In this document: positions 1 through 50,404 of the stretch, piece after piece
Position numbering within the stretch: position 1 is the first letter of the stretch
Layout: every line of letters begins with the position of its first letter
NCBI GenBank assembly: GCA_023249405.1
Contig: JAHFCR010000018.1
Span: 1 to 50,404, forward strand
Reading direction: 5' to 3'
From: Peptococcaceae bacterium
GTDB taxonomy: Bacteria > Bacillota > DSM-12270 > Thermacetogeniales > Thermacetogeniaceae
Length of the DNA: 50,404 bases
Translations under genes and position numbers: made by a program
Notes under the pieces: model-generated
What the model saw: only the letters and a program-made list of their open reading frames with translations
Told to the model about the DNA's origin: nothing
The model's database searches: none

Positions 1-296
1 ATCCCTGTTAGTGGATGCTGAAAATATATGATGGAGCATTTAATGGATTGTCTTTCTTACAAGAACCACCCGGCTTTGCCGGGTGTGTGTGGACTGGGTG
101 CGGGAGCACCCCTTATCCTGCCTTACAAAACTACCAGACACTTCGGCCTTGGAATAAGTTTTGCAGAGGTATTTTCGAGTATTTAATTTGCCTTAAACAT
201 CCTTTTCTGCGGCAGGAATTACTTTATATTATAGAGAAGATATGGAAAACAATTTTGTTAAAATTAGCCCTTTAAGACAACGCGGGAGGAAAAGAA
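1..296. other. Upstream region of the OLD-like gene; no gene supported
   Basis: I see no convincing coding sequence here. An 8-bp perfect hairpin with a TTT loop lies at 67-85 (CACCCGGC / GCCGGGTG), without a T-run, so it is a weak terminator at best. The last bases hold a ribosome binding site (GGGAGG) for the gene starting at 297. The one open frame (15-275) has no family resemblance and an unlikely composition. Confidence 0.4.
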
Positions 297-1865
297 ATGC
301 AATTTGAAATCGAGATTAAAAATTATCGTTGTTTTTCAGATGAGAAACCAGCGAAGTTTATTGTCCAACCTGGTTTTACGGCATTTGTAGGAGTTAATAA
401 TTCAGGCAAGTCCGCCCTACTCCGTTTTTTTTATGAATTGCGCCATATATTAATTAACTATGCTAATGTTGCAGTTTCAGTAAATACAAATGTTGAGCAG
501 CATATTATGTTAAAAGATAGACAGCAGATATTTTGCAATAAAAACGATCGCGCGTTAACTCTTTCTATAACAAGCCACGAGCGTGGGATGGGAGGCCCTA
601 GCCTTCACCCTTTTACTTGTTATTATGTGCTAGAAAAAAATTATGTTTGGCGTCTAGAAAGGATTCAAACACCTTCTTTAGAAATAACGAATATAGAAGA
701 TGATTTTAAGTATAATGGAGATTATTTAAATTATCGCGGTAATACTGGGATATATATTCAACCGGTTTGGACAATATTAAAAAACTTAGCAAATTCACTT
801 TACATAGGACCATTTAGAAATGCCATTAACGTAGGCTCCAATGATGATTATTATGATATACAAACTGGGGAAGCTTTTATAAAAAAATGGCGCTCTATGA
901 AAACAGGTGATAATGTAAGCCAAAATGAAGCAGCTTTGAGACTAACAAAAGATATAAAACGTATTTTTGATTTTGAACAATTTGAAATAAATCCTTCTGA
1001 CGATTCTAAAACTCTTCAGCTATTTATAAATGAAAAAAGTTACATATTAAATGAAGTCGGAGCAGGGTTAACCCAATTTATTTTACTACTTGCCAATGCT
1101 TCAATAATAAATCCTGCATACATATTTATTGACGAACCAGAACTTAACTTGCACCCTTCCTTACAGCTGGATTTTTTAACGACCCTCGGATCATATGCAA
1201 GAGAAGGTGTCTTCTTTGCTACACATAACATTGGTCTTGCTCGGTCATCTGCAGATCGTATTTACGGTTTACGACTTAAAAAAAGTATAAGCGAAATTCA
1301 GCCTCTTGAACTGATGCCAAGGCTTACTGAATTTGTGGGAGAATTAAGCTATTCTGGATATCGAGATCTTGGTTATAACTCTGTGCTTTTAGTAGAAGGC
1401 GTGACCGATATAAAAACAGTGCAGCAGTTCTTGCGAATGATTAAAAAGGATCATAATATCCTTTTAATCCCGCTAGGTGGAGGATCGTTAATAAATGCTG
1501 ATAGAGAACAAGAGCTAGAAGAACTCAAACGGATACCCGCGGCCAATTTTTATGCATTGATTGATAGCGAAAGGGCGTCAGAGACAGCATCTTTAAGCCC
1601 TGATCGCCAAGGTTTTTGTGAGGTATGTAAAAGATTAGGGATTTCATGCCATTCACTAGAGCGACGTGCCATGGAAAATTATCTAACGGAGCCTGCAATA
1701 CAAGCAGAGAATGATACTACATATCATGCGCTAGGCGCTTATGAGAAGCTTAATGCCGTTGATCCATCATGGGGAAAGAATGCAAATTGGCGTATTGCAC
1801 GAAGAATGCAATTTAGTGATATCGAAGCTACTGATCTCGAGGAATTTTTACGCTCAATACAATAA
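297..1865 (+). CDS. OLD-like ATP-dependent nuclease (AAA ATPase + TOPRIM)
   Basis: A 522-residue protein with an ABC/RecF-type ATPase head fused to a TOPRIM-like nuclease domain, the layout of OLD-family endonucleases used in phage defence. Walker A is GVNNSGKS near residue 32, a signature-like NEVGAGLTQF lies near 253, Walker B is FIDEPELNLHP near 280, and an ATHN H-loop is near 308. The TOPRIM part has LLVEGVTD (near 365), a glycine-rich turn, IDSER (near 421) and a RRAMENYL motif (near 456) typical of this ATPase group. The second acidic motif reads D-x-E instead of the usual D-x-D. The ATG follows GGGAGG at good spacing. The gene is clearly more AT-rich than its surroundings and lies inside a tRNA-bounded element, which suggests transfer. 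No UvrD-like partner (as in Gabija) follows. The family is firm; a defence role is inferred. Confidence 0.85.
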   Translation: MQFEIEIKNYRCFSDEKPAKFIVQPGFTAFVGVNNSGKSALLRFFYELRHILINYANVAVSVNTNVEQHIMLKDRQQIFCNKNDRALTLSITSHERGMGGPSLHPFTCYYVLEKNYVWRLERIQTPSLEITNIEDDFKYNGDYLNYRGNTGIYIQPVWTILKNLANSLYIGPFRNAINVGSNDDYYDIQTGEAFIKKWRSMKTGDNVSQNEAALRLTKDIKRIFDFEQFEINPSDDSKTLQLFINEKSYILNEVGAGLTQFILLLANASIINPAYIFIDEPELNLHPSLQLDFLTTLGSYAREGVFFATHNIGLARSSADRIYGLRLKKSISEIQPLELMPRLTEFVGELSYSGYRDLGYNSVLLVEGVTDIKTVQQFLRMIKKDHNILLIPLGGGSLINADREQELEELKRIPAANFYALIDSERASETASLSPDRQGFCEVCKRLGISCHSLERRAMENYLTEPAIQAENDTTYHALGAYEKLNAVDPSWGKNANWRIARRMQFSDIEATDLEEFLRSIQ

Positions 1866-2007
1866 TATATAAAAATTATGACTTATAGATTTCATATAGT
1901 TAATATGGCATAGATAGCTAGAGCATAAGCACATAATTTTCTTTATAGACCTTAACTTTACCTGTTGGGAACAAGTGTAGGGCTGAGAAAAATGTGCTTG
2001 GGCCTCG

Positions 2008-3090
2008 TCAATTGGCGTACACGTCTTCGTAGTATTTTTCTCGCTCGGCAAGCCGTTTCTCTCGCTCGTCGGACAAGTGCTGCTTGTAAATATTACGATC
2101 AAGTTTTACTTCTGGCGGCCAGTCAAGGGCGTCAATCAAAACTTTGTTGGGTTTGTGAACGGGCGTCGTGGATGCGAACTTTGCAAAACTATCTACCGCA
2201 CCCTTCACACGATCAAGGCTGCCACCGGCCTTTGTCAGAAGCGTCAAGGCCAGGTTGCCGTTCATGTTGCAGACGCCGCGTTCGGCGGCGTAGTCAATAA
2301 CCTCTTTAACGGCTGGATTATTCGCAATGCCCCTGGGCCGGGCATTGTTGCCCACGGAATGGACCAGGCCCCGACCTGGGGCATTGCTTCTTAACTGTCG
2401 CCCTTCCCGCAGCATCACGTGGGGAACGTCCGGCCTGTCCACAGCAGCAGCGGCCAGTACTGGCCGGGCCGGTTTATCTGTCGGCTTGACATCTGGTTTC
2501 ATTGACGGCGTTGGCATCACGGACTTTTTCTCGGCCCTGTTATCCGTCGCGGGGCATTGCTGCTTTTTAGTCAAAATTTGAGGCTGGCTAGAGGCATCAA
2601 CAGCCCCAACAACTTTTTCATCGCTGACCCGATCTACTATCGATCTATGATCGCTGATCGATCGTTGTTGTTCTTTTGTATTTAGTAATTCATTACTTAA
2701 TACGCGGCGGATTTTCCGGAGCGGTTTTTCCGCCACGGTGGAACCGGAGCGGATTTTCCGCCCTGGTGGAAATGGCTTATTATCAGGCATTTCAGGCCTT
2801 TCGTGAATTATATTTTCATAGCCAAACTTGCCGCCCTGCCGGACCATTTTTCTTTCGAGGTAGCCGAATTGTTCAAGCTCCTTTAACCCCGCAGACACTG
2901 AATCTTTTCCGTCAGCAGCCCTATTGAGCAGATCGCTCCGCCTGATTTGCCAACCGTCAGGCTTAGCCAAAAAGTAGGTCAGCAGCCCTTTGGCCTTCCA
3001 TGTGAGCCGGTCGTCATCGTCAAGAAATTGCTTATCGATGATCGCATATCTCTCTGTTTTACTTACCCGAATAATAGTGTCTGAACTCAT
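2008..3090 (-). CDS. Winged-helix replication-initiator-like protein of a mobile element
   Basis: A 360-residue protein. Residues about 18-85 form a winged helix-turn-helix of the type found in plasmid and phage replication initiators (WKAKGLLTYFLAKPDGWQI, then a recognition helix with SVSAGLKELEQFGYLERK). The middle is a low-complexity basic/proline linker, and the C-terminus (from about 255) is a small helical domain ending in a charged helix. The ATG is preceded by CAGGAGG ten bases upstream. The gene converges on the OLD-like gene and lies between it and the tRNA fragment, which fits an element-borne replication or maintenance gene. Its GC-rich codon use differs from the OLD-like gene, so the island is mosaic. 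The DNA-binding fold is well supported; the exact role is inferred. Confidence 0.65.
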   Translation of the reverse strand: MSSDTIIRVSKTERYAIIDKQFLDDDDRLTWKAKGLLTYFLAKPDGWQIRRSDLLNRAADGKDSVSAGLKELEQFGYLERKMVRQGGKFGYENIIHERPEMPDNKPFPPGRKIRSGSTVAEKPLRKIRRVLSNELLNTKEQQRSISDHRSIVDRVSDEKVVGAVDASSQPQILTKKQQCPATDNRAEKKSVMPTPSMKPDVKPTDKPARPVLAAAAVDRPDVPHVMLREGRQLRSNAPGRGLVHSVGNNARPRGIANNPAVKEVIDYAAERGVCNMNGNLALTLLTKAGGSLDRVKGAVDSFAKFASTTPVHKPNKVLIDALDWPPEVKLDRNIYKQHLSDEREKRLAEREKYYEDVYAN

Positions 3091-3346
3091 TGCTTGATCG
3101 CCTCCTGTATATAAACAAAAAAAGCCCGACCCCCACGAAGGAGGCTGGGCAGGATGCGCTTTTCTCTATTGGAAGATTGAGAGCGTACGAGCATTCCTAA
3201 AATAAGGTTCGGTTGTATGAAACGGTCCAGCGAACAATAAGTACCGACATTGGAAAATCGTTCAAAGAAAAAGCCCGGGTTTTTCCGGCCAGCAGGGGAT
3301 CATAAAAAAAACTGAGTGAGCAGTAATTTTCGATTTCAAAATTGCT

Positions 3347-3401
3347 CGTGCTACTAACGTGCTACTGAAAAAGTAAATTCAGTTAGATACAAACAGATAC
3401 A
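3347..3401. repeat. Direct repeats beside the attachment site
   Basis: Two 9-bp copies of CGTGCTACT (3347-3355, 3358-3366) are followed by two copies of AGATACA (3385-3391, 3395-3401), about 90-140 bp inside the presumed element end. Short direct repeats at this position resemble arm-type binding sites of tyrosine integrases. That role is inference, since no integrase is in view. Confidence 0.45.
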
Positions 3402-3490
3402 GATGGGTATTTGCCCCCGCCTCAAAGTCTTGATATTGCTGAAAAATTGACACCGGATGGAATTAGCAAGTACAGGCCGACACACTCATT

Positions 3491-3553
3491 GCGGGACTTA
3501 AAATCCCGGGACCTTCACGGGTCGTGCGAGTTCAAGTCTCGCTCCCGGCACCA
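3491..3553 (+). other. 3' half of tRNA-Leu(TAA): putative attachment site (attR)
   Basis: The segment runs from the anticodon stem (CGGGA / TCCCG around loop CTTAAAA, anticodon TAA) through a long class II variable arm (GACC...GGTC) and a T-arm (GCGAG TTCAAGT CTCGC) to an acceptor strand ending in CCA. No matching 5' acceptor strand or D-arm lies where it should (near 3464), so this is not a complete tRNA. A tRNA 3' half followed directly by a terminator is what remains when an element integrates into a tRNA gene. The intact gene should lie at the other end, left of this window. Confidence 0.75.
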
Positions 3554-3566
3554 CTTACAGCGATCG

Positions 3567-3600
3567 ATGGCCTTCAAAAAGAAGGTCATTTTTCTTTTTT
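3567..3600 (+). terminator. Intrinsic terminator of the split tRNA-Leu locus
   Basis: A 9-bp stem (ATGGCCTTC / GAAGGTCAT, one G-T pair) with an AAAAA loop is followed by TTTTTCTTTTTT. It lies 13 bp past the tRNA CCA end, as expected for the native tRNA terminator left behind by integration. Confidence 0.85.
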
Positions 3601-3677
3601 GGTGCCCATTTATGGCGCTCCTCATGTAAAGTAAAGACACGGATTTAAAAAATAAGTTAATCCTTCTTCGTGCTATA

Positions 3678-3698
3678 TGTTGTAGCAAGCAGCTTCAG
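3678..3698 (+). repeat. 21-bp direct repeat, copy 1, downstream of the pentapeptide gene
   Basis: Matches 4639-4659 in 20 of 21 positions (TGTTGTA, one variable base, then CAAGCAGCTTCAG). The two copies flank the pentapeptide-repeat gene in the same orientation, about 960 bp apart. Confidence 0.6.
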
Positions 3699-3724
3699 CT
3701 AACCTTCTCTCGCGGTCAACGGCT

Positions 3725-4606
3725 TTATACTTTGAAGTTGGACCAGTGAACTGGGCGGGCAATTGACAACGGCAACTTTGTGCTGGCATCGCCCTTCGCC
3801 ACGTTGATCTGTGATTGGGTGAGAAAGATACTCTTGGTCAGGTCTGCTCCTCTGAGGTCGGCATCCCGGAAATCAGCTCCGATGAGATCTGCCCCACTCA
3901 GATCGGTTCCTCTGAGATCAGCCGCAATCAGGTAGGCCCCTCTCAAATTTACGCCTCTGAGGTCGGCTTTTCTGAGGTCAGCCGCAATCAGGTCAGCTCC
4001 TCGGCCGAGGGTCTTCTGATGCCCCGAATAAGCATTCTGCCCACGACGGACTTTGGCTCTTACGAGTTCGCTGGTATGCTGTAGCAGCGCATTAACACCT
4101 GCTCGGTGCGCCGCAACATCCAATTTCATGAAAGAGTCAAGGCTGAGGTGAGTAAGGCGTTCAGTCTCATCAAGCATGGAACTGAGCGCACCGTGGATCG
4201 GATGAGTTGGTTGCAACGTCAGCGCTTCGGTTAGGTACCAGAGCATTTCATGCAATTGTCGCACGATCAGAAATACCTCGAACATTTGCTTTGCGAATTC
4301 TGGAGATTGCCGCCAGTCGTGTCCGCCGAAGGTTACTTGGGCAACTTTTTGGCCCGCCCCCAAACAGTCATAAGCAGTGCAGCCTTTAAGGCCCCTTTTC
4401 CAGAGGGTTTTGTGAACACTGCAGCGAAAGTCTGATTGCAGGCTGGGGCAAGGCTGACCTGCATCTTTGTCGATGGGGAAGCCTTCCGAAGCTGAAAAGT
4501 TAAGCGCGACACAGCACAAGCCAAAACAGTTTTCGCAGTCGGCTTGTAGAGTGCGGCGAATCCTATCAGGGAAATAAGGTGCTGGATATTCGTGATTCTC
4601 AGACAA
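3725..4606 (-). CDS. Pentapeptide-repeat protein with Cys-rich N-terminus
   Basis: A 293-residue protein. The N-terminus has closely spaced cysteines (CENCFGLCC near residues 20-28, further Cys near 53, 62, 76 and 81), suggesting a metal-binding or disulfide-rich module. A helical middle follows. Residues about 200-265 carry roughly a dozen A(D/N)LxG pentapeptide repeats ([20 protein letters not shown] and onward) that should fold as a right-handed quadrilateral beta-helix. The start is TTG, chosen because GGGAG lies 8 bases upstream. It is a single-gene unit flanked by a 21-bp direct repeat. Pentapeptide proteins include DNA mimics such as Qnr, but the family is broad and no specific role can be assigned. 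Confidence 0.8.
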
Positions 4607-4638
4607 TATCGTCTCTCCCTGGATTTGAAATTGTTATT

Positions 4639-4659
4639 TGTTGTATCAAGCAGCTTCAG
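4639..4659 (+). repeat. 21-bp direct repeat, copy 2, upstream of the pentapeptide gene
   Basis: Partner of 3678-3698. It overlaps the stop codon of the small minus-strand reading frame 4656-4814, so the other copy may be the tail of a lost duplicate of that gene. Confidence 0.6.
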
Positions 4660-4814
4660 TAAGCTTGCTCTTCAGGCAGTAGTCTGCCGGGCAGTCGCCG
4701 GTCAGTGAAGAAATGCAGCCGGCAGGCATTGTAGCTCACTGCGGCTTCTTCCCGGAGTACCTCTAGGATTACCTTGGCTTTGTGCCCCGGCTGAATAATG
4801 ATTGCGCTTTTCAT
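4656..4814 (-). CDS. Small hypothetical protein (52 aa)
   Basis: Reads MKSAIIIQPGHKAKVILEVL, then a charged stretch, and ends LLPEEQAY. Codon choice looks coding, and GGGAG sits just before the ATG, closer than ideal. It lies upstream of the pentapeptide gene on the same strand with a 50-bp gap, so the two may be co-transcribed. I recognise no family; it may be a fragment of a larger gene. Confidence 0.35.
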   Translation of the reverse strand: MKSAIIIQPGHKAKVILEVLREEAAVSYNACRLHFFTDRRLPGRLLPEEQAY

Positions 4815-5034
4815 GCTCCCATTGTAACTTAATTTTTTGGTTCCGTTTCTTGGATCTGGGGAGCATTATAATTTGATTGCAGAAGCCGAAGATTACAGAA
4901 TGGCGATTGCTAGGGACACCGGTGGGGCGATTTATGGTGCAGAGTAGATGCGTACCTGGAGAGTGAGTATGGCCGTCAGGGAGCGGATGGCGCAGAAAGT
5001 TGAAATCCCAATACTAGGTGACGCCATTAAATAA

Positions 5035-5067
5035 TGTACCGCCAGGCTATGCCAACCTGGCGGTACA
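5035..5067. repeat. Perfect 12-bp inverted repeat
   Basis: TGTACCGCCAGG and CCTGGCGGTACA face each other across a 9-base loop. There is no T-run on either side, so it is either a DNA operator or an RNA hairpin that is not a classical terminator. A second GC-rich stem (GTGGGG...CCCCAC) follows at about 5080-5101. Confidence 0.6.
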
Positions 5068-5150
5068 TATGGGAATTTGGTGGGGGGTTCTGCTACCCCA
5101 CCTATATCAGGAAGGGAGGAACACGATGAGCAGTATAACACAACCGAACT

Positions 5151-5345
5151 ATGCCGGGCAAATTAATATTTGCTGTAGATAAAGAGAATGAGGTCATTTA
5201 CATCCCAGATATCTGGAAAAAGCAAGTTGTATCCGACAAGAGCACTGTTTCCGCTGCTACGGAACGTTTCCGACTTTTCGGATTCTGGCCAGAAAAAAAG
5301 GCATACCACCAGATTAGGGAGACTGACGGTATGCAGAGGGATTGA
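5151..5345 (+). CDS. Hypothetical protein, possibly frameshifted at its start
   Basis: A 64-residue frame (MPGKLIFAVDKENEVIYIPD, ending in RETDGMQRD) with plausible codon use but no ribosome binding site. A good site (GGGAGG) instead precedes an ATG at 5125 in another frame, which stops after 18 codons and overlaps this start. A single-base indel near 5150 could have split one gene. No family recognised. Confidence 0.35.
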   Translation: MPGKLIFAVDKENEVIYIPDIWKKQVVSDKSTVSAATERFRLFGFWPEKKAYHQIRETDGMQRD

Positions 5346-5527
5346 TGCCGGGAGTGATGCCCAGCATTTATGGGAGGTGTGAAGTCCCACCAATTAATTA
5401 TGCAAAAGCTATGCCAAACGGGTTCAAAGGCATCGAGTTCAAGCGGGAGAAAAAAACTGCCAGGGCATGGGCTCAATGCAAAAAAATACCGCCAATAGCT
5501 GTTAAGCTTGACGGCAAAGAAGGGTAA
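5345..5527 (+). CDS. Hypothetical small basic protein
   Basis: About 60 residues, rich in Lys and Pro (MPGVMPSIYGRCEVPPINYA, then KREKKTARAW). It overlaps the end of the preceding frame by one base, as coupled genes do, but no clear ribosome binding site is seen. It could equally be decayed sequence. Confidence 0.22.
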   Translation: MPGVMPSIYGRCEVPPINYAKAMPNGFKGIEFKREKKTARAWAQCKKIPPIAVKLDGKEG

Positions 5528-5726
5528 AAGCGCTTAAGGGTTTAGCGCTATGAGGTATAGGAGGACAAGTTGCACCCGCCTATACGATGGGATTTTAAAT
5601 TCCCACGCTAAATATAAGCAAATAACATGCCAAACAAGTTAGGTATAAATATATTGCCAGGGTATTCCGGCTAAAGGGGTTGCAAGAACGGATCGGGGAA
5701 AAAGGGAGACGTAATGACGTGGTTGC

Positions 5727-5969
5727 TTAAAACCTTTTGTAGGGGTGGTGAAAATACTGGGTATTTCTAATTTTTGCCTCATGGCGCTTTCCTCCAGCGA
5801 TAAAGCCAGCGATGAAAATGATAACTGCGCCTAATATGAGAAGCAGTATTTTTACTATGATGATTGCCCCCTTGAATGGTAAAAAAGGTAACCCCTCGCC
5901 GGGGTCAAGTGGTGATAGATATATAGTTCTGACCCCCATAGAATACCATATCCAGTGGGGATGTGGCAA
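5727..5969 (-). CDS. Small single-pass membrane protein
   Basis: The convincing part is the last 43 residues: a hydrophobic helix (VKILLLILGAVIIFIAGFI) followed by the basic tail AGGKRHEAKIRN. A strong ribosome binding site (AAGGGGG) lies just upstream of this core at about 5870-5880, but the next codons are ATC-ATC-ATA, not a standard start. Either an unusual start near 5861 is used or a start codon has mutated. The listed ATG at 5969 adds an N-terminus that looks non-coding. Confidence 0.35.
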   Translation of the reverse strand: MPHPHWIWYSMGVRTIYLSPLDPGEGLPFLPFKGAIIIVKILLLILGAVIIFIAGFIAGGKRHEAKIRNTQYFHHPYKRF

Positions 5970-6181
5970 TATAGATGAGTGAGCGGCAACCGAAAAAGCA
6001 GGACATCAATATGATCATTTATCGTTCACAAAGCCATGCAGGCCGCGCCTGAAGCGGTAATCGCAATTTTTGTGCAATTGAGCAACAAGAGGGAAGAGTA
6101 GTATGGTAGGAATGCGCAGATTAAAACTGGCAAATTATAATCTGTCAGCAGAGCGCTAAAGACCGTTATTATTTGATGAAA

Positions 6182-8362
6182 TTAACAAGAGCGCTGCTCC
6201 GGCTCGGTTTCCCCGAGTATCTTCAGGAACAGCGGCACCAGAGCGGGATCGAACTGAGTTCCGGCGCGGCTGGTCAACTCCAATTGAGCAGCCTCCGGGG
6301 TCATGGCCTTCCGGTAGGACCTGTCGTTGGTCATGGCGTCATAGGCATCGAGTATGCCAAGGATCCGGCATTCTATAGGTATCTCCTCCCCCATGATGCC
6401 GAGTGGATAACCTTTGCCGTCCCAGCGCTCATGATGCTTGAGAATTAGACTTGATATGGAATTGAGATCGGGCACCGAATGGGCTATACGATAACCGATC
6501 TCGCTGTGCCTCTGCATGGCAGCCCTTTCTTTGGGAGTGAGGGCAGACGGTTTAAACAATATCTGATCTGGTATCCCTACCTTGCCAATGTCGTGAAATT
6601 GAGCTAGCAGTTGGACTCCAACAATTCTATTCTCCTGCAGGCCAAGGTATGTTCCCATCCGTTGGGCCAGATCTCTCAACCGATCAGCATGCCCTTCAGT
6701 GATATAATCCCTGGCTGACAGGGCTTGGGTCAGCACTTGGATCATCGTATTCTGTACGCTTAGATAATGGCTCAGTTTCTCTCTGTACATATTATCGTCG
6801 GCTTCTTTATATAGATCGATGATATTTTCGCTTGAACCGTTGCCCATTGCAAAGCCGGTGGAAATATCCAAAAGAAACTGCGGACTTCTTGCATTGTAAT
6901 CCTGAACCGCCTGGCGTATTCTGCCGCAAGTGTTACTGAGCCGGTCTATGCTGCTGTCCAAGGACAGTATGGCAAATTCATCGCCACCGGTGCGGAATAG
7001 CTTGTCTCCTGTTCCCAATGAAGATTTTAGGATACCCGCAGCAGCGATCAGCAATTTATCTCCGTCATCGTGTCCCAGCATGTCATTGACAAGTTTCAGG
7101 CCGTCGATGTCGCATACAATGATGCCCAAAGTATATTTGCCTTCGCCGTTCAGCTCTTTTAGATCCCGCTCGAAGCAACTGCGGTTATACAGTCCGGTTA
7201 AGGAATCGTGCAGACTCATGTAGTTAAGCTGGCGTTCCTTCAATTTGCGCTCGCCGATCTCGTTCTGCAACTCGTTGACGAGGGTCCTATCCTGAATAAT
7301 AACGACAATACCAACGATATCACCGGTCTGGTCCTTAACGGGGGATGCGTAGATGCCCACGGGTATAGCGAGGCCGATGCTGGTCTTACAGTGCAGCGCT
7401 TCTTCAGACACATAGTTTTTACCGGATTGCGCCATTTGCAGCAATGCGTCCAGGTTCAAATCGATGATCATGTTCAGCCGCTTCCCGGCCAGATCGGCCT
7501 CCTGATAACCCAGCATTTCCACTCCCCGGCGGTTGGCGCCGGTGACAATGCCTTGAGAGTCTGCCAGGATAACGATATCGGTGATTTTATCAACAATGTC
7601 TTCTGCGGAGATAATCGAAGACAGGCTTAAGAATTTATACTTGGTATTGGCATATAAGATTGCCATAAAGAACATGAGCATTATGAACTGCACCAGATCG
7701 TGATTGGGAACCGTATACCCGATGAATAAATCGTTGATTGTTCCTAGCACGATTGCAACCAGTGAGAAGGTGACGACAATCGCCGTTTGTTTTTTCTCCC
7801 TGTGCGATTCTGTGGCCCTGTTCAGCTGCCACAGTAAACCGATACTAGTCAGGTCGTAGCCAAAAAAATAGATATTTTCCGCATACAAAAAAATGGACTG
7901 CAATATTAATGTTCTGTTGGCATAGGTATTAAAAACCAATTCCAGGATGCTGAAGATAATTCCGGGGAGGTAGATCGCAGCAATTTTCCAGCTCCTGTTC
8001 AGGATGCGGTCCCTATGCACCATGATCAACGATATGTGCAGCATCAACCCCGGATAAATCGCCCAGCCGGCCATCGCCAGCTGTCTCAGAAAGTAAAGGG
8101 TTCTTACGTTGTTCTGATTGTAGCTGAACAGATCGATGGCCGAGCAATAGGCCAGGACCAAGCACAGCACGAATAAGAGCCTGTTCATTTTGGCATTGGG
8201 ATCTTTGCGAAAAACATTAATGCCCACGTAAAGATAAATTATTACGACCGTATAGGTCAGCAGCTCGTACAGCATCTGGTATCTCTCTCTCGGTAATGCG
8301 TGATTATGTCTATCCTTAGACAATTGTGTAAAGGTCTCCTTTTTTAGAATCATTATTTTCAA
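6182..8362 (-). CDS. Membrane-bound 7TM-PAS-GGDEF-HD-GYP c-di-GMP signalling protein
   Basis: A 726-residue sensor. Residues about 35-250 hold several membrane helices like the 7TM sensor found in Firmicute signalling proteins. A PAS domain follows (about 265-370), then a GGDEF domain with an intact GGDEF motif (near 462), then an HD-GYP domain with HDIGK (near 590) and HHERWDGKGYP (near 645). It could both make and degrade c-di-GMP. The RxxD product-inhibition site is absent (GTGD at that position). The ATG at 8362 lacks a ribosome binding site; an in-frame TTG after AAGGAG about 40 bases downstream, or the Met before LYELLTYT, may be the true start. The gene is transcribed alone. Confidence 0.88.
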   Translation of the reverse strand: MKIMILKKETFTQLSKDRHNHALPRERYQMLYELLTYTVVIIYLYVGINVFRKDPNAKMNRLLFVLCLVLAYCSAIDLFSYNQNNVRTLYFLRQLAMAGWAIYPGLMLHISLIMVHRDRILNRSWKIAAIYLPGIIFSILELVFNTYANRTLILQSIFLYAENIYFFGYDLTSIGLLWQLNRATESHREKKQTAIVVTFSLVAIVLGTINDLFIGYTVPNHDLVQFIMLMFFMAILYANTKYKFLSLSSIISAEDIVDKITDIVILADSQGIVTGANRRGVEMLGYQEADLAGKRLNMIIDLNLDALLQMAQSGKNYVSEEALHCKTSIGLAIPVGIYASPVKDQTGDIVGIVVIIQDRTLVNELQNEIGERKLKERQLNYMSLHDSLTGLYNRSCFERDLKELNGEGKYTLGIIVCDIDGLKLVNDMLGHDDGDKLLIAAAGILKSSLGTGDKLFRTGGDEFAILSLDSSIDRLSNTCGRIRQAVQDYNARSPQFLLDISTGFAMGNGSSENIIDLYKEADDNMYREKLSHYLSVQNTMIQVLTQALSARDYITEGHADRLRDLAQRMGTYLGLQENRIVGVQLLAQFHDIGKVGIPDQILFKPSALTPKERAAMQRHSEIGYRIAHSVPDLNSISSLILKHHERWDGKGYPLGIMGEEIPIECRILGILDAYDAMTNDRSYRKAMTPEAAQLELTSRAGTQFDPALVPLFLKILGETEPEQRSC

Positions 8363-8388
8363 AACTTTTGATTTATTATTGGACAGTC

Positions 8389-8652
8389 ATGCGGCCCGCG
8401 GATTATTTTGCCATCAACACCCTGCCCGCTGCCTTTGCCAAGCTGGGCATGCATGTCGATAAGCTGCCGATACTCAGCCAGATGGTTGGTGAGAACGTCG
8501 CCGTCCGGCCCGGTGGCGGGGTTTCTTTGGCCGTGGGCATGGACTACATAATGGTCCTGATGGCGATCATTATGATCGATACGGTGGTCACCTGGATTAG
8601 CAAACTGACTAGCGAGGGCATGCCAGCCAAGCCAGTGGCTGGCGGGATGTAG
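8389..8652 (+). pseudogene. C-terminal remnant of an integral membrane protein
   Basis: An 87-residue frame with strongly coding-like codon use begins abruptly 26 bp from the start of the divergent sensor gene, with no ribosome binding site. It includes INTLPAAFAKLGM, GGGVSLAVGMDYIMV and a hydrophobic helix (MVLMAIIMIDTVV). It reads like the last part of a permease that lost its 5' end. I cannot name the transporter family. Confidence 0.45.
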
Positions 8653-8891
8653 CCTGGCGAGGCATAAGAGCTTGGATATTCGAAATTTTAAGATTGTTAT
8701 CTGCACCTATTTACACCTGTACGGTGATCTTGGAAATACTGAAAATAATCAATCAACATGGCTTTAAATAATTAATAATACAGATATTATGTGCCTTGCC
8801 TTTTAATTGCTAGTATCATGCCATAGCATTTGGTGAAACTATACGTAGATCCATAATAAATTTAATAATCGAAGAAAGGGGGTACATATCT

Positions 8892-9104
8892 GTGGCCCGT
8901 AACTCGCTTATAACTACTGAAGCTAGGAAGGCTTTAGATCAGTTAAAGTTTGAGATGGCCAAGCAGATAGGACTCGACTACAGCCAGGCGGATAAGGGCA
9001 ACATTGCTTCCAAGGATAATGGTGCTGTCGGCGGGCACATGGTGCGGCATATGATACAGGCGTACGAAGAAGGCCGTGTGTCAACGAGCGCCGGATTAAA
9101 GTAA
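8892..9104 (+). CDS. Alpha/beta-type small acid-soluble spore protein
   Basis: A 70-residue protein of the SspA-SspD family that coats spore DNA in the A-like form and protects it from UV and heat. The family core is clear: a first helix (EARKALDQLKFEMAKQIGL), then DYSQADKGNIASKDNGAVGG and HMVRHMIQAYEE. The start is GTG, eight bases after AAAGGGGG. It is a single-gene unit closed by a strong terminator at 9141. Sigma-G control in the forespore is expected for the family, but I could not find a well-spaced sigma-G promoter (only a -10-like CATAATA near 8852). Confidence 0.95.
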   Translation: MARNSLITTEARKALDQLKFEMAKQIGLDYSQADKGNIASKDNGAVGGHMVRHMIQAYEEGRVSTSAGLK

Positions 9105-9140
9105 TAAAAACAAGCAAGGTGGCAACTCTAGCGTATTCGA

Positions 9141-9168
9141 ATGAAACCGGGCTGAGGCCCGGTTTCAT
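9141..9168 (+). terminator. Terminator of the spore protein gene
   Basis: A perfect 12-bp stem (ATGAAACCGGGC / GCCCGGTTTCAT) with a TGAG loop, followed by TATTGAT. The symmetric A/T ends let it work in both directions. Confidence 0.8.
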
Positions 9169-9289
9169 TATTGATGTCAAGAAGCGACATGGAAGGGCGA
9201 TGATTTTTACTTTCTTTGAATATCAGGTATTTTCAAGTGTCGGATTGTGAGTATAATGAGGTAATAATGCTCAAGGATGAGTGACTTAA

Positions 9290-10390
9290 ATGAGTGTGAG
9301 AAAACCGATAAAAATACTTGTCTCCTATCTTTTGCCCGGAATGAAGCTTGCTCATCCGATTTACGATTTACACGGTGAATTTTTACTGAAGAAAGAAACT
9401 GTTATTACAGATAGGTACATTGCCTCCTTGCAGAAACGCCACATTCTGACTGTTTATATTGAGGGAGTTGCCATTCCCGAGTCTTTCATCCTCCATCAGC
9501 AGGAAATGATCGAGGAAACAATTCGCGCTAATGCCTTTGCTTCGATCCGGGGGCTGGCGGAAAAAGGTGATGCCCATGCCATCAAATCTATTACTCTCAG
9601 CGTTGAGAATATCATGGAGGAATTGATGTCAGGCAAAATGGCCGTAGGCGCCTTGACCGAAATATCATCTACTGACGCCTATACCTACGCGCATTCAGTT
9701 GATGTCTGCCTACTGGCTCTTCAGACGGGAATGCGTCTAAATTATGATAAACGCAAGCTACTAAAGCTGGGAATCGGCTGCATCCTGCATGACCTGGGGA
9801 AGGTGGAGACACCAATTGAGATCCTTAACAAGGCCGGAAAACTTACCGATCAGGAGTATGACATTATCAAGAGACACCCGCGCGACGGCTGTAACTTTGT
9901 TAAAAAGATCCAGAATGATATTGAAGACAGCACAACATCGATTATCCACAGACACCACGAAAGGCAGGACGGCAGAGGCTACCCTCAAGGGTTGACAGGT
10001 GATAGTATCGATGAGATGAGTTCGATCTGCGCCATTGCCGATGTCTACAACGCTATGACCACTGACCGGGTCTATCGCAAGGCTATCCCTAGCAATGAGG
10101 TCTATGAGTATCTAATGGCCGCGGGTAGTACCGTTACCGGACGAAAAGTACTGGATGCCTTTTTGCAGTGCGTGGTTCCCTTCCCTGTCGGATCCATGGT
10201 CCGACTCAGCACGGGAGAGGTAGGCGTGGTCACAGACACCGATCCCTATCTGCTGTTGCGGCCGCAGGTTTATGTGTCAGAAACAAACAGGGTCGCTAAT
10301 TTGAAAGATGAATTATCAACCACGATACTCAGAATATTGGATAGCGAGGAAACGCTGGAGTTCAATGCAAAATCTTTGATAACCATTTGA
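9290..10390 (+). CDS. HD-GYP domain protein, probable c-di-GMP phosphodiesterase
   Basis: A 366-residue cytoplasmic protein. The N-terminal ~120 residues open with an LLPGMKLAHPIYDLHGEFLL segment typical of proteins carrying a small module before HD-GYP. The HD-GYP domain spans about 125-285, with HSVDVCLLAL, HDLGK (near 166), IKRHPRDGCNFV, and HHERQDGRGYP (near 221). The HD metal ligands and the GYP motif are intact, predicting hydrolysis of c-di-GMP. A C-terminal extension (about 300-366) resembles the small barrel found in some HD-GYP proteins. Start ATG; a strong ribosome binding site is not evident. It is a monocistronic unit between two terminators. Confidence 0.88.
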   Translation: MSVRKPIKILVSYLLPGMKLAHPIYDLHGEFLLKKETVITDRYIASLQKRHILTVYIEGVAIPESFILHQQEMIEETIRANAFASIRGLAEKGDAHAIKSITLSVENIMEELMSGKMAVGALTEISSTDAYTYAHSVDVCLLALQTGMRLNYDKRKLLKLGIGCILHDLGKVETPIEILNKAGKLTDQEYDIIKRHPRDGCNFVKKIQNDIEDSTTSIIHRHHERQDGRGYPQGLTGDSIDEMSSICAIADVYNAMTTDRVYRKAIPSNEVYEYLMAAGSTVTGRKVLDAFLQCVVPFPVGSMVRLSTGEVGVVTDTDPYLLLRPQVYVSETNRVANLKDELSTTILRILDSEETLEFNAKSLITI

Positions 10391-10451
10391 TAGCTTGATA
10401 TAAGCTGAGAGGCCGCACCTCAGGGTTTATTGCTTTACGTACAGATAGTGG

Positions 10452-10481
10452 AAAGGCCGGCATGGAGATGTGCCGGCCTTT
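10452..10481 (+). terminator. Terminator of the HD-GYP gene
   Basis: An 11-bp perfect stem (AAAGGCCGGCA / TGCCGGCCTTT) with an 8-base loop, followed by ATC. The T-run is short. Confidence 0.75.
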
Positions 10482-10555
10482 ATCATGGTTATCATTATGG
10501 ACCTTTTGCTGCCCTGGTTTATATAATATAGCGAACATGAATGGGAGGGGAGCCT

Positions 10556-10726
10556 GTGTACGCTTTCTTGCTGCTGGTGCTCATTGGACTGTTCGGGGTG
10601 TTGAATCATTACATGTTTGGAATTCTTGGTTTTGCGGGTTTGCCGGGGATTATTTTTGTCTATGGCTGTTACTGTCTGTTGTTATTTTTGTTTTTCATAA
10701 AAGTTCTCCCCCATCAGCGGGGATAG
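10556..10726 (+). CDS. Small two-helix membrane protein
   Basis: A 56-residue hydrophobic protein starting at GTG after a strong GGGAGGGGAG site. It has two probable membrane helices (YAFLLLVLIGLFGVL and IIFVYGCYCLLLFLFFI) and a short basic tail (KVLPHQRG). An upstream in-frame ATG at 10541 overlaps the ribosome binding site and is less likely. A terminator follows about 60 bp later. No family recognised. Confidence 0.55.
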   Translation: MYAFLLLVLIGLFGVLNHYMFGILGFAGLPGIIFVYGCYCLLLFLFFIKVLPHQRG

Positions 10727-10788
10727 GTCTGCGCGCCTTACTGCCTTGCCCCGGCTAGGAGATGTCCTCTGATGTAGATAAATTTTGT

Positions 10789-10809
10789 GAGCCATGAAGG
10801 CTCTTTTTT
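10789..10809 (+). terminator. Intrinsic terminator
   Basis: GAGCC / GGCTC with an ATGAA loop, followed by six T. Confidence 0.8.
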
Positions 10810-10921
10810 GCTTTATTAAGGAGAACATTGTTCTAAAAGACACACTTATATGTTTCAGGGGTGCACGTGGAGCCATATTCTGGAGCAGTGAATATGATAG
10901 GAGAGGAGGGAGGAATTGGGA

Positions 10922-12001
10922 TTGCAAGAGGCCAGGTACCATCTAAGACGCTTTCTTGAAGAGGAGACACCCCAGGGTCATGCAGGCATCAAGCTCGATC
11001 TGAAGCCTTCGCACTTCGATCCCCGGGATTATAAATACAGCCTGATCCAGCCGCAGGCAGGCATACTGTCGCTTCCCGCCGAGACTAGCAATCGGGAGCA
11101 TCTTCCCGGGCGGGAGAAAAAGTTTGACCAGGGCCAATTCGGCATTTGCACCATGGCCTCGGCCACTACGGGGTTTTTAGCCTTCGAGGCGATGCTGGGC
11201 GGCAACTATCCCGTTAATGGTCTGTCGGCCAGGTATGGTTATGCAATCGAGAAGAATATCGACGGCGACCCGCACAGCGCCGGCACGACTTTAAAAATTT
11301 GCATGCAGGTCTGCCAGCAGTACGGCGTGGTGCCTGATGATCTCTATCCGTACGCTGAAATGACCAGTGATATAGACCTGCCGATGCCTCCGGATACATT
11401 GAAACCGCAGGCGGAGCCCTATAAGATCACTACCTATGCCCAGTTGGCTTCAGTTACGGATAACGACCGGAGTACCTTGGCGCAACAGATATGTAATGCC
11501 ATCAATCAAGAGGGGCCTATTGCGGTGGGGATCATCGTCGCCGAGAATTTCTTTGATGTGAAGGGCCCCGATTGGTTGGTGCCGTTTCCTTCAGGCCGGA
11601 TCCTCGGCGCTCATGCCGTCAAGCTGGTGGATTACAGCATGACCCGGAAGGCAGTGCTCACCTGGAACACCTGGGGCGGAAGATGGGCTGACAATGATGA
11701 GGCCTGGTTTCCTTTTGAATGGTTTACCAAGTATGCCGACATGGGCAGCGCCATTGGCCGGATCTGGTACCTGATGGAGGCTTGGACGGCTACAAAGAGA
11801 ACCGTTCCCAAGGCCGCAAGAAGGATCGAGGTGACGCCCGGAAGCGACGTCCTCATCGTTGACGGGCAGAAGATCCAGATGGATGGGAAGGCCGAGATCA
11901 TGAATGACCGTCTGATGGTGCCATTAGGAGCCATAGGTACCAATGAGGGCTACCTGATTGAACGGGACGGCGCCCGGGTCATTCTAATCAGACCCAACTA
12001 G
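10922..12001 (+). CDS. Papain-like (C1) cysteine protease with C-terminal copper-amine-oxidase-like domain
   Basis: About 359 residues. The papain fold is marked by an N-terminal segment typical of C1 enzymes (HFDPRDYKYSL), the catalytic Cys in DQGQFGICTMAS (near 75), His in LGAHAVKLVDYS (near 230) and Asn/Trp in WNTWGGRWADNDEAWF (near 248). All three catalytic positions are kept. Residues about 305-345 (DVLIVDGQKIQMDGKAEIMN, then RLMVPLGAI) look like one repeat of the domain seen at the N-terminus of copper amine oxidases, common in Firmicute cell-surface proteins. No signal peptide is visible. The TTG at 10922 is preferred because GGGAGG lies about 8 bases upstream; a TTG at 10916 is too close. 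Its substrate is unknown. Confidence 0.75.
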   Translation: MQEARYHLRRFLEEETPQGHAGIKLDLKPSHFDPRDYKYSLIQPQAGILSLPAETSNREHLPGREKKFDQGQFGICTMASATTGFLAFEAMLGGNYPVNGLSARYGYAIEKNIDGDPHSAGTTLKICMQVCQQYGVVPDDLYPYAEMTSDIDLPMPPDTLKPQAEPYKITTYAQLASVTDNDRSTLAQQICNAINQEGPIAVGIIVAENFFDVKGPDWLVPFPSGRILGAHAVKLVDYSMTRKAVLTWNTWGGRWADNDEAWFPFEWFTKYADMGSAIGRIWYLMEAWTATKRTVPKAARRIEVTPGSDVLIVDGQKIQMDGKAEIMNDRLMVPLGAIGTNEGYLIERDGARVILIRPN

Positions 12002-12031
12002 GGGCGCTGTCAGGCGCAGATATGAAACTGC

Positions 12032-12062
12032 AAGCTCCGGGGAGTACTCCCCGGAGCTTTTT
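12032..12062 (+). terminator. Terminator of the protease gene
   Basis: A 13-bp perfect stem (AAGCTCCGGGGAG / CTCCCCGGAGCTT) followed by TTT. Confidence 0.85.
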
Positions 12063-12241
12063 ATCTGCTTCATGGGACGTTTGGCGGCACTGCTGCCAGG
12101 GGTGGTTTTAAAAGATATAATAGAGATCGGCACAGGCGCGGCCCGAAGATCGCTTGAGGGTTTGGCCGGGGAGTATTTTTTGGTTATTATATAGTAGAAA
12201 TAGTTTAGCCTGGTTTGTGAACGGGGAGGTTTGAACAAGCG

Positions 12242-13387
12242 ATGGGTAAATCCAAGATTGGCATCGTTGGGGGCGGTCCAGCCGGCCTGGCGGCTGCCAT
12301 CGAAGCAGCTGGGCTGGGGCTTTCAGTCGACCTCTTCGAACGCAACAGGGTGGGTGACCATATCAGGTGCGCCGAAGGTTTCGTGGATACCATGCATCAG
12401 ATGGGCAAACCCGCGACCGGGGTGCGCTTCAAGGTGGACGAGGCGTTGCTGCAGGTGGAACAGGAATACCAGATCCGGTGCAGAGGTGTCCGGATCTGGA
12501 TGATTGACCGGACTGAATGGCAGCGCAGCCTGGCGGAGCAGGCCCGGGCTGCAGGCGCGCGCATCCATGAGCATACCCGGATCGACGGTCAGGGGTTCCT
12601 TGACCTGCAGCAAGACTACGACTGGGTGATCGATGCCAGCGGCGCTCCCTCATTGGCATCCCTGCAGCATGGATTTCGTGATTATTATCGGAAGTTCAGC
12701 GCCTATACCGCTCAGTACGTGATGGAGGGCGACTTTTCCCGCTTTGGAAAACGGGTGAAATTTGTATTGTTCCCCAACTATGAGGGATATTACTGGGTCT
12801 TCCCCAAGGGGCGGGATACCCAGGGACGTTCAATGGCCAATGTAGGGATCGGGATGTTCCGGGAAAGAGCCAACAATTATGGGGATAGCCTGTGGACGGC
12901 ACTTGACCGATTGAACGCCAGGGAGCAGATCGAGGGCCGGGTGTTGCGGAGGCATGGCGGTATTGTACCTATCAGGTTGCGAGAACAGTTGGAATACGGC
13001 AATGTACTGCTGGCGGGAGACGCCGCCGGTTGTGCCTCACCGTTGCACGGGGGTGGGATTGATACCTCTTATTCGGTTGGACAGCTTGCTGCCAGGTGGA
13101 TCGCCGTCCGGTCAGGAAATCTGTCAGAAAAGCAATTCCCTCAGGCCATGAAGAATTACTCGACTGTAATCCGGGATTTCCTGCGGCCAAAGCTCCGGGT
13201 TGAGGAGAAACTCTGCAGGTTGTGGTCGCAGATGGATAGCCACGCTCTGGACACCGTAGCCAGCCTGGCTACCAGAGACTGCCGGAAAATGAAGATCTGG
13301 AATGCGATGCCATTATCGGGTCTGTTGCTCTGTCATTCGGCTGCAGGCTACCGGCTTTGGGCAGGCCTGACCAGGGGGCGCTGGTAG
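12242..13387 (+). CDS. Geranylgeranyl-reductase-family FAD-dependent oxidoreductase
   Basis: A 381-residue flavoprotein. The N-terminal Rossmann motif is IGIVGGGPAGLAAAIEAA (residues 6-23) with the acidic end of strand 2 at DLFER. A second FAD motif, VLLAGDAAGCASPLHGGGI (near 257), has the GD and P-x-x-G-x-G elements of the geranylgeranyl reductase/PHBH-like group. In relatives this fold reduces polyprenyl chains or hydroxylates aromatics; the substrate here cannot be told. GGGGAGG lies 13 bases before the ATG, a little far. It runs tail to tail with the L,D-transpeptidase gene, with 4 bp between stop codons and no terminator between them. Confidence 0.78.
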   Translation: MGKSKIGIVGGGPAGLAAAIEAAGLGLSVDLFERNRVGDHIRCAEGFVDTMHQMGKPATGVRFKVDEALLQVEQEYQIRCRGVRIWMIDRTEWQRSLAEQARAAGARIHEHTRIDGQGFLDLQQDYDWVIDASGAPSLASLQHGFRDYYRKFSAYTAQYVMEGDFSRFGKRVKFVLFPNYEGYYWVFPKGRDTQGRSMANVGIGMFRERANNYGDSLWTALDRLNAREQIEGRVLRRHGGIVPIRLREQLEYGNVLLAGDAAGCASPLHGGGIDTSYSVGQLAARWIAVRSGNLSEKQFPQAMKNYSTVIRDFLRPKLRVEEKLCRLWSQMDSHALDTVASLATRDCRKMKIWNAMPLSGLLLCHSAAGYRLWAGLTRGRW

Positions 13388-13391
13388 CAGT

Positions 13392-14189
13392 TCAGTCAGT
13401 TTGGCCGTTTCCGGGGGTTCCATCCTCTTCTCTGGCTTTATTATCAGGATCTTCATGCTCAGGATCTTGCCGTAGCAGACGGAGATTAGTCTCCTTATCC
13501 ACCTTTCCGGTTACCGGCAATCCCTCCAGAACTTGAAACCGGCGCACTCCCAGATCCGACAATCGGCCGAACACACCATCGCAGCGGTAGGGATAAAATC
13601 CCTTTTTCTTTAAGGCCAGCTGGGCGTAGACCACATCAGGCCCTACGGAACCAGTACCCAGATTGCGGTGCCAGATATTGGTCTCATGCGGTGATCCGAT
13701 GATATCGACCTGGGTGCCGACCTTGACTAGGTCAAAGAATTGGAGAATGTCGTCGTTGAACATGCGCAGACAACCGAGTGAGGCTTCGTAGCTGATAGAG
13801 CCAGGCTGGTTGGTGCCATGAATACCGTATACGCCCCATAAGATATTGAGGCCCAGCCAGCGGACTCCGAAGGGTCCCCCCCAGTTGTACCCCTTATCGA
13901 TAATTTTCCACTCACCGATAGGGGTGGGAGTGCTCCACTTGCCAATGGCAACCGGGTAGGCGTTGAGGATCTCCTCTCCGGCTAAAACGGTGAGAGTCCT
14001 TTTATCGGTGTCTATCACTAACCTGATCTCGCCGTCAGGGCGGCTCTGCGGTTGTTCGGCCTGGTTGGTTGTGGCGCCTGCGGCAAGGGCCGGCGCAGAA
14101 CGCGCCTGCGCTCTGTGGACCGGAACGGTGAGGATGATCGCCAGAGCGATTAACAGGCAGAATCTGCAAATGAGCGGTAAGCGCGACAT
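13392..14189 (-). CDS. L,D-transpeptidase (YkuD) with peptidoglycan-binding domain
   Basis: A secreted cell-wall enzyme of about 265 residues. The N-terminus is a signal peptide (basic MSRLPLICR, then a hydrophobic run CLLIALAIILTVPV, likely cleaved after AQA). The YkuD catalytic domain (about 55-175) has the IHGT motif and SLGCLRM with the nucleophilic Cys and following Arg. The C-terminal part (about 188-245) matches a PG_binding_1 repeat (VVYAQLALKKKGFYPYRCDG, then FGRLSDLGVRRFQ). The Met at 14189 is chosen because AAGGGG lies six bases upstream; an earlier Met at 14216 overlaps no such site. It probably makes 3-3 crosslinks in cell wall or spore peptidoglycan. Confidence 0.9.
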   Translation of the reverse strand: MSRLPLICRFCLLIALAIILTVPVHRAQARSAPALAAGATTNQAEQPQSRPDGEIRLVIDTDKRTLTVLAGEEILNAYPVAIGKWSTPTPIGEWKIIDKGYNWGGPFGVRWLGLNILWGVYGIHGTNQPGSISYEASLGCLRMFNDDILQFFDLVKVGTQVDIIGSPHETNIWHRNLGTGSVGPDVVYAQLALKKKGFYPYRCDGVFGRLSDLGVRRFQVLEGLPVTGKVDKETNLRLLRQDPEHEDPDNKAREEDGTPGNGQTD

Positions 14190-14288
14190 AGACATCCCCT
14201 TACAAAAAAATGACAAACCTTATTATTCCCCAAATCATTTCTTAAACATTTAGCAGCAATGGATGCCAAACAAAAAACGCCGTATTTC

Positions 14289-14317
14289 TTGACCGGCGAC
14301 ATTTTTGCCGTTATAAT
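14289..14317 (+). promoter_or_regulatory. Sigma-A promoter of tRNA-Val
   Basis: TTGACC, a 17-bp spacer, then a perfect TATAAT, 38 bp before the tRNA. Confidence 0.8.
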
Positions 14318-14355
14318 TATGTACGCGGAATTCAATGAAATTATGAAGTGGATGT

Positions 14356-14430
<75 letters not shown>

Positions 14431-14443
14431 TTTAAAAAGTCAG

Positions 14444-14471
14444 ACCCCGCAAGCATTTGCGGGGTTGTTTT
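14444..14471 (+). terminator. Terminator of tRNA-Val
   Basis: ACCCCGCAA / TTGCGGGGT with a short loop, followed by TGTTTTATTTT. Confidence 0.85.
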
Positions 14472-14618
14472 ATTTTACCATTCAGCCCAAGAACGCTGCT
14501 TGGAGTGCAACCGGTTTTGAAATCCGATCCTGAATGCAACGATCAGGCATCTGGTTCCTTCTTTCTCTGGAGCACATTGGCTATTTTGTTTGTGGGCGTT
14601 TTTAATCTTCGGGGTGAT

Positions 14619-14717
14619 ATGGGTGATGCGATACCCTTGAGCGATGCCGAAAGAGACAGGCAGAAACGTAAGGATGAGGCTATGGGCACCGGGTGGCAGA
14701 TGATTCCGCGGCATTGA
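14619..14717 (+). CDS. Very small hypothetical protein
   Basis: A 32-residue frame (MGDAIPLSDAERDRQKRKDE and onward) after GGGG six bases upstream. The open frame continues back to about 14507 through a hydrophobic stretch (FFLWSTLAILFVGVF), so a longer single-pass membrane protein is possible. No family recognised; weak call. Confidence 0.25.
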   Translation: MGDAIPLSDAERDRQKRKDEAMGTGWQMIPRH

Positions 14718-14778
14718 TTAGCCCATGTCTAATGAAAGCTGGCAACAGCCATTGAGAATAAAAAGCGGTCTCCTCTTC

Positions 14779-15885
14779 TCAGCTTCTCTGGGGGGTTTCT
14801 TTTCTCCGGATAATGGCAATTAAAAGGATTAGAGCAGGAATAGCTAATTCAATGACAGTAAAATAGGTGGTCCACAACGGGCCATATATGAAACCAAGAA
14901 GGTTAAAGCCTGGTTCGTATATAATTTTTTTAAGGAGAAGGATAGCCATTGCAACGGGAATCAGCATGAGCCGGTAATTCTTCGTACCCAGGACGTTGGC
15001 GGCGGCAACGCTGGCGGAATGACAAAAAACCGCCAATTTTAAAATCACCCCGGATATCCAAGTGATTATAATCAATATTTCAAAGTTTTGTAAGAAATGA
15101 GCTACTGAGATGTAACGGGCCACTTCATAATCTGGGAATAATATGTGCGCTGCCACTAGATTGCCGAATGCTCCAAGAGTAATTGATTCGGCGGCTGCAG
15201 ATAAGATAGCGGCTCCCCCAAGATAAAGTAAGGTGATTTTAAAGGCTTCATGTTTCTGATTTAGGTAGGGGAAAAGCATGAGCAAGATGAAAAGCTCTCC
15301 TCGCAAGGGAGATTGAAGCAGGCTTCCTTTAATTACAGGCATAAAACCATTTTCTAAAAACGGTCTTAGATTATTGAAATTAAGATCTTTTAGTATCAAA
15401 AAAGATATCACCACAATTTGAAGTAAATACAACGAAAAGTAAAGCAGCATATTCTCCCGGGCGATGCACTCAATACCAAGATATGCTCCATATATAGCGG
15501 CTGTTATAAAGACGAGATCGATAACTAAGTTGGGGGTCAAAGGCATAAGGACAGTCTGAAAAAAGCTTGTTCCCTGGCTTGAAATCAATGAGGCAAGGTG
15601 GATAAACGCCAGCGTATAGACTATCGCCAGAAGTTTACCGGGAACCTTGCCAATAATATCGGGCAAATATTCGGTAAATGTCTGTAAAGGATATTTTTTT
15701 GCCAACGTAATGACCACCCCGGCTACCAGGAGACCGTAAAACGAAGCTAGGATATATGAAAGCCAAGCATCCGCACCACCTATTTCTGCAATCTTGGCTG
15801 GAATATAGAAAACAGAAGTGGCCACTTCTACTAAAAACAGCAGGAGAAGAAGCTGCACACTACTGATACGCCCATTTTCCAGCAT
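14779..15885 (-). CDS. GerAB-type spore germination permease (solo)
   Basis: A 368-residue protein with about ten membrane helices of the GerAB/APC superfamily; the start region ISSVQLLLLLFLVEVATSVF is typical of the family. In GerA-type germinant receptors this subunit binds the germinant (amino acid or nucleoside) in the spore inner membrane together with GerAA and GerAC subunits. Here neither partner gene is adjacent: the neighbours are a tRNA/small ORF and a decayed transposase. The gene stands alone, is AT-richer than the housekeeping block, and starts with ATG at 15885. Confidence 0.88.
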   Translation of the reverse strand: MLENGRISSVQLLLLLFLVEVATSVFYIPAKIAEIGGADAWLSYILASFYGLLVAGVVITLAKKYPLQTFTEYLPDIIGKVPGKLLAIVYTLAFIHLASLISSQGTSFFQTVLMPLTPNLVIDLVFITAAIYGAYLGIECIARENMLLYFSLYLLQIVVISFLILKDLNFNNLRPFLENGFMPVIKGSLLQSPLRGELFILLMLFPYLNQKHEAFKITLLYLGGAAILSAAAESITLGAFGNLVAAHILFPDYEVARYISVAHFLQNFEILIIITWISGVILKLAVFCHSASVAAANVLGTKNYRLMLIPVAMAILLLKKIIYEPGFNLLGFIYGPLWTTYFTVIELAIPALILLIAIIRRKETPQRS

Positions 15886-16080
15886 GTATTATCCCCGCTC
15901 TCATTAAGGGGCTGAGGCATCTTATCCTTATAGTGCGCCCAGAAGGTTTTTCTATGTAGAAAAATAATCGGAAGCAATGAAAATGAGTTTCCTGCATCAT
16001 CCTGGTGGCCATTTACGCTGCCCGTAAAACTTCAGGGTTGTCCTCTGGGGGACGTCGGTGCTGTTTGCCGGCGACTGCCT

Positions 16081-16102
16081 GATCGTAGGCTGGAATGTAT
16101 GG
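16081..16102 (+). repeat. 22-bp dispersed repeat, copy 1
   Basis: Shares the frame GATCGTAGGCTG-AATGT-TGG with 21661-21682, same strand, with only a few differences. It lies immediately before the transposase remnant, so it may be a trace of a mobile element end. Confidence 0.4.
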
Positions 16103-16965
16103 GCGGTAATGATTTTGAGAGGGTTTTAAAGATGCTGGTGACGCCGTTCCTGGCCGTAACCGGGAATACCACGACCACCAAGATAGAAGCTTACGAGAAG
16201 ACCAAACCGAAGAAGTACCTTTCCAATGACGGCCAGAGCGCTGACTGGGGAGTGAAGCAGAATACAGACGGCAACAAGATAGCCTGGTTCGGGTACAAGC
16301 AGCACACCGCCATTAACGCCAAGTCAGAGCTGCCCGTAGCCATAGAAGTAACGCCCGCCAGTGTGCACGACAGCACGGTGGCCATGAAACTGGTCAAGAA
16401 GGCGAGAGCTAATCTTGTCAAAGAACCGTCTTACTACCTGATGGATTCAGCTTACGACAGCGTCGATATCTACAAGGAGATCATGAACGACTACCATGGC
16501 AGGGCAATCATTCCCCTGAACTTAAGGGGAGCAAAGGAACCCAGGGAAGGCTTCGATTTTGACGGCACTCCCGTCTGCTCCGCCGGTTTTAGAATGATCT
16601 ACTGGGGATGCGACAACGGTTTCAACAAGTTCCGCTGCCCCCACGTCCTGGGTAAGGCCGACTGCCCTTTCGGCTCCAACTGGTGCTCCGATTCCAACTA
16701 CGGCCTGGTAGTCAAGACCAGCGTCAAGGATGATCCCCGCCTGTTCTGTAACCCCCACCGAGGCACGAAGAACTGGCAGAAGCTCTGCGATGACAGAACC
16801 GGCGCTGAACGATACTTCAGCCGGTCTAAAGAACACCTGGGTCTGGAAAGGCCCACCCTGAGAGGCATCAAGAAGATCGAGACCCATGCTTACCTGTGCG
16901 CCATCTCCCTGCTGGCCACGGTGCTGACGATGAATAGAGCCAAAACAGTTAAGAAAACAGCTTAA
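16099..16965 (+). pseudogene. Truncated IS4-type DDE transposase
   Basis: A 288-residue reading frame covering the catalytic core and C-terminus of a DDE transposase: KIEAYEKTKPKK, then WFGYKQHTAINAKSELPVAI, the second Asp in YLMDSAYDS (near 115) and the Glu in RTGAERYFSRSKEHLGLE (near 238). The N-terminal DNA-binding region is missing, and where the first catalytic Asp (usually a D-S/G-T motif before KIEAYE) should be the protein reads TGNTTTT. It has no ribosome binding site and I see no terminal inverted repeats. It is almost certainly inactive. Confidence 0.75.
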
Positions 16966-17132
16966 TACACAAACATATTCAAGAAAAACAGGTCAATGTC
17001 GATAGACCCAAGGGATTGGTATCGTCTCTTTTAAGTAGTGAAACGGACTGCACGCCCTTGTTATGCTGCCCGGTTGTTGCCATGAAGGGTGGCACAGTTG
17101 CTGATTGTGTTCATGTTGCCTGTTTTGGAATT

Positions 17133-17336
17133 ATGAAATTCTCTCTAAAGAAAGATGACGAAAGAGAGATCGAGTTGATCCGGGTCTCCGAGGCAGCACG
17201 GCTCCTATGCGTGCCGACCATGACCACATATCGAATGATGCGTGATGGCCAGCTACATGGGTACAAGATCAAAGGCTGCATGATGAAGGTGGATAAACAC
17301 GATGTAATAAAGATGATCGAAGCCGGTAGGATTTAA
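17133..17336 (+). CDS. Excisionase-type helix-turn-helix protein
   Basis: About 67 residues. The core LIRVSEAARLLCVPTMTTYR followed by MMRDGQLHGYKIKG and MKVDKHDVIKMIEAG is the winged-helix fold of MerR/Xis-like excisionase proteins: tyrosine or valine start, AA-xLL turn, R-x-G-xL wing. Upstream in-frame starts exist (17082, 17016) but lack ribosome binding sites and add unlikely sequence. It sits between a dead transposase and a toxin-antitoxin operon. It could be a relic of an integrative element or a small regulator. Confidence 0.6.
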   Translation: MKFSLKKDDEREIELIRVSEAARLLCVPTMTTYRMMRDGQLHGYKIKGCMMKVDKHDVIKMIEAGRI

Positions 17337-17338
17337 AG

Positions 17339-17371
17339 TGTCTTGACATTGGCATGACACATTGTTAAGAT
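17339..17371 (+). promoter_or_regulatory. Promoter and operator of the brnTA operon
   Basis: TTGACA at 17343-17348, a 17-bp spacer and TAAGAT at 17366-17371 form a strong promoter 17 bp before the brnT start. It is embedded in symmetric sequence: TGTC-TT-GACA across the -35 and a GTGTC...GACAC pair over the spacer. Autorepression by the antitoxin is known for BrnTA and is the likely role. Confidence 0.7.
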
Positions 17372-17388
17372 AAACTGGGTGGGAGATA

Positions 17389-17664
17389 ATGAAAATACAC
17401 TATTTTGAGTGGGACGAAGCTAACGCCAGGCACATTGCTGAGCGGCACGGCCTTTCCGAGGGTGAGGCAGAAGAAGTATTCTACAACCAACCCGTTATAC
17501 GTAAGCTGCGGGGCGGAAGGCTTGCAGCATATGGACAAGATGACAGTGGGCGATATCTCACAGCAATCTTTCACCTGAAGCCGGGCGGGGTGGTCCGTAT
17601 CGTTACGGCCAGGGACTCCAACCAGTGGGAACGCAGGTATTACCAGCAAGCCAGGAGGGATTGA
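17389..17664 (+). CDS. brnT: BrnT-family ribonuclease toxin
   Basis: A 91-residue protein with the BrnT signature FEWDEANARHIAERHG near the N-terminus, VFYN, and the C-terminal beta strands (AAYGQDDSGRYLTAIFHLKP, then VRIVTARDS). BrnT is a RelE-fold toxin that cleaves RNA and inhibits translation. GTGGGAG precedes the ATG by five bases. It is followed two bases after its stop by the antitoxin gene, the usual toxin-first order of brnTA. Confidence 0.88.
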   Translation: MKIHYFEWDEANARHIAERHGLSEGEAEEVFYNQPVIRKLRGGRLAAYGQDDSGRYLTAIFHLKPGGVVRIVTARDSNQWERRYYQQARRD

Positions 17665-17666
17665 CG

Positions 17667-17954
17667 ATGGCAAAAGAAATTCCTGAGTTTAAAACTGAGA
17701 AGGAAGAAGCTGAATTCTGGGATACCCATAATTCTATGGAGTATCTTGAAAGCGATGAAACTATAGCGTTGGAACTTTCTCCTGAATTGACTGCCAAGGA
17801 TAGGTCGAAAACTAAGAGAGTAACGCTGAGGCTTCGGCTTTCCCAGATCGAAGATGCCAAACTAATCGCCAGGGAGAAAGATATTCCTTACCAGACGCTG
17901 ATCCGGTCATGGATTGTTGAGTCCATCAAACGTGAACGGGGAGAGCGGGCTTGA
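17667..17954 (+). CDS. brnA: BrnA/CopG-type antitoxin
   Basis: 95 residues from the ATG at 17667, which has AGGAGG ten bases upstream inside the toxin gene. The N-terminal half (EIPEFKTEKEEAEFWDTHNS) is the acidic toxin-binding region shared by this antitoxin group; the C-terminal half (KRVTLRLRLSQIEDAKLIA, then PYQTLIRSWI) is a ribbon-helix-helix DNA-binding domain. It neutralises BrnT and represses the operon. Two genes in tight coupling with a shared promoter. Confidence 0.82.
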   Translation: MAKEIPEFKTEKEEAEFWDTHNSMEYLESDETIALELSPELTAKDRSKTKRVTLRLRLSQIEDAKLIAREKDIPYQTLIRSWIVESIKRERGERA

Positions 17955-18395
17955 ATATATTGAGTCCGGGGGCGGGATGGCATCCTGCCTTACCAGGGCC
18001 AGGGCAAGAAGCGCCCGGACCCGTTCCCTGCGTCAGGTCTCTGTCGGGGGCTGGATTATCGTTTCCAGACGCAAGCCAAGATCGGCACCTGGCTAGCGCA
18101 GGAGGCTCCGAAATCTTGTGCTATGAAAAAAGAAAGCAGTCGGCCAGCGAAGCTGACATGATAGACGCCACTCGAAGTCAGTTTGACATCGAGCCCGGCA
18201 CCGGCAGACGGGTCCAGAATAAGCGGCCAGTCGGAGGCGTCGTGCCTCATATGCCCCGCGGTATACCCCGCCGGAAATACGGCTCAGCCCCAGCCCAGGG
18301 GGCCGGGAACACGCGCCGCGGGAAGGGCGGTGTTGGCGATTCGCGATATAGCAATAGTACGTGTGGGCGAGCGCTCGGGCGATTGCGGCATTGAG
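17955..18395. other. No supported gene (decayed sequence)
   Basis: GC-rich sequence with open frames on both strands but no ribosome binding sites, family motifs or consistent codon use. Probably remnants left by insertions around the toxin-antitoxin operon. Confidence 0.4.
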
Positions 18396-18400
18396 GAGAT

Positions 18401-18435
18401 TTTAAAAAAAAGAAACCCCGGTGATTAACCGAGGT
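18401..18435 (-). terminator. Terminator of the 64-aa minus-strand gene
   Basis: On the minus strand, ACCTCGG / CCGGGGT (one G-T pair) with a 7-base loop is followed by TTCTTTTTTTT. It lies 28 bp past the stop codon at 18464. Confidence 0.75.
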
Positions 18436-18463
18436 CTTTACGACTAGCGGAACTTTTTGGGCA

Positions 18464-18658
18464 TTATAAGTTTGTGGTTGATGTATACTCCGCTTTAATT
18501 CCATTGTCCTTTTGCTTGGTAAGTTTTGCTTTGTTTCCCCTGCCATCTTCAACTTGCAGCTTTTCAAGGTCATTTTCCTGAAAAAAATTTACGATGGTTG
18601 TCTCGACAAAACCGGCCCAGTTCAATTTCTTGTTCTCCTCGTCCATAATGTGCTTCAT
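18464..18658 (-). CDS. Small conserved-looking hypothetical protein (64 aa)
   Basis: Sequence opens MKHIMDEENKKLNWAGFVET and ends with a GRGNKAKL segment and YTSTTNL. It is soluble and charged, with a helix then strands. An AAGGGG site abuts the first ATG, so the second Met (before DEENKK) may be the real start. A dedicated terminator just downstream supports a functional gene. Family and role not recognised; a low-expressed sporulation or regulatory protein is only a guess. Confidence 0.5.
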   Translation of the reverse strand: MKHIMDEENKKLNWAGFVETTIVNFFQENDLEKLQVEDGRGNKAKLTKQKDNGIKAEYTSTTNL

Positions 18659-18818
18659 CCCCTTGAGCGATATTTTAACTTTAATAGTTTAACTGCGATG
18701 GATTTATAAAGCAAGAATATTATTGAAACCTGTCGTCGGTCAGTGATAATGTCATGGTATAACTCCTCAGGGAAAATGTCATCCCCCTCAGCACAGATAT
18801 AATGGGAGGATGATACTA

Positions 18819-18982
18819 ATGAGCAAGCAAGATGCCAGAAAAGTAACCATCATCGAAGAGTTGTTGGCGGGCCGGTTTAACAACAATCAGGCTGCAGAGC
18901 TTTTAGGCCTCAGCGTCAGACAAGTACAGCGGATGAAAGTGAAGGCGTCTGCAAATGGGGTTACGGGTATTCTGCATAAGAA
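18819..18982 (+). pseudogene. 5' fragment of an ISNCY-type transposase
   Basis: Starts at an ATG with GGGAGG upstream and encodes a clear N-terminal helix-turn-helix (VTIIEELLAGRFNNNQAAEL, then LGLSVRQVQRMKVK), ending NGVTGILHKN, where complete transposases of this type go on into GRKP and the DDE core. After that point the frame turns AT-rich and hydrophobic, so the rest has been deleted. Upstream (18745-18790) are two TGTCAT-containing repeats that look like the left end of the element. Confidence 0.7.
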
Positions 18983-19015
18983 TATTAGTAACATATTCCA
19001 GATATTCAACATAAT

Positions 19016-19240
19016 ATGGAATCTATGGATCACAATTCCATTAACATAAACACGAATGCGGTTAAAGCCATCGAAGTTTATTCGTTCCTAATTTTGTTTC
19101 CTCCAGATCACGACGTTCTCACTCTGAAAGCTTTTGGTGAGGATGGGGTTATTGAAAAAGAAATCATGAAGGCAATCGCTATCCCGATCGATCGGATATG
19201 TTCAATTGAGATCGATCCTAAGGAAATAGATTGCCGTTAA
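19016..19240 (+). CDS. Hypothetical protein next to the IS fragment
   Basis: A 74-residue frame; the part from NTNAVKAIEVYSFLILF to EIDPKEID has coding-like codon use and a mixed alpha/beta character. The start region abuts the broken transposase and has no ribosome binding site, so it may be the 3' end of a gene cut by the insertion. A terminator follows at 19264. No family recognised. Confidence 0.35.
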   Translation: MESMDHNSININTNAVKAIEVYSFLILFPPDHDVLTLKAFGEDGVIEKEIMKAIAIPIDRICSIEIDPKEIDCR

Positions 19241-19263
19241 ATAACCTAATGCAGGCAATATCA

Positions 19264-19291
19264 AAGACCCCACGGCTGCCGTTGGGGTCTT
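19264..19291 (+). terminator. Intrinsic terminator
   Basis: AAGACCCCA / TGGGGTCTT with ACGGC-type inner pairing, followed by CTCGTTTTA. Confidence 0.75.
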
Positions 19292-19568
19292 CTCGTTTTA
19301 ATAAAACATTGCAATAGGCTGATATGTATGAGGTTGATGGAATTCCGCAGGATGCGATATCCCACCCACTAACCGGAATCAGCTAAAAAAATCCCCGTAA
19401 GCTCTTTTGCGGGCTTTGAAACGATGGAGACACCGGTGATCGCAATGGACACCAGGGCTATTTTTAATTTCTCTTACTAAATTCTTAGATATTTTTAAGA
19501 TTGATTTAAGGTAGTAGTAATAAACTCATGGAGTAAAAAAGATCATGGTAATGTGAGGAGGTGAGAAC

Positions 19569-20321
19569 ATGAAGAACGGGAAAAAATATCTGGGGATAGC
19601 CCTGGCGGTGGTCATCATGGGAACCTTTGCGGTAGGAGCGGCGATGGCTGATAGTTCGTCAGCCGCTAATTCTGCGAGCACGCCTCCTAACCACCCTCAG
19701 TTCCAGCAGGGGCAGGAGTTGGCCAAGCTCTTCCTGGGCAATCTGGCTACCACATTGGGCGTCGGCGAAGATACGCTTACCGCGGCCCTGAAGACAGCCA
19801 GCACCGAGACGGTGAGCCAGGAAGTGGCGAACGGCACAATTACACAGGACCAGGCTGATAAGATCCTTGCCCGTATTAGCAGCGGAACATTGCCCATCGG
19901 GATTGCAGGAATGGGTCCTGGGCGTAGCGGATCGGTTGCAGGTAGCGTTTACTCGGATGGTCGGCAAGGTTTCAGGGCTGGTGGTGGCGGCTTTATAGCG
20001 TTAAAGCCTTTAGCTGATGCCCTGGGTATAGATTCGAAGGATCTGATTTCCGACCTGAAAAGCGGCAAGACCGTCTCCGATTTAGCTGCGGTCAAGAACC
20101 TCACTGTTGAGCAACTCCAGAGCGAAATTCTGACCAGTGTCAAGGCCCAACTCGATCAATCAGTCAGCGGCGGTAAGATGACTGCGGATCAGGAAAACCA
20201 GATTTACAGCAAGCTTGAGCAGAGTATCAGTTCAGGCGATTGGATCGCTCAGATCCAAAAATTCGGGCAAATAAAAGACCGCCATCAGCAGCCGTCTGCC
20301 AAACAGCAGGCAGCTCAATAA
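19569..20321 (+). CDS. Secreted helical protein of unknown function
   Basis: 250 residues with a clear signal peptide (KNGKKYLGIALAVVIMGTFA, cleavage after AMA near 27). Two similar helical modules follow: ATTLGVGEDTLTAALKTAST with GTITQDQADKILARI, and ADALGIDSKDLISDLKSGKT with GGKMTADQENQIYSKL. Each has the pattern of a helix pair followed by an x(I/M)T-x-DQ-A/E turn, as in YckD/DUF2680-like Firmicute proteins. A glycine/serine linker (about 115-145) separates the modules. The C-terminus is Gln-rich. The ATG follows GGAGGTG. It is monocistronic with a strong terminator. Confidence 0.65.
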   Translation: MKNGKKYLGIALAVVIMGTFAVGAAMADSSSAANSASTPPNHPQFQQGQELAKLFLGNLATTLGVGEDTLTAALKTASTETVSQEVANGTITQDQADKILARISSGTLPIGIAGMGPGRSGSVAGSVYSDGRQGFRAGGGGFIALKPLADALGIDSKDLISDLKSGKTVSDLAAVKNLTVEQLQSEILTSVKAQLDQSVSGGKMTADQENQIYSKLEQSISSGDWIAQIQKFGQIKDRHQQPSAKQQAAQ

Positions 20322-20341
20322 AGTTATTGGCGTAAGATGGC

Positions 20342-20384
20342 AAGAGACCCCGGAGCCGTACGATGGCTGCCGGGGTCTCTTTTA
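20342..20384 (+). terminator. Terminator of the secreted protein gene
   Basis: AAGAGACCCCGG / CCGGGGTCTCTT with an inner AGCC/GGCT pairing, followed by TT. Confidence 0.85.
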
Positions 20385-20809
20385 CAGATCGCCGATGACG
20401 GCGTCATGTTTCCGGCCTGGCGGGTGGCCGGTCTCCGGCTATGACGTAGGCCGGAATCCGGTGGCTCTCGTGCCCAAATATTTGCAGGGCAGAATGGCAA
20501 GTAACATATTGCCATACAACTGTAAAAGCCGGCTTCATCAGGCTGCTCACCGATGCAGAACCTGCTATACCAGAGCTAGATAACCGGCAGTATCATTCGC
20601 CAGGAAATTATCGGTCAGCCAGGAAATCATATTGCTTAAAATATTGGGTAGGATAAAGGGCAAACTGCCGCATCCGGTAACAAACAAAGTTCATAACCGT
20701 AACCACAATTCTAGGCGTCACGTGATGCAGGTGTTGGCATAAGCAGCTTTGTTATCCGTGTTCTTTCAGGGAATACCCAATTGATCTCTCCACACTTAAA
20801 GAAAACCTG
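20385..20809. other. No supported gene
   Basis: About 425 bases without a convincing reading frame. It should hold the promoter and leader of the deacetylase gene; I could not assign a -35/-10 pair with confidence. Confidence 0.4.
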
Positions 20810-21631
20810 GTGTTCATCGTGTCCAATTATGCAAGACACAGACTCACCATAGCGATCTTTGTATGCCTGGCAGTTCTTATGTCCTTGTACGCCACTGCCG
20901 GTGGCGGACGGTTGCTGAATAAGTTCATCAGATCTTCGATCCCAGGCCGAATGGCCACCCTTAAGGGAAGCCGGATTGTGCCGCCCCCAGCGGTCAAGTC
21001 AATACCACCCTTGCAGGGAGTTGTCCGCAGTTGCCCCGATGTCGGGAAAGTGGTGGCCCTCACCTTTGATGACGGGCCGTCCAGAAAGTTTACTCCTCTA
21101 TACCTCAAAATACTGAACAGATACGGCGTCCATGCAACCTTTTTCTTGATCGGTCGCCATGTTCGGGAAAACTCAGGGCTGGCCGCTATGATCGTCAAAA
21201 ATGGTAACGAACTCGGTTGCCACACCTTCAATCACCGAAATCTTGAGCAAATGGATCCGAACGCGGCTAAACAGGATATCGAGTCGGCCAAACAGCTGAT
21301 TGAGCAGGACTCGCAAAGGCAAGTTGGTCTTTTTAGACCTCCAGGGGGTCATCTGGACCAATCGCTGCTCAAAATGATCAACGGCATGGGCCTGAAAGTC
21401 GTCCTCTGGAGCATTGATCCGGAAGATTGGTATGCAAGCCCGGAAAAGATCATCGCTAATGTGCTTACCAACCTGCAACCAGGATCGATCATACTTCTAC
21501 ATGAGGATAGAGCGAGCACTCTTGCTGCTCTGCCCACTTTGATCGGAACCATCAAACAACGCGGCTACCAACTGGTGACGGTTTCAGAATTGCTTGCCAT
21601 CCAAGGCACCCAAGAAATTGTGGCCAAATAA
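20810..21631 (+). CDS. NodB-type polysaccharide deacetylase
   Basis: 273 residues, anchored or secreted by an N-terminal hydrophobic segment (LTIAIFVCLAVLMSLYATA, about 11-30). The NodB domain has motif 1 TFDDGP (near 86), motif 2 GCHTFNHRNL with the HxxxH-type metal ligands (near 136), motif 3 RPPGGH (near 180), motif 4 SIDPEDW (near 203) and motif 5 IILLHED (near 227). Such enzymes N-deacetylate peptidoglycan; in spore formers they act on cortex or cell wall. The listed start is GTG; its ribosome binding site is weak and the GTG nine bases downstream is possible. It is a single-gene unit. Confidence 0.88.
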   Translation: MFIVSNYARHRLTIAIFVCLAVLMSLYATAGGGRLLNKFIRSSIPGRMATLKGSRIVPPPAVKSIPPLQGVVRSCPDVGKVVALTFDDGPSRKFTPLYLKILNRYGVHATFFLIGRHVRENSGLAAMIVKNGNELGCHTFNHRNLEQMDPNAAKQDIESAKQLIEQDSQRQVGLFRPPGGHLDQSLLKMINGMGLKVVLWSIDPEDWYASPEKIIANVLTNLQPGSIILLHEDRASTLAALPTLIGTIKQRGYQLVTVSELLAIQGTQEIVAK

Positions 21632-21660
21632 AACGGCATACTGTTTACCCGTTGCTGACC

Positions 21661-21682
21661 GATCGTAGGCTGCAATGTGTGG
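21661..21682 (+). repeat. 22-bp dispersed repeat, copy 2
   Basis: Partner of 16081-16102. It lies just after the deacetylase gene in intergenic DNA. Confidence 0.4.
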
Positions 21683-21732
21683 TTGGGCATTTAAGCAGCT
21701 GATGCCGCAGGGATTTTGATAAGATTTAAAAT

Positions 21733-21756
21733 ACCCCGGTAACTGGCCGGAGTTTT
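21733..21756 (+). terminator. Terminator after the deacetylase gene
   Basis: CCCCGG / CCGGAG (one G-T pair) around a short loop, followed by TTTTCCTGT. Confidence 0.6.
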
Positions 21757-21784
21757 CCTGTCTTTAGAGCAGTTGAGACTTGTA

Positions 21785-21812
21785 ACCCCTGAATAATGCA
21801 GCCCATATAATA
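21785..21812 (+). promoter_or_regulatory. Sigma-K-like promoter of the first Cys-tailed protein
   Basis: AC (21785-21786), a 17-bp spacer and CATATAATA (21804-21812) match the Bacillus sigma-K consensus (AC, 16-17 bp, CATAnnnTA). The same layout occurs before the paralogue at 22684. It predicts a transcript start near 21818-21820, which keeps the AAGGGGG ribosome binding site. Confidence 0.5.
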
Positions 21813-21844
21813 ATGAGGATGAATATGCCAAAAGGGGGTAAGAT

Positions 21845-22042
21845 ATGAAATCGCAACCTGTTGCTGTCAGCGTCTTATATGGTATACCTCCTGCTGTTGT
21901 TGAAAATTATAAGCGACGCGGAATGACTGAGAAAGAAATAAAGGCGTTATTTACATCCAAAACCGTTATTAATGCCCGTCCATTTTATGGTTTCAACCCG
22001 CCTTCCAAGCCGGGTGGTTGCGGATGCGAACGTAATGCCTAA
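21845..22042 (+). CDS. Small Cys-tailed protein, paralogue 1
   Basis: 65 residues, starting at the ATG seven bases after AAGGGGG. It has a short beta-like N-terminus (SQPVAVSVLYGIP), a charged helix with YKRRGMTEKEIKALFTSKT, then INARPFYG, NPPSKP and a GGCGCE tail. It is clearly homologous to the protein at 22684-22896. I do not recognise the family. The promoter suggests mother-cell expression late in sporulation, and the CxC tail would suit metal binding or disulfide crosslinking in a spore coat. Both points are inference. Confidence 0.65.
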   Translation: MKSQPVAVSVLYGIPPAVVENYKRRGMTEKEIKALFTSKTVINARPFYGFNPPSKPGGCGCERNA

Positions 22043-22047
22043 AGCCT

Positions 22048-22075
22048 GCCTCCGGGAGAACCGGAGGCTGTGTTT
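22048..22075 (+). terminator. Terminator of paralogue 1
   Basis: A perfect 8-bp stem (GCCTCCGG / CCGGAGGC) with a GAGAA loop, followed by TGTGTTT. Confidence 0.8.
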
Positions 22076-22346
22076 ATGATCTTCGTGACCGGGCCGGCAA
22101 GATGATGGTGACCCCGTTTCCGGTCAAAATGATGGTGTTGCCGACGAAGAAAAGTGTGATACAGCCGTTAATGCAACAAGAGGATAAAACAGGCTGCAAG
22201 AGGATAAAAACCCAGATAATGGCCCCGATGGTTGCTGCCGGGCCATTTTTTAATGCAATCTTAACTTTAATTTCAGATTCTTTTAAGAAAAAGGTGCTAC
22301 ACTTATGTAAATTACAAAAAATGATTTTAGGATGGTGACTCATTTA

Positions 22347-22430
22347 ATGGAAATGACCTCTTTTATTGCTGGCTTTCTGATCTGCCTGGCCTTTATCGGT
22401 TGGACGGCGTCGCAATCGCACCAATCATGA
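22347..22430 (+). CDS. Very small membrane peptide
   Basis: 27 residues, MEMTSFIAGFLICLAFIGWT and a short polar tail. A single hydrophobic helix; AGGATGG lies about 15 bases upstream, which is far. A terminator follows at 22474. Plausible as one of the tiny membrane peptides of spore formers, but weakly supported. Confidence 0.3.
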   Translation: MEMTSFIAGFLICLAFIGWTASQSHQS

Positions 22431-22473
22431 TGTAATTATGATCTTTCCCCTCATATACATCAATATCCTCTTC

Positions 22474-22499
22474 AAAACCCGGGCATGTGCCCGGGTTTT
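22474..22499 (+). terminator. Bidirectional-type intrinsic terminator
   Basis: A perfect 12-bp stem AAAACCCGGGCA / TGCCCGGGTTTT with a two-base spacer; A- and T-rich ends allow function on both strands. Confidence 0.8.
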
Positions 22500-22621
22500 A
22501 CTTCCTCTGCAAATATAGGACAGCAGCACGGGCAGCCGACCGGGCCCTTATATTTAACAACTGTTATAGCGCACTCCGGGCAGCAGTCGAAAATACAGCT
22601 CTGCCGTCTGCTATGGCTGTA

Positions 22622-22649
22622 ACACTTAAATAATAAAAATCATATAATG
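22622..22649 (+). promoter_or_regulatory. Sigma-K-like promoter of the second Cys-tailed protein
   Basis: AC (22622-22623), 17 bp, then CATATAATG (22641-22649; last base off consensus). The surrounding bases are similar to those before paralogue 1, including TAAC and AATAAT. Confidence 0.48.
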
Positions 22650-22683
22650 GAGGAATAATATGCCAATAAGGGGGATTGAGCGC

Positions 22684-22896
22684 ATGCAATCTCATTCTGT
22701 GACAGTTAACATCTTAGGATATGAGATGCCTCTCGATTTTTATGTCTATTACAAACGGCGTGGATTCAACGAGGAAAAAATAAAGGCGTTATTCATCTCC
22801 AAGACTACTATCGATGCCCGTGCATTTCATGGAAAAGCCAATCCACCCTCCAAGCCGGATTGTTACGGATGCGGATGCCAGCTTAAAGCCAGATAA
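22684..22896 (+). CDS. Small Cys-tailed protein, paralogue 2
   Basis: 70 residues from the ATG at 22684, nine bases after AAGGGGG. An in-frame ATG at 22660 with GGAGG upstream would add eight residues, but the equivalent upstream frame in paralogue 1 is closed, which favours 22684. It aligns with paralogue 1 over its whole length: YKRRGFNEEKIKALFISKTT, IDARAFHG, NPPSKP and a tail with CYGCGC. The middle helix and the proline/cysteine tail are the conserved parts. No known family is recognised. Confidence 0.65.
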   Translation: MQSHSVTVNILGYEMPLDFYVYYKRRGFNEEKIKALFISKTTIDARAFHGKANPPSKPDCYGCGCQLKAR

Positions 22897-23114
22897 AAGA
22901 TAAAAGTGGTTGGGAGCATATACTTCAACCACCTTGCCCTTGTTCCCAACCGGCACAGGCCCTTAACTTTCAGGTTATCGGCGCAGCCATTGTTTAGATT
23001 GAGCACCGCTGCTAAAGGCAGACATTGTTCCGTTCCCAGTTATGTTACATATACTGGGTGCTGAACGCAATCCTTGCGGCCAAGCTGCAATATGGCTATA
23101 AACTGCGTACGGAT

Positions 23115-23534
23115 TTAATATTTTTTAGCATAATAAGAGAGAAAACCAATGTATAAAATGACCTGGACAATTAACAAGGCAGCCAGCGTTATTGATAACT
23201 CTTTGTAGCCCGACAATCCGGCCACAAGCGTACCGAGGCTTTCCAAATAAAGCATCACCCGATAAATTGCTGAGTTGATTTTCATCCTGATCAGCTGGGT
23301 ACGTTCTTCGTTTTTACCCAGCTCGATTTCTGCTGCCCTTTTGGGGTTCTTCATCAAGAGGGCACTGATAATGATGCCAATTGTACCAGTGCAGATAAAA
23401 CCGCCGGCGATACCAGAAATAAAACCCATCCGGTAACCGTCGGGGAGGTGGACAAAGAGGGCGGCTAGTAAAGCGATAACACCAACACCCGTGAAGATGC
23501 TAAAAAAAATTAGCGTTTTTCTGGCATAATCCAT
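23115..23534 (-). CDS. Four-helix membrane protein paired with an XRE regulator
   Basis: 139 residues with probable helices at about 8-28, 38-60, 92-108 and 112-135, and a conserved-looking cytoplasmic linker rich in charged residues (KRAAEIELGKNEERTQLIRM). It resembles small DUF2178-like membrane proteins that Firmicutes encode next to a Cro/CI-type regulator. It starts three bases after the regulator's stop codon, so the two are co-transcribed. Function unknown. Confidence 0.65.
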   Translation of the reverse strand: MDYARKTLIFFSIFTGVGVIALLAALFVHLPDGYRMGFISGIAGGFICTGTIGIIISALLMKNPKRAAEIELGKNEERTQLIRMKINSAIYRVMLYLESLGTLVAGLSGYKELSITLAALLIVQVILYIGFLSYYAKKY

Positions 23535-23537
23535 AAC

Positions 23538-23735
23538 TTATTCCTCCTCGAAAATAAAAACCTGCTCAATAGATAGGCCAAATACTTTAGCAATCTTATG
23601 GGCAAGAAAGATTGACGGGCTGTAACGGCCATTCTCCAGAGAGATGATCGTTTGCCGGGTCACTTTGCACAGCGTTGCCAGTTCTTCCTGTGTCATCCGT
23701 TTCTCCTTGCGCAACTCCTGAATGCGACTGACCAT
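23538..23735 (-). CDS. XRE/Cro-type transcriptional regulator
   Basis: 65 residues, essentially one lambda-repressor-like helix-turn-helix: SRIQELRKEKRMTQEELATL, then CKVTRQTIISLENGRYSPS and a stabilising helix, ending with an acidic tail. It matches the YgzD/YozG-like short regulators that act on the linked membrane-protein operon. AGGTGA lies just before the ATG. The large palindrome 26 bp upstream is its likely operator. Confidence 0.85.
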   Translation of the reverse strand: MVSRIQELRKEKRMTQEELATLCKVTRQTIISLENGRYSPSIFLAHKIAKVFGLSIEQVFIFEEE

Positions 23736-23760
23736 AATTCACCTCACCTGTGTTTAGCAT

Positions 23761-23804
23761 GCTTTACATTATAAGCATAGCTAGCTTTACTTATAATGTA
23801 AAGC
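23761..23804 (-). promoter_or_regulatory. Large palindromic operator/promoter of the XRE operon
   Basis: GCTTTACATTATAAG (23761-23775) and its exact complement (23790-23804) form a 15-bp perfect inverted repeat with a 14-bp centre. Read on the minus strand it contains TATAAT close to the start of the regulator gene, so a bound repressor would cover the promoter. A partial extra half-site (TTTACAT) follows at 23810. Confidence 0.7.
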
Positions 23805-24135
23805 ATATTTTACATAGCCTAAAATAACTGGTGTAAAATATCTGGGCTCTACAGCAGTTTTTTATTTCTGGTTTATTATGTGGCCATGACAGTTTGGGGG
23901 ATGGGGAAGGTGAATGATCGCATTGGGCACGTAGCGGTGGGCCATATTAATGCCGCTGGGCTGTATTATTTATTTAGTTTTAAGCTTTTTTTAAGCTTCT
24001 ATTAATGTTGATCGTGAAAAATAGAGATTGGGAAACGATCAGATCGCCAATGGCAAAAGTGTCAGGATGATGAGCGACTGCTAGGGCGCCATATAAAATG
24101 AGTGAGGAATTCTAAGGAAAGAGAGGAGATCTGAA

Positions 24136-24999
24136 ATGAACGCTATCAGGCATAACCGGTTTCTGTCAGGAGTTATCCTGGGGGCATTTATAACGGGGAT
24201 CGCTTTTGCGGGAGGAATGTTGTTTGCTTCCGGGCGTACTGGCTTGAATGCTATATTGGCTGACCTGCAGACTCCACAGGTTCAGGGGGCTATCCAGAGC
24301 GATTTGACGCCTGCCATAGGGACGGGCACCATCGCTGACACCGTTGCCGCAGCGGGACCCGCGGTTGTCAAGATAGAAACACAGGTGACAACACGGGTTG
24401 AAAACCCGCTTTTCGACAGTCCTTTTTTCCGCCAGTTCTTCGGGCAGGGTGATGACCAGTCTGAGACCATGGTGCAAAAAGGTCTGGGGTCCGGTTTTTT
24501 AATCTCTGCTGATGGATATTTGCTGACCAATGAGCATGTGATCGATGGCGCCCAGCAGATTCAGGTCACGATCATGGGTAAGTCGCAGCCGGTCAATGCC
24601 CGGGTGGTGGGAAGCGATCAGGATCTGGACCTGGCGGTGTTGAAGGTCGATGCCGGCAGCAGCTTGCCATATCTGAAGTTGGGTGATTCCGACAATATCC
24701 AGGTGGGTAGTTGGGCGATTGCCATCGGCAATCCTTACGGACTCGATCACACTGTTACGGTGGGGGTGATCAGCGCCAAGGGACGTCCGATCGCTGTGCA
24801 GGATCGCAGCTACCGTAACCTGCTCCAGACGGACGCCTCCATCAACCCCGGCAATAGCGGCGGCCCGCTGCTGGATATGAACGGCGAAGTGATCGGCATC
24901 AATACGGCCGTCGATGCCGAGGCGCAGGGAATTGGATTTGCCATTCCCAGCAATACGGCCAAAAACATTCTAGCTACTGTTATAAAAAATCAGGTTTAA
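24136..24999 (+). CDS. HtrA/DegP-like serine protease lacking a PDZ domain
   Basis: 287 residues: an N-terminal membrane anchor (FLSGVILGAFITGIAFAGGM, about 10-30), a linker with FDSPFFRQFFG, and a complete trypsin-like domain. The catalytic triad is intact: His in LTNEHVI (near 134), Asp in DLDLAVLKV (near 162), Ser in NPGNSGGPL (near 241). The protein stops at ATVIKNQV, right where HtrA proteins normally run on into a PDZ domain. An A/G-rich ribosome binding site (GAGGAG) lies before the ATG. It would act on the outer face of the membrane on misfolded or regulatory substrates. Confidence 0.88.
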   Translation: MNAIRHNRFLSGVILGAFITGIAFAGGMLFASGRTGLNAILADLQTPQVQGAIQSDLTPAIGTGTIADTVAAAGPAVVKIETQVTTRVENPLFDSPFFRQFFGQGDDQSETMVQKGLGSGFLISADGYLLTNEHVIDGAQQIQVTIMGKSQPVNARVVGSDQDLDLAVLKVDAGSSLPYLKLGDSDNIQVGSWAIAIGNPYGLDHTVTVGVISAKGRPIAVQDRSYRNLLQTDASINPGNSGGPLLDMNGEVIGINTAVDAEAQGIGFAIPSNTAKNILATVIKNQV

Positions 25000-25101
25000 T
25001 TAGATGGGAAATAATGTTATCATTATTAAAAAGGATCTCCTTTCAAGAAAAGTTCATGGTTTATACTTTTGTAGGAAAAATGAAAAAGGAGCAAATATGA
25101 T

Positions 25102-25308
25102 ATGACAAAACGTGCCAAAGAGGATCTGAGTTCCAGCGACCTGTCCATAACCATAATCAACCGGGTGATTCGCCGCATCCGCAGCGAAGGGCGTCCCCTG
25201 ACTCTGGAGGCAGTGTGCCAGGAGATTGAGGAGTATAAAACCATGCCCACTCTGGCCGACAAGGTCACCACGGGAATGGTGAGGCAGGTGCTAGCTACCT
25301 TCCAATAG
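25102..25308 (+). CDS. Small hypothetical helical protein
   Basis: 68 residues, predicted mostly helical (DLSITIINRVIRRIRSEGRP, then LEAVCQEIEEY and a C-terminal helix). AAGGAG lies 10 bases before the ATG. It follows the protease gene by about 100 bp and may be on the same transcript. It could be a small DNA-binding winged helix, but no family is recognised. Confidence 0.5.
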   Translation: MTKRAKEDLSSSDLSITIINRVIRRIRSEGRPLTLEAVCQEIEEYKTMPTLADKVTTGMVRQVLATFQ

Positions 25309-25402
25309 GAAAAACTCCTATTTTTAAAACTTTACTCCACAGGACAACTGCCAATAGACGGAGAATTGACAGGGAATGGCATCATGGGGATCGGAGTTGA
25401 GA

Positions 25403-25565
25403 TGGCAGCGCCGGCCCTTTTATGAAAGTGCCGCCTGCATCGGCGGCAACAAGATCCTGCTGCAGGCCGATGGGGCGTCTCTATTCCTGGATTTCGGTCT
25501 CAACTTCGGGGCGGGGGGCCGCTTTTCGAAGAGCTCCTGAATCTCGCCCGTCCTTCGAGTTTCCG
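25403..25565 (+). pseudogene. N-terminal remnant of an MBL-fold hydrolase
   Basis: One frame reads ESAACIGGNKILLQADGASL then FLDFGLNFGAGGRF, the start of an RNase J-like/metallo-beta-lactamase-fold protein (EIGGNKILLE...FLDFG...GRFFEEFL in relatives). It then runs into a stop, but restoring one T near 25525 continues as FEELLNLARPS. The rest of the gene, including the HxHxDH metal site, is gone. Confidence 0.6.
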
Positions 25566-25617
25566 ATCGAGGCCACCCGGTCTCATGGCCAATTCTGACA
25601 GGCAGCCAGATATGCAG

Positions 25618-25662
25618 TGATCACCACAGCCCCCTCGGGACAGCCCTTCGGGGCTGTGATCA
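25618..25662 (+). terminator. Hairpin after the MBL remnant
   Basis: TGATCACCACAGCCCC pairs with GGGGCTGTGATCA (one bulge). Only TTTCC follows, so it is a weak terminator; it may be the terminator of the lost gene. Confidence 0.45.
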
Positions 25663-25693
25663 TTTCCAAGAAAAATTATCGTATAACGTGAAA

Positions 25694-25755
25694 ACCCCTT
25701 CCGTATAATAACATATCATGTATTGACGCGGTTTCTACATCGCCACGGAAGGGGT
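25694..25755 (+). promoter_or_regulatory. Inverted repeat covering the ytxC ribosome binding site
   Basis: ACCCCTTCCGT (25694-25704) is the exact complement of ACGGAAGGGGT (25745-25755), and the second arm contains the ribosome binding site AAGGGG of ytxC. Between them lie TATAAT (25704) and a sigma-K-like CATATCATG (25712, with AC 16 bp upstream). Whether the arm pairs in RNA depends on where transcription starts. Confidence 0.5.
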
Positions 25756-25763
25756 GAATTCTT

Positions 25764-26633
25764 TTGGCCTCTGATATTATAATAGGCACCATTGCGTATG
25801 CTGATGAAGTACGGGAAAGATTGGATTCTGAACTGAAATTTTTAACAAGTGAAGGACTGGCCTTGGAGTTGGAAGAAGTGGAAAATCCTCCTTGGTCTTT
25901 TTTTATTCTTCATACGACACGGGGCAAGAAACAGGGAGAGAAGGGGATTGCCTGCCGTTTTGCGGTTGCCAAGGCGGTCTCCGACCTATTGGTCAACCAC
26001 GTGGAATCAGACTTCGTCAGGAAGTTTATCGATAAAAGCTATAACTACTGGTCGGCCAACGATCGGAATGACCTGATCGAACGCAACGCAGAATCCATGT
26101 CCAAGCTCCGAATCGTCCGGAGAAACCGGATTCTGCAGAGTATCTACGACTACCTGGCCGATTCTCAGGTACTGATGGTAGAGGGGTTTGCCAGATTTCG
26201 CCTCAAGGACTACTGGAAGCAACTGCAGCGTATGGTCAAGCGCACCAGCCAGGAGTTTATGGCGGCCAAGGATTACCTGGAGTTCGTGCGGCTGCTGCGC
26301 TGTTTTATCGATATGCAGGAGGCGAAGATCGACGAGGCGCACGTCTTTATCAACACTGAGGGCACCTTCTTTTTGTGTGACGAGACCGGAGAGGTGATCC
26401 GCAGCGAGCACCTGCGCACTCCCTCCTTTACTGTCAACGACGGCGAGTTCAACTACAAGGACTACCTGCTCAGCATGTTAATCACTCTGGCGCCGAAGTC
26501 GATCATCTTTCACGTCTCCGATCTGATCTGGGACTGCGACCCGCTGCAAACGATTCAACAGGTCTTCGGTGAGCGGATCAGCCGTTGTCCGGGATGTGCC
26601 AGGTGCAAGCAGCTGAACGCCCACAAGAAGTGA
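25764..26633 (+). CDS. ytxC: YtxC-family sporulation protein
   Basis: 289 residues matching the YtxC family: an N-terminal SDIIIGTIAYADEVRERLDS region, a helical middle (RIVRRNRILQSIYDYLADSQ, LMVEGFARFRLKDYW) and a C-terminal domain with PKSIIFHVSDLIWD and a CPGCARC tail. In Bacillus subtilis ytxC also lies directly upstream of thrS, so gene order supports the call. Its biochemical role is not known; it is linked to sporulation. The start is TTG, nine bases after AAGGGG. The CxxCxxC end could bind metal. Confidence 0.85.
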   Translation: MASDIIIGTIAYADEVRERLDSELKFLTSEGLALELEEVENPPWSFFILHTTRGKKQGEKGIACRFAVAKAVSDLLVNHVESDFVRKFIDKSYNYWSANDRNDLIERNAESMSKLRIVRRNRILQSIYDYLADSQVLMVEGFARFRLKDYWKQLQRMVKRTSQEFMAAKDYLEFVRLLRCFIDMQEAKIDEAHVFINTEGTFFLCDETGEVIRSEHLRTPSFTVNDGEFNYKDYLLSMLITLAPKSIIFHVSDLIWDCDPLQTIQQVFGERISRCPGCARCKQLNAHKK

Positions 26634-26687
26634 AGGTGCGAGTAGGGAAGGTTCTGTCGGCTGCTTGAATGACAGCGCAGATGATGA

Positions 26688-26717
26688 TTGACAGGGTCTC
26701 CGGGAGCGTCGTATAAT
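26688..26717 (+). promoter_or_regulatory. Sigma-A promoter of the thrS T-box leader
   Basis: Perfect TTGACA, an 18-bp spacer and perfect TATAAT. Confidence 0.85.
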
Positions 26718-26724
26718 GTGCATG

Positions 26725-27016
26725 TCAATCGATAACAGATGACGCGATGATCGGAAGAGTACTCTCATACCGGTTGAAGAGAAGCGGCGCCATGGCTGCA
26801 AGCGCCTCTACCATGTGGTGAGGGGAAGACCACCCGGGAGCATTCTCCGGCCAAGGAGAGCGGCGGCACACCGGTAACAGTGCGGACGAGAGGACGGATG
26901 GAGCCCCTTGGCTATCTGTAAAAAGGGCGAAGAGCGAGGCAGCCACAGGGTACATCCGCCAATAGGGGTGGAAACGCGGGAAAATCTCGTCCCCGAACAG
27001 GGGATGGGATTTTTTA
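26725..27016 (+). promoter_or_regulatory. T-box riboswitch (Thr) controlling thrS
   Basis: Stem I carries a GGAAGAGTA segment near 26754 and, on its 3' side, a likely specifier ACC (Thr) at 26810-26812. The T-box itself is the variant AGGGGTGGAAACGCG (26964-26978), followed by a terminator stem (ATCTCGTCCCC / GGGGATGGGAT with G-T pairs) and six T at 27011. Uncharged tRNA-Thr should stabilise the antiterminator. The UGGA bulge predicts a tRNA-Thr with U as discriminator base. Confidence 0.88.
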
Positions 27017-27053
27017 TTTATGCTGCGGTGAGACTACGATCAGGAGGTGCGGT

Positions 27054-28964
27054 ATGAGTTCCTTAACAGTGACCTTGAAAGACGGCAGCCTGCACGAGAT
27101 GGAACCGGGCAGCACCTGGAGCCAGGTGGCTGCAGGCATCAGCCGGAAACTGGGCAAGGAGGCCCTGGCAGCCAGAGTGGACGGGGCGGTGGATGACCTC
27201 CAGAGCCAGGCGCAACAGGACCGGCAGGTGGAGTTCCTGACCTTTGCCGACGAGGATGGCCGGGCGGTATTCCGGCATACATCCTCCCACATTCTGGCCC
27301 AGGCGGTGCAGCGGTTGTTCCCCGGGACGAAACTGGCCATCGGCCCTGCCATCGCTGACGGATTCTATTACGACCTGGACTCGGAGCATGTCTTTACCAA
27401 TGAAGACCTGGCGGCGATTGAGGCGGAGATGCGAAGGATCGTCAAGGAGGATCACCCTCTGGTGCGCCGGGATGTCTCCCGGGAGGAGGCCAACGAGTAT
27501 TTCACCCTGCGGAGTGAGCCGTACAAGTTGGAGCTGATCCAGGATCTGCCCGCGGATGTTCAGGTCAGCCTGTATAAACAGGGGGAGTTCATCGACCTCT
27601 GCCGGGGGCCGCACCTGCCGAGTACCGGAATGGTGGGGGCTGTCAAACTGCTCAGTATCGCCGGAGCCTACTGGCGCGGCAGCGAGCAGAACAAGATGCT
27701 GCAGCGGATCTACGGCACATCCTTCCCCAAGCAGAATGACCTGGACGAGTATCTGCAGCGGATCGAGGATGCCAAGCGCCGCGACCACCGGAAACTGGGC
27801 CAGGAGCTGGATTTGTTTGGCATTGCCGACGAGGGTCCCGGCTTTCCCTTTTTCTACCCCAAGGGGATGATCATCCGCAACCAGCTGGAGGAGTTCTGGC
27901 GCCAGTTGCACCGCCAGTGGGGCTATCAGGAGATCAAGACGCCGATGATTCTCAGCCGGGAGTTGTGGGAGCGCTCCGGGCACTGGGACCACTACGAGGA
28001 AAATATGTATTTCCTGAAGATCGATGAGGAGGACTATGCGATCAAGCCGATGAACTGTCCCGGCGGCATCATCTGCTACAAGAGGAGGCCTCACTCCTAT
28101 CGGGAACTCCCGATTCGCTACGGCGAGCTGGGGTTGGTGCACCGGCACGAGCGTTCGGGCGTCCTGCACGGCCTGATGCGGGTGCGTTGTTTCACTCAGG
28201 ATGATGCTCACATCTTCATGATGCCGGAGCAGATCACGGGCGAGATCATCAAGGTCATCAAACTGATCGATTTCATCTACAAGACCTTCGGCTTCTCATA
28301 CCGGATGGAATTGTCCACTAAACCGGAGAACGCCATGGGTTCCGACGAGATCTGGGAGCAGGCCACCGACGCCTTGAAGCAGGCGCTGGAGCAGAACGGC
28401 AACGCTTACAAGATCAACGAAGGAGACGGGGCTTTCTATGGCCCGAAGATCGATTTTCATCTTCAGGATACACTGGGACGGAACTGGCAGTGCGGCACGA
28501 TCCAGCTGGATTTCACGATGCCGGAGTGTTTCGATATCACCTACATCGGAGAGGATGGAGAAAAACACCGCCCGGTGATGATCCACCGGACGGCCTTCGG
28601 CAGTATCGAACGCTTCCTGGGCATCCTTACCGAGCACTATGCCGGGGCCTTTCCAGCATGGCTGGCGCCGGTTCAGGCCCGGGTGATCACCGTCGCTGAC
28701 CGACACATTCCTGTTGCTAGCGAGGTGGCAGCCAGCCTGGAGCAGCGTGACTTCCGGGTGGAGGTGGACGATCGCAACGAACGGGTGGGCTACAAGATCC
28801 GGGATGGCGAGCTGGAGAAGATCCCCTACCTGCTGGTGGTCGGGGACAAGGAGGCGGAAGCCGGGGCAGTCAGCGTGCGCAAGCGCGGCCAGGGGGATCT
28901 CGGCCGGATTTCAGTGGGTGATTTCGCCGTACAGCTGGCGAGTGATATTGCTCAGAAGGCATAA
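27054..28964 (+). CDS. thrS: Threonyl-tRNA synthetase
   Basis: 636 residues, the normal bacterial length. Domains in order: TGS (about 1-62), the editing/SAD domain with HTSSHILAQAV (near 78) and CRGPHLP, the class II catalytic core with MNCPGGIICYKRRP, RYGELGLVHRHERSG (motif 2) and HRTAFGSIERFLGIL (motif 3), and the anticodon-binding domain from about 535. It charges tRNA-Thr and edits Ser-tRNA-Thr. The ATG follows AGGAGGTG. Expression is under the T-box just upstream. Confidence 0.97.
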   Translation: MSSLTVTLKDGSLHEMEPGSTWSQVAAGISRKLGKEALAARVDGAVDDLQSQAQQDRQVEFLTFADEDGRAVFRHTSSHILAQAVQRLFPGTKLAIGPAIADGFYYDLDSEHVFTNEDLAAIEAEMRRIVKEDHPLVRRDVSREEANEYFTLRSEPYKLELIQDLPADVQVSLYKQGEFIDLCRGPHLPSTGMVGAVKLLSIAGAYWRGSEQNKMLQRIYGTSFPKQNDLDEYLQRIEDAKRRDHRKLGQELDLFGIADEGPGFPFFYPKGMIIRNQLEEFWRQLHRQWGYQEIKTPMILSRELWERSGHWDHYEENMYFLKIDEEDYAIKPMNCPGGIICYKRRPHSYRELPIRYGELGLVHRHERSGVLHGLMRVRCFTQDDAHIFMMPEQITGEIIKVIKLIDFIYKTFGFSYRMELSTKPENAMGSDEIWEQATDALKQALEQNGNAYKINEGDGAFYGPKIDFHLQDTLGRNWQCGTIQLDFTMPECFDITYIGEDGEKHRPVMIHRTAFGSIERFLGILTEHYAGAFPAWLAPVQARVITVADRHIPVASEVAASLEQRDFRVEVDDRNERVGYKIRDGELEKIPYLLVVGDKEAEAGAVSVRKRGQGDLGRISVGDFAVQLASDIAQKA

Positions 28965-29012
28965 GCCGCTCCTAAAATATCAGGCTGGTGCGACCAATAG
29001 ACGAAAACATGA

Positions 29013-29041
29013 TTGACACCTGATAGCGGTTGTGCTAAGCT
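29013..29041 (+). promoter_or_regulatory. Promoter of the infC operon
   Basis: TTGACA, a 17-bp spacer and TAAGCT (4 of 6 bases of the -10 consensus). Confidence 0.65.
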
Positions 29042-29180
29042 TGATTCCAGTTTTAACTAAACAACAGGCACAAAAGTAGAGGCCACTCGCTTCTCACCTT
29101 AGGGCTTTCAGTGCTGCTAGGGTTGCGCCGAAAACTTTCTTTTGGCTGAAAGCGGGTGGATTACCCGCTTTATCTATTTC
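29042..29180 (+). promoter_or_regulatory. Leader with attenuator of infC-rpmI-rplT (L20-leader type)
   Basis: A structured leader ending in a perfect 9-bp stem (AAAGCGGGT / ACCCGCTTT, 29149-29171) followed by ATCTATTTC, a weak attenuator. An upstream CTTTC (29135-29139) can pair with GAAAG at the base of that stem, giving a competing fold. Ribosomal protein L20 controls this operon through its leader in Bacillus; the same mechanism is likely here. Confidence 0.65.
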
Positions 29181-29207
29181 ACAGGAGTTTGCAGGAGGTG
29201 GCGAATA

Positions 29208-29738
29208 ATTAATAAAGACTTACGGATTAATGAGGAGATTCGCGTTCGTGAGATCCGTTTAGTCAGTAGCGACGGCCAGCAACTTGGCGTTGTGCCGATC
29301 AAGGAGGGCCTCCGGATCGCGGTGGAGCAAGGCTTCGACCTGGTTGAGGTGGCCCCGCAGGCCAAGCCCCCGGTTTGCCGGATCATGGACTACGGCAAAT
29401 TTAAGTATGAGCAGAGCAAACGGGACCGGGAGGCGCGCAAGAAGCAGAAAGTGATCGAGATCAAGGAACTGAAATTGAGGCCGAAGATCGAGGATCATGA
29501 CTTTCAAGTGAAGGTCAAAAACGCTCAGCGCTTTTTAATGGACGGGGACAAGGTGAAAGTCACCATGATGTTCCGGGGACGCGAGATCTCTCATTCCGAT
29601 CTGGGGCGATCGCTGAGTATCAAGTTCTTCAAGCTGCTGGAGGATCAGGCGATCATGGAGAAAGAGCCCAAGATCGAAGGACGCAATATGATCATGGTAC
29701 TAGCCCCGAAGAACCAGGAACAGCCGAAAGGAGAATAA
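29208..29738 (+). CDS. infC: Translation initiation factor IF-3, ATT start
   Basis: 176 residues with the IF3 N-terminal domain (KDLRINEEIRVREIRLVSSD), linker (CRIMDYGKFKYEQSKRDREA) and C-terminal domain (KFFKLLEDQAIMEKEPKIEG). IF3 sorts initiator tRNA and start codons on the 30S subunit. The family N-terminus INKDLRINEE begins at ATT (29208), nine bases after GGAGG, with ATA just before it and no ATG/GTG/TTG nearby. An ATT start on infC is the known self-control device: IF3 itself rejects it. First gene of infC-rpmI-rplT, with four bases to rpmI. Confidence 0.95.
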   Translation: MNKDLRINEEIRVREIRLVSSDGQQLGVVPIKEGLRIAVEQGFDLVEVAPQAKPPVCRIMDYGKFKYEQSKRDREARKKQKVIEIKELKLRPKIEDHDFQVKVKNAQRFLMDGDKVKVTMMFRGREISHSDLGRSLSIKFFKLLEDQAIMEKEPKIEGRNMIMVLAPKNQEQPKGE

Positions 29739-29741
29739 AAC

Positions 29742-29939
29742 ATGCCGAAAATGAAGACGCACCGGGCTACAGCCAAAAGGGTCAAACGTACCGGCAGCGG
29801 GCTCTGGAAGCGATCGAACGCCGGCAAGAGCCACCTGCTGGCGACCAAAAACAGCAAGCGCAGGCGCCGCCTCCGGGAGTCAGTCATCATGAGCGCCGCG
29901 GACCGTGGCCGAATGGCACGGCTGATGCCCTATTCGTAA
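29742..29939 (+). CDS. rpmI: 50S ribosomal protein L35
   Basis: 65 residues, very basic. The family start [19 protein letters not shown] and the [19 protein letters not shown] end are diagnostic. It is the middle gene of infC-rpmI-rplT, starting three bases after the infC stop with AAAGGAG just upstream. Confidence 0.97.
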
Positions 29940-29960
29940 ACCTTAAAGGGGGTTAATATT

Positions 29961-30314
29961 ATGCCTAGAGCGAAGGGCGGGACTGTTACCCGGCACCGCC
30001 ATAAAAAAATATTGAAGTTAGCCCGCGGCTATCGTGGCGCCAAGAGCAAGCTTTTTCGCCCAGCCCACGAACAGGTGATGAAATCACTGTATTACGCTTA
30101 CGTCCACCGAAGATTGCGCCGGAGAGATTTTCGCAAGCTGTGGATCACCAGGATCAACGCTGCCGCCCGGCTGAATGGCATCTCCTACAGCAAGCTGATG
30201 AACGGGCTGAAGAAGGCGAATGTCATAGTCAACCGGAAGATGCTGGCGGAACTGGCCGTCAACAACGCCTCCGCTTTTGCCAAACTGGCCGACCTGGCCA
30301 AGGAGAAGATCTAA
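29961..30314 (+). CDS. rplT: 50S ribosomal protein L20
   Basis: 117 residues, standard length. [20 protein letters not shown], then [20 protein letters not shown] and a globular C-terminus with [20 protein letters not shown]. It is needed for 50S assembly and is the usual repressor of its own operon. AAGGGGG lies ahead of the ATG, and a strong terminator at 30349 closes the operon. Confidence 0.97.
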
Positions 30315-30348
30315 CCGGAGCGCTCTAATCACACTAACTTGAGCTTAC

Positions 30349-30382
30349 AAAAAGTATGGCAGCAAGTGTCCATACTTTTTTT
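30349..30382 (+). terminator. Terminator of infC-rpmI-rplT
   Basis: AAAAAGTATGG pairs with CCATACTTTTT across a 10-base loop, and the 3' side continues as TTTTTTT. Confidence 0.92.
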
Positions 30383-30429
30383 AATAGCTCTTTTGCCCGA
30401 TGACAGCTTGGCGGTTTGAGGTGGGGATC

Positions 30430-31227
30430 ATGGAGATCAGAACAACCAGACAGGCTGTGCAGCTTGCGCGCAGGCTGGGCCGGCGGAAGGTCCGGGACGT
30501 CGAGCGGAGATTCATGATCGAGGGAATCACCTTCGTAGAGGAGGCCCTGCGGAGTGGTTCCGTGATCGAGTGCCTGGTATATTCCAAGCGGATGCTGCAG
30601 CAGCAGAGAGGCTGGGCGCTGCTGGACCACGCCAGGGAGCAGGGGTTGCCCGCCTTCCTGGTGGATGAGCCGTTATACGGGGAACTGTCCGACACGGAAA
30701 CTCCCCAGGGAGTGCTGGCGGTGGTGCAGAAGCCGGCCTGGCAGCAGAGCGAACTGCTGCAGCAGCAGGCCGGTCTGCTGCTCGCCCTGGACGGCCTGCG
30801 GGACCCCGGCAACCTGGGCACGATCCTGCGCACCGGCGACGGGGCCGGGGTGAGCGGAGTGTGGCTGGGCCGGGGCACCGTAGACCTCTACAACCCCAAG
30901 GTGCTACGCGCCACCATGGGCTCCATCTTTCGCCTGCCGTCTTTTAGTGGCGTCGATCTGCCCCTGTTGTTGCCGGAACTGAAGAAGTCAGGCTGGCAGG
31001 TGGTGGTTGCGATCCCCCATACCGGACAGAGCTACTTTCAGGCAGACCTGAGACACGCCCGGCTGCTGCTGGTGATCGGCAACGAAGCCCATGGCATCAG
31101 CCGCGATCTGGTGGCTCTTGCCGACCAGGCGGTGAGCATACCGCTGCGGCCGGAGGTGGAGTCGTTGAACGCGGCGGTGGCTGCCGCCCTGCTCATCTAC
31201 GAGGTGCAGCGCCAGCGCCTCAGGTGA
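30430..31227 (+). CDS. TrmH/SpoU-family RNA 2'-O-methyltransferase
   Basis: About 265 residues from the ATG at 30430, chosen because GAGGTGGGG lies just upstream. An N-terminal substrate-binding domain (RRKVRDVERRFMIEGITFVE, FLVDEPLYGELSDTETPQGV) precedes the knotted SpoU methylase, with LDGLRDPGNLGTILRTGDG (motif 1), IGNEAHGIS (motif 2) and IPLRPEVESLNAAVAAALL (motif 3). It uses S-adenosylmethionine to methylate a ribose in rRNA or tRNA. The same type of gene lies between rplT and pheS in Bacillus (ysgA), which supports orthology, though the target base is not known from sequence. Confidence 0.9.
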   Translation: MEIRTTRQAVQLARRLGRRKVRDVERRFMIEGITFVEEALRSGSVIECLVYSKRMLQQQRGWALLDHAREQGLPAFLVDEPLYGELSDTETPQGVLAVVQKPAWQQSELLQQQAGLLLALDGLRDPGNLGTILRTGDGAGVSGVWLGRGTVDLYNPKVLRATMGSIFRLPSFSGVDLPLLLPELKKSGWQVVVAIPHTGQSYFQADLRHARLLLVIGNEAHGISRDLVALADQAVSIPLRPEVESLNAAVAAALLIYEVQRQRLR

Positions 31228-31466
31228 ACGCAGCGAACGCGGGGATGGTTCTGTTGTTTTGCTGGTGTTTGACGAGATCAATATAGGGGACGCTAAGGCG
31301 TATACGGGTCAAAGGTTGGTATCAGTTTTTTCATTGCAGTGAGGAATCCTCCGGTTTTGATGTAAAAGTTTGAGCCGATCTCGCATTGAAGTATTTCTTA
31401 TCGGCAGTTTTTGCCGAGTTGGTATTATAATCGGCATTAATAGCAGAAAGACTCGGGTGAGGCATA

Positions 31467-32723
31467 GTGCAGGCGGAAAGCGGGCGACAGGTGATCATCA
31501 TAGGCGGTGGGGCCTCAGGCATGGCCGCTGCCATCGCCGCCAGGCGGAGCGGGGCGGAGGTCACGCTGCTGGAGCGGAACCCCCGGATCGGGAAAAAGCT
31601 GCTGGTAACCGGCAACGGCCGCTGCAACTTTACCAATCTCAACACCGAGGCGCGATACTACCACGGCGCCAACCCCAAGTTTGTCTACAGCGCCCTGTCG
31701 CAGTTCGGGGTGCCCGAGACCATCGACTTTTTTGGCAGGCTCGGTGTCAACCACAAGGTAGAGGATTGCGGTAAGGTTTTTCCCATGTCCGACCAGGCCT
31801 CGAGCGTGCTGGACGTGTTGCGCTACGAGCTCGAGGACCTGGGAGTGGCCATCTGCTGCGACGCCGTGGTCAAGGAGATCGAATATGCCGATGGCGCCTT
31901 TCATCTGCGGATGGAGGACGGCGCCACCTTCAACGGTGACCGGGTGATCCTGGCCGCGGGCGGCAAGGCCATGCCTGCTACCGGTTCCAACGGCAGCGGC
32001 TTCGAGTTGGCCCGGCAGTTGGGTCACAGTATCATCAGCCCCTTTCCGGCCCTGGTGCAGTTAAAACTGGAGGGCGACTTTTTTAAACAGGTTGAAGGCC
32101 TGAAGTTCACCGGGACGGCCGAGATTTTACAGGAGCATGGCGAGGGCCATTATAAGATGACCGTCAGAGACCGGGGCGAGATCCTCTTCACCAATTATGG
32201 GGTGTCGGGACCGCCGATCTTGCAGATCAGCAGGAAGGCAGGAGAGTTGCTGCAGATGGGAGAGCGTCCCTGGCTCAGGCTGATGGTCTTTGACCAGATG
32301 ACACCGGAGAATCTGGACAAACTGCTGGCGGAGCGCTTTTTAAATATGCCCCGCAAAACCCTGGAGATCAGCCTGGTGGGGTTGATCTCCAGGCGGTTGA
32401 TCCCAGTGCTGCTGAAAGAGGCCGGGGTGCTGGACATGCGCTGCCGGGTGGCCACCCTGGCTGCCGGTGAGCGGGAGAAGATCGTCCGCATCCTGACCGA
32501 TTGGAAACTGCCCATACGTGGGACCATGTCCTGGCAGAATGCCCAGGTGACTGCGGGTGGCGTGGCTACTGCCGAGATCGATCCCCGGACCATGGAGTCA
32601 AAACTTGTCCCGGGGCTGTTCCTGTGCGGGGAGATCCTGGACATCGACGGGGCCTGCGGCGGTTATAACCTGCAGTGGGCCTGGTCTTCAGGCTATGTTG
32701 CCGGCGTCAGCGCGGCAACATAG
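31467..32723 (+). CDS. HI0933/YhiN-family FAD-dependent oxidoreductase
   Basis: 418 residues. The N-terminal FAD motif is VIIIGGGASGMAAAIAARRS, followed by RIGKKLLVTGNGRCNFTNLN, the diagnostic strand-turn of this family, then LAAGGKAMPATGSNGSG and the C-terminal GEILDIDGACGGYNLQWAW. Close relatives include BaiN-type bile-acid reductases, but most members are uncharacterised. The start is GTG with GTGAGG six bases upstream. It is one of two flavoproteins inserted between the methyltransferase and pheS. Confidence 0.88.
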   Translation: MQAESGRQVIIIGGGASGMAAAIAARRSGAEVTLLERNPRIGKKLLVTGNGRCNFTNLNTEARYYHGANPKFVYSALSQFGVPETIDFFGRLGVNHKVEDCGKVFPMSDQASSVLDVLRYELEDLGVAICCDAVVKEIEYADGAFHLRMEDGATFNGDRVILAAGGKAMPATGSNGSGFELARQLGHSIISPFPALVQLKLEGDFFKQVEGLKFTGTAEILQEHGEGHYKMTVRDRGEILFTNYGVSGPPILQISRKAGELLQMGERPWLRLMVFDQMTPENLDKLLAERFLNMPRKTLEISLVGLISRRLIPVLLKEAGVLDMRCRVATLAAGEREKIVRILTDWKLPIRGTMSWQNAQVTAGGVATAEIDPRTMESKLVPGLFLCGEILDIDGACGGYNLQWAWSSGYVAGVSAAT

Positions 32724-32826
32724 CCTGAAGCAATCGGTGACAGAATTTAAGGTAATATCCGGTATCGGAACGGTTACAATGCGTTATTAAGCCGGCTGCA
32801 TTCCGGCGAGGCGAAGAAGTCGGTAG

Positions 32827-34428
32827 GTGAAACAGATGCTGAAGCTGCCACCGATCAAACTGGAACTTGACGAGAATGAGCCGGCGCTGCGCCGGAAGAT
32901 CAGCTCACTGCTGGGAATCCGGGATGCCGATCTGATCGGTTATCAACTGCTGCGCCAGTCGATCGACGCCCGCCAGCGCGGGCGTATTTATTTGATTTAT
33001 AACGTGGCTGCCGAGGTGCAGGACGAGGAACGGGTGCTCGGCGGGCGTCGGGGCCAGACCGTATCCAGGTTCACAGCAGAGTCCTACCGGTATGTGCAAC
33101 CGGGAATGGAGCTGCTGACCGGCCCGCCGGTGATCGTCGGCATGGGGCCCGCCGGCCTGTTTGCCGGGCTGATCCTGTCGCGGATGGGCTACCGCCCCCT
33201 GCTCCTGGAACGGGGGGATGATGTGGAGACCCGGAGGCGGCGGGTGTCTGATTTCTGGAACGGCGGCGAGCTTGATGGGGAGAGCAACGTCCAGTTCGGT
33301 GAGGGCGGGGCCGGGGCCTTTTCGGACGGCAAGCTGACGACCCTGATCCGCGACCCGCGCTGTCATCAGGTGCTGCATGAATTGGTGGCGGCCGGCGCAC
33401 CGGAGGAGATCCTCTACCTGAACAAGCCCCACATCGGCACTGATCGCCTGCGGACGGTGGTCAGTCACCTGCGATCGGCGATCATCGCCAACGGCGGCAC
33501 AGTGAGATTCAGGGCCAGGGTCACCGGCCTGGAGCAGAGCGGCGGTGCGGTCGGGGGCGTTCTGGTCAACGACTGCGAGCGGATCGATACCGGTGTGGTG
33601 CTGCTGGCCACCGGCCACAGCGCCAGGGACACCTACGCCATGCTCCACGAGCGGGGGGTTCTCCTCACGCCGAAACCCTTTTCCATCGGGGTGCGGATCG
33701 AACATCCCCAGAGTCTCATCGACACCGCCCAGTTCGGGCCCCAGGCCGGCCACCCCCGGCTGGGGCCTGCGGACTACAAGCTGGCCTACCATGCGCCCGG
33801 CGGCCGTTCTGTCTACACCTTCTGCATGTGCCCGGGCGGGCGGGTGATCGCTGCGGCCTCCGAGGCCGGTGGGGTGGTGACCAATGGCATGAGCGGCTAC
33901 CTGAGGGATGAGATTAACGCTAACAGCGCTCTGCTGGTGGGAGTAACCCCGGATGATTTTGGCAGCGACCATCCACTGGCGGGCATTGACTGGCAGCGGC
34001 GATGGGAGCAATTGGCCTTTGCCGCCGGCAGGGGCGGCTTTCGGGCGCCCCTGCAGCTGGTGGGAGACTTTCTGGCCGGGCGCCCGAGCCGCGGTTTCGG
34101 GCCGGTGTTGCCCAGCTACAGGCCGGGCACGGTCTTCGCGGAGTTGGACGACTGCCTGCCGCCGTATGCCGCGGCCACCATCAGAGAGGCCATCCCCTTT
34201 TTTGAGCGCCGGGTACGCGGCTTTGCCATGCCGGAGGCGGTGCTGACCGGTGTGGAGACGCGTAGCTCCTCGCCGGTGCGGATCAACCGGGACGAACAGC
34301 TGATGGCCAGCCTCCGGGGCCTGTACCCGGTGGGGGAGGGATCGGGCTACGCCGGCGGGATCATGTCGTCGGCGGTCGATGGCATCAGGGCGGCGGAAAA
34401 GGTGGCCTCCCGCTATAGACCGTTCTAG
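32827..34428 (+). CDS. COG2509-type FAD-dependent dehydrogenase
   Basis: 533 residues. A distinct N-terminal domain of about 95 residues (PPIKLELDENEPALRRKISS...DARQRGRIYLIYNVAAE) precedes the FAD motif VIVGMGPAGLFAGLILSRMG (near 102) and FGEGGAGAFSDGKLTT (near 159). The C-terminus has GEGSGYAGGIMSSAVDG. This arrangement is that of the uncharacterised Firmicute dehydrogenases of COG2509. The start is GTG; GGTAGGTG provides weak ribosome binding. The electron partner and substrate are unknown. Confidence 0.88.
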   Translation: MKQMLKLPPIKLELDENEPALRRKISSLLGIRDADLIGYQLLRQSIDARQRGRIYLIYNVAAEVQDEERVLGGRRGQTVSRFTAESYRYVQPGMELLTGPPVIVGMGPAGLFAGLILSRMGYRPLLLERGDDVETRRRRVSDFWNGGELDGESNVQFGEGGAGAFSDGKLTTLIRDPRCHQVLHELVAAGAPEEILYLNKPHIGTDRLRTVVSHLRSAIIANGGTVRFRARVTGLEQSGGAVGGVLVNDCERIDTGVVLLATGHSARDTYAMLHERGVLLTPKPFSIGVRIEHPQSLIDTAQFGPQAGHPRLGPADYKLAYHAPGGRSVYTFCMCPGGRVIAAASEAGGVVTNGMSGYLRDEINANSALLVGVTPDDFGSDHPLAGIDWQRRWEQLAFAAGRGGFRAPLQLVGDFLAGRPSRGFGPVLPSYRPGTVFAELDDCLPPYAAATIREAIPFFERRVRGFAMPEAVLTGVETRSSSPVRINRDEQLMASLRGLYPVGEGSGYAGGIMSSAVDGIRAAEKVASRYRPF

Positions 34429-34505
34429 CAGGTCGACTACGGTGGGCTGGTTTAGACTGGACCGAGCAGTGTGCAAATTTTGGTAAGTCTACAATCTGCA
34501 GTGAG

Positions 34506-34534
34506 TTGTAGGGTATATGGCCTTATGATATAAT
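34506..34534 (+). promoter_or_regulatory. Promoter of the pheST T-box transcript
   Basis: TTGTAG, 17-bp spacer and perfect TATAAT, about 165 bp before T-box stem I. The extra 165-base 5' stretch has no obvious gene. Confidence 0.55.
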
Positions 34535-34700
34535 GCAGCTATAGTTCTAAATCTGCCCCGCAAAGGTGCGTGACGCAAGTGTCTCTGCCGGCTCGCCTGT
34601 GTTGGCTGATTTTTGAACGTACTGGTTCACCGTTTGCTTATATCATGTACCGTAGGTTGATGCTTCAATAACAGAACTGCAAGCTGCAACTCCATAGGTT

Positions 34701-34953
34701 TGAACGATGATGCACAGGAGAGTAGGAACCGGGGGGTTCTCCCAGGGAGGCCGTGCCGAGATTGGAAGCAGGGCCAGAACCCGGGTTCTGAAGTTCACCT
34801 GGAAGTCGCTGCACTGATAGCCTGGTAAAGGCTGGTAGGTGTGGCCGGGGTTTCCCGTTACAGAATGTACCCCGAAAGCGGGCCTTGACGGCCAAGAAGG
34901 GTGGTACCGCGCAGGTTATAACAAGCCTCCGTCCCTTGAGTGACGGAGGCTTT
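34701..34953 (+). promoter_or_regulatory. T-box riboswitch (Phe) controlling pheST
   Basis: Stem I begins with GATGCACAGGAGAGTAGG (34707-34724); its specifier is TTC (Phe) at 34794-34796 in GAAGTTCACC. The conserved AGGGTGGTACCGCG is at 34899-34912, and the terminator AAGCCTCCGTC / GACGGAGGCTT (34923-34952) is followed by TACTATAT. Uncharged tRNA-Phe should permit readthrough into pheS. The UGGT bulge fits a discriminator A. Confidence 0.95.
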
Positions 34954-34981
34954 ACTATATCCTTGGATAAGAGAGGGTGCG

Positions 34982-36010
34982 TTGCGGGTGGAACAGGAGA
35001 TCGACAAGATCAAAGAGGATGCGCTTAAGGAACTGTCATCGGCAAATACTATGGATGGGCTGCAGGCAGTCAGGATGAAGTACCTCGGCAAGAAGGGGGA
35101 CCTGACCAGGGTGCTGCGGGGTATGGGCAGCCTCTCCCCGGAGGAGCGTCCGCGGCTGGGACAGCTGGCCAACGAGGTGCGCCTGTTGCTGGAAGATGAG
35201 TTGGACCGGAGACTGGCGGAATTGGGCAGGCAGGAGCAATTGCGGCAGTTGGCCGGCGAGGCCCTGGACGTCACCCTGCCGGGCCGGCCGGTGCAGCGCG
35301 GCCACCGGCATCCGCTGAGCACGGTGCTGCGGGAGATCGAGCGGATCTTCACGGGCATGGGTTTTGAAGTGGTCCAGGGGCCGGAGGTGGAGTGGGATTA
35401 CTACAACTTCGAGGCCCTGAACATTCCCAAGGGGCATCCGGCCCGGGACATGCAGGATTCCTTCTACATCACCCGGGAGATGCTGCTGCGCACCCACACC
35501 TCGCCGATGCAGGTGCGTACTATGGAACAGGCGGTGCCCCGGCTGCCGGTGCGGGTCATCGTTCCGGGCAAGGTTTATAGAAGGGACGACGATGCCACTC
35601 ATTCACCGATGTTCCATCAGGTAGAAGGACTGCTGGTCGACAGCCGGTGCACCATGGGGGATCTCAAGGGAGTGCTGCTGGCCTTTGCCCGGCAGATGTT
35701 CGGCCCCGACCGGGAGATCCGGTTGCGCCCGAGCTTCTTCCCCTTCACCGAGCCCAGCGCCGAGGTGGACGTCTCCTGCCTCAACTGCGGGGGTGAGGGT
35801 TGCCGGGTCTGCTCCGGCACCGGCTGGCTGGAGATCCTCGGGTCCGGCATGGTGCACCCCAGGGTGCTGGCCAACGTCGGTTACGACCCCGAGACTGCAG
35901 TCGGATTTGCCTTTGGCATGGGCGTGGAGCGAGTGGCCATGCTCAAATACGGGATCAACGATCTCCGCCTGTTCTTTGACAACGACGTGAGATTTTTACA
36001 TCAATTCTAG
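34982..36010 (+). CDS. pheS: Phenylalanyl-tRNA synthetase alpha subunit
   Basis: 342 residues, the usual length. An N-terminal coiled coil ([20 protein letters not shown]) binds tRNA, followed by the class II core with [43 protein letters not shown] and [19 protein letters not shown] Cys cluster ([17 protein letters not shown]) is as in many bacterial PheS. The start is TTG 34982 (or GTG 34988) after GAGAGGG; an upstream GTG at 34940 lies inside the T-box terminator and cannot be the normal start. It works with PheT as a heterotetramer. Confidence 0.97.
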
Positions 36011-36034
36011 GCGGGCAGCGAGGAGGAATGGATC

Positions 36035-38452
36035 GTGCGTGTTTCTTACCAGTGGTTAAAGTCATTGGTGCATGTTGACCTGCCTGCGGAGGCGCTGGCG
36101 GAGAAGCTGACCATGGCCGGGTTGGCGGTGGAAGGGATTATCGAGCCGGTACCCGGTCTTGCAGGTATAGTAGTGGGTAGGATTATCGAGATGAAACGGC
36201 ACCCGGATTCGGACCACCTGCAGATCTGCCGGGTGGAGACCGGATCGGGGGTGGCGCAGGTCGTTAGCGGCGCTCCCAACCTGGCTGTGGGCGCCAACGC
36301 TCCCTATGCCCGGCCCGGAACGACCCTGCCCACGGGGCCGGAGGTGGGCAGCCGCATCATTTTGGGGGAGCCTTCCGACGGGGTGCTCTGCTCCGGGACG
36401 GAACTGGGCACCGAGGAGTGGGGCTTCGGGGACGCCCTGGGGGTGCTGGTCCTTGACCAGGCATGGCAGCCTGGCGCCGGCATCATCGAGGCCCTGGGGC
36501 TGGATGACCAGATCCTGGAATTTGAGTTGACCCCCAACCGGGGCGACTGTCTGGCGGTGCTCAACATTGCCCGGGAGGTGCGGGCGCTGACCGGGGGTGA
36601 ACTGACCCTGCCCGAGGTCTCGGTGCCGGAAACGGAGGAGCGCACCGAGAATCTGATCAGCATCCAGGTGGAGGAGCCGGAGTTATGCCGGCGCTATGCC
36701 TGCCGGATCGTTCGTCACGTCAGGTTGGCCCCGTCCCCGGCCTGGCTCTGCTACCGGCTGCAGGCGGCGGGCATCAGGCCGATCAACAACGTGGTGGATG
36801 TCACCAACTACGTGATGCTGGAGTTGGGCCAGCCTCTCCACGCCTTCGATTACGACCGCCTGCAGGGGCGCCGGATCATCGTACGGCGGGCTAAGCCCGG
36901 GGAGGAACTGGTCTCTCTGGATGGGGCGAGGCGCACCCTGGATGAGGAGATGCTGGTGATCGCCGATGCCAGGGAGCCGGTGGCCCTGGCCGGGGTGATG
37001 GGCGGCCTGGCCAGCGAGGTGGCGGAGCATACCGGCACGGTACTCCTGGAGTCGGCCTATTTTAACCCCTTCAATATCAGACAGACCGCCAAGAAGCTGG
37101 GGATGCGGACCGAGTCGGAACAGCGTTATGAGAAAGGGATCGACCTGGAGGGGGCGGTGCGGGCGGTCAACCGGGCAGCGCACCTGATCGCCGCACTCGG
37201 GGCCGGGGAGATTGCCGCCGGCGTGGTCGACCAGTACGTGCGCCCGGCGGCGCTACAGGCTATCCGCCTGCGCACGACGCGGGTCAACCAGGTTCTGGGT
37301 ACCAGTCTGAACCGGGTGGAGGTGCAGGAGATCCTGAACCGCCTGGACCTGGTCTGTGAGATCTGCGGCCAGGACAGCCTGCTGGTCAACGTTCCGTCCT
37401 ACCGCCAGGACCTTCTCGAGGAGATCGACCTGATCGAAGAGGTGGCGCGGCTGCACGGCTACGACCAGATCCCCTCCACCGTACCGGTGGGGGCACTGGC
37501 GCAGTCAGGTCAGCGCCCGGCCCTGGCCCGGATCCGGGAGGTCGCCGGTGAGGCCATGCGGGAGGCCGGTCTGGACGAGGCGATCACCTACAGCTTCATC
37601 GGCGAGAGCGATCTGGAACGTTTGTGCATCCCCGGGGATAGTCCCCTGCGGCAGGTGGTGCCGATCCAAAACCCGTTGCGGGAGGAGCAGGGGATACTGC
37701 GTCCGTTGCTGCTGGCCTCATTGATGGGAGCGTTGAACAACAACTACAAGCGCAAACAGACCGATGTCGGCCTGTTTGAGCTGGGAATGGTATTCCGGCC
37801 ATCCAGCCCGGAGGCCCTGCCCGAGGAGCGGCTGCACCTGGGATTCGTGGCTTGCGGCGAGATTGACCGGGGATGGCAGGAACCGTCCCAGGTGAAGGAT
37901 CTCTTCTACGCCAAGGGGATCGCGGAGCAGTTGCTGAGGCTACTGGGTGTTGCCGATGCCTCCTGGGAACCGCTGCGCGACAATCCGGCGCTGCACCCTG
38001 GCCGGGCGGCCAGAATCATGGTGCAAGGAGTGGATGCCGGACTGGTCGGCGAATTGCATCCGGATGTATTGCAAAAATACGAGTTACCGATCAGGGCGGT
38101 GGCCTGCGAGATCGACCTGACAGCCCTGCTGCCCTTTGTACAGTTGGATACCCTGACCCGGCCGCTGCCCCGTTACCCCGGGAGCTCCCGGGACCTGGCG
38201 GTGATCGTGCCCCTGGGGGTGCCGGCCGGGCAGGTGAGGGAGATCATCATGGCTGCGGGTGGCGAACTGCTCCGGGAGTGCCGCCTGTTTGACATCTACC
38301 AGGGATCGCAGGTTCCCGCAGGCAGTCGCAGCCTGGCCTACAGCCTATTGTTCCAGTCATTGGAGCACACATTGACTGATGAAGAGGTGAATGCGGCCCA
38401 CAGCCGCATTCTCAAAGACCTGGAGAACCAGGTGGGAGCGCGCCTGAGATAG
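36035..38452 (+). CDS. pheT: Phenylalanyl-tRNA synthetase beta subunit
   Basis: 805 residues. Domains in order: B1, the EMAP/tRNA-binding fold (about 40-150, KRHPDSDHLQICRVETGSG), the B3/B4 editing domain (about 205-375, with INNVVDVTNYVMLELGQPLH), B5, the catalytic-like core (about 470-680) and the C-terminal FDX-ACB anticodon domain (RPLPRYPGSSRDLAVIVP onward). It clears mischarged Tyr-tRNA-Phe. The start is GTG after GAGGAGG, 24 bases downstream of pheS in the same operon. Confidence 0.97.
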   Translation: MRVSYQWLKSLVHVDLPAEALAEKLTMAGLAVEGIIEPVPGLAGIVVGRIIEMKRHPDSDHLQICRVETGSGVAQVVSGAPNLAVGANAPYARPGTTLPTGPEVGSRIILGEPSDGVLCSGTELGTEEWGFGDALGVLVLDQAWQPGAGIIEALGLDDQILEFELTPNRGDCLAVLNIAREVRALTGGELTLPEVSVPETEERTENLISIQVEEPELCRRYACRIVRHVRLAPSPAWLCYRLQAAGIRPINNVVDVTNYVMLELGQPLHAFDYDRLQGRRIIVRRAKPGEELVSLDGARRTLDEEMLVIADAREPVALAGVMGGLASEVAEHTGTVLLESAYFNPFNIRQTAKKLGMRTESEQRYEKGIDLEGAVRAVNRAAHLIAALGAGEIAAGVVDQYVRPAALQAIRLRTTRVNQVLGTSLNRVEVQEILNRLDLVCEICGQDSLLVNVPSYRQDLLEEIDLIEEVARLHGYDQIPSTVPVGALAQSGQRPALARIREVAGEAMREAGLDEAITYSFIGESDLERLCIPGDSPLRQVVPIQNPLREEQGILRPLLLASLMGALNNNYKRKQTDVGLFELGMVFRPSSPEALPEERLHLGFVACGEIDRGWQEPSQVKDLFYAKGIAEQLLRLLGVADASWEPLRDNPALHPGRAARIMVQGVDAGLVGELHPDVLQKYELPIRAVACEIDLTALLPFVQLDTLTRPLPRYPGSSRDLAVIVPLGVPAGQVREIIMAAGGELLRECRLFDIYQGSQVPAGSRSLAYSLLFQSLEHTLTDEEVNAAHSRILKDLENQVGARLR

Positions 38453-38538
38453 CAAACACTGGCAGGATTCTGGCAGCCGGTGGAGAAGAATGTTAGAGGC
38501 AGCAAATCTAAGGGTTGATGTCAGGAGAGGAGATCGTG

Positions 38539-38808
38539 ATGAGCGAACTGGAGGAAAAGACCAAGGTCACCGTGAAGATCTACGGCGAGGAATACGTGGT
38601 CAAGGGCTATGCCAAGACCGGCTATATTGAAGGCATCGCGGCATACGTGGACAAGAAGATGCAGCTCATCGGGCAAAAAAACACGCACCTGTCGGTCGGT
38701 AAGATAGCAGTTTTGGCCGCCCTGAATATTGCTGACGAACTAAACAAGATGCAGGAGGATTACGATAGTCTGGCCAAGTTACTGGAGGAAGAGAAGGCGA
38801 TCAAATAA
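38539..38808 (+). CDS. zapA: Cell division protein ZapA
   Basis: 89 residues: a globular N-terminus (TKVTVKIYGEEYVVKGYA, then YIEGIAAYVDKKMQLI) and a coiled-coil tail (LNIADELNKMQEDYDSLAKL). ZapA crosslinks FtsZ filaments at the division ring. The ATG at 38539 is preferred, with GGAGAGGAG about seven bases upstream; an in-frame TTG at 38515 is less likely. zapA behind pheT is the normal Firmicute arrangement. Confidence 0.9.
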   Translation: MSELEEKTKVTVKIYGEEYVVKGYAKTGYIEGIAAYVDKKMQLIGQKNTHLSVGKIAVLAALNIADELNKMQEDYDSLAKLLEEEKAIK

Positions 38809-38818
38809 GACTGTGCCC

Positions 38819-38840
38819 GGTACCCTGAAGCTGGGGTACC
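38819..38840 (+). terminator. Hairpin between zapA and polX
   Basis: GGTACCC / GGGTACC with an 8-base loop, no T-run. A weak or partial transcription stop at best. Confidence 0.3.
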
Positions 38841-38896
38841 TGCCGTGGGTTGGTCGGTTTGCCTGTGCTCATCGATAAGGAAGGTGCCTGTGCTGC

Positions 38897-40609
38897 ATGA
38901 CCAACTGGGAAATCTGCACCATATTTAACGAGATTGCCGAACTCCTGGAGATCCTCGGAGAAAATCCTTTCAAAGCCAGGGCTTACCGGAATGCGGCCCG
39001 CATTCTGGAAAGCGCCAGTTTCGATCTGCGGGAACTGGTCAAGGATGGCCGCATACAGGAGATCCCGGGCATCGGTGAGGCCTTGTCGGCCAAGATCGTC
39101 GAGCTGGTGACCACCGGCAGGCTGAACTACTATGAAGGCCTGAAACAGAAGGTGCCTCCAGACGTGCTGCAGATGTTGAAGATCTCCGGTGTCGGGGCAA
39201 AAACGGTACAGCTCTTTTTGCATAACCAGATCACCTCTCTGGCGGAGTTGGAGGCGGCCGCCCGTGAAGGACGCCTGCAGGCCTTGCCGGGCATCGGCAA
39301 GAAGACCGAGTCCGAGATCCTGCACGGGTTGGCAGCCATGCAGGAACGGGAAAAACGCTGGCTGTTGAATGTGGCATCCATGGCTGTCAAGGAGATTGGC
39401 AGCTACCTGGCAGGCCTGGACCAGATCGAGCGGGTGGAAGCGGCGGGGAGCTACCGCCGCGGCCGGGAAACCGTGGGTGACCTGGACTTCGTGGTGGCTT
39501 CCGGCGATCCCCCGGCAGTGATCGGCCGGTTTGCCGCTGCTCCCTGGGTCCGGGAGGTGGTGGCGGAAGGGGATCGGAAGGCCACCATCATCACTGTGTG
39601 GGGGCTCCAGGTGGATATCTACGTGGTCCCGCCGCACCTTTTCACCTCCACATGGCACCACTTCACCGGCTCCAAGGAGCATAACGTCGCTCTGCGGGAG
39701 CGGGCCCGGCAGCATGGCTGGAAGATCAGCGAGTATGGGATCGTGAAGGAAGAAGACACTCTTTACCCGGCCAGCGAGGAGGAGTTCTTCCGGATGCTCG
39801 GTCTCTCCTACATCCCGCCGGAACTGCGGGAGGACCGGGGAGAGATCCAGGCAGCGGAGCTGGGGGAACTGCCCAGGCTGGTCGAGGCCGGCGACATCAG
39901 GGGTGACCTGCATGTACACAGCAAGGCCAGTGACGGAGCCAACTCCCTGGAGGAGTTGGCTCAAGCAGCTATGGCCCGGGGCTACCAGTACCTGGCGGTT
40001 ACCGATCACTCCCGGTCGCTGGCCTTCACCGGCGGCCTTACCGAAGACCGGCTGCTCGGGCAGCGGGAGGAGATCGACCGCTTGAACGGGGAGTTTCAGG
40101 GGTTCCGGCTGCTGGCCGGGAGCGAGGTGGAGATCCTGCCGGACGGACGGCTGGATTTCGACGACCGGGTGCTCTCCCAGCTGGATCTGGTGGTAGCATC
40201 GGTGCATTCCGGTTTCCGGCAGAGCCAGGAGGCCCTGAACGAACGGTTCGAGACGGTCTTAAAAAACGAACACGTGGATATCATCGGCCATCCTACGGGG
40301 CGCCTGATCGGCAGGAGGGATCCCTACGCCCTGGATGTGGGCAGGCTGCTGGAACTCGCAGCCACCACCGGGACTGCCCTGGAGATCAATGCCTCGCCGG
40401 ACAGGCTCGACTTGGGCGATAACTATGTCCACCAGGGACGGAAACTGGGAGTGAAGTTTGCCATCAACACCGATGCCCATCAGACGCGCTACCTGGATGA
40501 CCTCCAATACGGAGTGCTTACCGCCCGGCGGGGCTGGGCGCAGAAGCAGGAGATCATCAATACCAGGCCCCTGGATGAGCTGCAAAAATGGTTGAAAAAT
40601 CATGGATGA
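38897..40609 (+). CDS. polX: DNA polymerase X with PHP exonuclease domain
   Basis: 570 residues. N-terminal helix-hairpin-helix region (IFNEIAELLEILGENPFKAR; IPGIGEALSAKI; LPGIGKKTESEI), nucleotidyltransferase palm with GSYRRGRETVGDLDFVVAS (near 178-196) and VDIYVVPP, then a PHP domain (from about 335) with DLHVHSKASDGANS, VTDHSRSLAF, GSEVEIL, HSGFRQSQ and IGHPTGRL. It fills short gaps in repair and has Mn-dependent 3'-5' exonuclease activity in the PHP domain. The ATG follows AAGGAAGGTG at long spacing. Likely part of the pheST-zapA-polX transcript. Confidence 0.95.
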   Translation: MTNWEICTIFNEIAELLEILGENPFKARAYRNAARILESASFDLRELVKDGRIQEIPGIGEALSAKIVELVTTGRLNYYEGLKQKVPPDVLQMLKISGVGAKTVQLFLHNQITSLAELEAAAREGRLQALPGIGKKTESEILHGLAAMQEREKRWLLNVASMAVKEIGSYLAGLDQIERVEAAGSYRRGRETVGDLDFVVASGDPPAVIGRFAAAPWVREVVAEGDRKATIITVWGLQVDIYVVPPHLFTSTWHHFTGSKEHNVALRERARQHGWKISEYGIVKEEDTLYPASEEEFFRMLGLSYIPPELREDRGEIQAAELGELPRLVEAGDIRGDLHVHSKASDGANSLEELAQAAMARGYQYLAVTDHSRSLAFTGGLTEDRLLGQREEIDRLNGEFQGFRLLAGSEVEILPDGRLDFDDRVLSQLDLVVASVHSGFRQSQEALNERFETVLKNEHVDIIGHPTGRLIGRRDPYALDVGRLLELAATTGTALEINASPDRLDLGDNYVHQGRKLGVKFAINTDAHQTRYLDDLQYGVLTARRGWAQKQEIINTRPLDELQKWLKNHG

Positions 40610-40665
40610 TAATGCCTCAATAGCATTACTATAATAGGGGCACAGATCACAGCGGAGGTGTTTCG

Positions 40666-41637
40666 ATGAAGTTTCGGGAGATCTACGATCTAGCTGTAAA
40701 GAAAGGTATCGCGGCCGATCTCAGGGGTGAGGCCGAGATCGCCAGAGTGCTGGAGAAGCAGCGCAAGGAATACGAGGAGCTGAAGGAGAGCGACAAGGCC
40801 GAGTACGACCAGGAAAGGCTGAGCAATCCCTTCAGCGACACCCGGATGCTTTATGGGGATGAGAACCTGGAGATCGGGAACGTCCTGACCGGGATCGATA
40901 TGGAGGTCGGAGAGGTGCTGCTGGCCGACCGGCTGCGTGAGAAGGGGCAGGCGGTCGACCTGATCATCGCCCACCACCCCGAGGGCAAGGCGATGGCCGC
41001 CCTGCACAATGTGATGCACCTGCAGGAAGACCTGCTGGCCCAGTTGGGGGTGCCGATCAACGTGGCCGAGGGGATCATGATCGGCCGGATTGCCGAGGTG
41101 GGGCGCAGCATCATGCCGCAAAACCACAACCGGGCGGTGGACGCGGCCCGGTTGCTGGACATTCCGCTGATGTGCGTACACACCCCGGCGGACAACCTGG
41201 TGACCAGCTTTTTGACCAAGCTCTTTGAGGAAAAGAAACCGGAGACGGTGGGCGCCATCGTCAAGCTTCTCAAAGAGATCCCCGAATACGCCGCTGGCGT
41301 CAGGCTGAACGCCGGCCCGGCGATCGTGGTGGGCAGCGAGAAGCGGCGTACCGGCAAGATATTCGTGGACATGACCGGCGGCACCGGCGGGGCCAAGGAA
41401 GCATTTGAAAAGATGGCCATCGCCGGAGTCGGCACCGTGGTCGCCATGCACATCGCCGAGGGGCACCGCAAAGAGGCTGAAAAGTACAACATCAACGTGG
41501 TGATCGCCGGCCACATCGCCAGCGATTCCCTGGGGATGAATCTGTTGCTCGATGAGCTGGAGCAGCGCAAGGTGGCCATCCGGCCCTGTTCCGGACTGAT
41601 CCGGGTCAGCCGCGCCGCCAAGACTCGCAAAAAATAG
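40666..41637 (+). CDS. NIF3-like dinuclear metal-centre protein
   Basis: 323 residues, longer than the GTP-cyclohydrolase-like YbgI type because of a helical N-terminus (FREIYDLAVKKGIAADLRGE...ARVLEKQRKEYEEL). Metal-site motifs are LIIAHHPEGKA (near 103) and AMHIAEGHRKEAEKYNINVV (near 265) followed by AGHIASD. The family forms hexameric rings with a two-metal centre; its reaction is not established. The ATG follows GGAGGTG, 57 bp after polX. Confidence 0.85.
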   Translation: MKFREIYDLAVKKGIAADLRGEAEIARVLEKQRKEYEELKESDKAEYDQERLSNPFSDTRMLYGDENLEIGNVLTGIDMEVGEVLLADRLREKGQAVDLIIAHHPEGKAMAALHNVMHLQEDLLAQLGVPINVAEGIMIGRIAEVGRSIMPQNHNRAVDAARLLDIPLMCVHTPADNLVTSFLTKLFEEKKPETVGAIVKLLKEIPEYAAGVRLNAGPAIVVGSEKRRTGKIFVDMTGGTGGAKEAFEKMAIAGVGTVVAMHIAEGHRKEAEKYNINVVIAGHIASDSLGMNLLLDELEQRKVAIRPCSGLIRVSRAAKTRKK

Positions 41638-41668
41638 CTATTGGGGGAGAGATGTCGTCATAGAGCCC

Positions 41669-44338
41669 ATGACAGCGGTCAGCAAGCCGGAGTTGCTGGC
41701 TCCAGCCGGAAATCTCCAGGCGTTGAAGGCGGCCGTGGAAAACGGGGCGGATGCCGTATACTTGGGAGGCAAGGCCTTCGGAGCACGTGCCTCTGCTGAA
41801 AACTTCACCAGGGAGGAATTGGCCGAGGCCCTGAATTACGCCCACCTGCGCGGGGTCAAGGTGTACGTGACCGTCAATACGCTGGTAGACAACGGGGAAT
41901 TCGGAGAACTATCCGACTTCCTGTTTTTTTTGTATCAGTCAGGGGCGGATGCCCTGCTGGTTCAGGACCTGGGCGTGATCAACTGGGCCGGAAGGGTGCT
42001 GCCGGACCTGCCCCTGCACGCCAGCACCCAGATGACCATCCACAATGCTGCCGGAGTGCAGTTTCTGGCCGGATTGGGGCTGCGTCGGGTGGTGCTGGCC
42101 CGGGAGACCTCCTATAAAGAGTTGCTGGCCATCAAACGCCAGTCTCCTCTGGAGCTGGAGGTCTTCGTGCACGGCGCCCTCTGTATCAGCTATTCCGGGC
42201 AGTGCCTGTTCAGCAGCATGGTCGGCGGCCGCAGCGGCAACCGGGGCAGTTGCGCCCAGCCGTGCCGGCTGGCCTTCAGCCTGGTGGACGACCGGGAGCG
42301 TCAGGCGCCCTCTGGGCGCGGCGGCGCCTGCCCCGGCGAGCACCTGCTCAGCACCAGAGACCTGATGCTGTTGGACAAGTTGCCGGAACTGGTGCAGGTT
42401 GGGGTATCCGCCCTGAAGATCGAGGGGCGTATGAAGCGTCCGGAATACGTGGCCACAGTGGTCAGGATCTACCGGCACGCCCTGGACCGGGCCTGTGAGG
42501 ACCCGGAGCGCTACCAGGTCTCCGAGGAGGAGGTCCGGGACCTGGCCCAGGTCTTTAACCGGGGGTTCACCGCCGGCTACTTTGACGGTAAACCAGGACC
42601 GGCCCTGATGAGCTACACCAAGCCCAACAACCGCGGCCTGTATCTGGGGCGCGTGCTGAGGACGACTCCCGGCAGGGGGGTGGTATTCAAGACGCGCCTG
42701 CCGCTCCGGGCCGGGGACGGCATCGAGTTCTGGATGCAGAAGGGTGACCGGTCCGGGGTGACGGTGCACAGCATGCTGTTGCACCGTGCCCACCCTGACG
42801 CCCTCTCGGCGGAGCAGGCGGCAGCCAGCGGCCAGATGGCGACGGTGCAGGTCCAGGAGGCCGAGCCGGGCAGCGAGGTGGAGATCACAGTGCCCTTTGC
42901 CGTCAGACCTGAGGACCGGGTGTTCAAGACCCATGACGAGCGGTTGATCAGCGAGGCCCAGCTCAGTTATATGAGGCCGGGCCAGTTGAAGACGCCGATC
43001 AGGGTGACAGCCCGGGCGCGCCGGGGCCAGCCTCTGGAGCTGGATGCCGTGGATGCAGACGGGAACCGGGTGTCAGCGCGGGGAACGTGGTCCGGGGAGG
43101 CGGCGCTGAAGCACCCGCTCACTCCGGAGGTGCTGCGCCTCCAACTGGAGCGCCTGGGGAACACGCCCTTTACCCTGGCCACCCTGGACTGCGACCTGGA
43201 CGAGGGCACCATGTATCCATTGAGCGAACTCAATGCCGTACGGCGCCTCCTCACCACATCCCTGGAGCAGGCCCGGCTGGACCGGTTCCGGCGGAAGTTG
43301 CCGGACCGGATCGAACGAACCGCAGCCGCATTCCGGTCGGCCCTGAGCCAGGATGCCGTTCAGGCCACCGGCCAGCAGCGCCACAAGCCGTTATTGGCGG
43401 TGGCGGTGGCCGATTATGCCAGCCTGGAGGCGGCCCTGGAGGGGGGCGCCGAAACTGTCTATTTCGGCGGGGTATCCTACCGGGGACGGCAGCCCTGGAA
43501 CCCGGACACAGTGGAGCGAGCGGTGAACCTGTGCCAGTCGCGGGGCGCACGGGCCTGCCTGATCATCCCCCGGATCTGGAAGGATGACCAGCCCTCCGGC
43601 GCTGTCGAGTGGATCGACGCAGCCGTCCGGTTGCAGGTTGATGGCGTGGTGGCCGGAGACCTGGGCGGATTGGACCTGGCCATTAAATCCGGACTGGAGA
43701 CGGCCACCGATCTCTCCATTCCGGTCTTCAATGACCTGGCGGTACAGCTGCTGCTGCGGCAGGGAGCACAGCGGCTGACCCTGTCGACTGAACTGAACGG
43801 CGAGCAACTGCGCCGTTTCAGCTACCGGGGCGCGTCATGTCTGGAGCTGGTGGTGCACGGAACCCTGCCTCTGATGATCAGCGAACACTGTCCGCTGGGA
43901 ACGGCAACTGACAAGGGCGACCGCTGCCCCAGCCTCTGCCGCAGCAGTGACTGCCAATTAAAGGATCGCCAGGGGTACCTGTTTCCCCTGCAGCTGGACG
44001 AGCACTGCCGGATGACCCTTTACAACGCCAGGGAACTCTGTCTGATCGAGCATCTGGATGATATAATACAGGACGGGTATGGCGTCCTGAGGCTGGAACT
44101 CCGCTCCCATCAAGCCGGGGAAGTGCTGGAGATCACCGGGGTTTACCGGTGGGCCCTGGACCTGCTGTCGACGGGAGACTGGAACAAGAGCATGGGAAAA
44201 CAGGCCTGGGAACGGTTGAACCGGCTCTCGCCCCAGGGCCTGACCCGCGGCCACTACCTGCGCGGCGTGTTGGCTGGACCTGAGAGAGGGGGAGAGGCGG
44301 CTGGACCGGTATACCCTAAAAAAGCTGGAGTTTCATAA
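41669..44338 (+). CDS. U32-family peptidase/hydroxylase-like protein with C-terminal DUF3656
   Basis: 889 residues. The U32 domain begins PELLAPAGNLQALKAAVENG and includes HASTQMTIHNAAGVQFLAGL, VFVHGALCISYSGQCLFSSM and NRGSCAQPCRLAF (conserved cysteines), then LKIEGRMKRPEYVA. A long C-terminal part carries a second Cys-bearing block (VVHGTLPLMISEHCPLG; CPSLCRSSDC). Relatives include RlhA, which hydroxylates a cytidine in 23S rRNA, so an RNA-modifying role is more likely than proteolysis. The ATG lacks a nearby ribosome binding site; GGGGGAGAG lies 17 bases upstream. Its end overlaps the start of mutS2 by 38 bases. Confidence 0.9.
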   Translation: MTAVSKPELLAPAGNLQALKAAVENGADAVYLGGKAFGARASAENFTREELAEALNYAHLRGVKVYVTVNTLVDNGEFGELSDFLFFLYQSGADALLVQDLGVINWAGRVLPDLPLHASTQMTIHNAAGVQFLAGLGLRRVVLARETSYKELLAIKRQSPLELEVFVHGALCISYSGQCLFSSMVGGRSGNRGSCAQPCRLAFSLVDDRERQAPSGRGGACPGEHLLSTRDLMLLDKLPELVQVGVSALKIEGRMKRPEYVATVVRIYRHALDRACEDPERYQVSEEEVRDLAQVFNRGFTAGYFDGKPGPALMSYTKPNNRGLYLGRVLRTTPGRGVVFKTRLPLRAGDGIEFWMQKGDRSGVTVHSMLLHRAHPDALSAEQAAASGQMATVQVQEAEPGSEVEITVPFAVRPEDRVFKTHDERLISEAQLSYMRPGQLKTPIRVTARARRGQPLELDAVDADGNRVSARGTWSGEAALKHPLTPEVLRLQLERLGNTPFTLATLDCDLDEGTMYPLSELNAVRRLLTTSLEQARLDRFRRKLPDRIERTAAAFRSALSQDAVQATGQQRHKPLLAVAVADYASLEAALEGGAETVYFGGVSYRGRQPWNPDTVERAVNLCQSRGARACLIIPRIWKDDQPSGAVEWIDAAVRLQVDGVVAGDLGGLDLAIKSGLETATDLSIPVFNDLAVQLLLRQGAQRLTLSTELNGEQLRRFSYRGASCLELVVHGTLPLMISEHCPLGTATDKGDRCPSLCRSSDCQLKDRQGYLFPLQLDEHCRMTLYNARELCLIEHLDDIIQDGYGVLRLELRSHQAGEVLEITGVYRWALDLLSTGDWNKSMGKQAWERLNRLSPQGLTRGHYLRGVLAGPERGGEAAGPVYPKKAGVS

Positions 44339-46661
44339 GATCAGAGAGATGCTGGAGGCCTGCTGCCATACTCCCCTGAGCGTGGTCCATGTGCAGGGCC
44401 TGGAACCGTCGGATCAGGTCCAGGATATCCTGCGCTGGCAGGAAGAGACATCCGAGGCGTCGACATTGCTCAGGATCCTGCCTGACCTGGGATTCGAAGG
44501 GATCTCCAACCTGACGCCTTTACTGAGGCGCGCCGCCATCGGTGGGGTGCTGGAGCCGCGGGAACTGTTGTCCTGCCGCCTGACCCTGGCAGCTGCCGAG
44601 CGGATCAAAAAAGAGCTGGCCCAGGTGCGGCAGGATGTGCCCTATCTGCAGGAGTATGCAGCCAGGCTGGAGGGTTGCCGGCCGCTGCAGGACAAGATCG
44701 CTGCCTGCATCCTGCCGGAGGGGGAGATCGCCGACAGCGCCTCCCCGGAACTGGCCCGCCTGCGCCAGCAGATCCGGAGCCTGGAATCCAGAGCCCGCAG
44801 TCAGTTGGACGAGATTCTGACCAAACCGGAGTGGCAGAAATACCTGCAGGAGCCGATCTTCACCGTGCGGGGAGACCGCTATGTGGTGCCGGTCAAGCAG
44901 GAGTATCGCCACCAGTTTCCGGGCCTCGTGCATGACCTGTCCGGCAGCGGGGCGACGGTGTTTATGGAACCGCTCCCCCTGGTCAAGGTGATGAATGACC
45001 TGGCGGCTGCCCGCAGCGAGACGCACCAGGAGGAGGCGCGCATCCTGGATGAGTTGACCCGGTTGCTGGAGGCGTACCACGACGAGGTGCGCACCGATCT
45101 GGAACTCCTCGGCCTGTTGGACTTCGCCTTCGCCAAGGGGCGGTTGGGCATCAAGATGAGGGGGCATCAACCGGCATTTAGCGATGAGCGCAATGTGCAA
45201 CTGCAGGGCGGACGACACCCGCTGCTGAAGGGGGAGGTGGTGCCGCTCGATCTCCGGCTGGGCAAGAATTTCGACTGCCTGGTGATCACGGGGCCGAATA
45301 CCGGGGGTAAGACTGTGGGGCTGAAGACCCTGGGCCTGCTCTGCCTGATGGCCCAGGCCGGCCTGCACGTTCCCGTGGGGGACGGCACGGTGCTGCCGTT
45401 TTTTACCGGCATCTACGCCGATATCGGTGATGAGCAGAGTATTGAGCAATCCCTGAGTACCTTCTCCGGCCACATGATCAACATTGCCCGCATTTTGCGG
45501 GAAGCAGGCCGGGGCAGCCTGGTGCTGCTGGACGAACTGGGTGCCGGGACTGACCCGGAGCAGGGGGCGGCACTGGGTATGGCGATCCTGCAGCAGCTGA
45601 TGCGTAGCGGCGCCCTGATCATCGCCACCACCCATTACAGCGAACTGAAGGTCTTCGCCCATACGGAGGAGCGGGCAGAAAACGCCTCGGTGGAGTTTGA
45701 CAGCGAATCGTTACGCCCCACCTACCGGTTGGCGATCGGGGTGCCGGGAGAGAGCAATGCCTTCGAGATTGCCGGCCGGCTGGGGCTGCTGCCGGCAGTT
45801 TTAGAACGGGCGCGAGCCTTTCTGAGGCCTGAGCAGCGGCAGTTGTCCGACCTGATCAGACACCTCAAGGAGGACCAGGCTGCCGCCTCCGAGGCCCGCC
45901 GGGAGGCCGAGCATCTGAGCGCGGAGGCTCAACAGCTGCAGGTCAGGATCAAGGGTGAAGAAGATCGGCTACGCCAGAAAGAACGGGATGTCTTGGCCAA
46001 GGCTGCCCAGGATGCTCAGGAGTTGGTGCGGGCCGCCCGGAGCGAAGCTGAACAACTGATCCGGTCTCTCCGGGAGGAACAGCGCCGGGCTAGCCGGGAA
46101 GAGCTGCGGCAGGGCGCCCTGACCGCCCGCAGCAAGCTGAATGAGTTGTCCGGGCGGATCGAAGAGCAGGTCGGGAGCATTCTTCCCGAGCCGGTCGGCG
46201 AGGCGATGGGCAGCGTGAAAGCTGGAGACCAGGTGGCGATCCCCCGTTTCAATACCGAGGGGTACGTGCTGGAGGAGCCGCATGGCGGCGGTGATGTGCT
46301 GGTGCAGGTAGGCGCCCTGAAGATGAACCTGCCACTGCATGAACTGCGCCGGAGCGCCAAGAGGGAAAAAGCCAGGAGCTTTTCGGTGCAGGTTCCGACT
46401 CTGGCTCAGCAGGCCGAGGTGTCGCACGAACTGCACCTGCGCGGCCTGCGGGTGGATGAGGCGCTGGAGCAGGTGGACAAGTATCTGGATACTGCCTACC
46501 TGGCCGGATTGACCAGCGTCAACCTGATCCACGGCAAGGGCACCGGCGCTTTGAGAGACGCCCTGCGTCAATACCTGGCCCAGCATCCCTTTGTAGGCTC
46601 CTGCCGTTTCGGCGGCTATTACGAGGGAGGCACCGGCGTGACCGTGGTCACGTTTAAATAG
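44301..46661 (+). CDS. mutS2: Endonuclease MutS2, probable CTG start
   Basis: About 786 residues. The core has Walker A GPNTGGKTVGLKT (near 334), Walker B LVLLDELGAGTDPEQG (near 409), a long coiled-coil (about 520-640) and a C-terminal Smr nuclease domain (ELHLRGLRVDEALEQVDKYL; NLIHGKGTGALRDALRQYL). MutS2 acts on branched DNA and on collided ribosomes. The first ATG (44349) would cut off the conserved TLKKLEFHKIREML start. In frame upstream, a CTG at 44301 lies six bases after GGGGGAG and gives LDRYTLKKLEF, matching the family. I therefore take CTG as the start, inside the last codons of the U32 gene. Confidence 0.93.
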   Translation: MDRYTLKKLEFHKIREMLEACCHTPLSVVHVQGLEPSDQVQDILRWQEETSEASTLLRILPDLGFEGISNLTPLLRRAAIGGVLEPRELLSCRLTLAAAERIKKELAQVRQDVPYLQEYAARLEGCRPLQDKIAACILPEGEIADSASPELARLRQQIRSLESRARSQLDEILTKPEWQKYLQEPIFTVRGDRYVVPVKQEYRHQFPGLVHDLSGSGATVFMEPLPLVKVMNDLAAARSETHQEEARILDELTRLLEAYHDEVRTDLELLGLLDFAFAKGRLGIKMRGHQPAFSDERNVQLQGGRHPLLKGEVVPLDLRLGKNFDCLVITGPNTGGKTVGLKTLGLLCLMAQAGLHVPVGDGTVLPFFTGIYADIGDEQSIEQSLSTFSGHMINIARILREAGRGSLVLLDELGAGTDPEQGAALGMAILQQLMRSGALIIATTHYSELKVFAHTEERAENASVEFDSESLRPTYRLAIGVPGESNAFEIAGRLGLLPAVLERARAFLRPEQRQLSDLIRHLKEDQAAASEARREAEHLSAEAQQLQVRIKGEEDRLRQKERDVLAKAAQDAQELVRAARSEAEQLIRSLREEQRRASREELRQGALTARSKLNELSGRIEEQVGSILPEPVGEAMGSVKAGDQVAIPRFNTEGYVLEEPHGGGDVLVQVGALKMNLPLHELRRSAKREKARSFSVQVPTLAQQAEVSHELHLRGLRVDEALEQVDKYLDTAYLAGLTSVNLIHGKGTGALRDALRQYLAQHPFVGSCRFGGYYEGGTGVTVVTFK

Positions 46662-46666
46662 CCCTT

Positions 46667-49168
46667 CTAATTATATTGCTCCGTCTGGCTATTGCCGGTC
46701 TGATTGTTATTATTAAACAAATTGTTGAGATTTTGCAAGGTGCCTGCTTTCTTTACCTGATGGTCCGGCAGCGAACAGTACAACTTGGGGGCCTGGCTGG
46801 CCGGGACCTCCTCTTCCTGCACGAACTCCGGAGGGCAGCCCCCGCTTTCCAAAAAGCCGGGTACGTTGGCCAGATAGGGCGCGCCGTGGTGCCTGGGATC
46901 AGTGCAGATCTTGACGGTCACCATCTGATTGGACTGGGCGGCCTGGCCTGACGATGTGGAGCCGGCGGGTCCGCCGCTGAGCGGGCTGTACTGCGTGGGC
47001 AGCGCTTCTTTCATATCCCAGGGCTGGTACTTGCCGGTAACTGGCGGCCGCTTCAGGAACACCTTGGTGCTCGTGTTGGGGCTGTAAGGCGCGGCCAGCA
47101 GGCCGTCAGCCGGGTTGATGGTGGCCTCCACGTGAGCATCGCAGGTCGCAGTCGGCACCGTGCCCTGGACGAAGAGATCATCTTCAAGCTCATCCTGGGG
47201 GCAGAAGGCGTTGGGCAGCTGGCCCGACTTGCTGCAGACAGTGGCCCGGACCAGGCCCGGGGGCATCGGAAAATCGGTCACCGGCAGGCCCTCGGTGGCT
47301 TTTTGCATGACCGCCTTCCAGATATAGGCCGGATAGGTCGCCCCAAAAACGTCGTTCATGGTCTCCATGGTAGCCTCTTTATCGAACCCGATCCAGACAG
47401 CCCCGGTATACTCCGGGGTATAGCCCATGAACCAGGCATCTGTTTTGTCGGAAGTGGTGCCGGTTTTGCCTGCTGCCGGGCGGCCAAGCCGGGCGTTGGT
47501 GCCTGTGCCTGCTTTCACCACATTCTCCAGCAGATCGGTCATGACGTAGGCAGTCCGATCCGACATCACCACTTTCTGCTGTGGCTTGGCCTCATATATC
47601 TGTACGCCGTTCTGGTCCAGGATCTTGCGCACGGCATACGGCGGGACGTAGATCCCCTGGTTGGCGATAGCGGAGTAGGCCCCGGCCATCTCCAGCGGGG
47701 AGATGCCGTTGGTGATGCCGCCCAGCGCCAGGGACAGGTTACGGTCCTTGGCCGGATCCAGGGTGGTAATACCCATTCTGATGGCATAGCTGTAGCCGTA
47801 GTCGACCCCGATCTGATTGAGCAGCTTGACGGCGTAGGTGTTGATGGAATTCTCGACCGCGATGCGCATGGTGATCAGGCCGCGGTACTGGTCGTCGTAG
47901 TTATAGAAGGTCTTTGGCCCGAAGGTGGCGGGCACGTCATCCTGAACATAGGCTTCGGTGTAGCCCTTCTCGATTGCCGGGGAGTAGACCACGATCGGCT
48001 TGATGGCGGATCCTGGCTGGCGCTTGGCCTGGGTGGCGCGGTTGAAGGGGCGCATCACCGAATGCTGGCGGCCACCGACCAGGGCCTGGATCTGGCCGGT
48101 GTGCTGGTCGACCAGCACCATCGCTCCCTGCACCTGCTGGCCCTTGTAATCGGCCGGGAAATTGGCCTTGTTGGCGAAAACATCCTCCATCTTCTGTTGC
48201 GCCGGCATGTTTAGAGAAGTGTAGATCTTCAGGCCGCCCTTGTAGATGAGGTTCTGGGCGGCATCCAGCGTCAGTCCCTGCTGCTGCAGGATGCCTTCGG
48301 TCTCGCTGATCACCTGGTCGGTGTAGTACGGGTATTGGTAGCTGCTTTTGGCTCCTTCGTGGTACTGCAATTTCTGTTGTTTGGCCTGGTCGGCCTCCTC
48401 CTGGGTGATCTTGCCGTACTTGACCATCTGGTCGAGCACGATCTCCTGCCTGTGTTTGGCTGTATCAGGGTTGGCGAAGGGGTTGTAGTTGCTGGGGCTG
48501 CGCACTATTTCGGCCATCAAGGCGCTCTCGGCCAGGGTCAGGTCCTTGGCGTTCTTATCGAAGTAGAGCACGGAGGCCGCCTGGATGCCATAGGCGCCGT
48601 TGCCGAACAGGATCCGGTTCAGGTACATTTCCAGGATCTCCTGTTTGGAGTAGTGCCGCTCCACCACCAGGGCCAGGATCGCCTCCTGGATCTTGCGCCG
48701 GAGCGATTTCACGTCGCTGAGATAGGCATTCTTGACCAACTGCTGGGTGATGGTGCTGCCACCCTCGGATTTGGCGCCACCGCGCAGGTCAGCCCACAGC
48801 GCTCTGGCGATCGCTTGCGGATCGATGCCGATATGCTCGTAGAAACGATTGTCTTCAGCGGCTACAAAAGCCTGGGGCAGGTAGGGCGGGAGATCCGAAA
48901 GCGGCACCGGCGTGCGGTTCTCATCCGCAAAGACCTGTGACGCTACCTGATCGTGGCGGTCATAGATGAGCGTGGAGGATGAGCCAGTCAACTTATTCGG
49001 GTCCCAGGACGGGAGTGTGATTATAGCCCAGGCAAAATTGCCGCATCCCACCAGCAAAAGGCTGATCAGGATCAGCATGGCCACCACGGTGATCAACCGG
49101 GCGGGCTTTAATCTTCTTTTTCGTTTCCTTTGTTTGGAGAGATTGAGATCCATCTGCCGTCTAGACAT
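46667..49168 (-). CDS. Class A penicillin-binding protein (PBP1A type)
   Basis: 833 residues. A basic cytoplasmic N-terminus and one membrane helix (LITVVAMLILISLLLVGCG) are followed by a GT51 glycosyltransferase (AAEDNRFYEHIGIDPQAIAR, GGSTITQQLVKN, EMYLNRILFG) and a transpeptidase with SAIK (near 388), SINTY (near 440) and KTGTT (near 560). The C-terminus (from about 680) is a Ser/Gly/Gln-rich extension with spaced cysteines. It polymerises and crosslinks peptidoglycan outside the membrane. The Met at 49168 has GGAGGGG six bases upstream. It converges on mutS2, with five bases between stops, and follows the GntR/RCK_C gene by 41 bases. Confidence 0.95.
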   Translation of the reverse strand: MSRRQMDLNLSKQRKRKRRLKPARLITVVAMLILISLLLVGCGNFAWAIITLPSWDPNKLTGSSSTLIYDRHDQVASQVFADENRTPVPLSDLPPYLPQAFVAAEDNRFYEHIGIDPQAIARALWADLRGGAKSEGGSTITQQLVKNAYLSDVKSLRRKIQEAILALVVERHYSKQEILEMYLNRILFGNGAYGIQAASVLYFDKNAKDLTLAESALMAEIVRSPSNYNPFANPDTAKHRQEIVLDQMVKYGKITQEEADQAKQQKLQYHEGAKSSYQYPYYTDQVISETEGILQQQGLTLDAAQNLIYKGGLKIYTSLNMPAQQKMEDVFANKANFPADYKGQQVQGAMVLVDQHTGQIQALVGGRQHSVMRPFNRATQAKRQPGSAIKPIVVYSPAIEKGYTEAYVQDDVPATFGPKTFYNYDDQYRGLITMRIAVENSINTYAVKLLNQIGVDYGYSYAIRMGITTLDPAKDRNLSLALGGITNGISPLEMAGAYSAIANQGIYVPPYAVRKILDQNGVQIYEAKPQQKVVMSDRTAYVMTDLLENVVKAGTGTNARLGRPAAGKTGTTSDKTDAWFMGYTPEYTGAVWIGFDKEATMETMNDVFGATYPAYIWKAVMQKATEGLPVTDFPMPPGLVRATVCSKSGQLPNAFCPQDELEDDLFVQGTVPTATCDAHVEATINPADGLLAAPYSPNTSTKVFLKRPPVTGKYQPWDMKEALPTQYSPLSGGPAGSTSSGQAAQSNQMVTVKICTDPRHHGAPYLANVPGFLESGGCPPEFVQEEEVPASQAPKLYCSLPDHQVKKAGTLQNLNNLFNNNNQTGNSQTEQYN

Positions 49169-49209
49169 TGGTATCCCCTCCATGTGCTCGTATGAGCTTC
49201 CGGTTTATG

Positions 49210-49881
49210 CTACTGGTTGCTGGTAATCTGGGGAGGACCCGTGAGCAGGGTGAGGTGAAGGTCCTGGGTATGCTCGACGGCTTCAGGGGGGGCGATGACG
49301 GTTAGCACATCCCCAGCCTGGATAATGGTGTGGGCTTCGGGAACGACAATCTCCTTGGCGTGGCGCTGCAATGCCAGTACCGTGCCGCCAGTGCGTGCCC
49401 GAAACTGAACATCCTCCAGGCTTTTCCCGGCCAATGGGGAGTCCGGCTCGACACGCAACTCCTGGATGCGCTGCAGCCGGGTGGCCATCTTAAAAGTATA
49501 GTCCAGCAATTCGTCTGTCAGCCGCACGATCTCGTTATCCAACCGGCTGCGCTCATCCAGGTACTGATTCAGGCGCCGCTGGATGTCCGACAGGATCTGG
49601 CGCTGGCCGTACTCGGCCAGGTAGTTCTCGGCATTCGGTTTAGATTGTACCGTCACCCCGATCCCCGGGTGCAGTTCCACGATCCCTCTCTCCTCAAGGA
49701 TGGCCAGGGCACGGCGAATAGTCTCCGGAGACACGCTGTATCGGCCGGCCAGGGATGAGCGCCCAAAGATGCGCTGCCCCTCGCGGTATTCCCCGCGGGC
49801 GATTCTCGTGGCGATATCGACGGCGATGTTGATGTATCGTGCAAAATGTCCCTGATGAAGATTGTCTGGCAATAAGGCCAT
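49210..49881 (-). CDS. GntR/RCK_C transcriptional regulator, BusR-like
   Basis: 223 residues: a GntR winged helix (ARGEYREGQRIFGRSSLAGR, then YSVSPETIRRALAILEERGI), a coiled-coil linker (QRQILSDIQRRLNQYLDERS to LQRIQELRVE) and a C-terminal RCK_C/TrkA_C domain (SPLAGKSLEDVQFRARTGGT, QAGDVLTVIAPPEAV). This order is that of BusR, which binds c-di-AMP through RCK_C and represses osmolyte uptake. The first ATG directly abuts GAGGGG, so the TTG three codons later (49872) may be the real start. It is upstream of and probably co-transcribed with the PBP gene; no busAB genes are nearby. Confidence 0.85.
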   Translation of the reverse strand: MALLPDNLHQGHFARYINIAVDIATRIARGEYREGQRIFGRSSLAGRYSVSPETIRRALAILEERGIVELHPGIGVTVQSKPNAENYLAEYGQRQILSDIQRRLNQYLDERSRLDNEIVRLTDELLDYTFKMATRLQRIQELRVEPDSPLAGKSLEDVQFRARTGGTVLALQRHAKEIVVPEAHTIIQAGDVLTVIAPPEAVEHTQDLHLTLLTGPPQITSNQ

Positions 49882-50305
49882 CCCCTCTTGAATAACATAC
49901 TAACAATCAGTTTTTAAACTTACAGGTAGGTACAATATTTATCCTGTCATCGAGTTCTGCGCCGTTTTCCTTCAGGCCGGTCGTTAGCCCGGATACGGCA
50001 CCCCCCGCTTCGAAATAAGCGGGGGCATCAGAGCGGGTAGTCATCGGATAAAGTATAGCACATTGAATATGAGGCTAAAAGCCATGCCAGCCTCCCCTTA
50101 AGTTTTGTATGCATGTAGATGAAAAATATGCCATGACTGTGCAGCGTATCTCCAAACGTGAGGCCGGCGCTTCCTGCGATGTTAATTCTAAATGATGACT
50201 ACAGCTAAATTTAGATTGAGATAGAAGAAGATGTCCCCTGATCTGTTTGACCTGTAGCGCACAGCAGCCACAATTATTCTGTCAACGATGGGTGCCAACA
50301 TCCGC
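49882..50305. other. Intergenic region without supported genes
   Basis: Divergent spacer between the GntR/RCK_C gene and tRNA-Leu. It holds a perfect 9-bp hairpin (CCCCCGCTT / AAGCGGGGG, 50002-50025) without T-run, which may be a regulatory RNA structure or a site left by a former gene. I see no coding sequence. Confidence 0.4.
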
Positions 50306-50334
50306 TTGAAAATATAGCATCCTATCTATATAAT
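50306..50334 (+). promoter_or_regulatory. Sigma-A promoter of tRNA-Leu
   Basis: TTGAAA, a 17-bp spacer and perfect TATAAT, 25 bp before the tRNA. Confidence 0.85.
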
Positions 50335-50359
50335 AAGAAAAGATAAAATCTTCATAAAA

Positions 50360-50404
50360 GCCGAAGTGGCGGAATTGGCAGACGCGGCGGACTCAAAATC
50401 CGTT
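50360..50404 (+). tRNA. tRNA-Leu (CAA), partial at the window end
   Basis: 5' acceptor GCCGAAG, the Leu-type D-arm (GCGGAATTGGCAGACGC) and an anticodon stem GCGGA / TCCGT around loop CTCAAAA, giving anticodon CAA. The variable arm, T-arm and 3' end lie outside the window. Confidence 0.92.

Follow-up and report, generated by a model that had tools for sequence, protein, structure and literature searches.

Two paralogous small proteins with Cys-containing tails and sigma-K-like promoters are candidate spore-envelope components in a Peptococcaceae bacterium

The window, that is, the whole stretch of 50,404 nucleotides analysed from a Peptococcaceae bacterium (contig JAHFCR010000018.1), contains two small ORFs on the forward strand, named gene A and gene B, which are separated by an intergenic gap of 642 bp. 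The features of the locus are as follows.

21785-21811, + strand: sigma-K-like promoter of gene A, AC-N17-CATATAAT, extended GTAAC...CATATAATA (consensus compared with PMC3789822)
21845-22042, + strand: gene A, 65 aa, with the IPPAVVENYKRRGMTEKEIKALF module, NPPSKPGG linker and GCGC tail
22048-22068, + strand: probable intrinsic terminator of gene A, 8-bp stem, z = -4.2, beginning 6 nt past the gene
22622-22648, + strand: sigma-K-like promoter of gene B, AC-N17-CATATAAT
22660-22683, + strand: candidate N-terminal extension of gene B, 8 codons, MPIRGIER (sequence reading)
22684-22896, + strand: gene B, 70 aa, with a diverged module (MPLDFYVYYKRRGFNEEKIKALF), NPPSKP and CYGCGC tail

An earlier sequence-only reading had described two homologous ORFs of 65-70 aa lying 0.6 kb apart, and this is what was found, with 54% identity between the proteins (BLASTP E = 8e-22), which makes them paralogues. 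The YKRRG..IKALF.SKT.I.AR.F.G core, NPPSKP and GCGC that it had listed are found in A and in B, and AAGGGGG is present in both. The differences between A and B per codon position are 16/12/27, with third positions differing most, and dS (0.75) exceeds dN (0.26), so the divergence is coding-like. The cysteines number three or fewer in each protein and are all C-terminal. Gene B has a second plausible start at the in-frame ATG 22660, which is preceded by GGAGG and would lengthen the protein to 78 aa; the equivalent ATG in gene A is out of frame. An out-of-frame mini-ORF, MPKGGKI* (window 21819-21846), lies ahead of gene A, and its TGA overlaps the gene A ATG. Both genes had been called monocistronic; the terminator-like hairpin with an 8-bp stem that follows A is consistent with this, and the 3′ hairpin of B is weak (z = -1.2). 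A and B have a mixed set of neighbours in the window, namely a polysaccharide deacetylase, an HTH regulator, a trypsin-like protease and YtxC, and these do not form a coat operon. Elsewhere in the window, a spore germination permease (PF03845) is encoded at 14779-15885 (- strand) without an obvious complete germination operon adjoining, and 16099-16965 (+ strand) has the appearance of a transposase fragment by eye.

The AC-N17-CATATAAT reported upstream of both genes is exact, with the -10 box located 41 nt (A) and 43 nt (B) before the starts of the 65-aa and 70-aa forms. Five exact matches occur in the 3.57-Mb genome, two of which are A and B, against three for the reversed-pattern control. 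A and B are identical at 23/35 positions between -27 and +8 relative to the -10 box, while successive blocks farther upstream show 5/23, 18/50 and 32/100. The common promoter could be plain inheritance, as A and B are paralogues; however, the retention of the -35/-10 block while the upstream flanks fell to background identity argues for selection. The sigma-K elements (AC at -35, a spacer of about 14-17 and a -10 of CATANNNTA) are found exactly in A, whereas B ends in TG instead of TA. Gene B also fits a sigma-A-like GTAACA-18-TATAAT at 10/12, as would be expected if these were vegetative genes transcribed by sigma-A through TATAAT. Nevertheless, 3.5 such sites are expected by chance in this stretch, gene A has no matching -35 and the homologues keep CATANNNTA rather than TATAAT, so that vegetative expression is considered highly improbable.

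Profile searches of Pfam, NCBIfam, PHROGs and PDB gave no significant match. No relatives were detected when the genome contigs were scanned with the two window proteins as query, and a scan with the relatives' alignment returned only two genomes, both already known. A profile built from A and B gave weak matches at the C-termini of 160-200-aa proteins from the same organism family, which carry IPPAVMEYYKQFGLDEETIKLIFQ, clearly the counterpart of IPPAVVENYKRRGMTEKEIKALF in A. Iterated profiles extended the relatives to eight genomes of the same family (G003, G005, G008, G010, G011, G013, G014 and G019) and nine from four other families (G040, G083, G183, G192, G255, G263, G278, G301 and G337). 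The module common to the distant relatives, IPxxVxxYYxxFGLxExxIxxLF, is thus present in 18 genomes including the window's own, from five families of the phylum, all of sporulating lineages. Since the iterated profiles include earlier matches, the late E-values of those members are significant by construction; independent E-values for new members were 1.6e-8 (G263), 7.4e-7 (G255), 2e-6 (G192) and 6e-10 (G040). Other weak matches in the phylum, namely DnaD-like proteins (G042, G323), an aldehyde oxidoreductase-like ORF (G148) and those in G036 and G361, were rejected as chance or non-homologous.

The module stands alone in small proteins, such as window A and B and proteins of 54-60 aa in G083, G183, G255, G278, G301 and G040, and is also C-terminal in longer acidic proteins. 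Besides the window's genome, three (G255, G278 and G040) have a second copy, nearby or elsewhere in the genome, and G301 has copies on two contigs. L067:7851-8279 (- strand) is accompanied by a 60-aa ORF about 2 kb off, and L100/L106 hold paired module genes in other genomes; in these pairs, one tail ends in GG and the other in Cys. The tails are of two sorts, PPxKP..GG (CPPRKPRPGGG, PPSKEPPPSTPAPGG and NPPSKPGGCGC) and SFTPT followed by a C-terminal Cys (TTPPKNC, PVVVC and TVVTC), and the tail in G337 is GPCGCG. Across the wider family the positions of the cysteines are not conserved; even so, a C-terminal Cys or a CGCG occurs in several relatives. AlphaFold2, run with a four-row alignment, predicted two short helices (residues 16-24 and 29-36) forming a helix-turn-helix hairpin, with pLDDT of about 91 in its middle and a tail disordered from residue 49; the model is weak overall (mean pLDDT 64, pTM 0.37).

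Within the phylum, the search gave no indication that homologues are common in non-sporulating bacteria, which the sequence-only reading had named as refuting its interpretation: spoIVA is present in every genome with the family, but also in 336/398 (84%) of the phylum sample, so this co-occurrence is weak evidence. Six genomes of the same organism family have no detectable copy, which implies that the protein is dispensable for sporulation. The parts of a Moorella spore proteome report consulted (PMC8745062) mention no comparable protein. None of the libraries searched describes the family, but the kind of protein proposed, a late mother-cell spore-surface protein, is already known.

In most of the relatives' loci read, a CAP protein and a recurrent PPxKP-ended protein adjoin the module gene, and in some so does yabG-veg-sipL. 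Linkage to coat genes was therefore observed for the relatives and not for A and B themselves. G255 carries yabG, veg, SipL-LysM, CAP and a further protein, then the module gene, the first four being confirmed by Pfam (YabG PF05582, VEG PF06257, SipL PF12673 with LysM PF01476, and CAP PF00188), and G301 shows the same order by eye. In G005, yabG- and veg-like ORFs (by eye) are followed by CAP (Pfam), the module gene and a 310-aa protein. The arrangement is CAP-like, module and 310-370-aa protein in G011 and G192, while G019 and G008 have the module gene or its end, then the 310-aa protein. CAP-like genes lie nearby in G083, G278 and G337, and no spore gene adjoins the module gene in G263. The 310-aa protein (alignment A6) has the C-terminus IPSRPGL..TF...PPPKPPE.GG and belongs to no Pfam or NCBIfam family. 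This unnamed family of 310-370 aa recurs beside the module gene at L041:8148-9083, L040:6654-7586, L039:8115-9236 and L070:6230-7189.

A syntenic locus was also found in the host genome.

L083:8672-9199 and 9314-10354, contig 117: host syntenic locus with CAP (PF00188), a 175-aa Cys-rich protein and a PPPKPPEFGG-tailed protein

The 175-aa protein has the tail CNCRKCGR, the tailed protein (346 aa) ends PSRSGL...NPPPKPPEFGG, and the locus promoter, GTAGC/GCATATACTA, is of the same type as those of A and B. The 175-aa protein stands where the module gene would be expected, yet the module profile no longer recognises it, so in this genome the module may be kept by the stand-alone genes A and B.

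A and B could also encode RiPP precursors, since they are small paralogues whose N-terminal part is conserved and whose tail is variable and rich in Cys, Gly and Pro; the conserved core would then be the leader and the tail the modified product. However, no maturase, peptidase or transporter was found among the genes checked beside A and B or in the relatives' loci, there is no NCBIfam precursor match, and the module is C-terminal in longer proteins and so cannot be a leader; a RiPP origin is thus extremely improbable.

The promoter motif was compared across 16 upstream regions, those of A and B, of representative relatives and of the C117 gene. Some of these loci are closely related, so the regions are not fully independent. 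[AG]C-N14-18-CATANNNT[AG] was present in 12 of them, whereas 500 dinucleotide-shuffled sets averaged 0.5 and never exceeded 3; one of the four regions without it (G040) had a mis-set start. Such a site was found for 2/34 other window ORFs. Homologues differ in the NNN of CATANNNTA (TAA, TTA, CTC, CTA, CGC and GTA), which places the constraint on CATA...TA and not on TATAAT. Under sigma-E instead of sigma-K, A and B would be expressed early in the mother cell and their products would still be located on the spore; the sigma-E element CATACAAT is indeed one base off CATATAAT. Against this, the -35 has AC/GC without the ATA element of sigma-E, and the NNN is variable, so sigma-E control appears unlikely. 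In C. difficile, the -10 elements of sigma-E and sigma-K are similar and the -35 distinguishes them, being ATA for sigma-E and AC for sigma-K, and the sigma-K-dependent sigK P2 promoter is AC/CATATAAT (PMC3789822). Sigma-K sites of B. subtilis have a 5-nt -35, a gap of 14-16 nt and a 10-nt -10 element (PMC517825). Sigma-K accounts better than sigma-A or sigma-E for the AC at -35 and for an NNN that varies.

In the host genome, GTARC-N16/17-CATANNNTA, a motif derived from this promoter set, gave 12 sites against 8 for the reversed control, a number that alone says little. Most of these sites lie 14-81 nt ahead of an ORF, including cotJA (PF11007, E 1.9e-16), the C117 gene and gene A, with glycosyltransferases, a beta-propeller protein and a Cys-rich protein as further examples. 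On contig 13 of this genome, L116:932-1453 encodes a 173-aa Cys-rich protein of no known family behind a GTARC-type motif; a divergently oriented glycosyltransferase gene has another copy of the motif, and the locus is possibly a spore-surface glycosylation cluster. The host sigK scores over the curated cut-off (TIGR02846, 346 bits vs 298.65) and spoIVA is present.

Computation establishes the family, its module, the conserved promoter, the gene context of the relatives and the host's sigK and spoIVA. A and B are likely to belong to the spore envelope (coat or exosporium) as small proteins of an undescribed family, whose genes sigma-K polymerase transcribes late in the mother cell. The sequence-only reading is right on the sequence and probably right on the biology: its assignment to late mother-cell proteins, perhaps coat components, is supported by the relatives' promoters, by the position of their module beside CAP and PPxKP-tailed proteins, sometimes with yabG-veg-sipL, and by the host sigK and spoIVA. 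We infer that the proteins are structural and that the cysteines have a role as follows. Sigma-K polymerase would transcribe A and B late in the mother cell, the compact helical hairpin module might dock the protein on a spore-surface scaffold, the Pro-rich PPSKP linker may serve as a flexible or protein-binding stretch, and the tail with its two or three C-terminal cysteines could become disulphide-linked or bind metal after reaching the spore, which would help to lock the layer. A broader proposal, which we hold to be doubtful, is that the module is a sorting or docking address recruiting otherwise unrelated Cys- or Pro-tailed proteins to a spore-surface scaffold in this phylum, with PPxKP as a second shared signal, possibly via YabG, and thus an addressing system for the coat; a link between PPxKP tails and the YabG SH3-like domain is speculation.

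A and B might instead be late-sporulation but non-structural proteins, acting as mother-cell adaptors or chaperone-like factors (e.g., YabG substrates or partners) that need not stay on the spore. C-terminal cysteines are typical of cross-linked surface proteins, which counts against such a role, while the position of some relatives near yabG favours it. In addition, the N-terminal SH3-like domain of YabG has been proposed to contact substrates (PMC10681294), and PPSKP contains PxxP; however, the domain has a fold like that of PetP and HspQ, and PMC10681294 reports no PxxP binding for these two. A non-structural role is accordingly given a low probability, and a structural place in the spore envelope is preferred.

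Because the spore-surface proteins of deep-branching anaerobic spore formers are unlike those of Bacillus or Clostridioides, little is known of them. In the new family a module can be defined, the promoter is conserved and there is a link to an assembly locus common to C. difficile, so that coat or exosporium candidates of these organisms can be listed and tested.

Among known systems, the DnaD N-terminal domain (PF21984) shows a weak likeness to IPxxLLxxYxxLGLxExE (E 0.12 in Pfam, 0.56 for PDB 2v79), but the match is not significant and the rest of the winged helix is missing, so homology is not claimed. CdeC/CdeM of C. difficile and CotY/CotZ of B. subtilis are small sigma-K-dependent Cys-rich spore-surface proteins, offering a functional parallel to the late mother-cell expression proposed for A and B and to their Cys-rich ends, whereas A and B match no Pfam or NCBIfam family and have three or fewer cysteines, all C-terminal. 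The host cotJA promoter, GTAGC-N17-CATACAATA, is an instance of the same promoter motif, though the CotJA protein (PF11007) is unrelated in sequence. The gene order yabG-veg-sipL is found in C. difficile, where coat and exosporium need YabG and SipL (PMC10681294). Though the module protein is not described at that locus in C. difficile or B. subtilis, and A and B lie apart as stand-alone single-module genes, their relatives in several genomes are located in or beside the equivalent locus and share its sigma-K-type promoters.
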